A DNA stretch of 64,000 nucleotides, taken from Puniceicoccaceae bacterium 5H (GTDB taxonomy: Bacteria; Verrucomicrobiota; Verrucomicrobiia; Opitutales; Oceanipulchritudinaceae). The translations under genes and the position numbers were made by a program. Below are positions 1 through 64,000 of the stretch, one piece after another. Below the pieces are notes generated by a model that was not told the DNA's origin, made no database searches, and was given only the letters and a program-made list of their open reading frames with translations. The DNA lies in assembly GCA_009772895.1 (NCBI GenBank), contig WOUP01000003.1, forward strand, positions 186,001 through 250,000. Reading direction: 5' to 3'. Numbering within the stretch: position 1 is the first letter of the stretch; every line of letters begins with the position of its first letter.

Positions 1-1205
1 AGCTCGAGGACGTGCGCTTCATCAACCCGCAGATGAACGTGAAGACGACCTTCGACCGCGAGGACTTCACGCGCATCCTGATCGAGGATTTCGGGTTGGA
101 GCGCGAGCGGGTGGAGGCCTTCTTCGAACACCTGCGCGGCATGAATTTCTACGATCAGGACCAGCGCACGACGGGCGAGATGTTCGAGGAGTTCTTCCCC
201 GGGCGCAATGACGTGCACCGCCTCCTGATGGAGCCGATCAGCTACGCCAACGGCTCGACGCTCGAAGACCCGGCCATCACCTACGGCATCGTCTTCAGCA
301 ACTTCATGAGCAAGGGCGTCTTCATCTATCAAGGCGGCACCGATCAGCTGATCAAGCGCATGACGGCCGAGCTGAAGCGCAACGGGGTGGAGCTGCGCAA
401 GAGCGCCCTGGTGAAGGAGGTGCTGACCGAGCCCGATGCAGACGGCAAGCAGCGTGTGGTCGGGATCGTGGCGCAGAGCCAGAATACCGGCGGGGAGCAG
501 GCCGTGCACACCATCCGCTGCCGGGCGGTGCTCTCCAACGCCAACATCAAGAACACGATTTTCCGCCTCGTCGGGCCGGACAAGTTTCCCGCGTCCTACG
601 TGGCCGAGGCCGAACAGGTGCGCGTAAACAACAGCTCCTGCCAGGTCTACATGGGCATCCGCAAGGGCGAGAGCATCCCGTTTATCGGCGACCTCGTCTT
701 TACCTCCGGGGCCGAGACCTTCTCTTCGCAAGAGCTGACCGGGATGCGCACGAGCAGCCGTACTTTTTCCGTCTACTACCCGGATACGCGTCCGCAGAAC
801 AAGGACGATCGCTACGCCGTGGTGGCTTCGATCAACGCGCAGTGGAAGGACTGGGAGAGCCTGTCCGATGAGGCATACGCGCAGGAAAAGCAGTGGCTGA
901 TCGACAGTTCGCTCGACGCGTTGGAGCAGTTCATCCCGGACATCCGCGAAAAGGTCGACCACATCGAGGCGGCCACCCCGCGCACGGTCAACCGCTACGT
1001 GCGGCACATCGGCGGCACCAGCTTCGGCACCAAGTTCGAGGGGCTGAAGGTGTCTCAGGAGCTGCCGGACAACCTGCATGGGCTCTATCACGCCGGCTCC
1101 GTTGGCATCATCATGAGCGGCTGGCTCGGCACGATCAATTACGGCGTCATCGTCTCCAACAAGGTCGACGGCTACCTGCGCTCCACGCAGTCGCTGGAGG
1201 CCTAA
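1..1205 (+). CDS. Phytoene dehydrogenase-like FAD-dependent oxidoreductase, C-terminal part
   Basis: About 400 C-terminal residues are visible. The frame is open through the left edge, entering with [12 protein letters not shown], so the true start and the N-terminal FAD-binding glycine motif lie outside. The C-terminus has the layout of COG1233 (CrtI/carotenoid isomerase-like) enzymes: a middle stretch that tests a substrate pocket ([14 protein letters not shown]), then a final FAD-contact segment, [18 protein letters not shown]. Members desaturate, saturate or isomerise polyene or isoprenoid chains. The specific substrate cannot be told from this fragment. Carotenoid or another lipid pathway is possible. 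The fabZ-fabI-oleA-oleB operon nearby is separated by an oppositely oriented chemoreceptor, so a functional link is only a guess. Confidence 0.75.
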
Positions 1206-1206
1206 G

Positions 1207-1239
1207 AAAAACCCCCGAAGCCGCGAGGCATCGGAGGTT
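1207..1239 (-). terminator. Rho-independent terminator of the chemoreceptor gene
   Basis: A hairpin with arms 1210-1222 and 1227-1239, loop GCGA and two mismatches, is preceded on the + strand by an A-run. Read on the minus strand this is a stem followed by U residues, just past the end of the chemoreceptor gene. It may also slow transcription from the left-hand gene. Confidence 0.6.
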
Positions 1240-1267
1240 AGTTGGGAAAGGGAAATGGGTGGTGCGC

Positions 1268-3286
1268 CTAATTCACGTTGTGCTTGTGGTGGGCATAGCC
1301 GTTGACGCCCGCCCGTGAGTGTCGCTCGTGCGAGGCGTCGTCTTCCTGTGGCTGATGGCGACCGTCGCGGCGAAAGGAGGTTTCTTCTTCGTCGCCTCGG
1401 TCAAAGCTCAGCTCTTCTTCCGCATAGCGCGCGGCGCCGGAGTAGGGTGCACGCTCCGTCTCGCGGTTCTCGGGCATGTAGTCCTTGCGCTTGGGGGCCT
1501 GCTTTTGCGGCTGCTCTGCGGCTATCTCCTGCCCGTTGACGACCTTTTCGAGGCTCTTGACCCAATCGCGCAGGTCGCGGGCCTGGGCTTCGAGGTGCTG
1601 GGAGGCGCTCGCATTTTCCTGGGCGCCGGCGGCATTTTCCTGCACGGAGCTGTCGATCTCCTGCACGGCGGTGTTCACGTGGCTGAAGCCCTGGGATTGC
1701 TGTCGGCAGCCGTTGGAGATGTCCTGCGCAACCCGGTTGACCTCTTGCATGGTCTGCGTGAGGTCGCCGAACGAACGCACGATGGAGTCGCTCGTCTGTT
1801 TGCCGCGTTTGATCTTTTCGTTGGACTTCTCGAGGATGCCGGAGGTGCTCTCAGAGGCTTCCGCTGCGCGTTGGGCGAGGCGGCGTACTTCGTCGGCGAC
1901 GACGGCAAAACCGGACCCGGCTTCACCTGCTCGGGCGGCTTCGACGGCGGCATTGAGCGCGAGGATGTTGGTTTGAAAGGCGATCTCACCAATCGTCTGC
2001 ATGATGCGGCCCGTTTCCGCGCCAAATTCGGCCATCTCGTTCATGACGTCTTCCAGTTCGCGTGAGGCGGAGACCATGTGCTGCAGCTTTTCTTCGGCCT
2101 GGTTGACCCGTTGGTAAGTCAAGTCGGCTCCCTGCTCGTTGGTCTTGGCGATGGAGGCCAGCTCTTCCATCGAGGAAGAGGTTTCTTCGAGCGAGGCTGC
2201 CTGGGTGGCGGATGAATCGGCCAACATCTGGCTGGTGGCACCGACCTGGGTCGCGGCGGCGGCAAGGTTGGCGTAGCAGGTGCGCATGCCGCGGCTGGCC
2301 GCCAGAATGGGGCGGGTGAGGCGGGCGGAGAGAAAGAGAGCCACCGCGCAGGCGATGAGCACCATGACGACGGTGCCCGTTATCAGCACTTTTACCAGTG
2401 CCGCAACGGGGGCCATGACTTCGGCTTCGTCCATCGCATAGGCCACACTCCACGGCTCTTCGTGTAGAGGCGCATATGCCCCGAATTTGCCCGTCCCGTG
2501 ATAGTTGTAAGACAACATGCCTTCGTGACCGGAGGTCATTTCGCCGGCGATGTCTTCCACCCCAGGCAAGCTGGCCATATTGACGGACAGGTCGAGTTCT
2601 TCGGAAGGGTGATAGATAAAGCGGCCTTCATGATCGATGATGAAGCCGTAGCCGCTCTCGCCCAATTCCTTGGCTGCGGTCGTTGCTTCGAGGAAGGAAA
2701 GGTTGAGCGTGCCGCCGATCATCCCGATCGGCTTGCCCTGGGGGCTGAGGATGCTGGTGGCGACCGTCACGACCGGCTTGCCGGTCTCGGGAGATATCTG
2801 GACTTCGCCCAACTGTGGGTATTCACTGGACGCAACCTTCTTCCAGTTCGTGCCGGCGGTCTGAAAAGATGCGGCGTCCTTTGGGCTCAGCAGTTCACCA
2901 TTGCCGGTGATGACGTTGCCGTCGGCGTCGACCAGCCAGAGTGACTGGTAGCGTCCGTCGAGCCCCTTGAGGATCGTGCGGATGTGCGCCCGTGCACCGG
3001 TGACTTCTGCGTTGTTGAGACGCCCGCGGTTTACCTCCACCAGGGCACGGGAAAAAACGCCCGTCGCACTGATGGTGCGGATAAAGCGCTTTTCCGCCGC
3101 CAGTTCGGTATCGGCGGAGTGGGCGAGGTCCTGTGCCGCTTCGGTCAGCAGGACATTGGCATCGTCTTTCAGCAGTCTGATCTGCGTGCGCGCGACATAG
3201 ACGCTGATCAGTGTGGTGCAGGTCAGCGTAAGCGCCAGCGAACCCAGCATCAGCCGCATTCGGAGAGAAAGCGAGGGGAGTTTCAT
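1268..3286 (-). CDS. Methyl-accepting chemotaxis protein with periplasmic Cache sensor
   Basis: This is a 672-residue chemoreceptor. An N-terminal membrane helix (about residues 10-30) is followed by a periplasmic Cache-type domain (about 40-285; [29 protein letters not shown]). A second membrane helix (about 295-320) and a short HAMP-like linker lead to the cytoplasmic signalling coiled coil. The conserved hairpin tip, [20 protein letters not shown], contacts CheA/CheW. The C-terminal 90 residues are charged and low in complexity and lack the NWETF-type CheR tether. Cache domains usually bind small organic acids or amino acids; the ligand here is unknown. No other chemotaxis gene is in the window. 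The start at 3286 gives a normal membrane-anchor N-terminus. Confidence 0.92.
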
Positions 3287-3475
3287 GATTGTCGGGGAGA
3301 AAAGATCTGTTCCCTAACTATCGGCTTCTAACTGCCGGGTATCTAGACCGTACAATTACGTATTCTTATACATATTTACTTAAGCGCCGTGTAAAAAATG
3401 GACGAAGGTGGATGTGCATTTGCTGTCATTTTCGCATTCCCCCGGAGCCGGAAAACATTCTATGCTACAGCCTTC

Positions 3476-3934
3476 ATGAGTCTCGAAGCGATTTACCAGA
3501 CGATCCCGCATCGCCCGCCGTTCCTCTTCATCGATGAAATCGTGGAGGTGACGGAGAACGGCGCCACCGCCAAGCGCACCATCCGCGAAGACGAGCCCCA
3601 GTTCGAGGGGCATTACCCGGGCAACCCCATCATGCCGGGCGTGCTGCTCTGCGAGTCGATCTTCCAGACCGCTGCCATTTTCCTCGCCAACCACAAGGTA
3701 GACGCCGATACGGATTCCACCACCTTGACGCCGGTGCTGGTCCGCATCCAGGACGCCCGCTTCAAGCGCATGGTCAAGCCGGGCGATGAGATCACCATCG
3801 AGGTGACCTACCTGAGCCAGGTGCACCAGTTTCACCAACTGCGCGGGCGCGTGCTCAAAGACGGCAAGCCCGCGATGATGCTGGAATGCACGCTGGCTCT
3901 GATCGATGAGGGCAAGGCGGCGAAGGAAGCATAA
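3476..3934 (+). CDS. fabZ: FabZ-like 3-hydroxyacyl-ACP dehydratase
   Basis: This 152-residue hotdog-fold dehydratase would remove water from 3-hydroxyacyl-ACP to give trans-2-enoyl-ACP. The N-terminal HRPPFLFIDEI motif carries the family's catalytic His-containing start, and FEGHYPGNPIMPGVLLCES matches the conserved FPGxPxxPGVLxxE segment that holds the acidic catalytic residue. I place the start at 3476 (MSLEAIYQTIPHRPP), where the family begins; an in-frame start at 3398 would add 26 unconserved residues. The stop overlaps the start of the next gene by one base (TAATG), so the two are probably translationally coupled. This may be the housekeeping FabZ or a paralogue dedicated to this operon. 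Confidence 0.88.
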   Translation: MSLEAIYQTIPHRPPFLFIDEIVEVTENGATAKRTIREDEPQFEGHYPGNPIMPGVLLCESIFQTAAIFLANHKVDADTDSTTLTPVLVRIQDARFKRMVKPGDEITIEVTYLSQVHQFHQLRGRVLKDGKPAMMLECTLALIDEGKAAKEA

Positions 3935-4731
3935 TGAGTTTTCTGCAACTGAGCGGAAAGCGGTTTCTGGTCATGGGCCTGGGCAACCGCAAAAGCGTGG
4001 CCTGGGTGCTGGGGCAGACGCTCGAGGCCGAGGGCGCAACGGTCGTCTACGGCGTGCGCAATGCGCAGCGTCGCGACGAGCTGGCCAAGCTGCTGAAGGA
4101 TCGCCCCACGGTGTTGTGCGATGTGGAGCACGAGGCCGACTTGCAGGCGCTGCCCGCGCAACTGGAGGCCTACGGTCCGCTGGACGGCTTCGTGCACTCC
4201 ATCGCGTTTGCGAATTACTCGGAGGGCTTCGTGCCGTTTCACGAGACCAACCGGCAGGACTTCCTGCAGGCGACGCAGGTCAGCTCCTTTTCGCTGGTCG
4301 AGCTGTCCCGCGTGCTCAAGCCGTTGCTGCAGCCGCAGGCTTCGGTCGTGGCAATCGGCATCTCCTCCTACGTCACCGCGCCCACCTACGGCTACATGTC
4401 GCCGATCAAGAGCGCGCTGGAGGGCAGCGTGCGCTTCCTCGCCAAGAGCTTCAGCGCCGACACGGAGGTCCGCTTCAACACCGTCAACGCAGGGCCGCTC
4501 AAGACCAAGAGCAGCGCCGGCATCCCCAATTACCTCAACAACTATCTCTTTGCGGAAAAGCTGACGATGCGGAAGCGTGCGCTGACGACCCAGGAAGTGG
4601 CCGATACCGCCGCCTACCTGCTCAGCCCGCGCAGCAGCGGCATCAACGCCCAGGGCATTACCGTGAATGCGGGCATGGACTGGAACTATTTCGACGAAGA
4701 AGTGGTGCGTCTCGCGATGCGCCCTGAATAA
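3934..4731 (+). CDS. fabI: FabI-type enoyl-ACP reductase
   Basis: This 265-residue atypical SDR would reduce trans-2-enoyl-ACP with NAD(P)H, the last step of a fatty-acid elongation cycle. The N-terminus has the FabI version of the cofactor motif (VMGLGNRKSVAWVLGQ), not the usual SDR TGxxxGIG. The catalytic pair follows the FabI spacing Tyr-x6-Lys (YGYMSPIKSALEGSVR). FabI proteins characteristically hold NAG-like substrate-loop residues near VNAGPLKTKSSAGIPNY, and these are present. It starts inside the fabZ stop codon and lies six bases before the OleA-like gene, so fabZ-fabI-oleA-oleB form one operon. A dedicated acyl chain for the OleA-like enzyme is an inference from that arrangement. Confidence 0.87.
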   Translation: MSFLQLSGKRFLVMGLGNRKSVAWVLGQTLEAEGATVVYGVRNAQRRDELAKLLKDRPTVLCDVEHEADLQALPAQLEAYGPLDGFVHSIAFANYSEGFVPFHETNRQDFLQATQVSSFSLVELSRVLKPLLQPQASVVAIGISSYVTAPTYGYMSPIKSALEGSVRFLAKSFSADTEVRFNTVNAGPLKTKSSAGIPNYLNNYLFAEKLTMRKRALTTQEVADTAAYLLSPRSSGINAQGITVNAGMDWNYFDEEVVRLAMRPE

Positions 4732-4737
4732 ACGCCC

Positions 4738-5772
4738 ATGCGCTTTCAGCACGTCCGCATCGAGTCCCTCGGCTACGTCGTCCCGCCGGAGCCCATTTCC
4801 TCGGCCGAAATCGAGGCCCGGCTGGCTCCGGTCTATCAGCGCCTGAAGCTGCCCGAGGGGCGCCTGGAGCTGATGACGGGGATCGAGACCCGCCACTTCT
4901 GGCCGCAGCCCATCCGGCCGAGTGAAGCCAGCGCGCAGGCCGGTGAGCACGCGTTGGCCCAGTCGCGCTTCGACCGCGAGCAGATCGACCTGCTGGTGCA
5001 CTGCGGGGTGTGTCGCGACCGGCTGGAGCCGGCGACGGCGGCCTATGTGCACGGGTTGCTCGGGCTCAGCTCCGGCACGCAGATCTTCGACCTCTCGAAC
5101 GCCTGCCTCGGGTTCGTCAACGCCATGACCATGGCGGCTTCGATGATCCAGGCGGGCTCCATCCGGCGGGCGCTGCTGGTTTCGGGCGAAAACGGTCGCC
5201 CACTGCTGGAGCGCACGATTCAGACGCTGCTGGAGCGTCCGTTGAGCCGCCGCGAGATCAAGCCCTACTTCGCCAACCTCACGATTGGCGCCGGGGCGGT
5301 GGCCATGGTGCTGTGTCACGAAGACGAGGCCCCGACCGATGCGCCCGAGCTGTTGGGCGGCGTCGTCGAGACGGACAGCTCGGCCAACGAACTGTGTCAG
5401 GGCGACACTGCGGGCGACGCGCTCGAAATGTTGACCGAGGCCGAGCAGTTGCTGGAGGCAGGCCTGAAGGTTGCGGAGCGCACGTGGCACCGCTTTCAGG
5501 ATCTCTTCGGCTGGAGTCACGACGAGGTCGACCACGTGATTTGCCACCAGGTGGGCCGCACGCACCAGCGCCGTCTGTTGGAGACGTTGCAGATGCCGGT
5601 GGAAAAGGATTACCCCACGTATCCATACATGGGCAACGTCGGCTCCGTCTCGCTGCCGTTCTCCCTGGCCAAGGCAATCGAGAACGGTGTATTGACAACG
5701 GGGCAGAGGGTCGCGTTGTTGGGCATCGGAAGCGGCTTGAGCAGCGCCATGCTCGGTCTGAAAATTCACTAA
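4738..5772 (+). CDS. oleA: OleA-like thiolase (KAS III superfamily)
   Basis: The product is 344 residues long and belongs to the KAS III/thiolase superfamily. It looks closest to OleA, which joins two fatty acyl-CoAs head to head into a 2-alkyl-3-ketoalkanoate. The nucleophile is Cys123 in FDLSNACLGFVNAM, very like the FDVANACLAFINGM segment that I recall from Xanthomonas OleA. The His (VICHQVGRTH) and Asn (YMGNVGSVSLP) partners are present, as is the C-terminal glycine-rich GIGSGLSSAM. It is followed after four bases by an OleB-like hydrolase, which supports the Ole assignment over housekeeping FabH. The missing OleC and OleD mean that olefin synthesis is not demonstrated. A FabH-like function is the alternative. 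Confidence 0.78.
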   Translation: MRFQHVRIESLGYVVPPEPISSAEIEARLAPVYQRLKLPEGRLELMTGIETRHFWPQPIRPSEASAQAGEHALAQSRFDREQIDLLVHCGVCRDRLEPATAAYVHGLLGLSSGTQIFDLSNACLGFVNAMTMAASMIQAGSIRRALLVSGENGRPLLERTIQTLLERPLSRREIKPYFANLTIGAGAVAMVLCHEDEAPTDAPELLGGVVETDSSANELCQGDTAGDALEMLTEAEQLLEAGLKVAERTWHRFQDLFGWSHDEVDHVICHQVGRTHQRRLLETLQMPVEKDYPTYPYMGNVGSVSLPFSLAKAIENGVLTTGQRVALLGIGSGLSSAMLGLKIH

Positions 5773-5776
5773 AGCC

Positions 5777-6700
5777 ATGCTGCCTCCCGAAGACGTCACG
5801 CACCTCGAACCGATCCGCGCCGAAGCACTGCCCGGCGATGTGCGTCAGCTTTATCCGTTCGACGGCCGGCTCTATCTGCTGACGAATGGCCATTGCCTGC
5901 ACTATCTCGATGAGGGCGCGGGACCACCGGTGTTGATGCTGCACGGCAACCCCACGTGGTCGTTCTACTACCGCGACCTCGTGCTCGGCTTGCGTGATCA
6001 CTTTCGCTGCATTGTGCCGGACCACCTCGGCTGCGGCCTTTCCGACAAGCCGCAGGACTTCTCCTATCGCCTTGAGGATCACATTCGCCATGTGGAGGAG
6101 TTGGTCGAGCACCTGCAGCTCGAGCGCGTGCACCTGGTGGTGCACGACTGGGGTGGGGCGATCGGCATGGGCTTTGCCACCCGTCAGCCGGAACGCGTGG
6201 CGCGCATCACGGTGCTGAATACGGCGGCGTTCCTCCTGCCGCACCTGCCCAAGCGCATCGCGCTCTGCCGCAACCCGTATTTCGGCAAGTGGCTGGTGCG
6301 CGGGCTCAACGGCTTTGCCGGCCCTGCGACCTTCATGACGACGGTCAAGCCGCTCTCCCGCAGTGTGAAGCGCGGCTACCTCTATCCTTATCGCAACTGG
6401 CACGATCGTGTGGCAGTCCACCGCTTTGTCATGGATATCCCGGTCGAGGCGGATCACCCGACACGGCCGGACTTGAAGCGCATCGAACAGGGGCTGGAGT
6501 TCATGGGGCGCAACGACCTGCAGATCCTCTGGGGCGGGCAGGACTGGTGCTTCGACGACAATTTCTACGCCGAATGGAAGCGCCGCTTCCCGCAGGCTCC
6601 CACGCAATACTGGGAGGATGCCGGCCACTATGTGCTCGAAGACAAGGGCCCGGAGGTGCTGGAGCATGTCGAGGCCTTCCTCCGCGGCTGGCGCGGCTAG
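5777..6700 (+). CDS. oleB: OleB-like alpha/beta hydrolase (haloalkane dehalogenase family)
   Basis: A 307-residue alpha/beta hydrolase. The oxyanion-hole motif HGNPTWSFYYR, the nucleophile elbow HDWGGAIGMG (Asp124 instead of Ser) and the late His in EDAGHYVLED are typical of haloalkane dehalogenases and of OleB. OleB decarboxylates cis-beta-lactones to cis-olefins and was long mis-annotated as a dehalogenase. Adjacency to an OleA-like thiolase favours OleB. In several bacteria OleB and OleC are fused or adjacent; here no OleC domain follows. It is the last gene of the operon, with a convergent small gene six bases away. A true dehalogenase cannot be excluded without testing the halide-binding residues. 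Confidence 0.75.
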   Translation: MLPPEDVTHLEPIRAEALPGDVRQLYPFDGRLYLLTNGHCLHYLDEGAGPPVLMLHGNPTWSFYYRDLVLGLRDHFRCIVPDHLGCGLSDKPQDFSYRLEDHIRHVEELVEHLQLERVHLVVHDWGGAIGMGFATRQPERVARITVLNTAAFLLPHLPKRIALCRNPYFGKWLVRGLNGFAGPATFMTTVKPLSRSVKRGYLYPYRNWHDRVAVHRFVMDIPVEADHPTRPDLKRIEQGLEFMGRNDLQILWGGQDWCFDDNFYAEWKRRFPQAPTQYWEDAGHYVLEDKGPEVLEHVEAFLRGWRG

Positions 6701-6706
6701 AATGCT

Positions 6707-7027
6707 CTAGTCTCCGTAGATGAGGTAGGGCAGCAGAAAGACCAGCACGAGGAAGAGGAGGATGCCCAGCGCGGTCAGGCCGATGCAGCCAAAGCGCCAG
6801 GACTCGCTCTCTTCCCGGGCGCGACTCTGCACGTCGGGCAAAAACAGGTTGGCGGTGGCCGCTTCCGTAGGCTGGTCCGCGGCCGGTGCGGCGGCGTCCT
6901 CGTCTGCGGCATTCGTGGCGGCTGTGGTGCCTCCTTCAAGTTGGGCGATGGCGCGGTCCAGCCATTCCAGTTGTGCAACTGTGCGTTGTCGCTGACGTTT
7001 CAGCTCATCCAACCCGAGGGGGTCCAT
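6707..7027 (-). CDS. Small membrane protein with N-terminal helical segment, unknown function
   Basis: I do not recognise this 106-residue protein. The first 33 residues are rich in Leu, Arg and Gln (DELKRQRQRTVAQLEWLDRA) and could form an amphipathic or coiled-coil helix. An Ala/Thr/Pro-rich linker follows (about 35-60), then a charged stretch, then one strongly hydrophobic segment near the C-terminus (about 82-103, GILLFLVLVFLLPYLIYGD). This suggests a tail-anchored protein with its N-terminus in the cytoplasm. It converges on oleB and lies downstream of rpmA on the same strand but beyond a terminator, so it probably has its own promoter. Confidence 0.6.
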   Translation of the reverse strand: MDPLGLDELKRQRQRTVAQLEWLDRAIAQLEGGTTAATNAADEDAAAPAADQPTEAATANLFLPDVQSRAREESESWRFGCIGLTALGILLFLVLVFLLPYLIYGD

Positions 7028-7089
7028 ACCTGCGGATGATGATGGGCGAAATTCCTGCAGTCAAGCGACGGCAGGACGAGGCGTACAAG

Positions 7090-7116
7090 AAAAAACCGAC
7101 CCTCTAATGGAGTCGG
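7090..7116 (-). terminator. Terminator downstream of rpmA
   Basis: CCGAC (7096-7100) pairs with GTCGG (7112-7116), and six A residues lie at 7090-7095. On the minus strand this is a short GC stem followed by U6, located 37 bases past the rpmA stop. Confidence 0.6.
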
Positions 7117-7152
7117 CTGGAAAGGATTGCCCGAGTGGGGGCAGGGGAGAGC

Positions 7153-7422
7153 TTACGCTTCGACGAGCTCGGCGACCGGTTGCTCGAGCACGGCCACGCG
7201 GCGGTGGGCGGCATCCCACTTCACCTTGCCGTCCACGAGGGAGAAGAGGGTGAAGTCGCGGCCTTGGCCGACATTCTTGCCAGCGTGGAACTTGGTTCCC
7301 TTTTGGCGGATGAGGATGGTGCCGGCGAGGACTTCCTGACCGTCGTAACGCTTTACGCCGAGACGCTTGGCATTACTGTCGCGGCCGTTCTTGGAGCTAC
7401 TTTGTCCCTTCTTGTGTGCCAT
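7153..7422 (-). CDS. rpmA: 50S ribosomal protein L27
   Basis: An 89-residue L27. It opens with [16 protein letters not shown], the conserved N-terminal arm that reaches the peptidyl-transferase centre, and continues with [22 protein letters not shown] and [19 protein letters not shown]. There is no cleavable N-terminal extension of the Firmicutes type. It lies 21 bases behind rplU on the same strand, the usual rplU-rpmA order. The obgE gene that often follows is absent, and a terminator comes next. Confidence 0.98.
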
Positions 7423-7443
7423 GACGAAATAGAGGTAAAGGGG

Positions 7444-7758
7444 TTAGGCTTGGATGGATTCGATGCGGATGACCGACAGTTCCTGGCGGTGGCCACGCGT
7501 CTTGCGATAACCGTGACGGCGCTTCTTCTTGAAGATAACGACCTTGTTGCCGCGCTTGTTTTCGAGAATCTTCGCCGTGACAGAGGCGCCTTCAACGAGG
7601 GGCGTACCAAAACGCGTCTCGGCACCCTCACCGACGGTCAACACGTCGTTGATCGTGACGGTGTCACCAGCGTTCGTTTCCGGGTAGCGGTTGACGAACA
7701 AAACGTCACCTTCGTTCACCGTGAACTGCCGGCCTTGGGTTTTAATCGTGGCTTTCAT
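7444..7758 (-). CDS. rplU: 50S ribosomal protein L21
   Basis: A 104-residue L21 ([25 protein letters not shown]). It includes the conserved late [19 protein letters not shown] segment that contacts 23S rRNA. I start it at 7758 because this is where the family begins; the longer in-frame start at 7836 adds 26 hydrophobic residues with no L21 similarity. The 133 bases upstream are the likely promoter and 5' leader for rplU-rpmA. I found no convincing -35/-10 pair or L21-binding structure there by eye. Confidence 0.97.
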
Positions 7759-7891
7759 GAAAAGTCTTCGGAAAAGCGATAAGAAAAAGAGGAATTGGGG
7801 CACGGGCGCAAGTTTTTTCCGAAAATATCTCTGCACCCATTCTTGAGGGCTCTGTGGTAGGGGTTGTGGGCGCTGCTGGCAAGCGGTTCTC

Positions 7892-8611
7892 CTACAATTT
7901 TTCTACCGCGGCCACGATGTCCCTCGGCTCAGCGCGCTGGGTGTAATCCGCATTGAGAAAGGCCCAGCGGACGATGCCCTGCCGATCGATTACATAGGTG
8001 GCGGCGAGGGGCAGCTCATAGGCATCCGCCGCGTCGCGCTTGTGGTGCAGCGGGATGCCCCATTGCTGGTACTGCTGCACCAGGTCGTCCGGCAGCTGGT
8101 AGACGATGCCGAACCAGCGGGCGACGTCGTTGTTGTCGTCGCTCAATACCTGGAATTCCAGCTCGTGCTTCTCGCGCACGCTCAAGGCCTGGTCCGGGCT
8201 CTCCGGAGAGATCGCCACCAGTTGCGCCCCCGCCTTGTTCAGGGCGGGCAGGTATTGCTGCAGCATCGCCAGCTGGAGGTTGCAGTAGGGGCACCAACCG
8301 CCCCGATAAAAGGTCACGACCACGGGCCCTTGCTCGAGCAGGTCGGCGAGCGCGATCTCGTCGCCCACCGCATTGGGCAGGGAAAAGCTGGGCACCCGGT
8401 CGCCTACCTGCAGCGCGTGTTGCGTGATGTTCTGGTCCTGAAGGGCCTGCAGCGCCTCGGCCATCGTCTTTTTGACCGTCGGGCTGATCTGCCCCTCCGC
8501 GGCCTTGGTGCGGGCATCCAGCTGCTGTTGCAGGGAGCCTTGGGCATTTAACGCTGCACTGAGACCGAAGCTCAGGGCGAAGAGGGAAAAGAGGCGGAAT
8601 GAAGCGGTCAT
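7892..8611 (-). CDS. Secreted peroxiredoxin-like (AhpC/TSA family) protein
   Basis: A 239-residue thioredoxin-fold protein. The chosen start at 8611 gives a signal peptide ([24 protein letters not shown]). A short helical region is followed by the AhpC/TSA domain from about residue 65 ([18 protein letters not shown]). The active-site stretch [14 protein letters not shown] has a CxxC pair, where the first Cys would be the peroxidatic or redox-active one. This puts it in the peroxiredoxin-like group with a CPYC motif. It would reduce peroxides or thiols in the periplasm. Its redox partner is not visible in the window. It is separated from rplU by 133 bases and is probably its own unit. Confidence 0.85.
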
Positions 8612-8666
8612 GGTCGAGGTCGTTGCCCCGTATGAGCCCGCGTCTTGGGCGTCTATTCCCGGAGCC

Positions 8667-9230
8667 TCAGCGGACTTTTTCGATCCAGAGCAGAAAGGGG
8701 CTCGGGCGCTGGGTGCCGGTTGGCTTGACGGCATCGACATGCGCCCCGTCCAGCGTTTCCACCCATTGCTCGACGGATTGCGCTTCGGTCGTACCGGCTT
8801 CGTGCCCCGGATAGCAGACCACGCTGAGCGCGCCGCCGGGGCGGAGGGACTGCCAGGCGGCGTCCAACGCCCGCAGGGTGGTATCGCTGCGGGTGGTCAG
8901 CGTCTTATCGCCGGTCGGCAGGTAGCCCAGGTTGAACATGGCCAAGGTCAGCTTGCCGTGAGCGCACTCCGGCAGCCATTGCGGCAGATGTTCGTGCCCG
9001 TCGTGGACCAGACGCACCAGATGGGCCAGCCCCAGGGTTTCCAACAACGTGCGCGTATGCTGTAACGCGACTTCCTGCACGTCGCAGGCCCAGACGCGCC
9101 CATCGGGCCGCACACACTCCGCCAGCATGGCCGTATCGATGCCCTTGCCCGCCGTTGCATCGACTGCGAGGTCGGCGGGTTGCAACAATGCGCGGGCGCG
9201 ATCCTGAGCCACGGCAGTTACACGGATCAT
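8667..9230 (-). CDS. mnmM: YtqB/MnmM-family SAM-dependent RNA methyltransferase
   Basis: A 187-residue class I methyltransferase of the rRNA_methylase/YtqB family (PF06962). Motif I is VDATAGKGIDTAMLAE, the acidic ribose-binding region is WACDVQE, and the family signature MFNLGYLPTGDK and the late VCYPGHEAGTTEAQSVEQW are all present. YtqB of Bacillus subtilis is now known as MnmM, which methylates the wobble uridine side chain nm5(s2)U34 of some tRNAs. The exact substrate here is inferred from family membership. It is ten bases downstream of aroC on the same strand and may be co-transcribed. Confidence 0.8.
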   Translation of the reverse strand: MIRVTAVAQDRARALLQPADLAVDATAGKGIDTAMLAECVRPDGRVWACDVQEVALQHTRTLLETLGLAHLVRLVHDGHEHLPQWLPECAHGKLTLAMFNLGYLPTGDKTLTTRSDTTLRALDAAWQSLRPGGALSVVCYPGHEAGTTEAQSVEQWVETLDGAHVDAVKPTGTQRPSPFLLWIEKVR

Positions 9231-9240
9231 GGGCGGGGGA

Positions 9241-10338
9241 TTATTGGGGAAACTGGAAGGTGCGGTTTTGCGCCTGGTGACGCAGATAGTGATCGAGCAC
9301 CACCAGTGCGCTCATGGCTTCGACGATCGGTACCGCGCGGGGCACGACGCATGCGTCGTGGCGACCACGGCCCATCAGCTCGGTCTCCTGGCCCTGCAGG
9401 TCCACCGTGGCCTGCTTTTGCAGGATGGTGGCGGTGGGCTTGAAGCCGACGCGAAAATAAATCTCTTCACCGTTGGAGATGCCGCCCTGCACGCCGCCGC
9501 TGCGGTTGGTTTTGGTACGGACCTGGCCCTCCCGGTTTTCAAAAAGGTCGTTGTGCTCGCTGCCCTTGAGGAAGGTGCCGTCAAAGCCGCTGCCGACCTC
9601 GAAGCCCTTCGTCGCGGGCAGGCTCAGCATCGCCTTGCCCAGGTCGGCCTCCAGGCGATCGAACACGGGCGCACCGAGCCCCACGGGGCAACCGGTGATG
9701 TGGCACTTCACGAGGCCGCCCACGCTGTCGCCCTGGCTGCGGACCTCCTTGATGCGTTCGATCATCTTCTCCGCCGTGGCGGCATCGGGGCAGCGCACGG
9801 GCGAGGCCTCGACCTGCTCCAGCGTCGGGGCGGTGGCGAGTTCCGGCATGGTGATGTCGTGCACGCGCTCGATGTAGGCGATGATGTCGACCCCCAGGCC
9901 GAGCTTGAGCACCTTCTTGGCGACGGCACCGGCGGCGACGCGCCCGATCGTCTCGCGCGCGCTGCTGCGGCCCCCGCCTTCGGCCATGCGACGGCCAAAC
10001 TTCTGCTGATAGGTAAAGTCGGCGTGGCTGGGGCGGTACTTCTCGCGCATCTCCGAGTAGGCGGAGGGGCGGTGGTCCTTGTTCACCACGTTCATGGCGA
10101 TCGGCGTGCCCAGCGTCTTGCCCTCATAGACGCCGCTGAGAAAGTGCACGGTATCAGTTTCCTTGCGCGGCGTCGTGATGTCGCTCTGGCCGGGACGGCG
10201 GCGATCCAGCTCGAACTGGACGTCTTCTTCCGTCAGCGGCAGCCCGGGCGGGCAACCGTCGATGACTACGCCGACGCCGCCCCCGTGGCTTTCGCCCCAG
10301 GTGGCAATACGAAAAAGGGTGCCGAAAATGTTACCCAT
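9241..10338 (-). CDS. aroC: Chorismate synthase
   Basis: A 365-residue chorismate synthase that converts EPSP to chorismate with reduced FMN, the last step of the shikimate pathway. The N-terminus is the conserved [21 protein letters not shown], and the FMN-site sequence [22 protein letters not shown] and the C-terminal [18 protein letters not shown] are diagnostic. I start at 10338 because a five-residue longer start at 10353 precedes the conserved MGN. No other aro gene is nearby, apart from trpF of the tryptophan branch 4 kb away. Confidence 0.98.
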
Positions 10339-10367
10339 GTTGCGCACCAGCAAAAGGACAAGACGCC

Positions 10368-10392
10368 GCGCTTGGCAAGCGCCGACGTCGGC
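10368..10392. repeat. Two overlapping GC-rich palindromes upstream of aroC
   Basis: GCGCTT-GGC-AAGCGC (10368-10382) overlaps the 12-base perfect palindrome GCCGACGTCGGC (10381-10392). The pair lies 30-54 bases upstream of the aroC start. It could be an operator or part of the terminator region of the upstream minus-strand gene; there is no U-tract. Confidence 0.35.
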
Positions 10393-10455
10393 AACGGTTG
10401 CGGCAGAGTCGCGAATGGCGCTTCGCCCTTGGCTTCCGAGTTATGCTGATGCCCG

Positions 10456-11142
10456 CTAGGCCAGGGCTTGGGCCGCCACTTTTTCGATGCGGGCGCGCGG
10501 TTCCGCCATGGCAGCGGCCTGCCTTTGCATCAGGGCTTCCCGGACCTCGATCGGCGCTGCTTCCGGGCGTCCCGCGTTGAAGGGCGGGGCCGGAGCGTAT
10601 TCGAGCAGCAACTGGACTTCCTGCGCGGCCGTATCGCCGAGCAGTTCCGCGATCACGGTGAGGGCAAAGTCAATCCCGGCCGTCACGCCCCCGCCCGTCA
10701 GGATGTTGCCGTCACGCACCACCCGCGCATCGTCCGGGATCGCTCCAAACAACGGTAACAAGTCTCGCCACGCCCAGTGGCAGGCAGCGCGGCGACCGAC
10801 CAGATATCCGGCGGCCCCGAGGATCAGCGAACCGGTGCAGACGGAGGTGAGGTAGCGGGCGGTGGCGGCCAGGCGTTGGATGTGGCCCATAAACGCCGCG
10901 TCTTCCATTGCCTGCTGGCAGCCAGCGCCGCCGGGAACGCAGAGCACGTCGCAGCGCTCGATCGTCGCGAGGTCTTCCAACTCGCTGAAGACGAGGCCAC
11001 AGCTGGAGATGGGGCGGGCGTCGACCGAGGCCGCGCGGGGCGCGAGACCTGGCGTACGGGCGAAGAATTGGTGCGGCCCGGTGAAGTCGAGCTGCGTGAG
11101 CCCGGGATAGAGCGGGAAGACGATGGTAATGGGCTGACTCAT
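10456..11142 (-). CDS. DJ-1/PfpI family protein (isonitrile hydratase/GATase1-like)
   Basis: A 228-residue DJ-1/PfpI-fold protein. The nucleophile elbow TSVCTGSLILGAAGYLVGRRA carries the family Cys, and the following HWAWRDLL and TGGGVTAGIDFAL match the isonitrile hydratase/ThiJ-like subgroup. It lacks a DNA-binding domain. It is divergent from a GlxA-type regulator that has the same fold in its N-terminal half; the 62-base gap between them probably contains both promoters. The substrate is unknown. Regulation by the neighbour is an inference from the arrangement. Confidence 0.82.
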   Translation of the reverse strand: MSQPITIVFPLYPGLTQLDFTGPHQFFARTPGLAPRAASVDARPISSCGLVFSELEDLATIERCDVLCVPGGAGCQQAMEDAAFMGHIQRLAATARYLTSVCTGSLILGAAGYLVGRRAACHWAWRDLLPLFGAIPDDARVVRDGNILTGGGVTAGIDFALTVIAELLGDTAAQEVQLLLEYAPAPPFNAGRPEAAPIEVREALMQRQAAAMAEPRARIEKVAAQALA

Positions 11143-11204
11143 GGCCCGATGATAGGACTTTTTAGATATGGCGTAAATGTCAGACTTACCTCATAAAAAG
11201 ACGC

Positions 11205-12140
11205 ATGCATGCGATCGGTTTCCTGATCTATGAAGGTTTTCAACTGCTCGACCTGGCCGGTCCGGTTTGCGCATTCCAGAACGCGCTGGATGCGGAGGGC
11301 GAGCCGGTCTATCGGGTGCGGGTGTTGTCGGCGACCGGTGGCTCTGTGCTCAGCAACGCAGGTATTGCGGTGGACAGCGAGCGGGTGACCCGGTGCCGTC
11401 TCGATACGCTGATCGTCGTCGGAGGCCAGGTCGAGCGCATGCTCGAGCCGGCGCAGGTCCAGGCACTGGAGCGCCTTCAACCGGGCGTGCGCCGCCTGGC
11501 GAGCGTCTGCACCGGAGCCTTTCTGCTGGCCCAGGCCCACCAACTGAGCGGCCGGTGCGTCACCACACACTGGAAATATGCCCAGCACCTGCAACGCGAC
11601 TATCCGGACGTGCGCGTGGAGCCCGATCGCATCTTTGTCCGCGATGGCGCCGTCTGGACCTCTGCCGGCATCACGGCGGGCATCGACCTGGCGCTGGCGC
11701 TGATCGAAGCCGACCTGGGTGCGGCGGCCGCCCAGGCGGTGGCCAAGCATCTGGTGGTCTACTACCGGCGCCCGGGTGGGCAGTCGCAGTTTTCGGAGTT
11801 GTCCCGACTGGAGACCGACAGCGACCGGATGCGCCGAGTGCTCGGCTTTGCGCGGGCCCATTTGCCGGAAGATCTTTCGGTCGAGCGGTTGGCGGAAGTG
11901 GCCTGTTTGAGCCCGCGCCAGTTCAGCCGCGCCTTCAAGCAGGCGACCGGGGAGAGTCCCGCCAAGGCGGTCGAGCGCCTGCGGGTCGAAGCCGCCCGCT
12001 CGCGCCTGGAGGGAGATGACGCACCGGTCGAAGCGATTGCGGCGGCCGTGGGTTTTGGGGATCCCGAGCGCATGCGCCGTGCGTTTTTGCGCTGGTATGG
12101 CCAGCCGCCGCAAGCCGTGCGCCGCGCCGCCAGAAGCTGA
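11205..12140 (+). CDS. GlxA-family transcriptional regulator (DJ-1/PfpI plus AraC HTH)
   Basis: A 311-residue regulator. Residues 1-190 form a DJ-1/PfpI-like sensor domain (MHAIGFLIYEGFQLLDLAGP; ASVCTGAFLLAQAHQLSGR). Residues about 210-305 form an AraC-type double helix-turn-helix (LSVERLAEVACLSPRQFSRA; AIAAAVGFGDPERMRRAFLR). GlxA-type proteins are activators or repressors with poorly known ligands. The divergent DJ-1/PfpI gene is the most likely target. The Cys of the nucleophile elbow is retained, so residual ligand chemistry is possible. Confidence 0.87.
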   Translation: MHAIGFLIYEGFQLLDLAGPVCAFQNALDAEGEPVYRVRVLSATGGSVLSNAGIAVDSERVTRCRLDTLIVVGGQVERMLEPAQVQALERLQPGVRRLASVCTGAFLLAQAHQLSGRCVTTHWKYAQHLQRDYPDVRVEPDRIFVRDGAVWTSAGITAGIDLALALIEADLGAAAAQAVAKHLVVYYRRPGGQSQFSELSRLETDSDRMRRVLGFARAHLPEDLSVERLAEVACLSPRQFSRAFKQATGESPAKAVERLRVEAARSRLEGDDAPVEAIAAAVGFGDPERMRRAFLRWYGQPPQAVRRAARS

Positions 12141-12213
12141 TCCGCCGCCGCGCTGTGGGGGCTTGCATTTCTTCTGCTTGCTCGCAGGGCGGTGGGGATT
12201 CAAGTTGGAGCGC

Positions 12214-13071
12214 ATGTCCAGTGCACCCCTTCGATTGGCGACCCGGCAGAGTCCCTTGGCCATGGCCCAGGCAAAACTCGCGGCGGCGTGGCTCGGCGAA
12301 AAGCTCGGCCTCGAGACGGTCTTGCTGCCGATGACGACCACTGGCGACGAGCGCCTGCAATGGTCGCTGGAAGCCAAGGGCGGCAAGGGCCTGTTTACGA
12401 CCGAGCTGGAGCAGGCGCTGCTGAAAGGCGAGGCCGACCTGGCAGTGCACTCCTGTAAGGACCTGCCGACTGAAAACCCCGCGGGGCTGGCCCTGGCGGG
12501 TTTCCTGCCGCGCGAGGATCCGCGCGATGTGCTGGTGCGCCGCGTGGAGGTGGAAACGCCGCGCCTGATCGCGACCGGCAGTCCGCGTCGCCGCGAGCAG
12601 TTGCGCCGCCGCTTCCCGGACCTCGAGTTCACGGAGATCCGCGGCAACATCGGTACGCGCTTGCGCAAGATCGCCGAGGGGCAGGCCGATGCCAGCATGT
12701 TGGCCATGGCGGGCCTCAAGCGCCTTGCCGTCGAAGCGCCGGAAGGGCTCGAATTTGTCCCCATGTCAGTCACGGAAAGCGTGCCGGCGGCGGGGCAGGG
12801 GGCCATCGCGCTCCAGTGCCGCGTAGATGAAGTCGAGCGCTTTGCCGGTGTGCTGTGCGATGAGACCGCCCGGGCCGTCACGCTCGAGCGCCGCATCCTC
12901 GCCGGGCTCGGTGGCGGTTGCCACAGTGCCACCGCGGTGCACTATACCGAAGGCTGGCTGCGGGTCTTCCACGCGCCGTTGCCGTTGATGGAGGTGGCGC
13001 TCGATCCGGAGGACGAGGACGCGATCGAGGCCGTTTTGCGGGAGCTGCACGGGCGGGAGGCCCAGAGCTGA
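12214..13071 (+). CDS. hemC: Hydroxymethylbilane synthase (porphobilinogen deaminase)
   Basis: A 285-residue HemC that joins four porphobilinogens into hydroxymethylbilane for haem and related tetrapyrroles. The N-terminal LRLATRQSPLAMAQA, the substrate-binding VHSCKDLPTE and the Arg-rich IATGSPRRREQL are conserved. Cys236 (LGGGCHSA) would carry the dipyrromethane cofactor. The start at 12214 matches the family; the upstream in-frame start at 12016 runs back inside the GlxA gene. It lies first in a hemC-hemD-trpF-CPBP row with small gaps, likely an operon. Confidence 0.97.
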   Translation: MSSAPLRLATRQSPLAMAQAKLAAAWLGEKLGLETVLLPMTTTGDERLQWSLEAKGGKGLFTTELEQALLKGEADLAVHSCKDLPTENPAGLALAGFLPREDPRDVLVRRVEVETPRLIATGSPRRREQLRRRFPDLEFTEIRGNIGTRLRKIAEGQADASMLAMAGLKRLAVEAPEGLEFVPMSVTESVPAAGQGAIALQCRVDEVERFAGVLCDETARAVTLERRILAGLGGGCHSATAVHYTEGWLRVFHAPLPLMEVALDPEDEDAIEAVLRELHGREAQS

Positions 13072-13120
13072 ACGGTTGCATGGTCTCGACAAGCCCCCAC
13101 GAACCCATACAGTGACGCCT

Positions 13121-13915
13121 ATGATCAACCCGCAACCATTGCGCGGACGCCGCATCGTCGTGACGCGGCACGCGGAAGGCAACGGCCGCCTCGCCGCGCG
13201 CCTGGAAGAGCTGGGCGCCGAGACGCTCGAGCTGCCGCTGATCCAGATCGAGTCCGATGTGGACCGGTTGACGGCGGGCGATATCTTCCGCGAGATCGGC
13301 CACTACGAGTGGATCGTCTTCACCAGTGCCAATGGCGTGCGCTATTTCTTCGAGACCTTTTTCGAGGCCTTTGAGGACATTCGCTCGCTGGGCATCATGC
13401 GCATCGCCGCGGTGGGAGAGGGGACGGCCCGCAAGATCCGTGAGCTGCACCTGAAGGTGGACTTGATCCCGGAGGAGGCCAATGGCGACAGTCTGGCCAA
13501 GGCTCTGGCGGACGAGCAGACGCTGGACAACCTGCGCGTGTTGGTCATCACCGGCAACCGCAACCGCGAAGACCTCGTGCAGAAGCTCAACGAAGAGCGC
13601 GCGATCGTGGACACCTTCCAGGTCTACAAGACCGAGCTGACCGATCTGCAGGATCATCCGGCCGCCGCCCGCTTCCGGGCGGAGGGTGCCGATGCGCTCA
13701 TTTTTGCCAGCTCCTCGGCGGTCAAGAGCTTTGGCGAGCAGGCCCAGTACCTCAAGTTGGCTTCGGGGGCCAAGGTGCCGCAACTTTGCAGCTTTGGGCC
13801 GGTTACCTCCCAGACCATGCGCCAGGCCGGCATTCCGGTCGCGCTGGAGGCGGAAGAAAGCTCCCTCGACGGCATGGTCCAAGCTCTGGTGGAACACTTT
13901 ACCAGCGGCAACTAG
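13121..13915 (+). CDS. hemD: Uroporphyrinogen-III synthase
   Basis: A 264-residue HemD-family protein that closes hydroxymethylbilane into uroporphyrinogen III with inversion of ring D. The family is very divergent in sequence. Recognisable pieces are GRRIVVTRHAEGNGRLAARL, YEWIVFTSANGVRYFFE, MRIAAVGEGTARKIRE and the second-domain ADALIFASSSAVKSFGEQ. I start at 13121 (MINPQPLRGRR); the earlier in-frame start at 13076 adds 15 residues of no family similarity. Position directly after hemC supports the call. In some bacteria hemD is fused to a methyltransferase; here it stands alone. Confidence 0.93.
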   Translation: MINPQPLRGRRIVVTRHAEGNGRLAARLEELGAETLELPLIQIESDVDRLTAGDIFREIGHYEWIVFTSANGVRYFFETFFEAFEDIRSLGIMRIAAVGEGTARKIRELHLKVDLIPEEANGDSLAKALADEQTLDNLRVLVITGNRNREDLVQKLNEERAIVDTFQVYKTELTDLQDHPAAARFRAEGADALIFASSSAVKSFGEQAQYLKLASGAKVPQLCSFGPVTSQTMRQAGIPVALEAEESSLDGMVQALVEHFTSGN

Positions 13916-13927
13916 CGAGATTCTAAG

Positions 13928-14587
13928 ATGGATGTAGCAATCAAAGTTTGCGGTATCACCAATCAGCAGGACGCGGAGCTCGCGCTCGATCTGGGCGCGG
14001 AATACCTGGGCATTATCGTTTACCAGAAGAGTCCGCGCGCGGTGCCGATGGGCGAGATCCCCAACTTGCTTCGCTACATCCCGCGCGGCAAGCGCGTGCT
14101 GGTGGATGTGTCGACCCCCACGGATGTGCTCGACCAATACAAGGAGCTGCCCTTCGACGCCTACCAGCTGCACTTCGATCTGGAGGTCGCGATCGCGACC
14201 GTCGCCGCGTGGTCTGGACTGGTGGGGGCGGAGCGCCTGTGGCTGGCCCCGCGCGTGCCGCCGGAGGAAGACTACTTTCCGCAGATTACGATGGAGTTTG
14301 CCCATACGATCGTGCTCGACGCCTACAGCAAGAGCGCCTACGGCGGCACTGGACGAACGGGTGACTGGCAGCGCTTCCTCGACTGGAGCACGCTCTACCA
14401 GCACAAGCGCTGGATTCTCGCCGGCGGGTTGAACCCGGACAACATCGGCGATGCCCTGCGCGCGACCCAGGCCGAGATGGTAGACGTCAATAGCGGGGTG
14501 GAAAGCGAACCGGGCAAGAAAGACCCGGAAAAGCTGCGGGCGTTCTTCCGCGCCGTGCGCGAGGCGGCCTCCGAGTTGCCCCAATAG
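13928..14587 (+). CDS. trpF: Phosphoribosylanthranilate isomerase
   Basis: A 219-residue TrpF (beta/alpha)8 barrel for the third step of tryptophan synthesis. The general base Cys is in IKVCGITNQQDAE at the N-terminus, and the general acid Asp is in MVDVNSGVESEPGKKD near the C-terminus. ILAGGLNPDNIGDAL is the phosphate-binding loop. It is 12 bases downstream of hemD rather than in a trp operon, which is not unusual outside enterobacteria. Confidence 0.95.
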   Translation: MDVAIKVCGITNQQDAELALDLGAEYLGIIVYQKSPRAVPMGEIPNLLRYIPRGKRVLVDVSTPTDVLDQYKELPFDAYQLHFDLEVAIATVAAWSGLVGAERLWLAPRVPPEEDYFPQITMEFAHTIVLDAYSKSAYGGTGRTGDWQRFLDWSTLYQHKRWILAGGLNPDNIGDALRATQAEMVDVNSGVESEPGKKDPEKLRAFFRAVREAASELPQ

Positions 14588-14600
14588 CGGTACGGTATCC

Positions 14601-15239
14601 ATGATCGGCGGTTGGCAAGGCAAGGCGGTCCTATGGCTCGAATGGGCCGTGCTGTTTGTGTTGCTGCCGGTGATCGCCTGGCTGGACCTGATCCACGCGA
14701 GCAAGTTTCTGATCTTTGCCGTTCCCTTTGTCTACACGCTGATCGTGGCGCGGCTGACGCGTTTGTCACCCCCGCCGGAGCGCCCGCAACCGCCGCGTTT
14801 CCGCCAGGTCTGGCTCTTGCGTCTGGCGCTTTGCGCACCGGCGATCACCTTGCTCACGTGGTGGCTGATGCCGGAGAGCTTCCTTGGTTTTCCCCGTTCG
14901 AGCTTCGACTGGTGGCTGGTGGTGATGGCGCTCTACCCGTTTCTCTCTGCGCTACCACAGGAGTTTATGTATCGGCGGTTCTACTTCGCCCGCTATGAGC
15001 GTATTTTCGGGAGTGGGCCCGTCCTGTTCTGGAGCAGCGTGCTCGCCTTCAGCGGGCTGCATCTGATGTACGACCACTGGATGAGCCTGTTGCTGACGCT
15101 GATCGCCGGGTATTTCTTCACGCAGACCTACCAGCGCACGGGCCGTCTGCTGGATGCCTGGTGGGAGCACGCGCTCTACGGCAACCTGGTTTTCACGGTC
15201 GGCCTGGGGCGCTACTTCTACGAAGCCGTCACGCGCTAA
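14601..15239 (+). CDS. CPBP-family intramembrane protease-like protein
   Basis: A 212-residue protein with about six hydrophobic segments. The C-terminal half carries CPBP (CAAX protease/bacteriocin-processing) motifs: PQEFMYRRFYFARY, FSGLHLMYDHW and DAWWEHALYGN. In the first motif the usual EExxxR reads QExxxR, so one of the paired glutamates is replaced; the second Glu, Arg and the two His motifs remain. Such proteins are membrane-embedded metal-dependent proteases with mostly unknown substrates. Its end overlaps the convergent DUF481 gene by four bases. Link to haem genes is positional only. Confidence 0.78.
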   Translation: MIGGWQGKAVLWLEWAVLFVLLPVIAWLDLIHASKFLIFAVPFVYTLIVARLTRLSPPPERPQPPRFRQVWLLRLALCAPAITLLTWWLMPESFLGFPRSSFDWWLVVMALYPFLSALPQEFMYRRFYFARYERIFGSGPVLFWSSVLAFSGLHLMYDHWMSLLLTLIAGYFFTQTYQRTGRLLDAWWEHALYGNLVFTVGLGRYFYEAVTR

Positions 15240-16333
15240 AAGTCTGCGCCAAAGGTGAGGTTGATGATCTGCTTGTCGGTCTCGACCACGCCGTCGACCG
15301 CTTGATCGTATTGAAAATCGTAGCGGATTTTCATGTTCAGGTAGGCTGCCAGGCGGTTTTCGAGGCTGGCCTGAAAGTCGAACGAGTAGTCTTCCGGGTT
15401 GGAGATGTTGGAGCGAAACGTTGCGCTCTCCTTGAACTTCAAGCGGCTGCTGATCTGGTATTCGAGGTACTGGAAGAGCGTGCCGAGAAACTGGTCCTCG
15501 GTCGGCAGCGTCTCGTAATCACGCCGCTGATAACCGAGCGAAGGCGTGACGGAGGCCTTCCACTGCTCGGAATCCAGCCAGCGGTAACCCACCCCGACGT
15601 TCTGCTGATATTCACCCTGGATGCCCGCGATTTCGTCAGACTTGTAGTCGGTGCGGCTCTGGAAGAAGAGACGGTCCGAAATGTCGTGCCGGTAGCGGAA
15701 ATAGGACTGCCGCTGGTTTTCCGTCACGTTCTTTTCCCCGCTCTCGGGATGGTCTTCGCTGTAGCGATACTGCCCGTAGAGGGTTAGCTCGATGTCGGTA
15801 AATTTGCGGCTCGTTTCGGCGGCCAGCAGGATCTGGGTCTTGTCCGTCACGTTGTTCTCGAGCTTGAAGCCGACGTCGATGCTGTTGTCCCACTCGGTAA
15901 AGGGATAGTAGGGGGCCAGCCAGCTGAAGAGGTGGTTGGGATGCCACCACACCTCCTCGAGTTGCTTCTGTTCGTCTTCGCCGATGGGCGCACCGCTGGT
16001 GGGGTCGACGGCCGGGGCGGCTTCCTCCTCCGCGGCCACGGCGGCCGCGGTCATGTCTTCGGGGGTTACCTCCGGCTCCGGTTCTTCGGCCGGCTGGACC
16101 ATCACGGGCGTCTCGTTCTCGCCATACACGATGGTGACGCCCAGATCCGGGATCTCGATTTCGCCCAGAATGGGGGAGAGCAGGATGATCTTGTCGTCTT
16201 CGACACGCAAAACTTCACCCGTCAACTTGTCACCGTTGGAGAGGGTGACTTCCGCTGCCTGTGCACCTGCCAGCCCGCCCAAAAAGAGGCTGGCGGCCAG
16301 GAGGGAGCGTAGGTTGTGGCGGGGAAGCGTCAT
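15236..16333 (-). CDS. DUF481-family outer-membrane protein
   Basis: A 365-residue secreted protein. The start at 16333 gives a signal peptide (MTLPRHNLRSLLAASLFLGG...AQAAE). A short N-terminal beta module (VTLSNGDKLTGEVLRVEDDKI) is followed by an Ala/Glu/Pro-rich linker (about 75-120), and then a DUF481 barrel-like region of alternating strands ending in the aromatic INLTFGADF. The final Phe is typical of proteins inserted by the BAM complex. DUF481 proteins (YdiY type) are induced by salt or acid in E. coli but have no known activity. It converges on the CPBP gene with a four-base overlap. Confidence 0.78.
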   Translation of the reverse strand: MTLPRHNLRSLLAASLFLGGLAGAQAAEVTLSNGDKLTGEVLRVEDDKIILLSPILGEIEIPDLGVTIVYGENETPVMVQPAEEPEPEVTPEDMTAAAVAAEEEAAPAVDPTSGAPIGEDEQKQLEEVWWHPNHLFSWLAPYYPFTEWDNSIDVGFKLENNVTDKTQILLAAETSRKFTDIELTLYGQYRYSEDHPESGEKNVTENQRQSYFRYRHDISDRLFFQSRTDYKSDEIAGIQGEYQQNVGVGYRWLDSEQWKASVTPSLGYQRRDYETLPTEDQFLGTLFQYLEYQISSRLKFKESATFRSNISNPEDYSFDFQASLENRLAAYLNMKIRYDFQYDQAVDGVVETDKQIINLTFGADF

Positions 16334-16474
16334 GTCTGCAGATTCCGCCACTATGGAAAGCGCTGCTGATATGTTCAAGTTGGAAGCCGAGAAGCGATTT
16401 TACATTCAGGGTGTCAGACGGATGCCGGTCTGCGTATTGGACGCCAAAAAATGTAAAAATGCTCAGTCTCGGCA

Positions 16475-16504
16475 CAAAAAAACCGGGTGGTATGGACCAC
16501 CCGG
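16475..16504 (-). terminator. Terminator of the 5'-nucleotidase gene
   Basis: CCGGGTGG (16483-16490) pairs perfectly with CCACCCGG (16497-16504) around a six-base loop, with seven A residues on the 5' side (16476-16482). On the minus strand this is a GC-rich stem followed by a U-tract, 36 bases beyond the gene's stop. Confidence 0.85.
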
Positions 16505-16540
16505 CGGATAAAAGGTCGGAATCCGTGACCGCGAGAAGCG

Positions 16541-18385
16541 CTAGGCCCGACGGCGACGCCAGGCCACCAGACCCAACGCCAGCGCACCGGCGAAGGCGGC
16601 GTAGGCGGAGGGCTCGGGCACAAAGCTCAGGCGGGTCGGAGCACCGGTGCCATACAGGTCGGCGGTGATTTCGCCGTTCAGGTTTTCCTGAATGTAGTCG
16701 GAGAGCGCCTGCTGGTAGGTTTCGCCCAACAGGGTGGCGGCATCTTCGCCGAAGTCGAAGCCGTCGCCGCCGTTGAGCGTGAAGTTGGTCGAAACGATGG
16801 CGATCAGGGCCTCGGGATCGACCATCATCATGCCGTTCTGGATGATGACCTGGTCGCCGACGACGAGGTTGACGATGCGGTCGTTGACCGCGTCATACTG
16901 CACGTAGAGGCCGCTGGAGACCTGCAGGAACTTGCCGTTGCCGCCGGTCGTATCGCCGCCGATCGCGCCGGTGAACTCCACCTCGTTGTAGGCGAAGGTC
17001 AGGGCGTCGACGAGCTGCTGCATGCTGATTTCCTTGACCGCCACGAAGTTGGAGAACGGCGCGGTATCGAAGGTGAAGAGCTGGCTCACGTCGCCCGCAG
17101 CGTCGATGCGGTTGGCTCGGATGCCGCCGCCGTTGACGAAGGCGAGCACCGGTTCGACGCCCGTCGGGGCGTTGGCCTGGGCTGCGGCCAGCATGGCGTC
17201 GGCGAGCAGGTTGCCCACATTGGATTCCGCCCCGCGCACGGTCTCGCGACGCTGGTCGAGGGCGACTTCGCTCGTGCCGATGATCTGCGAAGCGAGGTTG
17301 TCCACGTGTTGCTTCACCGGATCGACCACGTTGGCTTGCGTGTCGGAGTCGGCCACGACCCCGTTGGTGTTGTCGATGGCGAAATCTTTGACGGTGTAGG
17401 CGTCGCCATTGGCCCCAACCAGGTTGCCGTCTTCGTCGAATTCGAGGTCGATCTTGCCGAGGTATTTGTACTCGCCCGCCGTGGTGACGATGGGCACGAC
17501 GTTGCCGTCGGCGTCGGTGGTATCCGTCAGCGGGTAGTCGCCGCCCTTGGTGTCGCTGCCGACAAAGCCGCCCACGGGTTCGGAGCCTTCGACGAGGTTT
17601 TCGTCACCGCCGCCGGCGATGGCGAGGTCGACGCCGCGCAGTTGGTTCACGACGGTCTTGTCGGTGTCCACATCCTGCAGGTGCGAGACGAAGATCACGT
17701 GATCGACGCCCGAAGCGCGCAGGTTGTCGATCTCGGCCTGAACGGTGGCGACGGTCGTGGCCATGTCCTGCACCTGCACGGCGCCGGGGCTGGAGATGGT
17801 CGGCAGCAGCGGGGTGGTCGCGCCGACGATGCCCACCGTTTTGTTGCCGGAGCTGGTATTGACTGTGACGGTGGTGCTGGAGGCGATGCGGCCGGTGCTG
17901 GCGAGCGGATCAAGGTAGCTGTCGGCCGAGAAATCGAGGTTGGAGCTGAGAAACTGTGTGCTCGAAGCCTGGTTGATCATCTGCGACAGCACTTGCGTGC
18001 CGAAGTCGAAGTCGTGGTTGCCGAGCACCATGGCGTCGTAGCCGATGTTTTCCCAGGCGAGGGCATCGTACCACAGCGGCGTGCCGCCGGGCCCGAGGTT
18101 GTTGGAGCGGCTGGCATCAAACTCCGCGCCCGCGAGGAAGTTGTCCCCCGAGGAAAGCGTGACGACGCCGTTGCCCGCGCCGGTTGCCGTGTCGCGCAGG
18201 TTGTTGACGAGCGAGACGAAGCGCGCGGCGCCACCGTAGTCCTCGAGGCCGGAGCCGGCGTTGACGAGTTGGGATTCTGCATCGTTGTTATGCAGGATCG
18301 TGAGGGTGTAGGCGCTGAGAGAATGCGCGCTGAAGAGACCGGCGACCAGAGCGCCAGCCAGCGATAGTGAGCGATTCAGTTTCAT
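16541..18385 (-). CDS. Secreted 5'-nucleotidase/metallophosphatase with PEP-CTERM anchor
   Basis: A 614-residue UshA/5'-nucleotidase-family protein. It has a signal peptide (start 18385, MKLNRSLSLAGALVAGLFSAHS). The metallophosphatase domain contains TILHNNDAESQ, SSGDNFLAGAEF, LGNHDFDFGTQ and FVSHLQDVDTDK. The C-terminal nucleotide-binding domain contains FVNGGGIRANRID and FDTAPFSNFVAV. The last 25 residues are a PEP-CTERM signal: VPEPSAYAAFAGALALGLVAWRRRRA read in pieces as VPEP, a hydrophobic helix, then RRRRA. PEP-CTERM proteins are processed by an exosortase, which is not in this window. It should hydrolyse extracellular nucleotides for phosphate and nucleoside scavenging. Confidence 0.9.
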   Translation of the reverse strand: MKLNRSLSLAGALVAGLFSAHSLSAYTLTILHNNDAESQLVNAGSGLEDYGGAARFVSLVNNLRDTATGAGNGVVTLSSGDNFLAGAEFDASRSNNLGPGGTPLWYDALAWENIGYDAMVLGNHDFDFGTQVLSQMINQASSTQFLSSNLDFSADSYLDPLASTGRIASSTTVTVNTSSGNKTVGIVGATTPLLPTISSPGAVQVQDMATTVATVQAEIDNLRASGVDHVIFVSHLQDVDTDKTVVNQLRGVDLAIAGGGDENLVEGSEPVGGFVGSDTKGGDYPLTDTTDADGNVVPIVTTAGEYKYLGKIDLEFDEDGNLVGANGDAYTVKDFAIDNTNGVVADSDTQANVVDPVKQHVDNLASQIIGTSEVALDQRRETVRGAESNVGNLLADAMLAAAQANAPTGVEPVLAFVNGGGIRANRIDAAGDVSQLFTFDTAPFSNFVAVKEISMQQLVDALTFAYNEVEFTGAIGGDTTGGNGKFLQVSSGLYVQYDAVNDRIVNLVVGDQVIIQNGMMMVDPEALIAIVSTNFTLNGGDGFDFGEDAATLLGETYQQALSDYIQENLNGEITADLYGTGAPTRLSFVPEPSAYAAFAGALALGLVAWRRRRA

Positions 18386-18546
18386 GGCAATGAGGTTCTG
18401 CAAAGCGTAGAGCTCGCCACGAAACCTAGAACATCAATGTGGCTTCTGCGTGAAGATCGGGCGACACTCTGGTGGCGCCTTCGTAGCGATTGGGTGCAAA
18501 GGCTTAGCACAGGCGTCACACGTCCTCAGCAGGATGCCCCTTCCGC

Positions 18547-18590
18547 AAAAAAAAGACCGACTCGTCGAACGAATCGACGAGCCGGCTTTT
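18547..18590 (-). terminator. Terminator of the SDR/Gfo/GH88 operon
   Basis: A 12-base stem with one mismatch (18557-18568 with 18574-18585) and loop ACGAA is preceded by eight A residues (18547-18554). On the minus strand it is a strong stem with U8 ending the operon whose last gene stops at 18627. On the + strand the stem is followed by CTTTT, so it may be bidirectional. Confidence 0.82.
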
Positions 18591-18626
18591 GCTATAATCT
18601 GAGGTACTAGGATGTTTGGCTACTAA

Positions 18627-19400
18627 CTAAAGTCGGGGCGTTACGAGGCCGCCGTCCACCATCACCACTTGGCCGGTGGAGTAGGGGAAGTCGCCGCGGG
18701 AGAGCGATGCCACCGCCTTGCCGATATCGTCCGGGAAGCCCCAGCGCGGTTGCACGCACAGGCCTTCGGAGATCAGCTTGTCATACTTTTCCGTCACCCC
18801 GGCGGTCATGTCCGTCTTGATGATGCCCGGGCGGACTTCGTAGACGGGGATGCCTTCGGTGCCGAGACGGGTCGCGAACAGCTGGGTGACCATAGAGAGG
18901 CCCGCCTTGGCGATGCAGTATTCACCGCGGTTGATGCTCACGACGGTCGCGGAGATGGACGAGACGTTGATGATGAACGCCTTGAAGTCGGCATCCTTCT
19001 GTTTGGCTGCGACCATGTCGTTGGCCACCGCCTGCGTGAGGAAGAAGGCCCCCCGCAGGTTGGTGTTCACGACGTAGTCGTAGCTTTCCTCGCTCATCTC
19101 GAGCAGGTCGGCGCGGACCTTGGGGGCGACGCCGGCGTTGTTGACGAGCAGGTTGAGCGAGCCGCCGGCAGCCTTGCGGGCGACCTCGAGGATCGCCGCG
19201 CGGCCTTCCGCCGAGCCGATGTCACCACGGGCGTAGGTGACTTGCACGCCCTTGCTGCGCAGGGCCTCCAACGGCTCCTGCACCCCGTCTTCGGGGCGCA
19301 TACCGTTGATCACGAGGTTCCAGCCCTCTGCGGCCAAGGCCTGGGCAATGCCAAAGCCAATGCCGCGCGAGCCTCCGGTTACGAGTGCGGTTTTGGCCAT
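18627..19400 (-). CDS. SDR-family 3-ketoacyl/sugar reductase
   Basis: A 257-residue classical short-chain dehydrogenase. The cofactor motif is TGGSRGIGFGIAQ, then NNAGV, then the catalytic Ser (NVSSISA) and Tyr-x3-Lys (YCIAK). Residues after the cofactor Gly motif (NGMRPEDG) are of the kind that can accept NADPH. It is the last gene of a minus-strand operon with a Gfo/Idh/MocA dehydrogenase, a TIM-barrel protein and a GH88-like hydrolase. The setting suggests a sugar or uronate substrate, perhaps reduction of 4-deoxy-5-hexulose uronate. Automatic annotation would likely say 3-oxoacyl-ACP reductase, which the context does not favour. Confidence 0.8.
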   Translation of the reverse strand: MAKTALVTGGSRGIGFGIAQALAAEGWNLVINGMRPEDGVQEPLEALRSKGVQVTYARGDIGSAEGRAAILEVARKAAGGSLNLLVNNAGVAPKVRADLLEMSEESYDYVVNTNLRGAFFLTQAVANDMVAAKQKDADFKAFIINVSSISATVVSINRGEYCIAKAGLSMVTQLFATRLGTEGIPVYEVRPGIIKTDMTAGVTEKYDKLISEGLCVQPRWGFPDDIGKAVASLSRGDFPYSTGQVVMVDGGLVTPRL

Positions 19401-19406
19401 GGCTGC

Positions 19407-20564
19407 TTAGGCTTCGAGTTTCGGCAGGTCCACCCAGCGGCGGTCATCCCAGCTCTTGATGCCGTATTCGGCGAGCTGCACGCCCTTGGCGCCTTCGAGC
19501 AGGTCCCAGCGGAACGGCGTATCGAGCACCACGTGCTTGAGGAACATCTCCCACTGCACCTTGAAGGCGTTGTCGTAGAGCTCCTGGTGCGGCACCTTGG
19601 ACCAGTCGTCGAAGAAGCTGATCGGCTGGTCGATGTCGGGATTCCAGACGGCCTTCGGCGTGTTGGAGTAGTGCTGAATGTAGCAATCGCGCAGGCCGGC
19701 CACGGCGGAGCCCTTCTCACCGTCCACGTGGAGGGTCAGCAGGTCGTCGCGGCGCACGCGGGTGGCCCACGAGCAGTTGAAGTTCACGACGATCTCGCCG
19801 TCGGGGCCGTCGATCTCGAACATCGCGTAAGCGGCGTCGTCGGCGGTGCACTTGTAGGGCTTGCCGGCTTCGTCGATGCGCTCCTTGATGTGGGTGGCGC
19901 CGCGGCAGTTGACGCTGCGGACGGGCCCGAAGATGTTATCGAGCACGTAGCGCCAGTGGCAGAGCATGTCGATGATCATGCCGCCGCCGTCTTCCTTGCG
20001 GTAGTTCCAGGAGGGGCGCTGGGCGGGCACGTTCTGGCCTTCGAAGACCCAGTAGCCGAAGTCGCCCGTGACGGAGAAGATGCGGCCGAGGTAGCCGTTT
20101 TCGATCGCGCGCTGCAGCTTCACGAGGCCGGGCAGCCACAGCTTGTCCTGCACGACGCCGTTCTTGACGCCCTTGTCCTTGCAGAACTTGTAGAGGTCGT
20201 AGGCGGTCTCGGTGTCGACGGCGGTCGGCTTTTCGCAGTAGACGTGCTTGCCGGCGGTCGCGGCCGCCTTGACGGCGTCGGCGCGGCGCAGGGTGCTCTG
20301 CGCGTCGAAGTAGACCGAGTACTGGTCGTCGCTCATCACGCTGTCGAGGTCTGTCGTCCATTTCTCGATACCGCTGCGGGCGCAGAGGTCCTTGAGCTTG
20401 ATCTCGTTGCGACCGACGAGAATCGGGTCGGGCATGATGGTCTCGGTGGGGGAGACCTTGACGCCTCCCTGCTTGATGATCTCGACGATCGAGCGCATGA
20501 GGTGCTGATTCGTGCCCATGCGGCCGGTCACGCCGTTCATGATGATACCAACGCGGTGTTGCAT
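19407..20564 (-). CDS. Gfo/Idh/MocA-family oxidoreductase
   Basis: A 385-residue two-domain NAD(P)-dependent sugar dehydrogenase. The Rossmann motif is GIIMNGVTGRMGTNQHL and the family signature for the catalytic Lys is GKHVYCEKPTA. The C-terminal alpha/beta domain contains GGGMIIDMLCHWRYVLD, where the His is a usual catalytic residue. I start at 20564 (MQHRVGI). The N-terminal NGVTGRMG form is shared by an uncharacterised subgroup. It sits between an SDR (six bases) and a TIM-barrel sugar isomerase/epimerase-like protein (84 bases). A role in 3-oxidation of a glycoside or a uronic acid is a hypothesis from this pairing. Confidence 0.83.
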   Translation of the reverse strand: MQHRVGIIMNGVTGRMGTNQHLMRSIVEIIKQGGVKVSPTETIMPDPILVGRNEIKLKDLCARSGIEKWTTDLDSVMSDDQYSVYFDAQSTLRRADAVKAAATAGKHVYCEKPTAVDTETAYDLYKFCKDKGVKNGVVQDKLWLPGLVKLQRAIENGYLGRIFSVTGDFGYWVFEGQNVPAQRPSWNYRKEDGGGMIIDMLCHWRYVLDNIFGPVRSVNCRGATHIKERIDEAGKPYKCTADDAAYAMFEIDGPDGEIVVNFNCSWATRVRRDDLLTLHVDGEKGSAVAGLRDCYIQHYSNTPKAVWNPDIDQPISFFDDWSKVPHQELYDNAFKVQWEMFLKHVVLDTPFRWDLLEGAKGVQLAEYGIKSWDDRRWVDLPKLEA

Positions 20565-20648
20565 AACAGTAAGTCTTTCTGGAGTCGGGATAGAGGGTGG
20601 TGAGCAGGCGTCCACATGGGCGCCTGCCCGTAAAAAAACAAACAGGAG

Positions 20649-21485
20649 TTAGACGTGCTGGCGGTAGGCCTTGACGATCTCCTCGAGGAATACGTTCTGG
20701 TCTTTGGCCCAATGGTGGCTGGAGAAGATCTCCACTTCATTGAAGCCCTTGAAGCCGGTGGCTTCGACCCAGGAGCGGATGCGGCGGATGTCGATGCAGC
20801 CTTCGCCCATCAACCCGCGGTCGTTGAGCATGTCGGCCGTCGGCGTCTTCCAGTCGCAGACGTGGAAGGCGAAGAGCTTGCCGAGTTCACCGCAACGGGC
20901 GATTTCGCTTTGCAGGTCCGGATCCCACCAGAGGTGGTAAACGTCGGCGGCGACGCCCACGTAGTCCGAGCCGATCTGCTCGCACATGTCGTTGGCCTGC
21001 TTCATCGTGTTCACGGCCGAGCGCGCATCCGCATACATTGGGTGCAGCGGCTCGATGCCGAGCTTCACGCCCGTGCGTTCGCAATCCGGCAGGACGGCTT
21101 CGATGCCGGCGCGGATCTGGTCGCGGGCCTGCTCCAGCGGCATGCCGGGCACGGCGCCGCACACGAGCACGATCAGCGGAGCGCCGAGGCTGGCGGCTTC
21201 TTCGATCGCCTTGCGGTTGTCGTCGATCGCGGCCTGGCGGTCACCCTCACTGGTGGCAGGGAAGAACCCGCCGCGGCAGAGGGAGACGATGTCGAGGCCG
21301 TTGCCGCGCAGCAGTTCCCCGATCTTGGCCGGGTCGCGGCCTTCGAGGTTCTGGCGCCAGACGGTGATGCCCTTGACCCCGGCGGCGGGGTAGCGGTCGG
21401 CGATCTCTTCGATCGACCACGGTTTGGTCGTCACCGTGTGGATGCACAGGCGCGACAGGTCGGGAAGTGGGGGAAGGCGGTTCAT
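20649..21485 (-). CDS. Sugar phosphate isomerase/epimerase-like TIM-barrel protein
   Basis: A 278-residue xylose isomerase-like TIM barrel (AP endonuclease 2 superfamily). Metal-binding residues expected in the family appear as GIEPLHPMYAD, VAADVYHLWWDPD, FAFHVCDWKTP and GFNEVEIFS. There is no signal peptide. Its start overlaps the stop of the GH88-like gene by four bases (ATGA), so translation is coupled. Family members include epimerases, dehydratases and 3-keto-glycoside lyases; the substrate cannot be fixed from sequence, but the operon points to a uronate or glycoside intermediate. Confidence 0.82.
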   Translation of the reverse strand: MNRLPPLPDLSRLCIHTVTTKPWSIEEIADRYPAAGVKGITVWRQNLEGRDPAKIGELLRGNGLDIVSLCRGGFFPATSEGDRQAAIDDNRKAIEEAASLGAPLIVLVCGAVPGMPLEQARDQIRAGIEAVLPDCERTGVKLGIEPLHPMYADARSAVNTMKQANDMCEQIGSDYVGVAADVYHLWWDPDLQSEIARCGELGKLFAFHVCDWKTPTADMLNDRGLMGEGCIDIRRIRSWVEATGFKGFNEVEIFSSHHWAKDQNVFLEEIVKAYRQHV

Positions 21486-22858
21486 TTCAGGCAGCCAAAG
21501 AAGGTGTAGTAGGGTTCCTGGGAAATGAGGCGGTGCACGTAGAGCGCGAGCTCGCGGATGTGGTAGTCACCCCACTGGCTGGACTCGCCGGCCGCGATCT
21601 TGCAGCCCTGAGGCACATTGTCCCAGCCATTGGGCTGGTGATAGATGGAGTGCAGCAGCAGGCCCTGGTGGTCGTCGTCGGTGCTGAGGTAGGGCTCTTG
21701 CAGCAGAGCGCGCAGCGAGGTGAGGCCGGCCTGCCAATACTTCTTGCCGTCCTCGGTGTCGAGGCCCAGCAGGCGGCCGAGGCGCAGCAGGCCTTGCACA
21801 CCGATCGCGGCGGCCGTGCTGTCCACTGGCTCGTAGTCGTTGAACGGATCGGCCGGACGGGAGCGCCAGTCACCCATTTTGGCGAGGCCGGGGGCGCCGC
21901 CGTCCCAATAGGTGATGCCGTCGCTGGCCGTGTTGGCGATAAACCAGTCGCAGGTAGCGCGGGCGGCCTGGAGCATCAGCTCCTTCCACTGCTGGCGACC
22001 GCCGAACGGCTCCAGTGCGCTGTCGTCGAGCGTTTCGAGGAATTCGAGCTCTTCGGCGAAGCCGACCATGGCCCAGGCGAGGCCGCGCGTCCAGGTCGTG
22101 AGACCGGAGAAGCCCTGCTGCGCATTGGGGCAGCGGAAGCGACCGTCGTTGGGGTTGAAAATGCTCTCGTGCGCCACGCGGCCCCACTCGTCGTAGAAGT
22201 CGCGGCCCTTGCCGTAAAACACGGAGTAGTCGGCCGTGGCCTTGATGTGCTGCAGCGCGCGGCCCAGCAGGCTGTGCGGCGTATCGTTCTCACCCATCAA
22301 CACGTGGCCGAGCTGGTGCGCGACCATGAGGATGCGGCAGCTGCGGATGGTGTCGACAAAGAGGCTGTGCGGCCCGTTGAAGGAGTAGATGTAACCGCCG
22401 CCGCCGTGGATGTCGGACCAGCGGGCGGCCTGGACGGCGCCGGAGACCTTGAGCGCGAGCTCGCAGAAATTCACGTCGCCGGTGCTGCCGCCGACCTTGT
22501 TTTCGCGGATCAGGCGCAGCCAGTTGCCGTAGGTGCTGAGGTTGTTGAACCCGTGGTCGTGCACGCCGATGTGGCTCACGTGGGTGGCCATGCGGTCGAC
22601 GGTCATCTTCTGGGCATAGGCCAGAGGGCTCTCGTCGCCGGTGGCGTCAAATTGGAGGAAACCGGAGCCGTAGACAAAGCCTTCGGTCCATTCGGTCCAG
22701 CCGCGGGTGGTGTATGCGCCCTTGACGGTGAAGACGGGGGAGCCGTTCGCCAGGTCGTAGTTACGGGCGATGTTGTCGATCTTGCGACCTGAGAAGTCCC
22801 AGAAACGGGCGAGCTCCGGCTTCAGATCGGCGGGTTGCAGGTTGAAGTCGATGTTCAT
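21482..22858 (-). CDS. Cytoplasmic GH88-like hydrolase (unsaturated glucuronyl hydrolase)
   Basis: A 458-residue alpha/alpha-toroid protein without a signal peptide. It resembles GH88 unsaturated glucuronyl hydrolases: IGVHDHGFNN holds the Asp of the first catalytic position, and TTWTRGLAWAMVGFAEELEF, YEPVDSTAAAIGVQGLLRLG and SSQWGDYHIRELALY are the other conserved blocks. GH88 enzymes hydrate the vinyl ether of a 4,5-unsaturated uronic acid released by a polysaccharide lyase, freeing 4-deoxy-5-hexulose uronate. This fits the KDG kinase and KDPG aldolase next door. It is the second gene of the operon, 10 bases behind the regulator. It is clearly different from the secreted GH88 near 52 kb. 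Confidence 0.82.
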   Translation of the reverse strand: MNIDFNLQPADLKPELARFWDFSGRKIDNIARNYDLANGSPVFTVKGAYTTRGWTEWTEGFVYGSGFLQFDATGDESPLAYAQKMTVDRMATHVSHIGVHDHGFNNLSTYGNWLRLIRENKVGGSTGDVNFCELALKVSGAVQAARWSDIHGGGGYIYSFNGPHSLFVDTIRSCRILMVAHQLGHVLMGENDTPHSLLGRALQHIKATADYSVFYGKGRDFYDEWGRVAHESIFNPNDGRFRCPNAQQGFSGLTTWTRGLAWAMVGFAEELEFLETLDDSALEPFGGRQQWKELMLQAARATCDWFIANTASDGITYWDGGAPGLAKMGDWRSRPADPFNDYEPVDSTAAAIGVQGLLRLGRLLGLDTEDGKKYWQAGLTSLRALLQEPYLSTDDDHQGLLLHSIYHQPNGWDNVPQGCKIAAGESSQWGDYHIRELALYVHRLISQEPYYTFFGCLK

Positions 22859-22868
22859 GAGGTACGGA

Positions 22869-23402
22869 TCAGTAGCGTTTTTCCTTACGTAAATGAATGA
22901 TGACGATGTGGCTGTCTTCGAGGGCCTCGTAGGTGTGCTCCAGCACCGCATCGAACTGCAGGCTCTGGCCCGAAGTCAGCTCGTAGGATTCATGCGGTAG
23001 TTGCAGGCGCAGGTGGCCCTGCGTGACCCAGCAGATCTCGTAGTCGTCGTGGTGGATTTCGGGGCGCTTGACGGCGGCCCCGGCCGGCGCATCGCCCACG
23101 AGCACAATCGCGTTCGCGTAGCTGATGCGGCGAAACTGGAAGCCGTCCGAGCGGTAGCTCGTCTCCTTCTCGCGATGGGCGAAGGGGGACTCGGCGAGGC
23201 CGAGCAGGTCTGCCGCACTGAGCTCGAAAGCCCGGCTGATCTTGTAGATGGTCTCCAGTTCGGCCCGGGTCTGATTGCGCTCCAGTTTGGAGATCACGGC
23301 AACCGACACGCCCGAGCGATTGGAGACTTCATCGATCGTCAGCCCATGCTGCTTCCGAAGCTCCCGCAAGATGGAAAAATCGAACACGCTCTTCGCGCTC
23401 AT
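22869..23402 (-). CDS. XRE-family regulator with cupin domain
   Basis: A 177-residue regulator. Residues about 8-65 are a Cro/CI-type helix-turn-helix (LRELRKQHGLTIDEVSNRSG; SVAVISKLERNQTRAELETI). Residues about 100-175 are a cupin barrel (EIHHDDYEICWVTQGHLRLQ, then QSLQFDAVLEHTYEAL) that probably senses a small sugar acid. I start at 23402 (MSAKSVFDF). It is the first gene of the GH88-like operon and is divergent from the KDG kinase, so it most likely controls both units from the 118-base gap, including itself. Confidence 0.88.
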   Translation of the reverse strand: MSAKSVFDFSILRELRKQHGLTIDEVSNRSGVSVAVISKLERNQTRAELETIYKISRAFELSAADLLGLAESPFAHREKETSYRSDGFQFRRISYANAIVLVGDAPAGAAVKRPEIHHDDYEICWVTQGHLRLQLPHESYELTSGQSLQFDAVLEHTYEALEDSHIVIIHLRKEKRY

Positions 23403-23431
23403 GATTTTCAATAGACGGCATTGGTTTCTCT

Positions 23432-23460
23432 TTGACAATAATAAAAGCGCCAAATATTCT
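23432..23460 (+). promoter_or_regulatory. Sigma70-type promoter for the KDG kinase-aldolase unit
   Basis: TTGACA (23432-23437), a 17-base spacer and TATTCT (23455-23460) lie 60 bases before the kinase start, in the gap between the divergent regulator and the kinase. The -35 is a perfect match and the -10 matches four of six positions. Confidence 0.6.
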
Positions 23461-23520
23461 CCTCTAAGAAAATTTAGACAGACCTGTATCCCGTCAGGAA
23501 AGACTCTTAAGGCCCCTTAC

Positions 23521-24621
23521 ATGAACACTTTAACGCTACGTACCCCCGAATCTTGTGAATTTGACTGTATTTCGCTGGGAGAAATCATGCTCCGTCTCGA
23601 TCCCGGCGAAGGTCGTGTGCGCACCGCCCGTCACTTCCGCGCCTGGGAGGGTGGCGGAGAATATAACGTGACGCGGGGCCTGCGACGTTGCTTCGGCCTC
23701 AACACGGCGGTGGTGACCGCCTTTGCCGACAACGACGTCGGGCGCCTGCTGGAGGATTTCATTCTCCAGGGCGGCGTGGACACACGTTTTATCAAGTGGA
23801 TGCCATACGACGGCATCGGCCGCGAGGTACGCAACGGCCTCAACTTCACCGAACGCGGCTTCGGCATCCGGGGCGCCGTCGGCGTGCCGGACCGTGCCAA
23901 CTCGGCGGCCAGCCAACTCAAGCCCGGCGACATCGACTGGGACTACATTTTCGGCGAGCTCGGCAGCCGCTGGTTCCACACCGGCGGCATCTACGCCGCC
24001 CTGAGCGAAAGCGCGGCCGAGGTGACGCTCGAGGCGGTCCAGGCGGCGCAGAAGCACGGCACCGTGGTCTCCTACGACCTCAACTACCGCCCGAGCCTCT
24101 GGAAGAGCATCGGCGGCCAGGACAAGGCCCAGGCCGTCAACCGCGAGATCGCGAAGTATGTCGATGTGATGATCGGCAACGAAGAAGACTTTACCGCCTG
24201 CCTCGGCTTCGAGGTCGAGGGCGTGGATGAAAACCTGAAGGAACTGCCGGTCGAAGCGTTCAAGAGCATGATCGGCCAGGCGACGAAGGCCTTCCCGAAC
24301 TTCAAGGCCACCGCCACCACGCTGCGCGGCGTCAAGACCGCCACGGTCAACGACTGGGGCGCGATTGCCTGGAGCGGCGGCGAGTTTTGCCTCAGCCGCA
24401 GCTACCCCGAGCTGGAAATCATGGACCGTGTGGGCGGGGGCGACAGCTTCGCCAGCGGCTTTATCTATGGGATGCTGGCCAAGGGCGACCTGCAGTCGGC
24501 CGTCGAATTTGGGGCCGCTCACGGCGCTCTGGCCATGACCACGCCGGGCGACACCAGCATGGCTTCACTTCCCGAAGTCGAGAAGATCGTTAAAGGTGGC
24601 GGTGCCCGCGTGGTACGTTAA
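23521..24621 (+). CDS. kdgK: PfkB-family 2-keto-3-deoxygluconate-type kinase
   Basis: A 366-residue ribokinase/PfkB-family sugar kinase. The N-terminus CISLGEIMLRLDPGEGRVR matches the FGE-x-L-R-L type found in KDG kinases. The C-terminal signature DRVGGGDSFASGFIYG contains the catalytic Asp and anion-hole glycines. I start at 23521 (MNTLTLRTPES); longer in-frame starts run into the regulator's promoter region. The stop is followed 13 bases later by KDPG aldolase, so phosphorylation of KDG to KDPG is the obvious reaction. Fructokinase or another PfkB specificity is the alternative. Confidence 0.87.
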   Translation: MNTLTLRTPESCEFDCISLGEIMLRLDPGEGRVRTARHFRAWEGGGEYNVTRGLRRCFGLNTAVVTAFADNDVGRLLEDFILQGGVDTRFIKWMPYDGIGREVRNGLNFTERGFGIRGAVGVPDRANSAASQLKPGDIDWDYIFGELGSRWFHTGGIYAALSESAAEVTLEAVQAAQKHGTVVSYDLNYRPSLWKSIGGQDKAQAVNREIAKYVDVMIGNEEDFTACLGFEVEGVDENLKELPVEAFKSMIGQATKAFPNFKATATTLRGVKTATVNDWGAIAWSGGEFCLSRSYPELEIMDRVGGGDSFASGFIYGMLAKGDLQSAVEFGAAHGALAMTTPGDTSMASLPEVEKIVKGGGARVVR

Positions 24622-24634
24622 TTTGCGCAATACA

Positions 24635-25276
24635 ATGAGCTCCGAAGTTACTCAACGACTCGAGGCCTGCCGGATCGTCCCGGTGGTAGTCCTCGAAGAT
24701 GCCAACCAAGCCGTGGATCTCGCCAAGGCGCTGCTCAAGGGCGGGATCGACGTGATCGAACTGACCATGCGCACGCAGGCCAGCCTCAAGGCGATGAAGG
24801 CCGTCTCCGACGCCGTGCCGGACATGCTCGTCGGTGCCGGGACGGTGCTGAGCCCCGACGACGTGAAGCAGAGCGTCGAGGCCGGCGCCAAGTTTGCCGT
24901 GGCCCCGGGTTGCGATCCCGCCGTGGTGCGCCAGGCGCAGTCCCTCGGGCTGCCCTTCATGCCGGGTGTGATGACGCCGACTGACATCGCCCACGCGCTC
25001 AACCTCGGTTGCACCAACCTCAAGTTTTTCCCGGCGGAATCCGCCGGTGGCGCCAAGCACCTCAAGAGCCTCGCCGCGCCTTACTCCCACAAGGGCGTGC
25101 GCTTCGTGCCGACGGGCGGCATCAAGGCCTCGACCATGGGTCAATACCTCGAGCAGAAGACCGTCATCGCGATCGGCGGCTCGTGGCTGACCCCGAAGGA
25201 TGCCCTGCAGGCGGGCGATTGGGACCGCATCACCGAGCTGGCTCGGGAAGCGCGCGCCCAGGTGCCGCAAAGCTAG
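24635..25276 (+). CDS. eda: KDPG/KHG aldolase
   Basis: A 213-residue class I aldolase barrel that splits 2-keto-3-deoxy-6-phosphogluconate into pyruvate and glyceraldehyde 3-phosphate. The Schiff-base Lys is in TNLKFFPAESAGG, the general-base Glu is in VIELTMRT, and VGAGTVLSPDDV and FVPTGGIKAST are family blocks. I start at 24635 (MSSEVTQRL). It forms a two-gene unit with the kinase that ends the uronate pathway. Confidence 0.95.
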   Translation: MSSEVTQRLEACRIVPVVVLEDANQAVDLAKALLKGGIDVIELTMRTQASLKAMKAVSDAVPDMLVGAGTVLSPDDVKQSVEAGAKFAVAPGCDPAVVRQAQSLGLPFMPGVMTPTDIAHALNLGCTNLKFFPAESAGGAKHLKSLAAPYSHKGVRFVPTGGIKASTMGQYLEQKTVIAIGGSWLTPKDALQAGDWDRITELAREARAQVPQS

Positions 25277-25357
25277 GACTTTTTGGAGAATAGCCGCTGC
25301 AAAACATAGGGGAGAATAGAACAGAACAGATATAAGTTCTGCAGCGATGGATCATAG

Positions 25358-25390
25358 AGCTGAGGGCGCTGGGGTGCCCTCAGCTTTTTT
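25358..25390 (+). terminator. Strong terminator after the kinase-aldolase unit
   Basis: A perfect 10-base stem, AGCTGAGGGC (25358-25367) with GCCCTCAGCT (25376-25385), has an eight-base loop and is followed by a run of T to 25390. It lies 82 bases past the aldolase stop. The intervening bases hold nothing I recognise. Confidence 0.92.
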
Positions 25391-25456
25391 GTGTCCAGAT
25401 CGGGCGGGAGCGGGCCTTGTTCCCCGAAGGAGGTCGGTTTATTTCCTTGCTTAGAC

Positions 25457-25493
25457 AAAAAACAAAGGCGCCCATATTCCCCCGGGCGCCCTT
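25457..25493 (-). terminator. Terminator of xylB
   Basis: AAAGGCGCCC (25464-25473) pairs with GGGCGCCCTT (25484-25493) with one mismatch, and an A-rich stretch lies at 25457-25466. On the minus strand it is a GC-rich stem followed by U residues, 35 bases beyond the xylB stop. Confidence 0.8.
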
Positions 25494-25527
25494 GCTTACT
25501 CTGTCTAACTCTGTTTTCCCTCTATTC

Positions 25528-27012
25528 TTAGAAAGTCTCGGCCATGCGGTCGTAGTGCGGCTTCAGGCGCGGGTAGAGGTCCTGATACATTGGGTGCAGA
25601 CGGCTGTAGGTTTCGGCATCCGAGCCGGGATCGACGCGACCGGTTTCGCGCAGGGCCGTGTTGACCGCGGCGGCGACATCGGGATAGACCTCGGCGCCCA
25701 CACTGGCGAGCAGGGCCGCCCCGTAGGCCGCGCCTTCCTTGGCGTTCACAGTCACGACCGGCGTCTCATACTGGTCGGCCAGAATCTGCAGCCAGAGCGG
25801 GCTCTTGGCCCCGCCGCCGGAGGCGATGATGCGGTCGCTGCTCAGGCCGAGCTTGCGCATCAGCAAGAGCATGTCGCGCATGCCGTAGGTGGCGCCCTCC
25901 AGCACGGCACGGGTCATGTGCCCCTTGCCGTGACGCAGTGAGAGGCCGATAAAGGCCCCGCGCACGTTCGGGTCGGGGTGGGGGCAGCGTTCGCCGGTGA
26001 GGTAGGGCAGGTAGAAGAGCCCTTCGGCCCCCGCCGGGACCTTTGCGGCGCCCTGGTTGAGCGCTTCGAAGTCCTCCTGACCCAGCATGTCGTGCCACCA
26101 TTGATAGCTGCCGGCCGCCGCGAGCATGACGCCCATCAGGTGCCAGGCCCCCGGTACGGCGTGGCAGAAGGCGTGCAGGCGACCCTCGGGCTCCACGCGG
26201 TATTTATCGCTATGGGCAAAGACGACGCCGGAGGTGCCCAGGGTGGCGGAGAAAACGCCTTCGCGGATGATGCCGCAACCGATCGCGCCCGCGGCCTGGT
26301 CGCCCCCACCGGCGATGACGGGGGTTCCTTCGCGCAGCCCCGTCAGCTTGGCGGCGGCGGCGGAAACGCGGGTGGAGGCGACCGGCGACTCGGTCAGCTC
26401 CGGCAACTGGCTGCGCTGGATGCCGAGGGCCTCGATCATCGAGTCCGACCATTTGCGCTGGGCCACGTTGAGCAGGCTGGTGCCGGAGGCGTCGCTCACT
26501 TCACCAAAATACTCGCCCGTCAGCTTGTAGCGCAGGTAGTCCTTGGGCAGCAGGATCTTGGCGATGCGGCTAAAGACTTCCGGCTCGTGCTCGGCCACCC
26601 ACTGGATCTTGGGGGCGGTGAAGCCCGGCAGGATGGGGTTGCCCGTGATCTCGAGGACCTGCGAGGCGCCGACCTTGCGCGTGATCTGCTCACACTGGCG
26701 CGCGGTGCGCTGGTCGTTCCACATGATGCAGGGGCGCAACACTTCGCCCTGGGCATCGAGCAAGACCAGCCCGTGCATCTGGCCGGTGAGGCCGATGCCG
26801 ACGATCTGGTCCGCCCCGACCTTCTCGACCATCTGGCGAATGGCCTTGATTGCGGCGTCCCACCACAGGTGGGGATCGGTTTCAGCCCACAGCGGGCGCG
26901 GCGTCTGAAACGGGTAGGTGGGCGCGCAGGTGTCGATGACGTTGCCGTCGGTATCGATCAACACCGCCTTGGTGCTGGAGGTACCGACGTCGAGGCCGAG
27001 CAGGTAGGGCAT
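25528..27012 (-). CDS. xylB: Xylulokinase
   Basis: A 494-residue FGGY-family kinase that phosphorylates D-xylulose to feed the pentose phosphate pathway. The N-terminal ATP-binding segment is LLGLDVGTSSTKAVLID, followed by GIGLTGQMHGLVLLD, which carries the xylulokinase-type GQMHG. The second signature is GATYGMRDMLLLM, and RIIASGGGAKSPLWLQILAD is the adenosine-binding part. It lies 80 bases behind xylA on the same strand. Confidence 0.96.
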   Translation of the reverse strand: MPYLLGLDVGTSSTKAVLIDTDGNVIDTCAPTYPFQTPRPLWAETDPHLWWDAAIKAIRQMVEKVGADQIVGIGLTGQMHGLVLLDAQGEVLRPCIMWNDQRTARQCEQITRKVGASQVLEITGNPILPGFTAPKIQWVAEHEPEVFSRIAKILLPKDYLRYKLTGEYFGEVSDASGTSLLNVAQRKWSDSMIEALGIQRSQLPELTESPVASTRVSAAAAKLTGLREGTPVIAGGGDQAAGAIGCGIIREGVFSATLGTSGVVFAHSDKYRVEPEGRLHAFCHAVPGAWHLMGVMLAAAGSYQWWHDMLGQEDFEALNQGAAKVPAGAEGLFYLPYLTGERCPHPDPNVRGAFIGLSLRHGKGHMTRAVLEGATYGMRDMLLLMRKLGLSSDRIIASGGGAKSPLWLQILADQYETPVVTVNAKEGAAYGAALLASVGAEVYPDVAAAVNTALRETGRVDPGSDAETYSRLHPMYQDLYPRLKPHYDRMAETF

Positions 27013-27092
27013 GGTAAAAGGGGTAGGGGATTCGGGAAACGGAGCGAAAAAGCGCCGGGGCGAGGGTGCGCCTCAGCCCCGGCAAGGGTCGA

Positions 27093-28403
27093 TCAGAGGT
27101 ATTCGTTGATCAAATTCTCGATCATCTCCTGGCGGCCGCTTTGCACCTTGGGCTCGCCGTTTTTCAGGGCGTAGGCCTCGAGGTCGTGCAGGGTGGCCTC
27201 ACCGCGCTCCACCTTGGCGCCGATCGCGGAGTCCCAGGTGCTGTAACGCTGCTTCAGGATCTCTTCCAGGCGGCCGTCTTCGCGAATCGCGTGGGCGATC
27301 TTCAGGCCGCGGGCAAAGGCGTCCATGCCGCCGATGTGGGCGTAGAAGAGGTCGATCGGTTCAAAGGATTCGCGGCGGCGCTTGGCGTCGAAGTTGAGCC
27401 CGCCGGTGGTGAAGCCGCCGCACTTGAGCACTTCGAGCATCACCTCGGTCGTCAGGTAAATGTCGGTCGGGAACTGGTCGGTATCCCAGCCCACGAGCAG
27501 ATCGCCGCGGTTGGCATCGATGGAGCCGAGGGCGTCGGCGCCAGCGGCCACGGCGAGCTCGTGCCGCATGGAGTGGCCGGCCAGCGTGGCGTGGTTGGTC
27601 TCGATGTTGAGCTTGAAGTGCTCCATCAGGTCGAACTCGCGCAGGAAGTTGAGGCAGGCCTCGGCGTCGGAGTCGTACTGGTGGGTGGTGGGCTCCTGCG
27701 GCTTGGGCTCGATGTAGAACGGGCCGGTGAAGCCGATCTCCTTTTTGTAGGCCACGCACATGTGGAAGAAGCGGGCGAGGTGCTCGCGTTCGCGCTTCAT
27801 GTCCGTATTCCAGAGGGTGGCGTAGCCTTCGCGACCGCCCCAGAAGGTGTAGCCGAGACCGCCGAGCTTGTGGGTGGCTTCGAGCGCCTTCTTTACTTGA
27901 GCGCCGGCGTAGGCATAGACGTCGGCACTGCAGGAGGTGGCGCCGCCGTGCATGTAGCGCGGGTGGGTGAAGAGGCAGGCCGTACCCCAGAGCAGCTTCT
28001 TGCCGGTCTGCTGCTGGAGTTGCTGCAGGGTCTCGACCACGCCGTCGAGCAGCTGGTTGCTCTCGGCGAGGTCCTTACCTTCCGGCGCGATGTCGCGATC
28101 GTGGAAGCAGTAGTAGTCGAGGCCCAGTTTGTCGAGGAACTCAAAGAACACGTGCGCACGCTTTTGCGCATTTTCCAGCGAGTTGCTGCCGTCATCCCAG
28201 GGCATGAGGGCGGTGCCCTTGCCGAACGGGTCGGAAAGCTCGCCGCGCATCACGTGCCAGTAGGCGCCGGCAAAGCGGAGGTGTTCGGCCATGGACTTGC
28301 CCGCCACGACCTCATCGCGGTTGTAGTGCTTGAAGGCGAGCGGGTTGCGGCTCTTGGGGCCTTCGTAGGGGATCTTCGGTACGTTCGGAAATGCTTCGCT
28401 CAT
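27093..28403 (-). CDS. xylA: Xylose isomerase
   Basis: A 436-residue class II xylose isomerase that converts D-xylose to D-xylulose with two divalent metals. Signatures include [15 protein letters not shown] (catalytic His), [30 protein letters not shown] and SIDANRGD. I start at 28403 (MSEAFPNVP); longer frames run into the xylR promoter region. It is divergent from xylR and precedes xylB. No dedicated xylose transporter is seen beside it. Confidence 0.97.
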
Positions 28404-28500
28404 GATAAAGGTAGGGTTTGGGCGTAAAAACGCGGTGGGGTAGGACGACATTGCGCCGCCGGAGGAGCGTAGAATAACAGAAAGCCGGCCCTGAAATGAA

Positions 28501-28513
28501 CCGCATTGTGCGG
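28501..28513. promoter_or_regulatory. Candidate XylR operator between xylA and xylR
   Basis: The inverted repeat CCGCA-TTG-TGCGG lies in the 198-base divergent gap, 98 bases from xylA and 88 bases from xylR. It is the clearest symmetric element in the gap. Assignment to XylR is positional inference. Confidence 0.35.
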
Positions 28514-28601
28514 AAATCATTTGTCGTTTTGCGCAAGCTAAAGGCTTGCCCTCAGCCGTGCTTTGAGGTGCAATGATGTCACTCCTGCTTACCCCCTTGT
28601 C

Positions 28602-29759
28602 ATGCCTGACTCCCGCCGCGTCGCCCTGGTCATCACCGCGGTCAACGTCCGACGTCTGGGCCAAGGTCTACCCCCGTTGGTGGACCCTGGCCGCGATTAC
28701 TGGATCGTCGACCTCGATCGCCCCATAGACGAAGTCCTGACCCTCTTGCACAACCTCGAGCCCACCGGCATCATCACCGAGATGATTCCCGGGGCGACGG
28801 AGCGCCTGCTTGGCCTGGGGCTGCCGACGGTGGTCACCACCTGGGATGCTCCGATCGAAGGCGCCGTAAGCCTGGATGTGGACGATGAGGCGGTGGGCGC
28901 GCTGGCGGCCGAGCATTTCATGGCGCTGGGGCTCAACCACTTCGCCTATTTCGGTAACACGAGCGCCTACTCGCCTCAACGCGAGCAGGGGTTCAAGGAG
29001 GCCCTGGGCAAGCGCGGGGGCGCTGTCGACGTCCTGATCGAGCCGCTGCGCACGGACCGCCGGTACATCGAGCACTGGCGCCGCTCCAATCAGGCGGTGG
29101 TCGATTGGGTCGCCGCCCTGCCCAAGCCCGTCGGCATCTTTGCGACGCACGACCCGCAGGGGCGCAGCCTGGCGGAAGCCTGTCGCGATGCCGGCCTGCA
29201 GATCCCCGAAGATGTGGCGATCGTCGGCGCCAACGACGATGCGCTGGTCTGCGAGTTGACGCACCCGCCGCTCAGTAGCGTGGAGATTCCCTGGCGGCGT
29301 ATGGGCTTTGAGGCTGCTCGCCTGGTGGAATCGCTCATGCGGGGCGAGCCTGCCCCGGCGCAACCCGTGCTGTTGCCTCCCGTGCGTCTGGTCGAGCGGC
29401 GGTCCTCGGATCGAGTGGCGGTGGAGCATCCGCAACTGCGTCGCGCCCTGCAGATCTTGCGCGAGCGTCGCTTGCCCGACCTGACGGTGAAGGAGCTCGC
29501 TGCCGCCGTGCCGATGAGCCGTCGCACGCTGGAGCACTTGTTCCGGCGCTACCTCGGCCGCTCGCCGAAGGAAGAAATCGACCGCCTGCGCATCGAGCGA
29601 GCGCGCCAGCTGTTGACCCACACCAGCCTGCCCTTGGGCGAAGTCGCAGAGCGCAGCGGCTATGCGAGCCTCAGCCGGTTTTCGCACGCCTTCAAGCGCG
29701 CCCTCGAAGTCACCCCGCGCGAATTCCGCCGCGAGTGCATCATCAACGGCCAGCCTTAG
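28602..29759 (+). CDS. xylR: XylR-type AraC-family transcriptional activator
   Basis: A 385-residue regulator with the E. coli XylR layout. Residues about 5-270 are a LacI-like periplasmic-binding-fold ligand domain ([49 protein letters not shown]). Residues about 285-380 are an AraC double helix-turn-helix ([40 protein letters not shown]). I start at 28602 (MPDSRRVAL). It is divergent from xylA and would activate xylAB when xylose binds. Confidence 0.93.
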
Positions 29760-29810
29760 CGGACGCAGGAGGGGAGGGGGAGAAACCTTTCAGTTGCCCT
29801 CTTCGTTTGC

Positions 29811-29841
29811 AAAAAAAGGCAGCCCCACGGGTGGGACTGCC
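29811..29841 (-). terminator. Terminator, probably of the lyase/isomerase/PEP-CTERM operon
   Basis: GGCAGCCCCA (29818-29827) pairs with TGGGACTGCC (29832-29841) with one wobble, and seven A residues lie at 29811-29817. Read on the minus strand it is a stem plus U7, 157 bases past the PEP-CTERM gene. It also lies 51 bases past xylR and may serve both. Confidence 0.75.
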
Positions 29842-29885
29842 TCTTGTCTGGACTGTGATGAGGTCGTGGTAAATTCAGCAGCAGG

Positions 29886-29968
29886 CTCCCCACGCCCGCA
29901 CGCAGCACTCCGTTCTAATCTTTCCCCCAAACGCTAGGAGATCGCGTGGGTGAATCGGGCGTGGGGAG
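29886..29968. repeat. Long-range 13-base inverted repeat in an intergenic gap
   Basis: CTCCCCACGCCCG (29886-29898) is the exact reverse complement of CGGGCGTGGGGAG (29956-29968). A second pair, CACGC (29899-29903) with GCGTG (29944-29948), continues the helix inward. The structure fills most of the gap between the terminator and the PEP-CTERM gene. It may be a structured 3' UTR or small RNA. Confidence 0.5.
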
Positions 29969-29997
29969 TGTGCGCTTCCGTTGGGAAAAGGGAGCGA

Positions 29998-30891
29998 CTA
30001 CTGCTGCTTGCGACGACGATAGCCGACGAAGCCCAGCGCTGCGAGGGCTGCAAAGGCCGCGTAGGTGCTCGGTTCGGGCACCACGGCGCCGGGGATGTAA
30101 TCGAGGCTGACCTCGGTGATGTCGATGCCGTTGTCGTCCTCGCCCGGCGTGTTGCTCGAGCCGAAGCTGTTGGAGTTCACGTGCAGGCCGAAGATGTCGA
30201 ACGTGGTCTCGCTGGCGCTGGCGTCGGCCACCGTAAACGAGGTCAATTCACCCCCACCGAGGATGGAGAGCACCGTGCTGATCGAGATGGTGTTCTCGTC
30301 CAGACGCTGCAGCGTAAAGGTGCCGGTGTAGGTTGCGTTGTCGTAAAAGGTGAAGTCGCTCCCGCCGGAATCGAGGTTGTCGAAAAAAGCGGTAGTGCCG
30401 AGCAGGCGCTCATTTGCACCGGTGCCGCTGGGGGCGATGCGCTCGTAGGCCCCCGTGTCGGAGCCATCGAGCATATTCACGTCCAGGGCGCCCATGTAGC
30501 CGGTGACGACGTCCCAGTCAGGGCTGGTGGAATCAGTGTAGTCCTTGCTGGCGTCGAGCGAATTGGAGTTGAACAGGCCGAAGCGCAGCGAGGACGAGCG
30601 ATCGGAGCCGATGGTGTCGGGCGTGTTGAAGGTAAACGTAGCACGGATGGAGTCGCCCACCCCGAGGGAGGTCGCGCCAAAGGTGGTGTGGATACCGCGG
30701 CCGGAGGTGCCGGAAACGAGCCCGAGATAACCGGACCCTTCTTCATAGGCACCGTTGCTGGTGGTTTTGTACCAGTTGGTGTCACTGGAACCAGTAGCAG
30801 CTGCGAGCCCATCACTGAAGTCGTCGTTGAAGATCGACTGTCCGAAGAGCCCGACAGGCAAGAGACTGAGCAGGAGTAGTGATTGCTTCAT
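29998..30891 (-). CDS. PEP-CTERM secreted beta-sandwich protein, function unknown
   Basis: A 297-residue protein with a signal peptide (MKQSLLLLSLLPVGLFGQS) and a C-terminal PEP-CTERM signal: VPEPSTYAAFAALAALG, the rest of the helix, then YRRRKQQ. The body (about 20-265) is rich in Ser, Thr, Asp and Gly with alternating hydrophobics, like a concanavalin-type beta sandwich. I recognise no catalytic motif. It is the last gene in a row with the PL6-type lyase and a TIM-barrel protein (29-base gap upstream), so it may bind the same polysaccharide. Processing by an exosortase elsewhere in the genome is expected. Confidence 0.8.
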   Translation of the reverse strand: MKQSLLLLSLLPVGLFGQSIFNDDFSDGLAAATGSSDTNWYKTTSNGAYEEGSGYLGLVSGTSGRGIHTTFGATSLGVGDSIRATFTFNTPDTIGSDRSSSLRFGLFNSNSLDASKDYTDSTSPDWDVVTGYMGALDVNMLDGSDTGAYERIAPSGTGANERLLGTTAFFDNLDSGGSDFTFYDNATYTGTFTLQRLDENTISISTVLSILGGGELTSFTVADASASETTFDIFGLHVNSNSFGSSNTPGEDDNGIDITEVSLDYIPGAVVPEPSTYAAFAALAALGFVGYRRRKQQ

Positions 30892-30920
30892 GTTGAGTTT
30901 TGGTGGTGAGTGGGGGGAAT

Positions 30921-31742
30921 TCAGGCTTGTGCGCGCAGCTGTTCGAAGACGTCGAGTGCTTCGTCGAGCGGCGGCAGGTAGGGATGCCACTTCTTTTCCC
31001 ATTCGAGACTGACGGCGCCCTGGAATTGATCCTTTTCGAGCATTTCCAGGAACGGGATCACAGGGAATTCGCCTTCCCCGAGATGGACATAGGTAAACGG
31101 GTGGCGGGCAGAGGGCTTGCCGATGCTGTCCTTGAAGTGGACGTGCACGACATGGTCCTTGATGCGGGGCCACATCTTGAAAGGGTCTTCTCCCTGCTTG
31201 CGCCATGTATGGTGGGCATCCCACAGGATGTTGGCAGGGTGGGGGAGGGAGGCCTGGAGGCGTTCGATCGCGGCGAGGGAGCACAGACAATCATGGGTCT
31301 CGATCATCAGCTCGACCTTCCAGCCGTGTTGCTGCTGCAGTCCGCGCCACCATTCGAGCGTTTCGGCGGCCGCCTTGAGGTCTTCGTCGCTGAGCTGGGG
31401 CGAGGGCTTGCCGCCGTCGAACACGCGCAGGTAGCGCACGCCCAGTTGGTCGGCCCACGGCGCGATCTCCGTCAACTCCTGGCGGTGGGCATCGGTGAGG
31501 CCCACGAGTTTGGCCGAGGGATCGAGGGCCACGATCTGGCAACCATGGTTGGCGGCTACGTCACGGACTGCCTGGGCGTGGCCAAACTTTTCCTCAAAGT
31601 AGGCGGGCAGGTCCACGCGGTCTTCCAGCGCCCGGATTTCCAGGGCCTTGATGCCGTGTTTTTGCGCCAATGAGGCGGCTTCTTCCAGGCTGTCCAAAGG
31701 GCAGCCCAGGGTGGAGAAACACCAGTTGAGTGAGAATTGCAT
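30921..31742 (-). CDS. Sugar phosphate isomerase/epimerase-like TIM-barrel protein
   Basis: A 273-residue xylose isomerase-like TIM barrel. Expected metal ligands appear in KVELMIETHDCL (Glu), ILWDAHHTWR (Asp/His), HVHFKDSIGK (His) and GAVSLEWEKKW (Glu). It has no signal peptide. It begins five bases after the stop of the PL6-type lyase, so the two are almost certainly co-transcribed. It is only distantly similar to the TIM-barrel protein at 20.6 kb. A uronate or aldose isomerase/epimerase activity is likely but not specified. Confidence 0.8.
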   Translation of the reverse strand: MQFSLNWCFSTLGCPLDSLEEAASLAQKHGIKALEIRALEDRVDLPAYFEEKFGHAQAVRDVAANHGCQIVALDPSAKLVGLTDAHRQELTEIAPWADQLGVRYLRVFDGGKPSPQLSDEDLKAAAETLEWWRGLQQQHGWKVELMIETHDCLCSLAAIERLQASLPHPANILWDAHHTWRKQGEDPFKMWPRIKDHVVHVHFKDSIGKPSARHPFTYVHLGEGEFPVIPFLEMLEKDQFQGAVSLEWEKKWHPYLPPLDEALDVFEQLRAQA

Positions 31743-31747
31743 AAAAA

Positions 31748-34700
31748 CTATTCGTATACGTAGATGTGGCGACGTTCCGCCGTGCTGTTTTCAAATACGT
31801 AGATCCAGCCTTCTTCGTCGCCGAAGCGGTAGTACCAGGGCGTGGTCGCGGCGCTGGTCCACCACCAGGCGGAGGTTTGAAAGTCGTAGACGTAGATGCC
31901 GTCCTGCGCATCTACCGGCCAGAGCCAGCCGATGCGTTGCTGAAACAGGTGCCCGCTCAGTTCGCGGTAATAGGTGCCGAGGGAGGGCGATTGGAACCAC
32001 TGCGGATAGCCGGCAATCCCCTTGCCGCCGATTCGGTCGCGCAGGGGATTGAGAGCTTCCTTGAAGGAGGAGCGGACTTGCAGGTCGTCGATCGTCAGCT
32101 CGGCGACGGGCACATCCATCTGGTGGACGAAGACGCTGGTGATGCCGCTGTCACCGCTCGAGCTGTTGCTGACGTGGGGCGAGTCCAGGATGACGGGGTC
32201 GACATACAGGGTGGAGACGGACGCGTCGGCGCTGAACTGGTGATCGATCATGATCGAGTAGGTGGTGCCGACTTCCAGCGCATCCGGGTAGGAGGAGATG
32301 GAAAAGGGGTTGCCGCTCTTGGCGGTGATGCCGAGCTTGTAGGTCCCGGCGTCGGCATCCTGCTCATGGAGCCAAAGACGGGCGCGATTTTTCGCGCCCG
32401 TGTTGTCGCCGAGGCCGATGAGATAAGCGGCCGTCGCGTTGCTGGTGGGCAGTGCGTCCACCGTAAAGAGGAAGCTCATGAAGAGCTCCCCCGAAGTGGC
32501 CCCGTTGTCTTCAAACGGCTGGGCCACGACCGTTCCCGGAAAATCCGCCGGGTTGTTCAAGAGCTTCAGCTGCTGGTCTTGCACCACGATCGAGTCGCTG
32601 GACTCACTGTCGCGGCTCGCGGTGGAAGCAGCCTCGCTCCAGAGCCCCTGACCGTTCAGGGGCCCATCGTTGTAGCTAAAAGGCTCACGGTAGCCATCGT
32701 CGCCCACACCGCCGAGGTCGGGCACTTCAATCGTCCAGCTGGGGCCCACATCGCCAGGTTCCAGGGCGCCGTTGGGTCGCTCGGTGTTGAGCACTTCGTC
32801 GGCGCCGATGTCGCGGCCGGTGGCGGGGCGCTGCTGGCCGTCCATGTCACGGGTCGCGGCTTCGACGCTGTCGTCGGCCGCGTCGATCAACGGGCTGCCG
32901 TTTTGCGGGCGATAGAGGCCGTCGCTGCCGGTGCCGAGCAACGGATTTTCGACCGTGAAGCCGGAGTCGGGCAGGTTGCCGTTATTCCCCCACGCCACAT
33001 TGTTGGTGTAGGTGTGGTTGATCGGCTCCGTCACCGTCATGATCGGCGCGGTGGTGCCGGTCACGACGTTGTTGATCAGCGTGTTGTTCTGCGGGGCGAG
33101 GGTGGTGTCACCTTCGCTGGATTGGGCGCCAAAGACGAAGGGGATGGCGCAATCCACGATCGTGTTGTGGGCGACCAAGGCGTTTTCAACGCGGCGGTAG
33201 CGGTTGAGCGGCGAGTCGGGCACGCCGTTCATCATCACGATGGCGCCGCGGAATTCCGACGAGCTGGAGAGCCCCTGGAAGTAATTGTTGATGACGGTGT
33301 GATTGGGCCCGATGATGCGCACACCGCTGGAGTCGTCCTTGCCGTTACCGATGAAGAAGTTGCCATCGACGAGGCAGTCCGAGCCGTGACGCAGGCTGAG
33401 CTGGCCTTCGGTTTCGAGGAAGGTGTTGGCGCGGTAGACGTTGCCGACCGACTTGTTGGAGATCGTCTCGATCTCGCCGTCGGTGTGGTAGAACAGGTTG
33501 TGGTCGACCATGGCTTCGGCGTGGAGCAGCGAACGGGTGCTGGTGCCGATGCGGATCGTCTCGTAGCCGTTGCCGTCACCCGGTGCGCGCTCGGCGAAGT
33601 AGTTGTAGGCGATGTGGGTGGCGTTGGGCTCGATGTCTTCGTCGAGGAACACCACGAGTTGCACGCCCTTGTGGCTCATGCCGCTGAACTGATTGCCCGT
33701 GATCGCGTTGTATTGACCCTTTACGGAGACCCAGTCGTAGTCCGTGGTGCTGTCGTTCGGGTTGTAGTTGACGATCGCGCAGTTGCGCAGGGTGCAATGG
33801 CGGCTGCTGTTGTCGAAGCTGACCACGGCGCCGCTGGAGATGGTGCCTTCCGCGAAGAGCAGGCCCTCCACGATCATGTATTCGCCGTCGATTTCGACCT
33901 GGGAGGCGTTGGTCAGGATGACCTTGCCGGGCGTCTCGGCGACGACGCGGATGGGATGGGCGGCGGTTCCGCCGGTGCCGTTCGCGCTGGATTCGCCGTC
34001 GATGGACCAGCTTTCGTTGCGGTAGATGCCGTCCTTGACGACGATGGTCGTGCCGGGCGTGGCATTGGTGATGGCGTCGTTCAACTCACTGCCGGAGCCG
34101 ACGCGCACGATGGTTTCCGCAGGCTTGTTTTGCCAGGTGCTCCATTCGGCGGCCCACGTCTGGAAGAAGTTGGGCAGGCTGCCCAGGCGGTTGGTCAGCT
34201 GGGCTTCAAAGAGGGATTCCGGATCGACCGCGGTGCCGAGAGACTCGAGTTCGCCGAGGTCTTCTTCGACAAAGGTGGTATTGGCTCCGTGCCAGCCGAC
34301 GATGATGGGGAAGAGGAAGCGGTCACGCTTGTTATTGTTATTCTCGTCCCAAAACTCGTAGTTGCTCTGCGCGTTGTTGGTCTGCTCGAAATTCCAGAGC
34401 GTGAACCAGCGCAAGTGGTTGGGCTGGCCTTCCTGCGGACCCCCGGTGCGGCCTTGTTGCAAGCCGCCGGAGACGTCGTCGAGCAGCGTCGCGTAAGGGC
34501 TGTTGCCGTGCGAATCGAAGGAGGACGTGGCGGGATAGTCGAACTTGTGGAAGACCGCGCCGGCGCTCTGGTAACCGACGGAAGGGCCGTGCCATTGGCT
34601 GGCGAGGTCGGCGCTGTTGGTCGCCAACACTCCATAGCCGCGGCGGGTATGAATGCCGAAGTGGCCGGCGTTACCTTCGAGGCGCGTCAGCGCGACGGTA

Positions 34701-35707
34701 AATAGGCTGGTGTCGTCAAAATTGATGACTTCGTTCCAGTTCAGGAAACGGCAGCGCGTGATCCAGCCGTTGACGACGTTGTTGATCTGCAGGGCGCTCC
34801 AGGCGCTGTCGTCGCGAGCACTGCGGTGGTGATCGAAGTCGCTGACCCAGTTGCCGCGGAAGATCAGGTTTTCAAAACCGACTTCCTCGATGTGCGGGTA
34901 AGTCTGGAGCGTCCAGTCATAGGTCGTATCGACGTCGATATGGATCGGTTCGGCAAAGGTCACGGTATTGCCGTCGATCGAAGCAATCTGGTGCTTTTCT
35001 TCGATCAGCAGGCCGTCTTGCGCGAGGCGTTCCCAGGCCGGGTCCAGTTCCTTGGGCGCGAGCATGGCCTCCGCGGCGTCCACGTCCTGCATGTGCAGGG
35101 AGACCCACTGGCCGACCTCGAGGTTGCCCGTGCTGGCGACGTCCACGGAGAAGCTTTCGCGTTCGGCATTGCCTCCGACGACTGCGATGTCCGAGCCCTG
35201 GGTGGTGCCATTGGGCTGCACGAGGATCATCTCAGGCGTCGAATACATCTGGTCCGGATTTTCCGGCTCAAACGGCGCCTCCATGTAGAGCTCGGTCGCA
35301 TCGTCCCAGACGCCGGAGCCGCGCAGCACGATGTTGCCCTTGCGGATGCGGATGGGCGTGCCGACGTTTTCCATCGTGTTGAGGTGGAAGCGTCCGGGCG
35401 GGAAGAACACCACGCCGCCTCCGGCGTTTTCTGCGGCGAGGATCGCGGCCTGAATCGCGTCGCGGTCGCTGCGGTTGTCATCCGCTATCGCACCGTAGTC
35501 CGTTACATCAAAAATGGGTCCGCTTACAGTCGGCGGGGCCTCTTCACTCCGGTGATAGCCTGCATAGGAAAAATCCGGCAGCGTGGGCTCGGTCCCGTTG
35601 GCGCGGGCGTCGACATAGTCGGTCCATAAACTCGAGGTCGCGGCACTGGCAGTCGCCAAGACGCAACCTATGGACCCACAAAGCGTAGTTAAGCGCATTA
35701 AGGTCAT
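31748..35707 (-). CDS. Large secreted multidomain lyase: N-terminal beta-helix, PL6-type alginate lyase/chondroitinase B domain, sandwich domain, W/Y-rich tail
   Basis: A 1319-residue secreted protein. After a signal peptide (about 1-23) comes a first right-handed beta-helix of pectate-lyase-3 type (about 65-500; FDVTDYGAIADDNRSDRDAI, VVFFPPGRFHL). From about 530 to 975 is a second beta-helix of the PL6 family. In it, GEIETISNKS and LSLRHG place Lys near 752 and Arg near 773 with exactly the 21-residue spacing of the catalytic Lys250/Arg271 of chondroitinase B, and the acidic residues before the Lys match its calcium site. Residues about 1005-1215 look like a concanavalin-type sandwich. The last about 80 are Trp/Tyr-rich. 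Alginate is the most likely substrate; dermatan or another uronan is possible. The start at 35707 has no clear Shine-Dalgarno; Met4 (35698) is an alternative. Confidence 0.88.
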   Translation of the reverse strand: MTLMRLTTLCGSIGCVLATASAATSSLWTDYVDARANGTEPTLPDFSYAGYHRSEEAPPTVSGPIFDVTDYGAIADDNRSDRDAIQAAILAAENAGGGVVFFPPGRFHLNTMENVGTPIRIRKGNIVLRGSGVWDDATELYMEAPFEPENPDQMYSTPEMILVQPNGTTQGSDIAVVGGNAERESFSVDVASTGNLEVGQWVSLHMQDVDAAEAMLAPKELDPAWERLAQDGLLIEEKHQIASIDGNTVTFAEPIHIDVDTTYDWTLQTYPHIEEVGFENLIFRGNWVSDFDHHRSARDDSAWSALQINNVVNGWITRCRFLNWNEVINFDDTSLFTVALTRLEGNAGHFGIHTRRGYGVLATNSADLASQWHGPSVGYQSAGAVFHKFDYPATSSFDSHGNSPYATLLDDVSGGLQQGRTGGPQEGQPNHLRWFTLWNFEQTNNAQSNYEFWDENNNNKRDRFLFPIIVGWHGANTTFVEEDLGELESLGTAVDPESLFEAQLTNRLGSLPNFFQTWAAEWSTWQNKPAETIVRVGSGSELNDAITNATPGTTIVVKDGIYRNESWSIDGESSANGTGGTAAHPIRVVAETPGKVILTNASQVEIDGEYMIVEGLLFAEGTISSGAVVSFDNSSRHCTLRNCAIVNYNPNDSTTDYDWVSVKGQYNAITGNQFSGMSHKGVQLVVFLDEDIEPNATHIAYNYFAERAPGDGNGYETIRIGTSTRSLLHAEAMVDHNLFYHTDGEIETISNKSVGNVYRANTFLETEGQLSLRHGSDCLVDGNFFIGNGKDDSSGVRIIGPNHTVINNYFQGLSSSSEFRGAIVMMNGVPDSPLNRYRRVENALVAHNTIVDCAIPFVFGAQSSEGDTTLAPQNNTLINNVVTGTTAPIMTVTEPINHTYTNNVAWGNNGNLPDSGFTVENPLLGTGSDGLYRPQNGSPLIDAADDSVEAATRDMDGQQRPATGRDIGADEVLNTERPNGALEPGDVGPSWTIEVPDLGGVGDDGYREPFSYNDGPLNGQGLWSEAASTASRDSESSDSIVVQDQQLKLLNNPADFPGTVVAQPFEDNGATSGELFMSFLFTVDALPTSNATAAYLIGLGDNTGAKNRARLWLHEQDADAGTYKLGITAKSGNPFSISSYPDALEVGTTYSIMIDHQFSADASVSTLYVDPVILDSPHVSNSSSGDSGITSVFVHQMDVPVAELTIDDLQVRSSFKEALNPLRDRIGGKGIAGYPQWFQSPSLGTYYRELSGHLFQQRIGWLWPVDAQDGIYVYDFQTSAWWWTSAATTPWYYRFGDEEGWIYVFENSTAERRHIYVYE

Positions 35708-35752
35708 AGAAGGGGGTAATCGTTGTGGGGGGGGTAATGGGAGCTGCGCCTG

Positions 35753-35781
35753 ATAATCAAAAATCCTTGCCGTGGGGTCAA
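35753..35781 (-). promoter_or_regulatory. Sigma70-type promoter for the PL6-type lyase operon
   Basis: On the minus strand TTGACC (35781-35776), a 17-base spacer and GATTAT (35758-35753) precede the lyase start by 45 bases. The shared 14-base motif at 35782-35795 abuts and slightly overlaps the -35, a position suited to control of this promoter as well as of the divergent SDR. Confidence 0.5.
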
Positions 35782-35795
35782 CTAATAAATATCAG
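35782..35795 (+). promoter_or_regulatory. Shared motif YYAATAARWATYAG, copy before the SDR-gluconokinase unit
   Basis: CTAATAAATATCAG on the + strand lies 52 bases before the SDR start, in the divergent gap shared with the lyase operon. It is one of four copies in the window (see also 40157, 41467 and 52973). Confidence 0.55.
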
Positions 35796-35847
35796 CAATT
35801 CTGTCTCCTGAATTTTCGAAACCCCTGACCCCAGACTTTTAACCATT

Positions 35848-36612
35848 ATGGGACTTTTGACCGGAAAAAAGGCGCTCGTGACGGCGGGCGGCCAAGGCAT
35901 CGGACTCTCCATCACGCGTCACCTGCTGGAAGCCGGCTGCGATGTGGCGGTGCATTATTTCTCCAGCCAGGTGGATCTGGCAGAACTCCGTGCGGCCTCG
36001 CCGCGGGAAGACGTCAAACTTGTCAGCGTGCAGGCCGACTTGTGCCACCGCGAAGAGGCGCAGGCCTGCGTCCAGCAATGCCTCGAGCAACTGGGCGGCC
36101 TGGACATCCTGATCAACAACGCCGGCTCGCTCATCGGGCGTCGCCGCCTGGAAGAGCTGGAAGCCGAGTTCTGGCAGCGCTCTTTCGACCTCAACGTGTC
36201 GTCGCTCAACTGGATCACTCAGGCGGCCCTACCTGCGCTCCGCCGGGCTGTGGACGGCGCGAGCATCGTCAATCTGGCCTCACTGGCCGGGCGCAAAGGT
36301 GGCCACCCGGGTTCGCTCGCCTATTCGACCATGAAGGGGGCGGTGCTGACGTATAGCCGTGCCCTGGCCAACGAGCTGGGGCCGGACGGGATTCGCGTCA
36401 ACGCCATCGCTCCGGGGTTGATCCTAGGCACCAGCTTCCACAATACCCACACGACGGAGGAATCCGCGCGGGCCACCATTGCGGGGATTCCGCTGGCGCG
36501 GGCGGGCAGCCCCGACGACGTGGCGCGAGCGGTCCGCTTCCTGGCCAGTGAATATGATGGCTTTATCTCGGGTGCGACCATAGACATCAATGGTGGTGTC
36601 TATGCCTGCTGA
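35848..36612 (+). CDS. SDR-family oxidoreductase, candidate DEH reductase
   Basis: A 254-residue classical SDR. The cofactor motif is TAGGQGIGLSITRHL, followed by NNAGS, the catalytic Ser (NLASLAG) and Tyr-x3-Lys (YSTMK), and the C-terminal SGATIDINGG. It is divergent from the PL6-type lyase and overlaps gluconokinase by 11 bases. Alginate-degrading bacteria need an SDR that reduces 4-deoxy-L-erythro-5-hexoseulose uronate to KDG; position makes this the best candidate in the window. The SDR at 18.6 kb is the competitor. Gluconate 5-dehydrogenase is another reading, given the neighbouring gluconokinase. Confidence 0.82.
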   Translation: MGLLTGKKALVTAGGQGIGLSITRHLLEAGCDVAVHYFSSQVDLAELRAASPREDVKLVSVQADLCHREEAQACVQQCLEQLGGLDILINNAGSLIGRRRLEELEAEFWQRSFDLNVSSLNWITQAALPALRRAVDGASIVNLASLAGRKGGHPGSLAYSTMKGAVLTYSRALANELGPDGIRVNAIAPGLILGTSFHNTHTTEESARATIAGIPLARAGSPDDVARAVRFLASEYDGFISGATIDINGGVYAC

Positions 36613-37129
36613 CAGTTCGATCGAAGGCCCGCTTACGCTGCTCGTCATGGGCGTTTCGGGCTCCGGCAAGAGCACGATCGCTCGCCTGTTGGCGCAACGC
36701 CTGGGCGGCGAATACCTCGATGCCGACGATTTTCATCCGCCGGTGAATGTCGAGAAGATGCGGGCGGGCACGCCCTTGACCGATGCGGACCGCTGGCCGT
36801 GGTTGCAACGCCTGAACCAGGAGTTGCGGCAGCGCGAAAAAGCGGGGCAGATCGTGGCGATCGCCTGCAGTGCCCTCAAGGCGAGCTATCGCGACTGTTT
36901 GCTCGGTGGCCTGGCCTGCAGGGCGATTATAGCGCTCGATGGTTCGCGCGAGCTGTTGAGCCGGCGCATGTCGGATCGGCAGGACCACTTTATGCCGACG
37001 AGCCTGCTCGACAGTCAGTTGGCGACGCTGGAATGCCCGGAGGACGCCTTGACGGTGTCGATCGAGGGCACGCCCGATACGATTGTGACGCAGGTGCTGG
37101 AGGGCTTGCCGGCCCACTTGAAGCATTAA
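36602..37129 (+). CDS. gntK: Gluconokinase
   Basis: A 175-residue GntK-family P-loop kinase that forms 6-phosphogluconate. The Walker A motif is MGVSGSGKSTIARLL, followed by the family signature LDADDFHPPVNVEKMRAGTPL and then DRWPWLQRL. The start at 36602 leaves an 11-base overlap with the SDR; an alternative ATG at 36590 would add four residues. Coupled translation with the SDR suggests the pair handles gluconate or a keto-gluconate made during sugar-acid breakdown. Confidence 0.93.
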   Translation: MPADSSIEGPLTLLVMGVSGSGKSTIARLLAQRLGGEYLDADDFHPPVNVEKMRAGTPLTDADRWPWLQRLNQELRQREKAGQIVAIACSALKASYRDCLLGGLACRAIIALDGSRELLSRRMSDRQDHFMPTSLLDSQLATLECPEDALTVSIEGTPDTIVTQVLEGLPAHLKH

Positions 37130-37163
37130 AAAAACAGGCGCCCGACCGATCGTCGAGCGCCTG
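37128..37163 (-). terminator. Terminator of the mannose-6-phosphate isomerase gene
   Basis: A 12-base stem with one mismatch (37135-37146 with 37152-37163) is preceded by seven A residues (37128-37134) that overlap the gluconokinase stop. On the minus strand it is a stem plus U7, 62 bases past the manA stop. Confidence 0.8.
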
Positions 37164-37224
37164 AATTCCCTATTATTTCCTATCTACCTATCACTATAAA
37201 GAGTGGTGGGGCAGGGCCCCGTTC

Positions 37225-38301
37225 TTACGGGAGCGGCGGCAGGCATTCGAGCATATGCAGGGGCTCGGCGCCTGTGGGCACCAGTTCGAAACCCGCACTG
37301 CTGGCCGGAATGAAGAATCGCTGAAACGGTGCGAGCTGGAAGCTGTGCCGCGGCGTCTTCAAGACCGCTTTTCCGGAGGTCACGATGCCGATGAAGGCCT
37401 CGTCGACACTACGACGCGAAGGGCCTCGGTAGACGCTCTGCTGCACGCGGTAGCAGGGCGTGACATCCGGCCCGATCAGCGCAAACAACTCCCCGTCGCC
37501 CTCCCATGGCCGAACGGGCTGAGGCTGGAATGAGTAGCGCTCGCGTACCGCGTCTACCGAGACCGCGTCGTAGTTGAAAACATCGAGGCAGAAGTCGAGC
37601 CCGCGTCCCATGAAGCGGGCGGACTCAGGCAAGACGTAGCCCGCCTTTTCAAATTCGAAGCGCACCGCGAGGTCGGAGGGCTCCATGATCTCGACCATCA
37701 TGATGCCTTCGCCGATCGCATGCGGGAAGCCGCCCGGGATGAAGAACGTATCGCCCGGCTTGACGGGGATGCGCTCAAAGCAGGCTTCCAGTGCATCCAG
37801 ATCCTGCTCTTCGATCATGCGCTTCAGCTCTGCCCGGCTGGGCGGATGCTGAAACCCGAGATAGATGTAGGGATCCTGCACCTCGGGGCGGATCGAGAGG
37901 ATGTGGTAGGCCTCGGCCTTGCCCGAAGGCCCCAGGCCGTGGGCGCGGGCAAACTCGGCCGTGGGGTGCGCCTGGAAGTGGAGGCGCACCGCCGCGTCGA
38001 GCAGCTTTACCAGCACCTGGGGTTCGGGGCCGTAACGTTGGACATGGGCCGCTCCCAGCCACGCCTCCGCATTCGCCTTCAGCAGGTCGCGGAAGTAGGT
38101 CGCCTGGCCCTCGGCTTCCACGCGCGCCAATCCCTCGTCGTCCCGGGTGGGGTGGGGGTTGATGGCGCGGGTGGTCGAGGCGAGCCAGTCTTCGGGCCAG
38201 TGGTCGTCCTTGGGCGCTTCGCGGCCCTCCAGGCGGTCGAGTTCACGACCGCCCGGATAGGTCCGCCAGACGCGATTGGGCAAGAGCGGGACAATATCCA
38301 T
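37225..38301 (-). CDS. manA: Class I mannose-6-phosphate isomerase-like protein
   Basis: A 358-residue class I phosphomannose isomerase that interconverts mannose 6-phosphate and fructose 6-phosphate. Zinc-ligand regions are LHFQAHPTAEF, AEAYHILSI and FFIPGGFPHAIGEG. The C-terminal cupin part (SGKAVLKTPRHSFQL) is complete. It lies 21 bases behind the SSS symporter on the same strand, so import and isomerisation may be co-ordinated. A mannose-type sugar, or a uronate acted on by a ManA relative, is possible. Confidence 0.87.
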   Translation of the reverse strand: MDIVPLLPNRVWRTYPGGRELDRLEGREAPKDDHWPEDWLASTTRAINPHPTRDDEGLARVEAEGQATYFRDLLKANAEAWLGAAHVQRYGPEPQVLVKLLDAAVRLHFQAHPTAEFARAHGLGPSGKAEAYHILSIRPEVQDPYIYLGFQHPPSRAELKRMIEEQDLDALEACFERIPVKPGDTFFIPGGFPHAIGEGIMMVEIMEPSDLAVRFEFEKAGYVLPESARFMGRGLDFCLDVFNYDAVSVDAVRERYSFQPQPVRPWEGDGELFALIGPDVTPCYRVQQSVYRGPSRRSVDEAFIGIVTSGKAVLKTPRHSFQLAPFQRFFIPASSAGFELVPTGAEPLHMLECLPPLP

Positions 38302-38322
38302 CGTCGAGCGAGGTCAAGGGGT

Positions 38323-40107
38323 TCAGCCGCCGCGCGCCTGGCGTCGGGCTTCCCGGCGCTGCTGCATGGCTTCCTTGTTGTAGGCCCAGTAGAGCAGGTA
38401 ACCGAGGCCCATTAGCACGCTGCCGCAGCCGATGAAGGCGATGCGTCCGCCGATCGGGTTGGGGATCAGGCAAAGCAGGAGGATGAAGAGGCCGTAGCTG
38501 CCGGCGAGCGTGCCCAGCACCTTGCCCTGGCGACCGTCGAGGCTGACCTTGTGCTCCGTGGGCAGCACGGGCGTGGCGAGGTTTTCCTGGTAGGTGCGGC
38601 GCTCTTCGGCGCGGGCACCCGAGTGCTCCTTGTAGAAGGTCTTGGTGAAGAGGAACCAGGCCGGCAGGATGGTGCAGCTGAGCAGGATGCCCTGCATCGC
38701 GTCCCAGTCGTTGATCTCACGCAGGGAAAGCCCGAGGTTGTAGGTCTCGTCCCAGAAGCTCGCATTGAAGTGGTAGCGGGCGAAGTAGCTGATGACGAGG
38801 CCGATGACCACCGTGGTCCAGCCGGACCAGTCTGGAGTCTTGTGCACGACCACCATCATGATGAGGGGCACCGTCACCGGCAGGGCCACGAGCGAGCCGA
38901 ATTGCAGCATGATGTCGAACAGGCCGAGCGTCTTCAGGCTGCTGAAGAACAGGCCGGCGCCGATCACGCAGAGGCCGAGGATGATCGTCACCGTCTTGCT
39001 CACCAGCATCTGCTCCTTTTCGGAGGCTTCCGGGCGCAGCAGGCTGAGGTAGAAGTTCTTGACGAAGATGCCGGCGTTGCGGTTCAGGCCGCTGTCCATC
39101 GAAGAGATGGTGGCGGCAAACATACCCGCGATCAGCAGGCCGATCATGCCGGCCGGCAGGGTGTCGATGGCCATCTTGACGTATGAGGCTTCCGAGGCGC
39201 GCTCGCCGAGTTGCGGGAATACCTGCGCGAGGTCCGGGTAATAGATGGCGCAGACCATCGGCGGAATGAACCACAGAATAGGCCCGAAAATGAAGAGCAT
39301 CGAGGCCATGAGGCCGGCCAGGCGTGCGTTGCGCGAATCCTTGGCGTTGAGGTAGCGCGAGGCTTCCATGATGTTGTTGGTCGACGCGAATTGCTTCACG
39401 AAGATCAGAATCATCCAGCTGATGGCGATGAGCGGGTAATTGACGTCGTTGCCGAGGAAAATGTTCTCCGCCGGGAATTGTTCGATGAGATTCACCGGCC
39501 CACCGACCTTGATCAGGGAGAATACGGCCGTCGTCACGGCAATCATCATGAGGATCAGCGTCTGCATGAAGTCGGACGAAACAACCGCCCAGGAGCCGCC
39601 GATCGTGGAGTTGAAGAGCACGATCAGGCCAGTGACGATGATGGTCGTCTGCAGATCGAATCCGAACACGGTGGCGAGGAAGACGGCGAGGCCGTTGAGC
39701 CAGATGCCCGCGTAGGCGATGTTCGTCGGCAGGAAAATCCAGGTGAAGAACTGCTCGTTGGCCCGTCCGAGGCGCTGCCGCACGGCCTGGATCGGCGTAA
39801 TGACGCGCAACTGCCGGAACTTGGGCGCGAAGTAGAGGTAATTGATGAAAAACCCGAGCGCGTTGGCAAAGAAGATCGTGAGGATGATCGGGCCGTTGCT
39901 ATAGGCGTGACTGGCCGCGCCCGTGAAGCTCCAGGCGCTGAATTGCGTCATGAAGGCGGTCGCGCCGGTCATCCACCAGAGCATTTGGCCGCTGCCGCGG
40001 AAGTAGTCGCTGGTGTCCGACACGAATTTCCGCGAGATCACGCCGATCGACGCCAGAAAACCGAAGTAGAAGATCACCACGAACAAGTCGTAGAAGCTGA
40101 TTCTCAT
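38323..40107 (-). CDS. SSS-family sodium:solute symporter
   Basis: A 594-residue sodium:solute symporter with about 13-14 membrane helices. The N-terminal repeat holds the typical MLWWMTGATAFMTQFSAWSF. Helical segments around residues 180-200 and 430-450 form the inverted-repeat core, and the protein ends with a basic tail (KEAMQQRREARRQARGG). SSS proteins often carry alginate monomers or other uronates in marine bacteria; specificity cannot be read from sequence. It is divergent from a LacI regulator and is preceded by a copy of the shared 14-base motif at 40157-40170. Confidence 0.88.
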   Translation of the reverse strand: MRISFYDLFVVIFYFGFLASIGVISRKFVSDTSDYFRGSGQMLWWMTGATAFMTQFSAWSFTGAASHAYSNGPIILTIFFANALGFFINYLYFAPKFRQLRVITPIQAVRQRLGRANEQFFTWIFLPTNIAYAGIWLNGLAVFLATVFGFDLQTTIIVTGLIVLFNSTIGGSWAVVSSDFMQTLILMMIAVTTAVFSLIKVGGPVNLIEQFPAENIFLGNDVNYPLIAISWMILIFVKQFASTNNIMEASRYLNAKDSRNARLAGLMASMLFIFGPILWFIPPMVCAIYYPDLAQVFPQLGERASEASYVKMAIDTLPAGMIGLLIAGMFAATISSMDSGLNRNAGIFVKNFYLSLLRPEASEKEQMLVSKTVTIILGLCVIGAGLFFSSLKTLGLFDIMLQFGSLVALPVTVPLIMMVVVHKTPDWSGWTTVVIGLVISYFARYHFNASFWDETYNLGLSLREINDWDAMQGILLSCTILPAWFLFTKTFYKEHSGARAEERRTYQENLATPVLPTEHKVSLDGRQGKVLGTLAGSYGLFILLLCLIPNPIGGRIAFIGCGSVLMGLGYLLYWAYNKEAMQQRREARRQARGG

Positions 40108-40156
40108 GTTGTTTGGGGGAAGGGTACGGAGTGGAAACGCTATTTCGCTAAAACGT

Positions 40157-40170
40157 CTAATTTTTATTGG
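40157..40170 (-). promoter_or_regulatory. Shared motif YYAATAARWATYAG, copy before the SSS symporter
   Basis: On the minus strand this reads CCAATAAAAATTAG, 49 bases before the symporter start and pointing toward it. It differs from the TonB-receptor copy at one position. It lies in the divergent gap with the LacI gene, where a weaker half-match, CTAATAAAGAT, starts at 40261 on the + strand. Confidence 0.55.
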
Positions 40171-40315
40171 AAGCCTTCAACAACTATCAACTGAAAAACG
40201 CCCGAGCGTGTGAAAATTCGCTCCTTACTGCGTGAAAGAGAAGAAAATAAACCTGATAAACTAATAAAGATGTATTGCGGTTTTCTGAGTATTTGGTCTT
40301 TCTTGGATGATAAGA

Positions 40316-41389
40316 ATGTCGAAGAAGCGGATCAGCCAGACAGAGATCGCCCGCCAGTTGGGAGTGTCCCAGACCCTCGTTTCCATGGCCTTGAACGGCC
40401 GTACCAGCGAGGTGGCGAAGGCCACGTATGACCGCATCTGGGCGTTTGCGGTCGAGCACGGCTATTCCCCACGCGGGATGAAGCTGAAAAGCCTCGGCGA
40501 GGCGCAGCCGGAGGCCTTTACGGTCGGATACCTGCTGCGGAGCCCGATCCGGATGGCGACGAAGAGTAACTTCTTCAGCCACGTGACCCAGGGCATGCAC
40601 GAGTATCTTAGCCAAAAGGGGCTCAAAATGACCTTTCTGGGCTCCGAGAGCGACTATACGCCAGAGAATTTTCCCGTGCGCGATGGATTCGTCCGTTATT
40701 TGGAAGGGGTTGCGATCCTGGGGCAGGTGCACCCGGAGTTTCTCGACCTGGTGTGCGGCCTGAAGAAGCCGGTTGTGATGGTCAGCGCCCGGGCTCCCGG
40801 CATTTGCCACAGCGTGAACTCCAACGAGCGCCAGGCGGCGGACCTGATCGTGGGTCACCTTTACGACCTCGGCCACCGCGAGTTTGCCTTCTTTTCTTCA
40901 CGCGCCACGCCCGGCCGTCACAGCGAGCGCTACGATGCCGTGGTAGCCGCCCTGCGCGCACGTGGGCTGAGCTTGAGGCCCGAAAACGTCATGCTGGAAG
41001 ATGAGGCGGAGCGCCGTTACGGCTATCAGGCGGCGGAAAAGATGCTCGCCCGCTCTTCCACGCAATGGCCGACGGCCTGGATTTTTCAGAACGGCCTCAT
41101 GGCGCGCGGTTCCGTCAGTCGCCTGTTTCAGGCGCAGGTGCGCCTCGGGGCCGACGTCAGCGTGGCGGCTTTTGACCGCACACGGGTGATGGACGACGAA
41201 ATTCCGGGCATTACGGGCGCCGCCGCCCGACCGGAAGACCTGGGCCGCGAAGCCGCCCGGATCCTCTTCGAGTCTGCCCGGGACGAGGACCAGGCCTATA
41301 CCTTTACCGACATGGTATTGCCGGCAGAGCTCTCTGTCCGGGAGACGACCGGAGCCCCGGCCACAGCGCGCAAGTTGAACGCGCAATAA
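40316..41389 (+). CDS. LacI-family transcriptional regulator
   Basis: A 357-residue LacI/GalR regulator. The N-terminal helix-turn-helix is ISQTEIARQLGVSQTLVSMALNG, with the usual hinge helix about residues 45-60, and then a periplasmic-binding-like sensor domain (LIVGHLYDLGHREFAFFSS; SVAAFDRTRV). A GGAT stretch sits about eight bases before the start at 40316; an in-frame ATG at 40307 would add three residues. It is divergent from the SSS symporter and 179 bases before the TonB receptor, so it likely controls the polysaccharide region, possibly through the shared motif. Confidence 0.92.
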   Translation: MSKKRISQTEIARQLGVSQTLVSMALNGRTSEVAKATYDRIWAFAVEHGYSPRGMKLKSLGEAQPEAFTVGYLLRSPIRMATKSNFFSHVTQGMHEYLSQKGLKMTFLGSESDYTPENFPVRDGFVRYLEGVAILGQVHPEFLDLVCGLKKPVVMVSARAPGICHSVNSNERQAADLIVGHLYDLGHREFAFFSSRATPGRHSERYDAVVAALRARGLSLRPENVMLEDEAERRYGYQAAEKMLARSSTQWPTAWIFQNGLMARGSVSRLFQAQVRLGADVSVAAFDRTRVMDDEIPGITGAAARPEDLGREAARILFESARDEDQAYTFTDMVLPAELSVRETTGAPATARKLNAQ

Positions 41390-41402
41390 TTAGCCCGTTA
41401 TT

Positions 41403-41423
41403 AGCCCTAATCAGGGCTTTTTT
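41403..41423 (+). terminator. Terminator of the LacI gene
   Basis: AGCCCT (41403-41408) pairs with AGGGCT (41413-41418) around AATC, followed by six T residues from 41418. It lies 14 bases past the lacI stop. Confidence 0.85.
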
Positions 41424-41466
41424 CAGTTTTTAGAGCTAATTTTCATTGACTGGATTCTTTTAGGGC

Positions 41467-41480
41467 CAATAAATATTAGC
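41467..41480 (+). promoter_or_regulatory. Shared motif YYAATAARWATYAG, copy before the TonB receptor
   Basis: Because the upstream bases are GGG then CCAATAAATATTAG, I place the core at 41466-41479 or 41467-41480 depending on the first Y. It is about 89 bases before the receptor start, just downstream of a TTGACT that could be a -35 (41446-41451), and it runs into the palindrome at 41474. Confidence 0.55.
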
Positions 41481-41495
41481 AGCTTCCTGCTAATA
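41474..41495. promoter_or_regulatory. Perfect palindrome before the TonB receptor, candidate LacI operator
   Basis: TATTAGCAG (41474-41482) and CTGCTAATA (41487-41495) form a perfect inverted repeat with 9-base arms around CTTC. It overlaps the 3' half of the shared motif. The symmetry and the adjacent LacI gene suggest a repressor site. Confidence 0.5.
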
Positions 41496-41568
41496 CCGAG
41501 AGCGAACGACCCCTCCCTGTTAGATGTTCCTTCGGTCCAATTGCACCCCCAAACGACTCCTACTCTGA

Positions 41569-44500
41569 ATGAAAATTAGTGTTGTCCCCCCTGCACGGTG
41601 GCTACGTACCCTCGCATCCACAGGATTGGTTGCCGCCGGCCTTCTTTCCAACGCCTGGGCACAAGATTCGGAAGACGAAGAAGTCATCGAGCTGTCGCCT
41701 TTCGTCATTCAGGCCGCGGATGAAGATGGTTACCGTGCCGCCACCAGTGTTTCCGGCACGAGCTTGAATACGCGTCTGCAGGACCTGCCGATGAGCATTT
41801 CGCCGATTACGTCGCAATTCATCGACGATACCGGCGCGACCGACTTTGACTCCGCGCTCGAATATTCCTCGGGCGTCTTCACGGATGACCGCGAAGCTTC
41901 GCGTGGCTCCGGCGGTCCGAATGCCAACCGCAGCTCCTCTTCGTCCGAACGCTCGGCCTCGGCCAGTGCTCGCGGCGCCCGCTTTGCGAACGTGGTGAAC
42001 ATTCGCGGCTTCGACGTGCCTTTCCAAAACCGCGACGGTTTCCGCTCCGGCGGTCTCGTTATCGACCCGAGCGGTGACGCCATTGCCCTGGGCGGCCTGC
42101 TCGACTCCGTCAACATCGACCGGATGGAGGTCGTCAAGGGGCCGAACTCGCTGCTCTACGGCGTGGGCGTGCTCTCCGGTATCGTGAATGTGATCCCGAA
42201 GCGCCCGATGTTCGACGAGGCCTACGAGTTCTCGGCCGGCTTTGGCAGCTACGACTACTTCCGTACCACGGCGGACGCGACCGGGCCGCTCTACATGTCC
42301 GAAGATCATAAGGTTGCCTACCGCTTGCTCGGCGCCTACCAGTCGAACGCGACGTGGACCGACTGGCGACAGGACGAGACCCAGTACATGGCCGCCCAGC
42401 TCGAGTATCGCTGGAAGGACAAGATCACGATCTTCGGTGAAGTCCAATACGGCAATACCCGCCAGGAAGGCATCGGCAGCCAGTGGATTTACGACGACCT
42501 GAGCGACTCGTACGACGACCTCTGGCGCAACGAATACGACGAGCAGCACAACTACGCCCGGGAGGAAGGCGAAATCGGCCAGCTCGCGCCGATCGACTAC
42601 TCCACGGGCAACCCGCTGCACAGCACGCTCGACCAGAGTGAGCGCGGCATTGAAGGCGGCGACATGCCAGCATCCACGCGTCTGACCGGCCCCGACACCT
42701 GGGCCGAGCGCGAGGAATACAATTACCTGCTCGACCTGACCTACACGCCGATCGAAAACCTCACGTTCTCCGTCGGCACGTATTACACCGAGACGGACGC
42801 GGAAGAGTTCAACGTCGATGCGCGGATCGAAAACAACCAGATCAGCAGCATTCCGATCAACTCGATCCTGAACAACCAGCCGGACGTTTCGAGCCTCGTC
42901 TACAGCCGCCTGAACCCGGACGTCGAGAACCGCTCGAACCGTAATCTGGTGTCGCAGATGGACGACTTGAAGCTGGGTGCCTACTACTGGACCTACGAGC
43001 CCACGCACTCCGAATCGTTCCAGTGGCGCGCTCGTGCGGTGTATGACATCGAGACGCCGTTCCTGCTCGATACCAAGGCCCGTCATACCTTCCTCGTTGG
43101 CTACCACTACATCAACGACAAGGTAGACTACGTTTCGGGTAACGAAGAAGCCTTCGTGGCCTACAACCAGGCCGACCCGGAAAACGACGCCCTCCACTAC
43201 TTTGCGCCCAACGACTATTCGACCCTGCACTATGATGGTGGCCAGGTCGCGGTTGCGGGAGACGGCTATTACAACACCGATATCTTCTTCCACGGCTTTT
43301 ACGGTATCTACCACGGCCGTTTCTTCGACGACAAGCTGGGCATCATCGGCGGTATTCGCCACGACATCTACAACGCCGAGACCGCTCAATATGCGCGCGT
43401 CCCGGTGTGGGATCAAGCGGGAGATCCGCCAGCGGGCGAAGACTACGTGACGCAGGATGAGCTCGCCGCGGGTCGCTGGAGCGAAGCCGGCTACGGTTAC
43501 ATCGACAACCCGAACAACAAGACCTACGGCCTGGGCGCCTACAAGAAGAGCTTCGACGAAGACGTTGAAGAGACGACCAAGACGCTCGCGGCCAACTACC
43601 AGGTCTTGCAGGGACTGACGGTTTACGCCCTCTACTCCGAAGGTATCGCGCCGAACACCGGCCTGATCGACGGCAACAGTGAGACGATCCCGGCCGAAAG
43701 CACGGAATCGCGCGAAGCCGGTATCAAGTGGGAGATCCTCGACAACAAGCTGACCGGTAGTTTCGCCGTCTACAAGATCAAGCGTGAGAACGCGATCTGG
43801 CACTTCAGCGATGCCCCGGCTCCGAATCGCTGGCAAGGTGTGCCTGCCGAGATGCGCCCGCCAGGAATGGAAGGTGAGAGCGGTACCGAGTTCGACCCGA
43901 CGCCGGAAAACGAATACGTCATGACCTATGGGGTCGACTCCTTCTTCGTGACCGAAGAAGACCGCGAACGCGTCGCCTGGCTGCAGGACAGTGTCAACCT
44001 GATCTCCAACACGCGTCCTGACATCACGGGTGTTCCCGCCAGCACTCCTTACGTCTACCGCAATCCAGAGAACGCCTCCGAGTTCCTGCCGGCGACCGGT
44101 CTCTATACGATCGAAAACCAGAGCGGTGGCAACGCGGGCGACCGTCGCACGATCTACTTCTTCAAATACGACGATATTGATGCGGGCGGACTGCGCCCGA
44201 TCATGGAGCGCGCTTTCAACGCAACCCAGTATTCGTCCGATGTCCCGGGCTCATTCGATCCCATCCGCTACGTGCGCACTGCCACGCAGGACGGCAAGAA
44301 CACCGCCGGCAACAATCCCTCCGCCTCCCGCTCCACCAGCGCCAATGTCACGTTTGAGGACGAAGCGACTGGCTGGGACATGGAGTTGATCTACACGCCG
44401 CTGGACAACTGGGAAATCGTCTTTAACTACGCTCATACGGAACGCGAGGCCCAGGGCGCCTTCAACATGGTCGATTTCACCGACCTGACGACCGGAGAGA

Positions 44501-45081
44501 CCTATGCGGGCACCGAGTACAGCAATATCGTGCGCATCTTTGGCCGCGAAGCTTTTGGGATCGAATCCGTCGATACCGACGGAGACGGCTATGCCGACCA
44601 ATTCCTCGACCAGCATGGGGAAGAGATCAGCAGCTCGAACCCGCTCCTGCCGAGCGAAGCAGTTGGTGGCATCGACGGCCTGAGCCTCTTCTTCCAGTCC
44701 GAAGATACCGCCCGCCTCTGGACTAAATACACCTTCAAGGACGGCCCGCTGGATCGCCTCGGTTTCGGCTTCGGCGCCAAGTGGAACGGCGAAGCGCAGA
44801 CCTCGATCCCGATCGGCGGCAGCTCCCTCGGCGTCAACCGCTTTGCGACGCCCAAGGCTCCGGCCCGCTGGGAATTCGAGATGGGCGTCTACTACAGCTT
44901 CGAGGTGGGCGAGACCGATTGGCGCCTCCGCCTCAACGTGGACAACCTCCTCGATGATACCCACGACCAGGCCACCGTCACCTATATGGATGACCTGACG
45001 GGCCGCGGCGAGGTGACCAAGCGCTACGAGCAATACTACCGCCCGCGCACCGTCCGCCTCACCGCCACGATGAGCTTCTAA
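41569..45081 (+). CDS. TonB-dependent outer-membrane receptor
   Basis: A 1170-residue receptor for active uptake across the outer membrane. It has a signal peptide (about 1-31). A TonB-box-like EEVIELSPFVI is followed by the plug domain (about 50-215; SGTSLNTRLQDLPMSISPIT, MEVVKGPNSLLYGVGVLSG). The 22-strand barrel runs to the terminal Phe (RLTATMSF). It lacks the carboxypeptidase-like N-terminal domain seen in SusC proteins, so no SusD partner is expected and none is seen. The style is that of verrucomicrobial receptors. Its place between the LacI gene and lyases suggests oligouronate or a similar glycan as cargo; siderophore uptake is less likely. Confidence 0.92.
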   Translation: MKISVVPPARWLRTLASTGLVAAGLLSNAWAQDSEDEEVIELSPFVIQAADEDGYRAATSVSGTSLNTRLQDLPMSISPITSQFIDDTGATDFDSALEYSSGVFTDDREASRGSGGPNANRSSSSSERSASASARGARFANVVNIRGFDVPFQNRDGFRSGGLVIDPSGDAIALGGLLDSVNIDRMEVVKGPNSLLYGVGVLSGIVNVIPKRPMFDEAYEFSAGFGSYDYFRTTADATGPLYMSEDHKVAYRLLGAYQSNATWTDWRQDETQYMAAQLEYRWKDKITIFGEVQYGNTRQEGIGSQWIYDDLSDSYDDLWRNEYDEQHNYAREEGEIGQLAPIDYSTGNPLHSTLDQSERGIEGGDMPASTRLTGPDTWAEREEYNYLLDLTYTPIENLTFSVGTYYTETDAEEFNVDARIENNQISSIPINSILNNQPDVSSLVYSRLNPDVENRSNRNLVSQMDDLKLGAYYWTYEPTHSESFQWRARAVYDIETPFLLDTKARHTFLVGYHYINDKVDYVSGNEEAFVAYNQADPENDALHYFAPNDYSTLHYDGGQVAVAGDGYYNTDIFFHGFYGIYHGRFFDDKLGIIGGIRHDIYNAETAQYARVPVWDQAGDPPAGEDYVTQDELAAGRWSEAGYGYIDNPNNKTYGLGAYKKSFDEDVEETTKTLAANYQVLQGLTVYALYSEGIAPNTGLIDGNSETIPAESTESREAGIKWEILDNKLTGSFAVYKIKRENAIWHFSDAPAPNRWQGVPAEMRPPGMEGESGTEFDPTPENEYVMTYGVDSFFVTEEDRERVAWLQDSVNLISNTRPDITGVPASTPYVYRNPENASEFLPATGLYTIENQSGGNAGDRRTIYFFKYDDIDAGGLRPIMERAFNATQYSSDVPGSFDPIRYVRTATQDGKNTAGNNPSASRSTSANVTFEDEATGWDMELIYTPLDNWEIVFNYAHTEREAQGAFNMVDFTDLTTGETYAGTEYSNIVRIFGREAFGIESVDTDGDGYADQFLDQHGEEISSSNPLLPSEAVGGIDGLSLFFQSEDTARLWTKYTFKDGPLDRLGFGFGAKWNGEAQTSIPIGGSSLGVNRFATPKAPARWEFEMGVYYSFEVGETDWRLRLNVDNLLDDTHDQATVTYMDDLTGRGEVTKRYEQYYRPRTVRLTATMSF

Positions 45082-45115
45082 TCACTACGATCAAACACCC
45101 TCCCATACGAAAGAT

Positions 45116-46153
45116 ATGAACTATCCTAAACTACTCCTCCCCCTGGCCATGTGCACCACTTTGGCCATGAGCGCTTCTGCTGCCTGGACCCTCGTCGACG
45201 ATTTCTCCACCGATACGGTCGCGTCCGGCGCCTGGGAATATGACGTGAACCCCGAAACCGATACGACGGCGTATGTTGCGGTCGAAAACGGTACGTTGGC
45301 CGCCTATCCCGGCACTCCGGGCGAAGACACCCTCAACATGGTGGCCGATACGCCCATGCCCGAAGGCATCGCCATCGATGGCGTCGGGACCGTGTTCCTG
45401 CAGGTGCGTCAGCCCATGGTCGACGGCACGAAAGGCCAGATCGACACCGTCTGGGGTATCACCGATCTGGACGAAAACGTGAACCGCTACGCCGACTTCA
45501 TGGCGTTGATGCGTGTCGAGTACGACGAGTCCTTCGACGTTTACGAAGGCACCACGATCGACGGTTCGACCGTGGGTTACCAGACGGTCCTCGCCGACGG
45601 CGTCGGCTTCACCGGCGATGTCTGGTACAACATCTGGATCGTGGTGGACAACACTTCCACGACGAACCCCGGTGGCTTCAAGGTCTACATGCAAGGGGGC
45701 ACCGAGTATCCCACTCAAACCCTCGTATACCCGGACCCGAACATCGCGGACAGTGACCCGGATGAAGACGGTTTGGCCGGCTTCCGCCGTCCGCTGGGTT
45801 TCGATCCCATCGACAACTTCCGCATCCTGACCTCCGCTGGCCGCACCACGGATGTGCTTAAGGGGCAAGACCCGACCTACTTCGACAACATCTATGTCGA
45901 CGCAGGTTCGGTGAACCTCGATAACCCGGTCGACGGTGGTTCCCAGAACATGGGCCCCGGCATCTTCTCCGACTACGTTGAAGATGAAAACGGCAACGTC
46001 ATGACCGGCGACTGGATGGGCGCGGTCTATGTGACCGAATATCCCTGGGTCTGGTCCTACGACCTCACCAAGTGGGTCTATGTGCCGGATGCCGATGGCA
46101 ACCTGACCGCCGAACAAGGCGTCTGGATCTACGCTTCGCGTCCGCAGCAATAG
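45116..46153 (+). CDS. Secreted beta-sandwich protein with W/Y-rich C-terminal tail
   Basis: A 345-residue secreted protein. A signal peptide (MNYPKLLLPLAMCTTLAMSASA) precedes a body of beta-strand-like repeats (about 25-275) that resembles a concanavalin/LamG-type fold; NIWIVVDNTSTTNPGGFKVY and FDNIYVDAGSVNL are typical of such laminin-like domains. I see no catalytic motif, so carbohydrate binding is the guess. The last about 60 residues (GDWMGAVYVTEYPWVWSYDL, then KWVYVPDADGN) match the tail of the secreted GH88 at 51.6 kb. It follows the TonB receptor by 34 bases and may be its surface partner. Confidence 0.8.
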   Translation: MNYPKLLLPLAMCTTLAMSASAAWTLVDDFSTDTVASGAWEYDVNPETDTTAYVAVENGTLAAYPGTPGEDTLNMVADTPMPEGIAIDGVGTVFLQVRQPMVDGTKGQIDTVWGITDLDENVNRYADFMALMRVEYDESFDVYEGTTIDGSTVGYQTVLADGVGFTGDVWYNIWIVVDNTSTTNPGGFKVYMQGGTEYPTQTLVYPDPNIADSDPDEDGLAGFRRPLGFDPIDNFRILTSAGRTTDVLKGQDPTYFDNIYVDAGSVNLDNPVDGGSQNMGPGIFSDYVEDENGNVMTGDWMGAVYVTEYPWVWSYDLTKWVYVPDADGNLTAEQGVWIYASRPQQ

Positions 46154-46180
46154 AGCTTTCCTGCTCTGATTGAAAATCTC

Positions 46181-46221
46181 TGAAGCCTGCTCGGTCCGAG
46201 CCCGAGAGGTTTCAGGCTTCA
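46181..46221. repeat. Stable hairpin between two genes of the cluster
   Basis: TGAAGCCTG (46181-46189) pairs perfectly with CAGGCTTCA (46213-46221), and CTCGG (46190-46194) with CCGAG (46202-46206) extends the stem. No U-tract follows, so it is more likely a processing or mRNA-stabilising element than a terminator. Confidence 0.5.
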
Positions 46222-46288
46222 TGATTAAAATTCAGGCTGTGTGGCCTGAACAGGGGCCTCTGCGTCCCCGAAAAAGTCCCGATACTTT

Positions 46289-47299
46289 ATGTCCAACACC
46301 ATCTTATATGCCCTCACCGACGTAGAGTGGCAGACGTTCTTCCCCGGCAAGATGCGGGACGAGGTCACTGGCTTGGCGGAAAATGCCGTCGTGGTCGACC
46401 CGCTCTCCTTCGACGCGGAAACGTGGGAGCAGCAGTTGAGCGAAACGAAGCCCGACATCCTCGTGGCTTGCTGGAAGACGCCGGCATTGCCGGAAAATCT
46501 CCAGAAGCTGACCGATGGCAAGCTGCAGTACGTCTGTTACCTTTCTGGTTCGGTCCGCAAGCTGCTCACGGCCGAGCACATCGACGACGGCCTGACCGTT
46601 ACCAACTGGGGCAACTCCATTTCTCGCACTGTAGCCGAGTGCGGCTTGATGCTGGGGATCGCCTGTATGCGGCGTGCCAGCTACTGGACGATTGGCATGC
46701 ACCGCGCGAACGCCTGGAAGACGCCGGAGACGATCACGGGCTCCCTCTTTGAACGCCGGATTGGCCTTCACGGGTTCGGCTCCATCTCCCGCGAGCTGGT
46801 CAAGCTGCTGCAGCCCTTCGACACTCAAATTTCGACTTATTCGCCGCGCGTGCCGGATGCTCTGTTGGAAGAGTTTAACGTCAGTCGCGCCGACACCCTG
46901 GAATCCCTTTTTGCAGATAACGATATCATCTTCGAACTGGCGGCTCTCACGCCGGAGAATACCGGTATCGTGACCGAAGAACTTTTGCGCAGCATTCCCG
47001 AGGGTGGGGCATTCATCAACATCGGCCGCGGTGCCGTGGTGGACGAGGAAGCCCTCGCCCGGGTCGCCGCCGATGGCAAGATCCAGGTGGGCCTCGACGT
47101 CTACGGCAAGGAACCGCTGCCCAAAGACTCCCCCTTCCGCCAAAATGATGCGGTGATGACGCTGCCCCACTTGAGTGGCCCCACCACCGACCGCCGCCAG
47201 GATTGTGGACGCCTTGCGATCCAGAACATCAAGGCCTACCAGAATGGCGGCGAGCTTGAATCTGTTGTGACGGTCAGCGTCTACCAACGCGCCTCCTAA
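46289..47299 (+). CDS. D-2-hydroxyacid dehydrogenase family protein
   Basis: A 336-residue NAD-dependent D-isomer-specific 2-hydroxyacid dehydrogenase. The NAD-binding stretch is RIGLHGFGSISRELVKLL, where the usual third Gly of GxGxxG is Ser. The catalytic Arg (INIGRGAVVDEEAL), Glu (VGLDVYGKEPL) and His (TLPHLSGPT) are in place. It lies 15 bases before the DUF2264 gene and in the same direction. In alginate or uronate clusters such enzymes could reduce a 2-keto acid; the true substrate is unknown. Confidence 0.86.
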   Translation: MSNTILYALTDVEWQTFFPGKMRDEVTGLAENAVVVDPLSFDAETWEQQLSETKPDILVACWKTPALPENLQKLTDGKLQYVCYLSGSVRKLLTAEHIDDGLTVTNWGNSISRTVAECGLMLGIACMRRASYWTIGMHRANAWKTPETITGSLFERRIGLHGFGSISRELVKLLQPFDTQISTYSPRVPDALLEEFNVSRADTLESLFADNDIIFELAALTPENTGIVTEELLRSIPEGGAFINIGRGAVVDEEALARVAADGKIQVGLDVYGKEPLPKDSPFRQNDAVMTLPHLSGPTTDRRQDCGRLAIQNIKAYQNGGELESVVTVSVYQRAS

Positions 47300-47314
47300 A
47301 AAGAAGCCGTATTC

Positions 47315-49180
47315 ATGGAAATTCCTTCTGCCTATCGCGAATGGCAACAAGCCGCCTGGGATTTGCTCGAGCCCCTGACGCATCTGATGCAACCGGGGCT
47401 CTCCGAGCTGCCCCTGGCCGGAAACGCCAGTGACCACGGCGCCAATGCCGACCGTCTGGAAGCTTTCGCGCGCCCCTGTTTGCTCGCCTCCTTTTGGTTG
47501 GCGAGCCATCCGGAGCAGCCGGAAGCCGAAAAGGTGGCGGCGTGGTTCCGCCAGGCGATCGACCTCGGCACCAACCCCGCCGAAGCCGATCACTACTGGG
47601 GTCCGAATGCCAATTACCACCAGAATGGCGTGGAGATGGGGCTGCTGGGGATCGCCCTCGAAGCGGCCCGCGATCGCCTGTGGGAGCCGCTGAGCGAGGA
47701 GACAAAGCAGCGCGTCATCCGCTGGATGGCCTCCAACCGCGGCACCGGCCACCACTGGAACAACCACTTTTACTTCGGCGTGTTTGCGCTGGAGTTCCTG
47801 GAGTCCGTCGGTGCCGGGCGCGAGAGCGACCGCCAGTCCATCGACCACTGGTTTGGCGAAATGGAGCTGATGTATCGTGGCCGGGGCTGGTTCATGGACG
47901 GCATGAACCAGACCTACGACCACTACAACGCCTACGCCTTTCACTTTTACGGACCCATGTGGTCCTATCTCTACGGGCACCGCAATCCCGCCCGCGCTCG
48001 CCGCTGGTGCCAATGGACGCGTGAGTTTCTCAGCTCCTACCAGCACGTGTTTGCCGCTTCGGGTGAGCATCCGGCGTTCGGCCGTTCCATCACGTATCGC
48101 TTCAACGCCTCTTCCTGCTTCGCTGCGGCGCAGTTGGTCGATGCAACGGAGCTGTCGCCGGGTCGTTGCCGTCGCCTTTGCACGCGCAACCTGCGCTTTT
48201 TCCTCGACCGCGAAGGCACCCGCCAGGAGCAGGGGGCTCTCTCCCTCGGCTGGCGCGACACCTTCCCTGAGGTCGCCGAGCCCTACTCGTGCGCCGGTTC
48301 GCCTTATTGGGCCGCCAAGGCTTTCGTCTGTCTGCTCGTGCCGCCGCATCACGCCTTCTGGCAAGAGGCGGAGCAACCGCTGGCAGCCGAACAGGGCGAC
48401 TACGTGCACGTGGCCGATCCGGCGGGTCTCGTCTTCCGCTCGATCGGGGGACAGGCCGAGATCCTCAATGCCGGCTCCGAGATCAGTGCGGGCAACCGCG
48501 ACAAGTTCGGACCCTACAAGTGGGGCAAGCTGGCCTACCGCACCGACTTTGGCTTCACCATCGCACCCCGTGGAGACTATTCGCCCGACATGGGGCTGAC
48601 GGCGGTGGATCCGCGTGACGGGCGCCGCTTCGGCCGCCACTACACGGTGCCGCTCGAGATAGGTCGCGATCACTACCTCAGCAGCTACAATCTGGGTGAC
48701 AACCAGATCCAGGCCAATGTTTCGGTCGAAACGTTCGTGGCGTGGAAGGATGGCTGGATCCTGCAGGTGCACCGCTACTGCAGCTATCAGCCCATGGATT
48801 TCACGATCGGCACCTTCGCCTTGCCGCTCGAGCAGCCCGAGGCCCAGCAGTCGCTCGACTTGCCCCTGCTGCAAGCCAGTGGGGAAGGGCGCAGCGTCGC
48901 GCTTCAACCGCTGCAACGTAGCCTCGAAGCCGCCCGTGACAGCCGCCTGAGCGAGAGCGAGCCGCGCCGCCACCTGCAGGCGCCTTACCACATCACGCCG
49001 CTGCTCCAGAGCTCGGCCCAGGTGGGCGAGGGGTATCTGGCGGCGCTCAGCTATGCCGGCTATGAGTCCCGCGTCCAACCCTGGAGCGTTGTCTCGCTCG
49101 AGCAAGGAGTCTGGACGCTGAAGCACCCGCAGCACGGCCTCTGGATGCTCCGGAACGCCTGGCTGCCTGCACTCGACTAG
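47315..49180 (+). CDS. DUF2264-family protein
   Basis: A 621-residue cytoplasmic protein (no signal peptide). The N-terminal two thirds match DUF2264, an alpha/alpha-toroid family: ADRLEAFARPCLLASFWLAS, GWFMDGMNQTYDHYNAYAFH, GRSITYRFNASSCFAAAQL and CAGSPYWAAKAFVCLLVPP. The last third (about 420-620) is beta-rich, as in many lyases. The fold resembles polysaccharide-lyase and unsaturated-glycan hydrolase folds, so a role on oligo-uronates is plausible. It is ten bases before the PL15-type lyase, strongly suggesting a joint function. No biochemical activity can be claimed from sequence. Confidence 0.85.
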   Translation: MEIPSAYREWQQAAWDLLEPLTHLMQPGLSELPLAGNASDHGANADRLEAFARPCLLASFWLASHPEQPEAEKVAAWFRQAIDLGTNPAEADHYWGPNANYHQNGVEMGLLGIALEAARDRLWEPLSEETKQRVIRWMASNRGTGHHWNNHFYFGVFALEFLESVGAGRESDRQSIDHWFGEMELMYRGRGWFMDGMNQTYDHYNAYAFHFYGPMWSYLYGHRNPARARRWCQWTREFLSSYQHVFAASGEHPAFGRSITYRFNASSCFAAAQLVDATELSPGRCRRLCTRNLRFFLDREGTRQEQGALSLGWRDTFPEVAEPYSCAGSPYWAAKAFVCLLVPPHHAFWQEAEQPLAAEQGDYVHVADPAGLVFRSIGGQAEILNAGSEISAGNRDKFGPYKWGKLAYRTDFGFTIAPRGDYSPDMGLTAVDPRDGRRFGRHYTVPLEIGRDHYLSSYNLGDNQIQANVSVETFVAWKDGWILQVHRYCSYQPMDFTIGTFALPLEQPEAQQSLDLPLLQASGEGRSVALQPLQRSLEAARDSRLSESEPRRHLQAPYHITPLLQSSAQVGEGYLAALSYAGYESRVQPWSVVSLEQGVWTLKHPQHGLWMLRNAWLPALD

Positions 49181-49190
49181 GACCCCTTTC

Positions 49191-51287
49191 ATGTTCCTCC
49201 GTAAAATCCCCCTTATCCTCTGTCTCTGCGTCACGGCGGTCGTTTCGGCGGCCCCCGCTGACCACGTGCCCGCAGACGCGCCCCGCACTTGGGTGCGCGC
49301 CGGTCAGCAAGACGCATTCCGGGCGTTCATCGCATCGCCCGAGGGCCAGCGGTATTACGAAGATATCAAGGCCGACTTCGACGCGAACTGGCTTAACTAT
49401 CCGTTCCCCGAAGAGCCGCCGACCTACGGCGATCCCGACCCGAAAAAGCGCACCCCGGAGAAGGTGATCCTGTGGCGCCAGGCCCAGGACGTCTGCAACC
49501 GGGTGGCCACCGTGGCCGAGGCCGCGACCATGATCTGGTTGGTCGAAGGCGACGAGCGTTACCTGGAGAAGGCCAAGACCTTCCTGCTCAACGTCTGCGA
49601 TTGGGATCCCCGTGGCGTCACCGATATCTACTACAACGACGAGGCGCACTTCCGCCTGTGGCGCAAGCTGCCCGAGGTCTACGACCAGATCCGGGACGAG
49701 TTGACGCCGCAGCAGCGCGAGAAGGTGCTCGAAGTCTTCCGTGACCGCGGCAACCGCTCGGTGCAGTGGATCAAGGATTCCGGCCTGGAGGAACTCTCTC
49801 GCAATTCGGTCGAGAAGGAGCCGAGCAGCCACCCCGTACGCTTCATGGCCATGACGGGGCGCTCCGGCCTGGCGCTCTACGACGACATCCCGGAGGCGAA
49901 GGACTGGTATCACTTTGCCTACGACTTTTACAAAAACGTCTTCACGCCCTTCGGGGGCGACGATGGCGGTTGGGCGGAAGGCGCGGCCTACTGGCGCGGC
50001 GTCTATGAGCACGCGGATTTTCAGGATGCCCTGTTGCTGATCGACGATCCGCTGGCCTACAACCAGCCGTTCTGGAAGAACACGAGCTACTTCCAGGTCT
50101 ACTTCACTCAGCCGTATCTGGCCACGGGCTTCGGCGACTACTCCAATGCCGGCAAGTTCGACATGGAGCCGGGCGTCTACCACTTCATCCGCCACATGTC
50201 CAAGGTGCTGCAAGACGGCTACCTGCGGGCCTGGACGGATCTCTACGACGATCCGCGCCCCTTGCCGGACGCGTACGGCCTGAAGAAGATCTACCGCGTT
50301 TATCCCAACGAGACCGAATACGTGTGGCGCGAGTTCACCGTGGCAGACAAGAAGCTGCCGCAGCCGAAGGACCTCGGCGAATTGCCGAGCAGCCGCTACT
50401 TCAGTGATGTGGGTTGGGTGGCCTTCCACTCCGCGCTCGGCCAGCCGGACGACGATATCCAGCTGTCCTTCAAGAGCAGCCCATACGGCTCGTTCAGCCA
50501 CAGCCATGCGGACCAGAATGCCTTTATTCTCAACGCCTACGGCGAAAACCTCGCGATCAACAGCGGCTATCGGGAATACCACCGGTCCAAGCACCACAAG
50601 TATTATACCCGCACGACCCGCTCGAAGAATGCCCTGCTGATCGATATGCGGGGCCAGGATACGCAGAACAAGGACGCCAAGGGCAAGATCACGCACTTTG
50701 AGCAGAACGACTACTTCAGCTGGGCGCAGGGCGAGGCCAAACAGGCTTATCAGACCTTGCAGCCGCGCATCGACCTCGAGCAGGTAACGCGTGACATCGT
50801 CTTTATCGACAACCGCTACTTTGTAGTGCGCGATGTGGTGAAGACCGACGATCCGGTGATGGTGAGCTACCTGCTGCATGCCGAGCGTCCGATCTCGGCC
50901 AGCGACGAGGTCAATGCCGTCCAGATCGTCAATGGGCAGGCGCACCTCGTGGTCAAGCTCGAGGCCTGGCAGAACGATTTCATGTTCCGCACCTGGAAGG
51001 GCTTCGATGTCCCGGTGGATCAGGATTACGTGGACCCGGCCGAAGTGGCCAAGCGCCCATGGATGACGGCCCCGAACGTCGAGCAGGAGCATTTCCGCGC
51101 CGACATCAACACCTACAGTGAAGACGTCGTCATTTATTCGGTCCTCTGGCCGACCCGCGAATCCGGCGACCTCGGCTCTGTCAACCTGACGGTAAAAGAC
51201 CGCGACAACGTGGAAGTCAGGCGCCCCGACGGCAGCACCGATCACCTACATTTCGGAGATGAACAACTCCAGATAGAAAAGCGATAG
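49191..51287 (+). CDS. PL15/heparinase II/III-type polysaccharide lyase
   Basis: A 698-residue secreted lyase with a signal peptide (MFLRKIPLILCLCVTAVVSA). The N-terminal half (about 35-390) is an alpha/alpha toroid of the DUF4962 type (VATVAEAATMIWLVEGDERYLEKA; FGGDDGGWAEGAAYWRGVYEH). The C-terminal half is the heparinase II/III beta domain (GSFSHSHADQNAFILNAYGENLAI). The His-rich SHSHADQ block is a known catalytic region of this fold. This arrangement is that of PL15 exo-type oligo-alginate lyases such as Atu3025. It is the last gene of the unit and is followed by a terminator. PL17 or a heparin-type specificity is the alternative. Confidence 0.85.
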   Translation: MFLRKIPLILCLCVTAVVSAAPADHVPADAPRTWVRAGQQDAFRAFIASPEGQRYYEDIKADFDANWLNYPFPEEPPTYGDPDPKKRTPEKVILWRQAQDVCNRVATVAEAATMIWLVEGDERYLEKAKTFLLNVCDWDPRGVTDIYYNDEAHFRLWRKLPEVYDQIRDELTPQQREKVLEVFRDRGNRSVQWIKDSGLEELSRNSVEKEPSSHPVRFMAMTGRSGLALYDDIPEAKDWYHFAYDFYKNVFTPFGGDDGGWAEGAAYWRGVYEHADFQDALLLIDDPLAYNQPFWKNTSYFQVYFTQPYLATGFGDYSNAGKFDMEPGVYHFIRHMSKVLQDGYLRAWTDLYDDPRPLPDAYGLKKIYRVYPNETEYVWREFTVADKKLPQPKDLGELPSSRYFSDVGWVAFHSALGQPDDDIQLSFKSSPYGSFSHSHADQNAFILNAYGENLAINSGYREYHRSKHHKYYTRTTRSKNALLIDMRGQDTQNKDAKGKITHFEQNDYFSWAQGEAKQAYQTLQPRIDLEQVTRDIVFIDNRYFVVRDVVKTDDPVMVSYLLHAERPISASDEVNAVQIVNGQAHLVVKLEAWQNDFMFRTWKGFDVPVDQDYVDPAEVAKRPWMTAPNVEQEHFRADINTYSEDVVIYSVLWPTRESGDLGSVNLTVKDRDNVEVRRPDGSTDHLHFGDEQLQIEKR

Positions 51288-51358
51288 GGTAACCATAACA
51301 GTGCCGCAAACGTGGCAAGCCTTGGTGAAAGCCAGGGTGTAATGAAGGTAGGATTAGA

Positions 51359-51386
51359 CCGGCTGGCCTCGCGCCAGCCGGCTTTT
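51359..51386 (+). terminator. Terminator after the PL15-type lyase
   Basis: CCGGCTGGC (51359-51367) pairs perfectly with GCCAGCCGG (51373-51381) around CTCGC, followed by CTTTT. It is 71 bases past the lyase stop. Confidence 0.85.
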
Positions 51387-51496
51387 CTGTCTTTGGGTGG
51401 GCAAGGCTGTCGAGAAAGCGCGTCGCCGCTCAGCGCCGCGGGCACGGCGGCCGGTCTGGTGTTTATGACGGGAGAGCGCTCGTGTCGGGGCACAAG

Positions 51497-51530
51497 AAAG
51501 GCCGGAAGCTTTCCCGACTTCCGGCCTTTT
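51497..51530. terminator. Bidirectional terminator between the PL15-type lyase and the secreted GH88
   Basis: A long stem, AAAGGCCGGAAG (51497-51508) with CTTCCGGCCTTT (51518-51529), has a nine-base loop and a T on the 3' side (to 51530); on the minus strand U-rich sequence follows too. It would stop the GH88 transcript (stop at 51573) and any read-through of the lyase operon. Confidence 0.8.
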
Positions 51531-51572
51531 CTATCTGTTCTGGTGCCGTGACTAGCTAGTGCTGTAAGATGC

Positions 51573-52949
51573 CTATGGTTTGGGCACGAAGCCCCAGCCC
51601 CCGTTTGCGTCGGAGGCGTCTTCGGGCAAATAGATCCAGTGCTGCATGTCCGCGCTGTAGACCCACGGGTCTTGCAGGATGTAGAGCGGGCCGAGGAAGT
51701 CACCCGTCATGGCCCAGAAGTTGCCGCCTACGTTGTAGCCGCGCCAGGTGTCAATTGAGTCCTGCGGGATCCAATTGAGGTAGCGCCACATGGCTTCAAT
51801 GAAGTAGTAGTCGCCCGTTACCGCGCCGACTTCGGGCTCACCCCACTTTTCGGACCCCTTGGCCAGGACAGACTCGTAGTCGGTGCCGATCGAGAGATAA
51901 GGGGCCTGCGTCAGGGAGTTGAGCATGTTTTCCGCCGCGGTCAGGTACTTCTGTTCGCCGGTGGTCTGGTAAAGTTCGAGGGCGGCGGAGGCCACGATGG
52001 CGGCGGCGGAAGTGTCGCGTGGATTTTCGCTGTCGATCGGGGCGTCGAAGTCGCTGTAGGGCACATAATCGTCTACCTGCGCTTCGGTGGCCGTCATGAA
52101 ATAGTCGAAGGTGTGCTCGGCGCGCTCCAGCATGCGGGGCAGTTGGGTGTAGCGGTAGAGCATCGTGTAGCCATAGACGGCCCAGGCCTGGCCGCGCGAC
52201 CAGGTGGAGTCCGTTTTCCAGCCTTGGTGGGTGCGCTTGGAATCGACGCTGCCGTCCAGATTGTAATCGACGACGTGGAAGGTGCTGTAGTCGTCGCGCA
52301 CGAGATCTTCCCAGCTGGCATCGGCATGCGAGATGGCGGCATCGGCCCAGGCGGTATTGCCGCCGTGCTGCGAAGCCCAAAGGATGATCTCCATGTTCAT
52401 CATCATGTCGATGTTGACCTCGAAGGGCTCGGTGTTCGGCGTCGAATCGCTCGCCGGCCAGGCGCGGAAGGCGCCGATGTTGGAGTTCCAGCGTTCGTCG
52501 ATCAAGGTGTCGGCGCCCTGGATGATGACAGAGGTATAATCGGAGGTGTCGACGTCGGCACCCAGCATCAGAGCCGTGCCGAAAGCGCAGTAGATCTGGA
52601 AACCGGTATCGTTGTCGGTCGCGGTGGCGCGAGAACGCACACCTTGGTCCCAGCGCGCACCACGGTTCGCCCAGATAGCGTCGTTGGAGAGGTCCGAGAG
52701 ATACCAGAAGATGCCGGGCACGAAACCGCTCGTCCACGTGCTGTCGTTTTGCGTGCGCCAGACCCCGGAGGTGTTGGTGTAGTTGACAAAGGTCTCCTGG
52801 TCGGAGAGGCGGTTGCTTGCGGTGTAATCCCAGCGGTCGGCGGCGTATCCAATGGAATCCGCAATCTGTTGCTGTAGTGCTAGATCGGCGTGGGCTGCGA
52901 GGGGGAGTGCCGTCAATGCGGCACACCAGGACAAGGAACTTAACTTCAT
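51573..52949 (-). CDS. Secreted GH88 unsaturated glucuronyl hydrolase with W/Y-rich tail
   Basis: A 458-residue secreted protein. The signal peptide (MKLSSLSWCAALTALPLAAHA) is followed by an alpha/alpha toroid of the GH88 family (about 30-395): STWTSGFVPGIFWYLSDLSN, FEVNIDMMMNMEIILWAS with the catalytic Asp, STWSRGQAWAVYGYTMLYRY, NPRDTSAAAIVASAALELYQ and AVTGDYYFIEAMWRYLN. It would remove unsaturated uronic acids from lyase products. The last about 55 residues (MTGDFLGPLYILQDPWVYS, HWIYLPEDASD) match the tail of the 45.1 kb protein. It runs opposite to the lyase operon and has the shared motif 24 bases before its start. Confidence 0.9.
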   Translation of the reverse strand: MKLSSLSWCAALTALPLAAHADLALQQQIADSIGYAADRWDYTASNRLSDQETFVNYTNTSGVWRTQNDSTWTSGFVPGIFWYLSDLSNDAIWANRGARWDQGVRSRATATDNDTGFQIYCAFGTALMLGADVDTSDYTSVIIQGADTLIDERWNSNIGAFRAWPASDSTPNTEPFEVNIDMMMNMEIILWASQHGGNTAWADAAISHADASWEDLVRDDYSTFHVVDYNLDGSVDSKRTHQGWKTDSTWSRGQAWAVYGYTMLYRYTQLPRMLERAEHTFDYFMTATEAQVDDYVPYSDFDAPIDSENPRDTSAAAIVASAALELYQTTGEQKYLTAAENMLNSLTQAPYLSIGTDYESVLAKGSEKWGEPEVGAVTGDYYFIEAMWRYLNWIPQDSIDTWRGYNVGGNFWAMTGDFLGPLYILQDPWVYSADMQHWIYLPEDASDANGGWGFVPKP

Positions 52950-52972
52950 GTGGGGGTATTCGAAGGAGTGAG

Positions 52973-52986
52973 CCTAATACTTATTA
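52973..52986 (-). promoter_or_regulatory. Shared motif YYAATAARWATYAG, copy before the secreted GH88
   Basis: On the minus strand the sequence reads TTAATAAGTATTAG, 23 bases before the GH88 start and pointing toward it. Its core TAATA-CT-TATTA on the + strand (52975-52986) is a perfect inverted repeat. Confidence 0.55.
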
Positions 52987-52996
52987 ACTCATAGTT

Positions 52997-53012
52997 AAAA
53001 CGTCAACGTTTT
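52997..53012. promoter_or_regulatory. Palindrome AAAACGT-CA-ACGTTTT before the secreted GH88
   Basis: Perfect inverted repeat with seven-base arms and a two-base spacer, 48-63 bases upstream of the GH88 start. It has the symmetry and central CG steps that LacI-family regulators often bind. Confidence 0.45.
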
Positions 53013-53091
53013 TGGCCCGCAAAATCCCGGTACATAAGCAGAGCGACTCCGGGTGTGAAGTCGCTCGCAGGGAGGGGAAAAGGCAACCGGC

Positions 53092-54216
53092 TCAGGACTC
53101 AGTCTCGGGCCCTGTCAGAGCCGCCCGGCAAGGCAGGTTGAAGGCGTCCGCCACCGGTTGGTAGGTCAGGTGCCCCTGCGCGACGTTCAGGCCCTTGGCC
53201 AGCGCGGCATCCTGTTGCATCGCCTGCTTCCAGCCGTGGTCCGCGATCTTGAGCGCGTAGGGCAGGGTGGCGTTGGTCAGGGCCAGCGTAGAGGTGCGTG
53301 CCACGGCGCCGGGCATGTTGGCCACGCAGTAGTGCACGACGTCGTCGACGATGTAGACCGGGTCGCTGTGGGTGGTCGGCTTGGATGTCTCGAAACAGCC
53401 GCCCTGGTCGATCGCGACATCGACGATCACGGCGCCGCGTTTCATGGTGGCGAGCATGTCGCGCGTGATGAGGTGGGGGGCCTTCGCGCCCGGCAGCAAG
53501 ACCGCACCGATCACGAGATCGGCCTCCTGCACGCGCTCACGAATGCGCAGCGGGCTCGACATGATCAGCTTGCAGTTGGCCGGGAGAACGTCCGCGAGGT
53601 AGCGTAGGCGGTCGAGGCTCATATCCAGCAGGGTGACGTCCGCGCCCATGCCGCAGGCTATTTTGGCGGCGTTCATGCCGACCACGCCGCCCCCGAGGAT
53701 CAGCACCTTGGCGGGTTCGACGCCTGGGACGCCGCCCAGCAACATGCCGCGCCCGCCGTAGAGCATTTCCAGGTATTTTGCGCCCTCCTGCACCGACATG
53801 CGTCCGGCGACTTCACTCATCGGCTGCAGGAGCGGCAGGCGTCGGTCGGCGGTCTGGATCGTCTCGTAGGCGATGGCGACGCAACCGCTGTCCATCAGGG
53901 CGTGGGTCAGGCGCTCGTTGGCTGCGAGGTGCAGGTAGGTGAAGACGATCTGGCCCGCGCGCAACAGCTTGTATTCGGGCGGCATGATCTCCTTGACGTG
54001 CATCACCATTTCGGCGCGCTCGAAGATCTCCTCCGGCGTGGGCACGAGCGTGGCCCCCGCTTGCTGATAGGCCTCGTCGGTGAAGCCCGAGGCGCGCCCG
54101 GCCTGGTGTTCGACGAGCACGGTATGGCCGTGCTGCGCCAGCGTGTCGACGCCCGAGGGCGTCATGGCGACGCGGTTTTCTTCCGCTTTGATTTCCTTGA
54201 GGATGCCGATGATCAT
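53092..54216 (-). CDS. ald: Alanine dehydrogenase
   Basis: A 374-residue NAD-dependent alanine dehydrogenase (L-alanine to pyruvate and ammonia). The N-terminal domain has MIIGILKEIKAEENRVAMTP, the pyruvate-binding Lys in MHVKEIMPP and the catalytic His in TYLHLAANERLT. The NAD-binding fold has LILGGGVVGMNAAKIA. I start at 54216; the 13-residue longer in-frame start does not match the family. An alanine/glycine symporter gene lies 7 kb away, so both may serve alanine catabolism, but they are not in one operon. Confidence 0.95.
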   Translation of the reverse strand: MIIGILKEIKAEENRVAMTPSGVDTLAQHGHTVLVEHQAGRASGFTDEAYQQAGATLVPTPEEIFERAEMVMHVKEIMPPEYKLLRAGQIVFTYLHLAANERLTHALMDSGCVAIAYETIQTADRRLPLLQPMSEVAGRMSVQEGAKYLEMLYGGRGMLLGGVPGVEPAKVLILGGGVVGMNAAKIACGMGADVTLLDMSLDRLRYLADVLPANCKLIMSSPLRIRERVQEADLVIGAVLLPGAKAPHLITRDMLATMKRGAVIVDVAIDQGGCFETSKPTTHSDPVYIVDDVVHYCVANMPGAVARTSTLALTNATLPYALKIADHGWKQAMQQDAALAKGLNVAQGHLTYQPVADAFNLPCRAALTGPETES

Positions 54217-54369
54217 GTGCTTTCGAGGGATGAAATGACACGGGCGACACCGCATTGGGTGCCGCCTTCAGGCATGCACGCGCCCCAACCGGGACGCGCT
54301 CAAGGTAACCGCGCTCGCCCGGCGACGCAATGCCTCCGGGCGCTTTGAAGAGGCTCGTAACCTGCGGCG

Positions 54370-55173
54370 TTAAGCCTCGCCGGTTACTGGGTTGGTCAGC
54401 TCGCCGATGCCCTCCAGCTCGATCGTCACCGTGTCGCCCGGCTGCAACCACACCTGGGGATCGCGCGCCATGCCCACCCCGTGTGGGGTGCCGGTCAGGA
54501 TCACAGTGCCCGGGAGGAGGGTGGTGCTTTGCGAAAGGAAGGAAACGAGCTCGGCCACGCCAAAGATCATGTCGTCGGTATTCCAGTCCTGCACGCGCTC
54601 GCCATTGAGCACCGTGGCGATCTTGAGTGCGTTGGGATTGGGGATCTCGTCGGTCGTGACCAGGCGCGGCCCCATGGGGCAGAAGGTGTCGAACGACTTG
54701 CCGCGATTCCACTGACTGCCACCCCACTTCTTCTGCCAGTCGCGGGCGGAGACGTCGTTGGCGGCGGTATAGCCGAGCACGTAGTCGAAGGCGTCTTCCT
54801 GCGAGACGTTTTTGCAGGACTTGCCGATCACGATGGCCAGCTCGCACTCGTAATCCACCTCCGCGCTCTTGCCGAGCGTGGGCAGCTCGATGGGATCGCC
54901 CGGGTGCTGGAGCGCGGACAGATTTTTGAAAAACACGATGGGGAACTCCGGCAGCTTGGCCCCCGTCTCCTCGGCGTGGCGCCGGTAGTTGAGGCCGATG
55001 CCGAGGAGCTGAGTCGGCTGGATCGGGGCCAAAAGCTTTTGCACGTCGGCGACTTCGTCGGTGACGCGGTAGTCGCCAAAGATGCTGCCTTCGATGCGGC
55101 GAACGGAGCCGTCGGCCTGTTCGGCACCGTAGTAAGTGCCCTGTTGAGAGTCGCGGTAACGGATAATTTTCAT
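54370..55173 (-). CDS. Fumarylacetoacetate hydrolase-family enzyme
   Basis: A 267-residue FAH-family protein. The metal-binding Glu and Asp residues fall in EVDYECELAIVIGKSCKNVS and GYTAANDVSARDWQ; PNPNALKIATVLNGERVQ and VILTGTPHGVGMARDPQVWL are other family blocks. Members are hydrolases, decarboxylases or hydratases acting on 2-keto acids such as acylpyruvates. It is 55 bases behind egtD on the same strand. In sugar-acid pathways FAH enzymes hydrolyse 2,4-diketo-acids, so the nearby carbohydrate genes offer one possible context. Confidence 0.88.
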   Translation of the reverse strand: MKIIRYRDSQQGTYYGAEQADGSVRRIEGSIFGDYRVTDEVADVQKLLAPIQPTQLLGIGLNYRRHAEETGAKLPEFPIVFFKNLSALQHPGDPIELPTLGKSAEVDYECELAIVIGKSCKNVSQEDAFDYVLGYTAANDVSARDWQKKWGGSQWNRGKSFDTFCPMGPRLVTTDEIPNPNALKIATVLNGERVQDWNTDDMIFGVAELVSFLSQSTTLLPGTVILTGTPHGVGMARDPQVWLQPGDTVTIELEGIGELTNPVTGEA

Positions 55174-55228
55174 GAGGAACGGTTCTCTCCGAAATGATCC
55201 GCCTCACGCCGCAGGTCAATGCAAAGCG

Positions 55229-56209
55229 CTACCGAGCCCGCGGCTCGAGCAGTTGCAGGCTGAAGCGCTCCAGTGGGTCCGTCCAGACACGCGCTGGCCG
55301 CAGACCGGCCTGCTCGGCAATGCGTCGGAAGCCTTCCCGCGTGAACTTGTGGGAATACTCCGTCAGCAGGTGCTCACCTTCGGTAAACGCAAAACGTTGA
55401 TCCCCCACACACACGGTCTGCTCACGCTGACTGACGAGCCGCATTTCGATGCGGCCCCGCTCGCGGTCGTAGATCGCGTGGTGGTAGAAGGAGGCGATGT
55501 CGATGCGGGCGTTCAGCTCGCGACGGGCTCGCTCCAGCAGGTTGAGGTTGAAGGCTGCCGTCACGCCCGCGCGATCGTTGTAGGCGCGGTAGAGGGTGTC
55601 TGGATCGGTCTGCAAGCCCACCCCGATCAGGACGGCACCGTCGGGCCCGCAAAGCTCGCGGCATTGCTGTAGAAAGCCCACCGCTTCGGAGAGCGTGAAG
55701 TTGCCGATGGTCGAGCCGGGGAAGAAGACTACCGTGCGCTCGGCGGCTCGAGAGGCGGTCGGCAGGTCAAACCGGCTCGTGTAATCCGCGCACACGGGCA
55801 GGATGTCGAGCGTCGGAAACTGCCGGGTCAGCCGCACGCCGGCGCCCTCCAGGTATTCGCGCGCGATGTCGATCGGCACGTAACACACGGGGTCGTCCAG
55901 ATGTTCGAGCAGCAAGTGCGTTTTCATGCTGCTGCCGCTGCCAAATTCGACCACGCGGCAGCGCGGCCCGAGGCGGGCGGCGATTTCATCCAGATGGCGG
56001 CGCAGGATGCCCATCTCCGTGCGCGTGGGGAAGTATTCCTCCTGCTCACAGATCTGGTCGAACAGTTCCGCCCCGCGCGCGTCGTAGAGGTATTTAGGCG
56101 AAACCTGCTTTTGCGGTCGGCTGAGGCCTTCGATGAAGTCCTGACGGAAGGTATCGCGTGCGGGGTTGTAATCGGTGATCGGCAGTTTGGCCGGGGTCGT
56201 CGTGCTCAT
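55229..56209 (-). CDS. egtD: L-histidine N(alpha)-methyltransferase EgtD
   Basis: A 326-residue EgtD that trimethylates histidine to hercynine with SAM. The SAM motif is VVEFGSGSSMKTHLLLEHL, followed by YVPIDIAREYLEG and the SAM-contacting VVFFPGSTIGNFT. LERARRELNARIDIASFYHHA and EGEHLLTEYSHKFTREGF are the substrate-side blocks. I start at 56209 (MSTTTPAKLP). It follows egtB after 13 bases. The pair makes the core of ergothioneine synthesis. Confidence 0.93.
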   Translation of the reverse strand: MSTTTPAKLPITDYNPARDTFRQDFIEGLSRPQKQVSPKYLYDARGAELFDQICEQEEYFPTRTEMGILRRHLDEIAARLGPRCRVVEFGSGSSMKTHLLLEHLDDPVCYVPIDIAREYLEGAGVRLTRQFPTLDILPVCADYTSRFDLPTASRAAERTVVFFPGSTIGNFTLSEAVGFLQQCRELCGPDGAVLIGVGLQTDPDTLYRAYNDRAGVTAAFNLNLLERARRELNARIDIASFYHHAIYDRERGRIEMRLVSQREQTVCVGDQRFAFTEGEHLLTEYSHKFTREGFRRIAEQAGLRPARVWTDPLERFSLQLLEPRAR

Positions 56210-56222
56210 GGGGTCCGGGGGC

Positions 56223-57521
56223 TTAGGCGTCCTTGGCGAGGCGGATACCGGTGAACTGCCAGCGCTTGTCGGGTTGGAAGAAATTGCGGTAGGTCGCGCG
56301 GATATGGCTCTCTGCCGTGGCGCAGGAGCCGCCGCGCAACACATACTGGTTGCACATGAACTTGCCGTTGTATTCCCCGAGGGCGCTGAATGCCGCTTCA
56401 TAGCCAGGGTAGGGGGCGTAGCTCGTTCGCGTCCATTCCCACACATCGCCAAATACCTGCCGCAGCGGCCCGGGCGCATCCTCCTGGACGGGCGTGGGGT
56501 GGAAGTGGCGGTTCTCGACGAAATTGCCCTGGATCTCCTGTCGGCGGGCGGCGATCTCCCATTCGTGCTCTTCCGGCAAACGCGCGCCGGCCCAACGGGC
56601 GTAGGCCGCCGCCTCGAACAGGCTCACATGGCACACGGGTTCGTCCGGGTCGAGGTCGCGCAGGCCGGAAAGCGTGAAGACTTTCCAGTCGCTGCCCTCC
56701 TGCTGCCAATAGAGCGGAGCCTGCCAGCCCTGTTCCTGCACCGTCATCCAGCCGAGGGACAGCCAGAACTCCGGCCGTTCATAGCCGCCGTCACCGACGA
56801 ACTCGAGAAACTCCCGATTGGTCACGAGGCGATCGGCCAAGGCAAAAGGCTGCGCGTAGACTTTGTGGCGCGGGCGCTCGTTATCGTAGAAAAAGCTGTT
56901 GTCGTCGTCCTGGCCGATTTCCTGCACGCCGCCTTCGTAGGCCACCCACCCCTGCTTGCCGGGCTGGCCGCGCGGTACGGTATTGAGCTGGTAGACCGGG
57001 AACATCGGGTTTTGCGCGAATACGTGCTTGATGTCCGTTACCATCAGCTCCTGGTGCTGTTGCTCGTGGTGCAGGCCGATGGTAATGCGTACACGCCAAC
57101 GCTGGAAGGTCTGCTCGTCGGCGGTGCGCATGAAGTGGAGCATGCCGCGGTCAACCTGCTTGCGGTAGTCCATCACCTGGTCGACGGTCGGGCGCGAGAT
57201 AACGCCGCGTTGGGAGCGGCAGTGCATCGGCCCGGCGGCCTGATAGTAGGAGTTGAACAGGTATGCGTACTCCGGCACCGGGTTTTTGTAGTGCGGGATC
57301 GCCTTGCCGAGGATGAAGGTTTCGAAGAACCAGGACGTGTGGGCGAGGTGCCACTTGGTCGGCGAGACTTCCACGACGGTTTGCACCACCATGTCTTCGG
57401 GGTGCAGCGGCGCACAGAGTTCTTCAGTAAAGCTGCGAACGGTCAGGTAGCGTTCGATCAAGGCCTCGCGTTCGGCGCTGAGCGCGGCAGGTGAGGTTTC
57501 CGGGGCGGCGGTCGGCTTCAT
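56223..57521 (-). CDS. egtB: Ergothioneine sulfoxide synthase EgtB
   Basis: A 432-residue non-haem iron enzyme that joins hercynine to a cysteine donor. The N-terminal DinB-like domain has the iron-ligand pattern KWHLAHTSWFFE and HHEQQHQELMVTDIKH. The C-terminal domain is of the formylglycine-generating-enzyme type (VWEWTRTSYAPYPG, RGGSCATAESHIRATYRN). Whether the donor is cysteine or gamma-glutamylcysteine cannot be read here; no egtA or egtC is in the window. The start at 57521 is preceded by a U-tract and a hairpin, not by a Shine-Dalgarno sequence (see 57525-57558). Confidence 0.93.
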   Translation of the reverse strand: MKPTAAPETSPAALSAEREALIERYLTVRSFTEELCAPLHPEDMVVQTVVEVSPTKWHLAHTSWFFETFILGKAIPHYKNPVPEYAYLFNSYYQAAGPMHCRSQRGVISRPTVDQVMDYRKQVDRGMLHFMRTADEQTFQRWRVRITIGLHHEQQHQELMVTDIKHVFAQNPMFPVYQLNTVPRGQPGKQGWVAYEGGVQEIGQDDDNSFFYDNERPRHKVYAQPFALADRLVTNREFLEFVGDGGYERPEFWLSLGWMTVQEQGWQAPLYWQQEGSDWKVFTLSGLRDLDPDEPVCHVSLFEAAAYARWAGARLPEEHEWEIAARRQEIQGNFVENRHFHPTPVQEDAPGPLRQVFGDVWEWTRTSYAPYPGYEAAFSALGEYNGKFMCNQYVLRGGSCATAESHIRATYRNFFQPDKRWQFTGIRLAKDA

Positions 57522-57524
57522 GAC

Positions 57525-57558
57525 AAAAAAAGGCTGAGGTTCCGCCCGCTTCTCAGCC
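57525..57558 (-). terminator. Terminator-like hairpin immediately before egtB, candidate attenuator
   Basis: On the minus strand GGCTGAG (57558-57552) and CTCAGCC (57538-57532) pair perfectly around a 13-base loop, followed by seven U residues (57531-57525). The U-tract ends three bases before the egtB ATG. It has the form of a rho-independent terminator but sits where the ribosome binding site should be. Confidence 0.6.
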
Positions 57559-57693
57559 GCATCGATGCCAATCGAACGTTTGGAAGCCGATCTGAGGGAT
57601 ACCCGGCAAGCTCTGGCCCGGCTGCAGTAGAAGCGCCCAGGGCAAAGGGTGCAGGATGCAGGCGATCAGCGCGCAGGCTGCTCTGCAGGCACC

Positions 57694-57722
57694 AAAAAAG
57701 CAGGAGCCGAAGCCCCTGCTTT
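57694..57722 (-). terminator. Terminator of the dipeptidase gene
   Basis: AAAGCAGGAGC (57698-57708) pairs with GCCCCTGCTTT (57712-57722) with one mismatch and a short loop, with A residues from 57694. On the minus strand U residues follow the stem, 29 bases past the dipeptidase stop. Confidence 0.8.
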
Positions 57723-57751
57723 AGATGTAACGAAGGTAGGAGGGTAAAGTC

Positions 57752-59020
57752 TCAGGAGGCCTGCGCCATCTCGTCGGCGACGCGGCGGGCCTCGGACAGC
57801 ACACGCATGGCGTTGCCGCCCCAGAACTTGCGCAGATCGTCTTCAGTATAGCCACGCCTCAGCATTTCAACCGTTACGTTGACGTAATCGCCGACACTCA
57901 TCAAGTCTTCCGCGCCGCCGCCACCATCAAAATCTCCGCTAATACCCACATGATCGATTCCCATAACCGAGACCATGTGGTCGATGTGGTCCACAACTTC
58001 TTTCAGCGGCACGAGCGGCTTCGGAAACTGGCGCTCGATTTCGATGCGCGCCTCGGTGGCCTCTGCCTTTTCGGCGTCGCTCAGGGATTCCCAGTCATGG
58101 TATTTCTGGAAGTAATCCTGGTAGGCCTGGCTGCGCTCGGGATTGTCCTGCGGGTCCATCATGTAGCCGCTGAAGACGTTCATCTGCACCACGCCGCCCC
58201 GCTTGGCGATGGCCTTGAGCAGGGCGTCGTTGAGGGAGCGCGGGTGCGGGTAGCAGGCGTAGCAACCGCTGTGCGAGGCGATGATCGGCGCCTTGGAGTG
58301 CTCGAGGATGTCGTAGACGGTCTTGTCGCCCGCGTGCGAAATATCGACCATGATGCCGAGGCGGTTGCATTCCTCCACCGCCGCGCGACCGAGATCGCTG
58401 AGGCCGAAGTGCAGCTCGCCCTCCTTGTCGGTCGAGGAGTCGGCCAGGTCGTTGTTGCTGCTGTGCGTGATGCCAAAATAGCGCACGCCGAGATCGTAGT
58501 AATCCTGCAGCAGCCCGATGTCCTGACCGATGGTGTAGCCGTTTTCGATGCCCATGAAGATCACGTGCTTGCCGTCTTCACGCAGCTTTTCGGCCTCCTC
58601 CGGGGTGGTGGCGATCCCGCACTCGTCGGGATGGGCTTCTGCGACCGAATGGATGGTGTGGGCGATGGAAAAGCCTTCCTCGATCGCGGCCTTGCGCCCC
58701 TCGGGCGTGAGCGGCCCCTGACCGACGTAGACGACGAAGAAGCCACCGTCGAGATGCCCCTCGTCCATGCGCGGGAAGTCGACCTGGCTGGCGTCGTCTT
58801 GCCAGGTATGGGCTTCGGAGATGTCGAAATCGGGGCGGCGCAGCACGATGGGCACGTCCATGTGCGTGTCGATCGTGAGGAAGCTGTCCATGAGACGGAC
58901 GGCTTCGTCGTGCAGTTTCTGGTCGGACCAATCGGTGCGCGGCTCGCCGGACTGAGCCTGGGCGGGCGCCAGCGGCAAGAGCGTTGCCATGGCCAGGAGA
59001 AGAGTGGAGACAGGTTTCAT
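57752..59020 (-). CDS. Secreted membrane dipeptidase (M19 family)
   Basis: A 422-residue zinc dipeptidase with a signal peptide (MKPVSTLLLAMATLLPLAPAQAQ). Metal ligands expected in M19 appear as TIDTHMDVPIV (His-x-Asp), VIFMGIENGYTIG (Glu), MVDISHAGDKTVYDIL (His) and PIIASHSGCYA (His), with GISGDFDGGG near the end. It cleaves dipeptides in the periplasm. It lies 22 bases behind gamma-glutamyltransferase, so the pair can release amino acids from gamma-glutamyl peptides such as glutathione (Cys-Gly cleavage). Dipeptides with D-residues are also substrates in this family. Confidence 0.93.
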   Translation of the reverse strand: MKPVSTLLLAMATLLPLAPAQAQSGEPRTDWSDQKLHDEAVRLMDSFLTIDTHMDVPIVLRRPDFDISEAHTWQDDASQVDFPRMDEGHLDGGFFVVYVGQGPLTPEGRKAAIEEGFSIAHTIHSVAEAHPDECGIATTPEEAEKLREDGKHVIFMGIENGYTIGQDIGLLQDYYDLGVRYFGITHSSNNDLADSSTDKEGELHFGLSDLGRAAVEECNRLGIMVDISHAGDKTVYDILEHSKAPIIASHSGCYACYPHPRSLNDALLKAIAKRGGVVQMNVFSGYMMDPQDNPERSQAYQDYFQKYHDWESLSDAEKAEATEARIEIERQFPKPLVPLKEVVDHIDHMVSVMGIDHVGISGDFDGGGGAEDLMSVGDYVNVTVEMLRRGYTEDDLRKFWGGNAMRVLSEARRVADEMAQAS

Positions 59021-59042
59021 CGCAAAGGGTGGAAGTTGAAGC

Positions 59043-60782
59043 CTAATAGCCGAGGGCGGCGGTGTCGGGGTTGCGCGGATCGCCCGCGCCGTAAAAGATC
59101 CCGTCCTTGAACATGATGGAGTTGGTCGTGCCCATGGCGCGGCCCACCTTTACCTCGTGCCCCATGCCCTCGAGGATCTCGATCGTGTCGGGGCTGAAGC
59201 CGCGCTCCAGCATCAGGATGTCGGGCAGCCATTGGTGGTGCATGCGCGGAGCGGAAACGGCCTCCGCGACGTTCATGTCGTGGTCGATCACATTGAGCAG
59301 CACCTGCAGCGTAGCGGTGATAATCAGGCTGCCTCCACGACTGCCCGAGATGAGAAACGGGCGCCCGTCCTTCATTACGAGAGTGGGGGACATCGAGCTG
59401 AGCATGCGCTTCTCCGACTCGATGGCGTTGAATTCGCCGCCGATCAGGCCGAACGCGTTGGGCACCCCCGGCTTGGCCGAAAAGTCGTCCATCTCGTTGT
59501 TGAGAAAGAAGCCCATGCCTGGCACCAGGATCTTGGAGCCGAAGGAGAAATTGATCGTGTAGGTATTCACCACCGCGTTGCCGTATTCATCCATCACGCC
59601 AAAATTGGTCGTGTCGATGCCCTCATGCGGCGCCTCGCCCGGCAGGATTTCGGAGCTGGGGGTCGATTTGTCCGGGTCGATCTTGGCCCGGATCTCGGCT
59701 GCGTAATCCTTGGACAGCAGCCAGTCGACCGGGACCGGCTCGAAGTCGCTGTCGCCGAGGTGTTTGGAACGGTCGGCGTAGGCATACTTCATCGCCTCGG
59801 CCATGGTGTTGACCGTGCGGGCGCTGCCGGAGCCCATTGCGTGCAGGTCGAAACCCTCCAGAATGTTCATGATCTGGATGATGTGAATGCCGCCGGAGCT
59901 GGGCGGGGGCATGGAAATGATGTCGTAGCCCCGGTAGTTGCCTTCGACCGGTTCACGGATGGAAGGGCGGTATTTTTCCAGATCCTCGTGCGTGATGATG
60001 CCGTTGTGCTCCTCCATGTCCGCCACGAGCGCCTCGCCGATCGGCCCTTGGTAGAAGGCGGCAGGGCCATCCTTGGCGATCATGCGCAGCGTCTTGGCCA
60101 GTTCCGGCATGCGCAGCGTCTCGCCGACCTGGTAGGGCGTGCCGTCCTCGTGATAAAACATTTCCATCGCCTCGGGAGAGCCGCTGAGCCGCTCCTTGCC
60201 CAGGACGAGCGACGCGTAGAGGTCCTGGTTCACGGGGAAGCCGTCTTCCGCCAGCTCGATTGCCGGGGCCAGGGCCTCCTTGAGGCTGATCGTGCCGTAT
60301 TTGTCCAACGCCAGGGCCAGACCGGCGACGGTGCCCGGCACGCCGGCGGAGAGGTGGCTGTAGCGCGAAAGTTCCTTGTCCACCTTGCCTTCTTCATCGA
60401 GGAACATGTCGCGCGTCGCGGCCAGCGGTGCCTTCTCGCGGTAGTCGATCGCCACCGTCTCGCCCGCCTTCGCGTCGTGGATCAGCATAAAGCCGCCGCC
60501 GCCGAGGTTACCGGCCTGGGGGCAGGTCACCGCGAGCGCAAAACCGACCGTCACCGCGGCGTCCACGGCGTTGCCGCCGTCCTTGAGGATGTCCAGTCCG
60601 GCCTGGGTGGCGAGGGTCGTCCGGCTCGTCACCATGCCGTGGGTCGCCACCTCGGGCTGAGCCGTCGCCTCACTGCTGTAGACGGGCATTTCTTCGGCGG
60701 AAACGCCCTGGGCGATCGTTAGAGAGGCTGCGAAACCCGAACCTAAAAATAGCCAATGCCGCACCGTGCCGAGAATTTTCAT
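59043..60782 (-). CDS. ggt: Gamma-glutamyltransferase/glutathione hydrolase
   Basis: A 579-residue Ntn-type enzyme that moves or hydrolyses the gamma-glutamyl group of glutathione and similar compounds. It has a signal peptide (start 60782, MKILGTVRHWLFLGSGFAAS). The autocleavage and nucleophile Thr is in GIDTTNFGVMDEYGNAVVNT, which divides large and small subunits. GNLGGGGFMLIH, YREKAPLAATRDMF and RGGSLIITATLQVL are family blocks. It is the first gene of a unit with the dipeptidase, and together they form a periplasmic glutathione or gamma-glutamyl-peptide salvage pair. Confidence 0.95.
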   Translation of the reverse strand: MKILGTVRHWLFLGSGFAASLTIAQGVSAEEMPVYSSEATAQPEVATHGMVTSRTTLATQAGLDILKDGGNAVDAAVTVGFALAVTCPQAGNLGGGGFMLIHDAKAGETVAIDYREKAPLAATRDMFLDEEGKVDKELSRYSHLSAGVPGTVAGLALALDKYGTISLKEALAPAIELAEDGFPVNQDLYASLVLGKERLSGSPEAMEMFYHEDGTPYQVGETLRMPELAKTLRMIAKDGPAAFYQGPIGEALVADMEEHNGIITHEDLEKYRPSIREPVEGNYRGYDIISMPPPSSGGIHIIQIMNILEGFDLHAMGSGSARTVNTMAEAMKYAYADRSKHLGDSDFEPVPVDWLLSKDYAAEIRAKIDPDKSTPSSEILPGEAPHEGIDTTNFGVMDEYGNAVVNTYTINFSFGSKILVPGMGFFLNNEMDDFSAKPGVPNAFGLIGGEFNAIESEKRMLSSMSPTLVMKDGRPFLISGSRGGSLIITATLQVLLNVIDHDMNVAEAVSAPRMHHQWLPDILMLERGFSPDTIEILEGMGHEVKVGRAMGTTNSIMFKDGIFYGAGDPRNPDTAALGY

Positions 60783-60930
60783 GGGCGGAGCTTCAGCAGC
60801 TTTACTGCCGAACCCGCTCAAATGCCGGCCGTTCGCGTAAAATTGCTCATCGCCACTGAACAGTTGAGAAAATACGCGCAAAAATTAACAGTGCATTTCC
60901 CGAGGTATTCCTTTTGCTGATGCCTCATCT

Positions 60931-62415
60931 ATGGCAGACTTTGTCACTTGGCTAAATGGGATCATCTGGAGCCCGCCCCTCGTCATCCTGGCCCTCGCGG
61001 CCGGCATTTATTTCTCGATCATGACGCGTTTCCTGCAGCTGCGTCACCTTCGGGGCATGTGGGACCACCTGTTTACCCATGACCGCTCCTCCCAGGGGCT
61101 CAGTTCCTTTCAGGCCTTCGCGCTCGCGGTTTCCGGCCGGGTGGGCACAGGCAACATCGCAGGGGTGGCGACGGCCATCGCGCTCGGCGGCCCCGGTGCG
61201 CTCTTCTGGATGTGGGTCATCGCCTTCGTCGGCGCGGGTTCGGCTTACGTCGAGGCCACGCTGGCCCAGATCTACAAGCGCGAGATCGACGGCGAATTCC
61301 GGGGCGGCCCCTCCTATTACATCGAGCACGGCCTCGGGGTGAAGTGGTTCGCGATCCTCTTTTCCGTGGCGATGCTGTTGGCGACCGGCCTCTTTCTGCC
61401 CGGGGTGCAGGCCAACAGCATTGTGGCCGCGACCGAGACCGCTTTCAGCATCCCGCCGCTCTGGATGGGCGGCGTGCTGGCGGTGTTGATGGCGCTGATC
61501 ATTTTTGGTGGCGTGCACCGCATTGGCCGCACAGCCCAGTTTATCGTGCCCGTCATGGCGGTAGGCTACGTGTTGGTTGCGCTGGTGGTGATCGCATTTC
61601 ACATCACCGAGATCCCCGCGATTTTCAGCCTGATCTTTCGTAGCGCGTTTGCGGCCGACGCCACTTTCGGCGGCCTGATCGGCATGGCCGTCTCCTGGGG
61701 CGTCAAACGCGGCATCTACTCCAACGAAGCGGGGCAGGGGACCGCGCCTATGGCTGCGGCGACCGCCGTGGTCGACCACCCGGCCAAGCAGGGCCTCGTG
61801 CAGGCCTTCTCGGTTTACTTCGACACCTGGCTGGTCTGTTCCGCCACGGGGTTCATGATCCTGATGAGCGGCCTCTACAACGTCGAGATCCCCGGGGGTG
61901 GCGGCTACCTCGTCGAAAACCTGCCCGGCGTCGAAATCGGCCCCGGCTATACCCAATCGGCGGTGGACAGTGTGATGCCGGGCTTCGGCAGCGCCTTCGT
62001 CGCCATCGCGCTCTTCTTCTTCGCCTTCACCACGATGATGGCCTACTACTACTACGCCGAGACCAACATCGCCTACCTGATCAAGAACCCCGCGGTGCGC
62101 AAGGTCGCGATCCTGGCGACGCGTTTCGTTTTCCTCGGCATCATCGTCTACAGCTCCACCCGTACCGCCGCGACGGCCTGGGCGATGGGCGATGTCGGCG
62201 TCGGCCTCACGGCGTGGCTCAACTTCATCGCCATCCTGCTCTTGCGCAAGCCGGCCCTCGAGTGTCTGAAGGATTACGAGCGCCAGCGGGCCGCAGGCCA
62301 GGAACCCGTCTACAGCCCAACAGCGCTCGGCCACCACAACGCCACCTACTGGGTCGAACTGGAAGCCAGCGAAGCCGACGACACCGCGGTCGAAGAAGCG
62401 TCGGCGGCGGGCTGA
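60931..62415 (+). CDS. Alanine/glycine:cation symporter (AGCS family)
   Basis: A 494-residue AGCS-family transporter with about ten or more membrane helices. The N-terminal part has WSPPLVILALAAGIYFSIMT and FALAVSGRVGTGNIAGVATA, and the central signature is GVKRGIYSNEAGQGTAPMAA. It carries alanine or glycine with sodium or protons. It is divergent from ggt across 148 bases and lies close to a dipeptidase and alanine dehydrogenase, which fits uptake of amino acids freed from peptides. Its 3' end overlaps the end of the convergent GH2 gene by 70 bases. Confidence 0.92.
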   Translation: MADFVTWLNGIIWSPPLVILALAAGIYFSIMTRFLQLRHLRGMWDHLFTHDRSSQGLSSFQAFALAVSGRVGTGNIAGVATAIALGGPGALFWMWVIAFVGAGSAYVEATLAQIYKREIDGEFRGGPSYYIEHGLGVKWFAILFSVAMLLATGLFLPGVQANSIVAATETAFSIPPLWMGGVLAVLMALIIFGGVHRIGRTAQFIVPVMAVGYVLVALVVIAFHITEIPAIFSLIFRSAFAADATFGGLIGMAVSWGVKRGIYSNEAGQGTAPMAAATAVVDHPAKQGLVQAFSVYFDTWLVCSATGFMILMSGLYNVEIPGGGGYLVENLPGVEIGPGYTQSAVDSVMPGFGSAFVAIALFFFAFTTMMAYYYYAETNIAYLIKNPAVRKVAILATRFVFLGIIVYSSTRTAATAWAMGDVGVGLTAWLNFIAILLLRKPALECLKDYERQRAAGQEPVYSPTALGHHNATYWVELEASEADDTAVEEASAAG

Positions 62416-64000
62416 TCCGCCGCCATCGTCCGGCTTTCGGCGTTGTAGGCCTGCACGGCCAGGGCGGGCTTTGCGGGCAGGTCGGCGGGGGCAACTCTGG
62501 CCGTGACGGTCACCGTCTCGCCGGGCAGCAGGTGCAGGTAGTTGTCGCTCCAGTAGGTGGGCAGCACCTCCAGCTGCGTGGCGGCGTCGATCAGCTTCAG
62601 GCGGGTGAGCAGGGCGACGTTCTGGCCCTGGTTGCGCACCGTCACCGCAAAGGTGCCGTCGCCGGTCGGCTGCCAGGAGAGATCGAGTTCGGCCGGAGGC
62701 AGCTGGTTCAGCACCGTGTAATCGCTGTCGGGGTGGACCCAGTAGACGTTGCGGGACAAGATCTGCCCATCGCTGTCCACCAGCTTCAACGCGACAAAGC
62801 GGAAGCCTTCGCCCAGCGCGAGCGGTTCGGTCTGCAGCTTGCTCTCCGGTGCGACGGATACGGTGCGTTTGAGGGAGCCGGCGCTGCTGGCGTCCGCCTT
62901 CAAGACCTCCGCCTCGAGGTGCACGTCTTGCAGGGCCGCATCGGTGCGATTGAGCACGGTGAGGGTCAAGTCGTCGCGGTTCAGCTGGATGTGCACCGGC
63001 TCTGCGGCCTTGCGCACCGCATAAAGGCCCGCATTGGGCTGCAGATACCAGTCGGTGAGCTGCCAGACGAGGCTCGGCCAACTGGAGTTGTATTTCCAGA
63101 GCGAAAAGCCCGTCACGCCGTCCCATAACTGCTTGTTCAAGGCCTCGATGGCCGCCCGGTAGACGTCGTAGTTCACCAGTTGGGCCTTTTGGGCGTATGC
63201 GCGCACGCCCTCCACGCCGGTGGCTTCGAGCTGGCCGTAGCTGCGGCGCAGGATGTCGTCGTAGTGGGAGAACTTGCGCGTGTCTTCGGTCCGGTCGACC
63301 GCGTCGTGCAGCGCCCAGGCGGTGTCGAGCGGATAGCGACCCTCGGCCCATTCCGTGGGCGGCAGTTGCAGGAATTTCACCATGCTCTCAAACTCCGGCA
63401 CGCCGCTGGGCCCGACCTCGCTGTTGAAGCCGGTCAGCTTTTTGTGGCCGAAGTAGGCCTGCGGATCCAGATTGTCGTAAGGTCCCCCGCCGGTCAGTCC
63501 GTCGTTGTTGGAAGCCGGCAGGTAAAAGCGACCGCCGTGCGGGTCGAACTGCGGCAGGATGGTCTGGGTCAATAGCTCCTCCCGCGGATTGACGCCCTCG
63601 TTGCCGCCACACCAGATAAAGAGCGAGGGGTGGTTGCGGTATTTCTTCACGATGTCGATCGAGGCCGCGCGGAAGAGGTCCTCCGGCGGGCGTAGATCGG
63701 GATCGTTCCTGAAGGTGCCCCAGTAGTCGTTGAGGAAGTCCTGCTGGATCAGCATGCCGTGGCGATCCGCTGCATCGTAAAAGGCCTGGGGCGGGGCGCC
63801 GGTGGGGCCCCAGACGCGCAGGAAGTTGAGCCCGGCCTGTTTGGCCAACAGGATCTCCTGCTCGTAGCGCTCGGCGTTCCAGGTCAGCATCATGTCGATC
63901 ACCCAGTTGCCGCCGCGCGCGTAGATCTCGCGCCCGTTGACCTTGAAGAGGCGGCTGGTCTCGCCCATTTCCGTCTCGATCTTGCGGATGCCGAAGTGCG
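62346..64000 (-). CDS. GH2-family glycoside hydrolase, C-terminal part
   Basis: At least 550 residues of a GH2 enzyme; the frame continues through the right edge, where FGIRKIETEMGE comes before the visible domain, so the start lies outside. The (beta/alpha)8 catalytic domain has NGREIYARGGNWVIDM at its beginning, the acid/base Glu in FIWCGGNEGVNP and the nucleophile Glu in FNSEVGPSG. The C-terminal sandwich domains follow, and the protein ends in a Ser/Ala-rich tail. The GGNEG and SEVG forms and the NW segment match the beta-mannosidase/exo-glucosaminidase branch more than beta-galactosidase. Mannoside, glucosaminide or glucuronide specificity is open. Its tail overlaps the convergent symporter gene by 70 bases. 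Confidence 0.85.
   Translation of the reverse strand, partial: HFGIRKIETEMGETSRLFKVNGREIYARGGNWVIDMMLTWNAERYEQEILLAKQAGLNFLRVWGPTGAPPQAFYDAADRHGMLIQQDFLNDYWGTFRNDPDLRPPEDLFRAASIDIVKKYRNHPSLFIWCGGNEGVNPREELLTQTILPQFDPHGGRFYLPASNNDGLTGGGPYDNLDPQAYFGHKKLTGFNSEVGPSGVPEFESMVKFLQLPPTEWAEGRYPLDTAWALHDAVDRTEDTRKFSHYDDILRRSYGQLEATGVEGVRAYAQKAQLVNYDVYRAAIEALNKQLWDGVTGFSLWKYNSSWPSLVWQLTDWYLQPNAGLYAVRKAAEPVHIQLNRDDLTLTVLNRTDAALQDVHLEAEVLKADASSAGSLKRTVSVAPESKLQTEPLALGEGFRFVALKLVDSDGQILSRNVYWVHPDSDYTVLNQLPPAELDLSWQPTGDGTFAVTVRNQGQNVALLTRLKLIDAATQLEVLPTYWSDNYLHLLPGETVTVTARVAPADLPAKPALAVQAYNAESRTMAADQPAADASSTAVSSASLASSSTQ

Follow-up and report, generated by a model that had tools for sequence, protein, structure and literature searches.

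In the 64,000-nucleotide window of DNA analysed here, the minus strand carries, in order of transcription, a dipeptidase-like gene, a terminator (T1), a stretch of 135 nt, a second hairpin followed by a run of T residues (T2), the trinucleotide GTC, egtB and egtD. The products of the last two genes both scored above their NCBIfam equivalog cut-offs. The dipeptidase-like gene, for which we keep the label given in the earlier note, had no match in the NCBIfam scan, and a 78% identical match was found in a genome of the same genus. The features considered below are the following:

55229..56209, minus strand: egtD (TIGR03438 equivalog, 383.2 bits against a cut-off of 290.9)
56223..57521, minus strand: egtB, with its ATG at 57521 (TIGR03440 equivalog, 562.1 bits against a cut-off of 360)
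57518..57563, minus strand: 14-codon open reading frame, MRLRSGRNLSLFLS, whose TGA overlaps the egtB ATG (ATGA)
57525..57558, minus strand: T2, probable weak intrinsic terminator (perfect 7-bp stem, 13-nt loop, T7)
57559..57693, minus strand: T1-T2 leader segment (promoter score at the level of coding DNA, no Rfam match at gathering score)
57694..57722, minus strand: T1, terminator behind the dipeptidase-like gene (8-bp stem, TTCG loop, T6)
57720..57748, minus strand: best promoter-like site, weak (TTTACC-17-TCTAAA, predicted start near 57713)
57752..59020, minus strand: dipeptidase-like gene, the open reading frame upstream of egtB

Genes and start codons at the egtB locus

The third-position GC content of egtB (0.83) and egtD (0.81) lay inside the range of a 464-kb genome sample, composed of the window and 20 stretches of 20 kb each from the same genome. 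A search of this genome for EgtC, as a possible clue to the sulfur donor, returned two matches only, both far below the cut-off; similarly weak matches appeared in 10 of 14 control genomes and no control exceeded the cut-off, which left the search with no positive control, and its outcome has no bearing on the T2 hairpin.

The position of the hairpin relative to egtB depends on the start codon. The earlier note had considered a true start further downstream, and the sole other common start codon ahead of the conserved core of EgtB is the TTG of residue 21. Homologues align upstream of this TTG: residues 15-20 were aligned in 57-77 of 97 homologous loci, and R18 was identical in 38 of the 66 loci covering that residue. 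The downstream alternative was rejected on these grounds, and the alignments make the ATG at 57521 a well-supported start. The same note had also placed the hairpin where a Shine-Dalgarno sequence would be expected, and such a site is indeed absent before egtB. This absence nonetheless says little in favour of an attenuator, since such sites were not clearly enriched at the predicted starts of this genome. Of 352 starts in the window and stretches L120-L139, 54 (15.3%) had a four-base Shine-Dalgarno core within the preceding 20 nt, compared with 14.0% in shuffles, and 23 (6.5%, compared with 4.6%) had a five-base core, values diluted by our own gene calls, which combined open reading frames with codon usage and took the longest start. 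GGAG and GAGG were slightly raised at -18 to -13 (11 and 15 starts, compared with 2-9 and 5-12 in the other bins), and overall there was no clear sign that starts in this genome generally carry Shine-Dalgarno sites. A scarcity of these sites is reported for some Verrucomicrobia (PMC10783764), the phylum to which this bacterium presumably belongs, judging by the relatives of its egtB.

Form, strength and placement of the T2 hairpin

T2 consists of a 5' arm GGCTGAG (57558-57552), a 13-nt loop (57551-57539) and a 3' arm CTCAGCC (57538-57532), directly followed by seven T residues (57531-57525). The description from which this work started, a perfect seven-base stem with a U7 run ending three bases before the egtB start, thus proved correct to the base, and so did the separate terminator that it had assigned to the dipeptidase side at 57694-57722, whose stem comprises 8 bp including one G-U pair (10 bp counting two A-U pairs).

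The folding energy of T2 is weak (-10.9 to -12.3 kcal/mol) and, taken alone, ordinary for its composition (z -0.23). The stock terminator scan, which is loose in its definition but limits the loop to 8, did not list T2 with its 13-nt loop; it detected 11 terminator-like sites in 14 kb where shuffles averaged 9.7, which is no excess. A strict T7 form was examined as well, with a perfect stem of at least 7 bp, a loop of at most 15 and a run of seven T beginning no more than two bases from the stem. Eight such sites, T2 included, were present in the 464-kb sample and none in any of ten dinucleotide shuffles; when the stretch 57519-57751 alone was shuffled, the form arose in 2 of 5000 replicates. 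A genome-wide search for the two arms of T2 with their 13-nt gap gave a single mismatch-free site. Since the strict combination of stem and T7 exceeds what shuffles produce, T2 is very probably a genuine intrinsic terminator, and it would be expected to terminate transcription inside the cell.

Its placement was then compared with that of the 49 strict terminators of the sample. Behind which gene a terminator stands was judged from stop-to-stop frames, which are not proven genes, sought only within 120 nt upstream. For 40 of the 49, a frame of at least 110 codons ended 6-97 nt upstream (median 33), and four of the other nine lay 27-36 nt behind frames of 75-97 codons; T2 is among the five left with no such upstream frame. 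It is found 193 nt behind the dipeptidase stop codon, with T1 in between at the usual place, and the longest frame ending nearer to it has 58 codons and ends 107 nt away. The distance from the T2 stem to the egtB start downstream is just 10 nt. Only two of the 49 are weaker than T2, whose energy of -11.2 kcal/mol compares with a median of -19.2 kcal/mol. Because of the 193-nt spacing, and because T1 already occupies that place, T2 is not positioned like an ordinary 3' terminator. It does conform to the position rules of Naville and Gautheret, under which a premature terminator has the orientation of the downstream gene and lies within 300 nt of, and nearer to, its first codon; its position and weakness together agree with such an element. 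According to the same study, 5' terminators are weaker on average (PMC2965389), and the low energy of T2 relative to the median fits a leaky 5' terminator.

Orphan 5' terminators do not appear to be a house style of this genome, an idea that was mostly rejected when three of the five initial other candidates proved to follow genes or long frames. The terminator at 18585(-) stands behind a C-terminus that we take to be SDR-like, that at 7116(-) behind one presumably of ribosomal protein L27 type, and that at 29842(-) behind an open frame 110 codons long or longer. The two at L126:1345 and L132:8437, in other sample stretches, still stand as orphans, and L133:17616 and L138:727 are further terminators with no long frame at the usual distance.

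One of these stretches deserves mention in its own right. Some 190 nt at L126:1187-1373 (+), apparently non-coding and 86% identical in the same-genus genome, close with a terminator hairpin of 11 bp and gave no Rfam match at gathering score; about 220 nt further on lies a gene resembling that of a manganese catalase. This stretch is likely to be an unnamed small RNA or leader, and control at the RNA level is more plausible for it than for the hairpin before egtB.

Possible transcripts into T2 and the search for a signal

The consensus promoter scan listed no site in the egtB upstream region. A rougher sigma-70 score was also applied, with approximate E. coli weights; with this score, the free upstream regions of this genome had a median of 6.72 (n=95) and coding windows one of 3.91 (n=232). 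The best score between T1 and T2 was 3.79, a value reached by 48% of 288 coding windows and by 83% of 95 free upstream regions. Further upstream, the site at 57748-57720 scored 8.08; in stretches of 236 nt, 6.4% of 266 coding windows scored at least as high, as did 46.7% of 90 free upstream regions. Its -10 element lacks what we take to be the two most conserved bases, and the site is only a lead. Its predicted start, near 57713, falls within the 5' arm of T1, so transcripts from it would skip, and thereby disarm, T1 and meet only T2. A literature search for promoter maps of this lineage gave nothing usable.

On this basis, we consider T2 to be a weak premature intrinsic terminator in the 5' leader of egtB, most likely passive, and give this reading a probability of about 0.5. 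RNA polymerase that passes T1, or starts within it, would meet T2 just before the egtB start codon; part of the polymerases would stop there and the remainder would read on into egtB-egtD. T2 would in this way lower the basal level of egtBD rather than switch on a signal. The sequence of T2, its position, the excess of its form over shuffles and its weakness compared with other terminators of the sample are observations; that T2 terminates in the cell, where the polymerases would come from and that no sensor is involved are inferred.

The earlier note had gone further and proposed an attenuator that could tie ergothioneine synthesis to a metabolite or to ribosome loading. In a regulated attenuator of this sort, the leader would fold into terminator or antiterminator in response to a metabolite, a protein or ribosomes. 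The structural half of that proposal stands: the egtB leader does contain a terminator-like element, which has the orientation of egtB, comes after T1 and lies far closer to the start codon ahead than to the stop codon behind; the regulatory half found no support and seems unlikely to us. The position and weak stem of T2 fit such a device, and in the best leader fold CUCAG (57596-57592) can indeed pair with CUGAG (57556-57552), part of the T2 5' arm. At equilibrium, folds other than T2 were favoured in leaders starting at 57589 or further upstream (mean T2 pair probability 0.000-0.133 over 14 start points), against 0.93-0.99 for T2 in leaders starting at 57581 or later; with such competing folds, termination at T2 might be slight. 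However, this suppression of the hairpin was no greater than that seen in shuffled sequence. Among 300 shuffled leaders, T2 was no more likely than the observed 0.069 in 70%, and its 5' arm was covered at least equally well in 75%. An alternative leader fold is thus present, yet no stronger than in shuffles. With the Rfam 15 covariance models, no match reached gathering score in the window, and the two matches far below it (E 3 and 3.6) belonged to families of other kinds.

Translation of the short frame MRLRSGRNLSLFLS would be another way to act on the hairpin. Its ATG lies 5 nt before the T2 stem, or 14 nt if an upstream TTG is used, and it contains no His or Cys codon, so that it is not a leader frame rich in codons for the amino acids of the pathway and translated ahead of the terminator. 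Overlaps of this kind between a frame and a start occurred at 34 of 281 starts, and the 14-codon frame is likely due to chance. We also put low the idea that a leader peptide melts T2, with a stem beginning 5 nt behind the ATG; in E. coli, translation lowered the efficiency of a terminator situated 30 bp downstream of a start codon by no more than about 10% (PMC4824070).

A pathway-wide sensor might be expected to recur at other egtB loci, and we found no such recurrence. No terminator-like site lay within 100 nt of the start in the best 80 of 583 confirmed places of egtB relatives in public genomes, in 16 further loci (a 17th was a fragment with no start) or in the one locus from the same order, that is, in none of 97 other loci, all of them distant and with starts assigned by nearest match. 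At locus L050, a site was present 131 nt upstream of the start. Two pairs of loci, L031 with L166 and L032 with L150, have the same 30 nt upstream, and each pair probably represents one genome encountered twice. Conservation of an attenuator across egtB loci was rejected on this count, which argues against a device shared throughout the pathway but carries no weight against a local one; the absence of the element elsewhere is as expected for a local feature. The relatives of this EgtB found at E 1e-60 in its order and class are 51-68% identical, which makes the upstream DNA unalignable, and they gave no usable covariation set for T2. Taken together, a fold at shuffle level, the lack of Rfam matches, the 97 loci and a short frame with neither His nor Cys give no support to the suggested link to a metabolite or to ribosome loading, and nothing found points to a sensed signal at the egtB leader.

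The distribution of egtB itself was also examined. At E 0.001 or better, EgtB was matched in 33 of 55 genomes (best value besides its own genome, 7.9e-22), with none in the same-genus genome; at E 1e-60, it was matched in 1 other genome among 372 members of the order and in 15 others among 384 members of the class. EgtB is therefore patchy, and the gene was possibly transferred. In the same-genus genome, the gene downstream of the dipeptidase-like ortholog converges on it and is of a different type; the window's next neighbour, a gene of fumarylacetoacetate-hydrolase type, has its relative there on another contig. Either egtBD would have been inserted beside the dipeptidase-like gene here, or it would have been lost in the same-genus relative.

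About as unlikely as the regulated attenuator is that T1 and T2, which lie on the same strand, form a tandem pair in which T2 is a back-up 3' terminator closing the upstream unit, with egtBD driven from elsewhere. Two strong terminators less than 300 nt apart do occur in this genome, behind 3 of 363 predicted genes, the dipeptidase-like gene included. The spacing of T2 from the stop codon is, however, well beyond the usual one, and a promoter below T2 would need to be leaderless; the best promoter-like site there scored 5.24, with a 19-nt spacer and TTTTTT as its -10. We regard as improbable, and somewhat more so, a small RNA of about 150-190 nt that would start near T1 and end at T2, the egtBD mRNA being its read-through. 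The predicted start near 57713 would suit it, and this genome has a conserved, apparently non-coding stretch with a terminator at its end at L126, but the matches of the leader in the 54 other genomes searched were all short, the best covering 24 nt (E 3.1e-4) and the one in the same-genus genome about 47 nt (80%, E 0.004), and the leader folds less stably than most of its shuffles (z +1.03). We would give a similarly small chance to T2 being a fortuitous hairpin beside a T run that terminates nothing in the cell, to which its ordinary stem energy, the strong competing folds and the unremarkable loose scan lend themselves, against the excess of the strict form over shuffles. Equally doubtful is a dual gate, in which T2 would both terminate and cover the ribosome landing site in the read-through mRNA, to be opened by the competing fold or by translation of the 14-codon frame; if true, ergothioneine synthesis would be governed by an RNA switch particular to this lineage.

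Comparison with known premature terminators

Leader-peptide attenuators occur in amino acid operons, and the egtB leader resembles them in having a short frame over T2 whose stop lies on the egtB start. It is unlike them in the late start of this frame, in its codon content and in the commonness of such overlaps here. RNA-level control of ergothioneine genes was not apparent in titles and abstract openings of the literature, which are a thin basis for calling it unreported.

The strong putative attenuators of Naville and Gautheret (2010; PMC2965389) are found before members of one gene family in several species, unlike T2, which does not recur at the 97 other egtB loci. The exapted, or 'mobile', attenuators of that study (PMC2965389) offer another comparison, in which T2 would be a local terminator left before the gene by a rearrangement. 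The patchy distribution of egtB and a place beside the dipeptidase-like gene not common to the same-genus genome are like those cases; unlike them, T2 has no second copy in the genome, and the eleven imperfect direct repeats found around it include none that is telling. The closest likeness is to its premature 5' terminators (PMC2965389), which share with T2 the strand of the downstream gene, a place near the first codon and nearer to it than to the upstream gene, and a lower strength than 3' terminators. As it stands, T2 changes no general picture and belongs to a kind of element already known. Should it stop transcription in the cell, it would add another case to the premature terminators and hint that egtBD may be low-expressed in this bacterium unless relieved.
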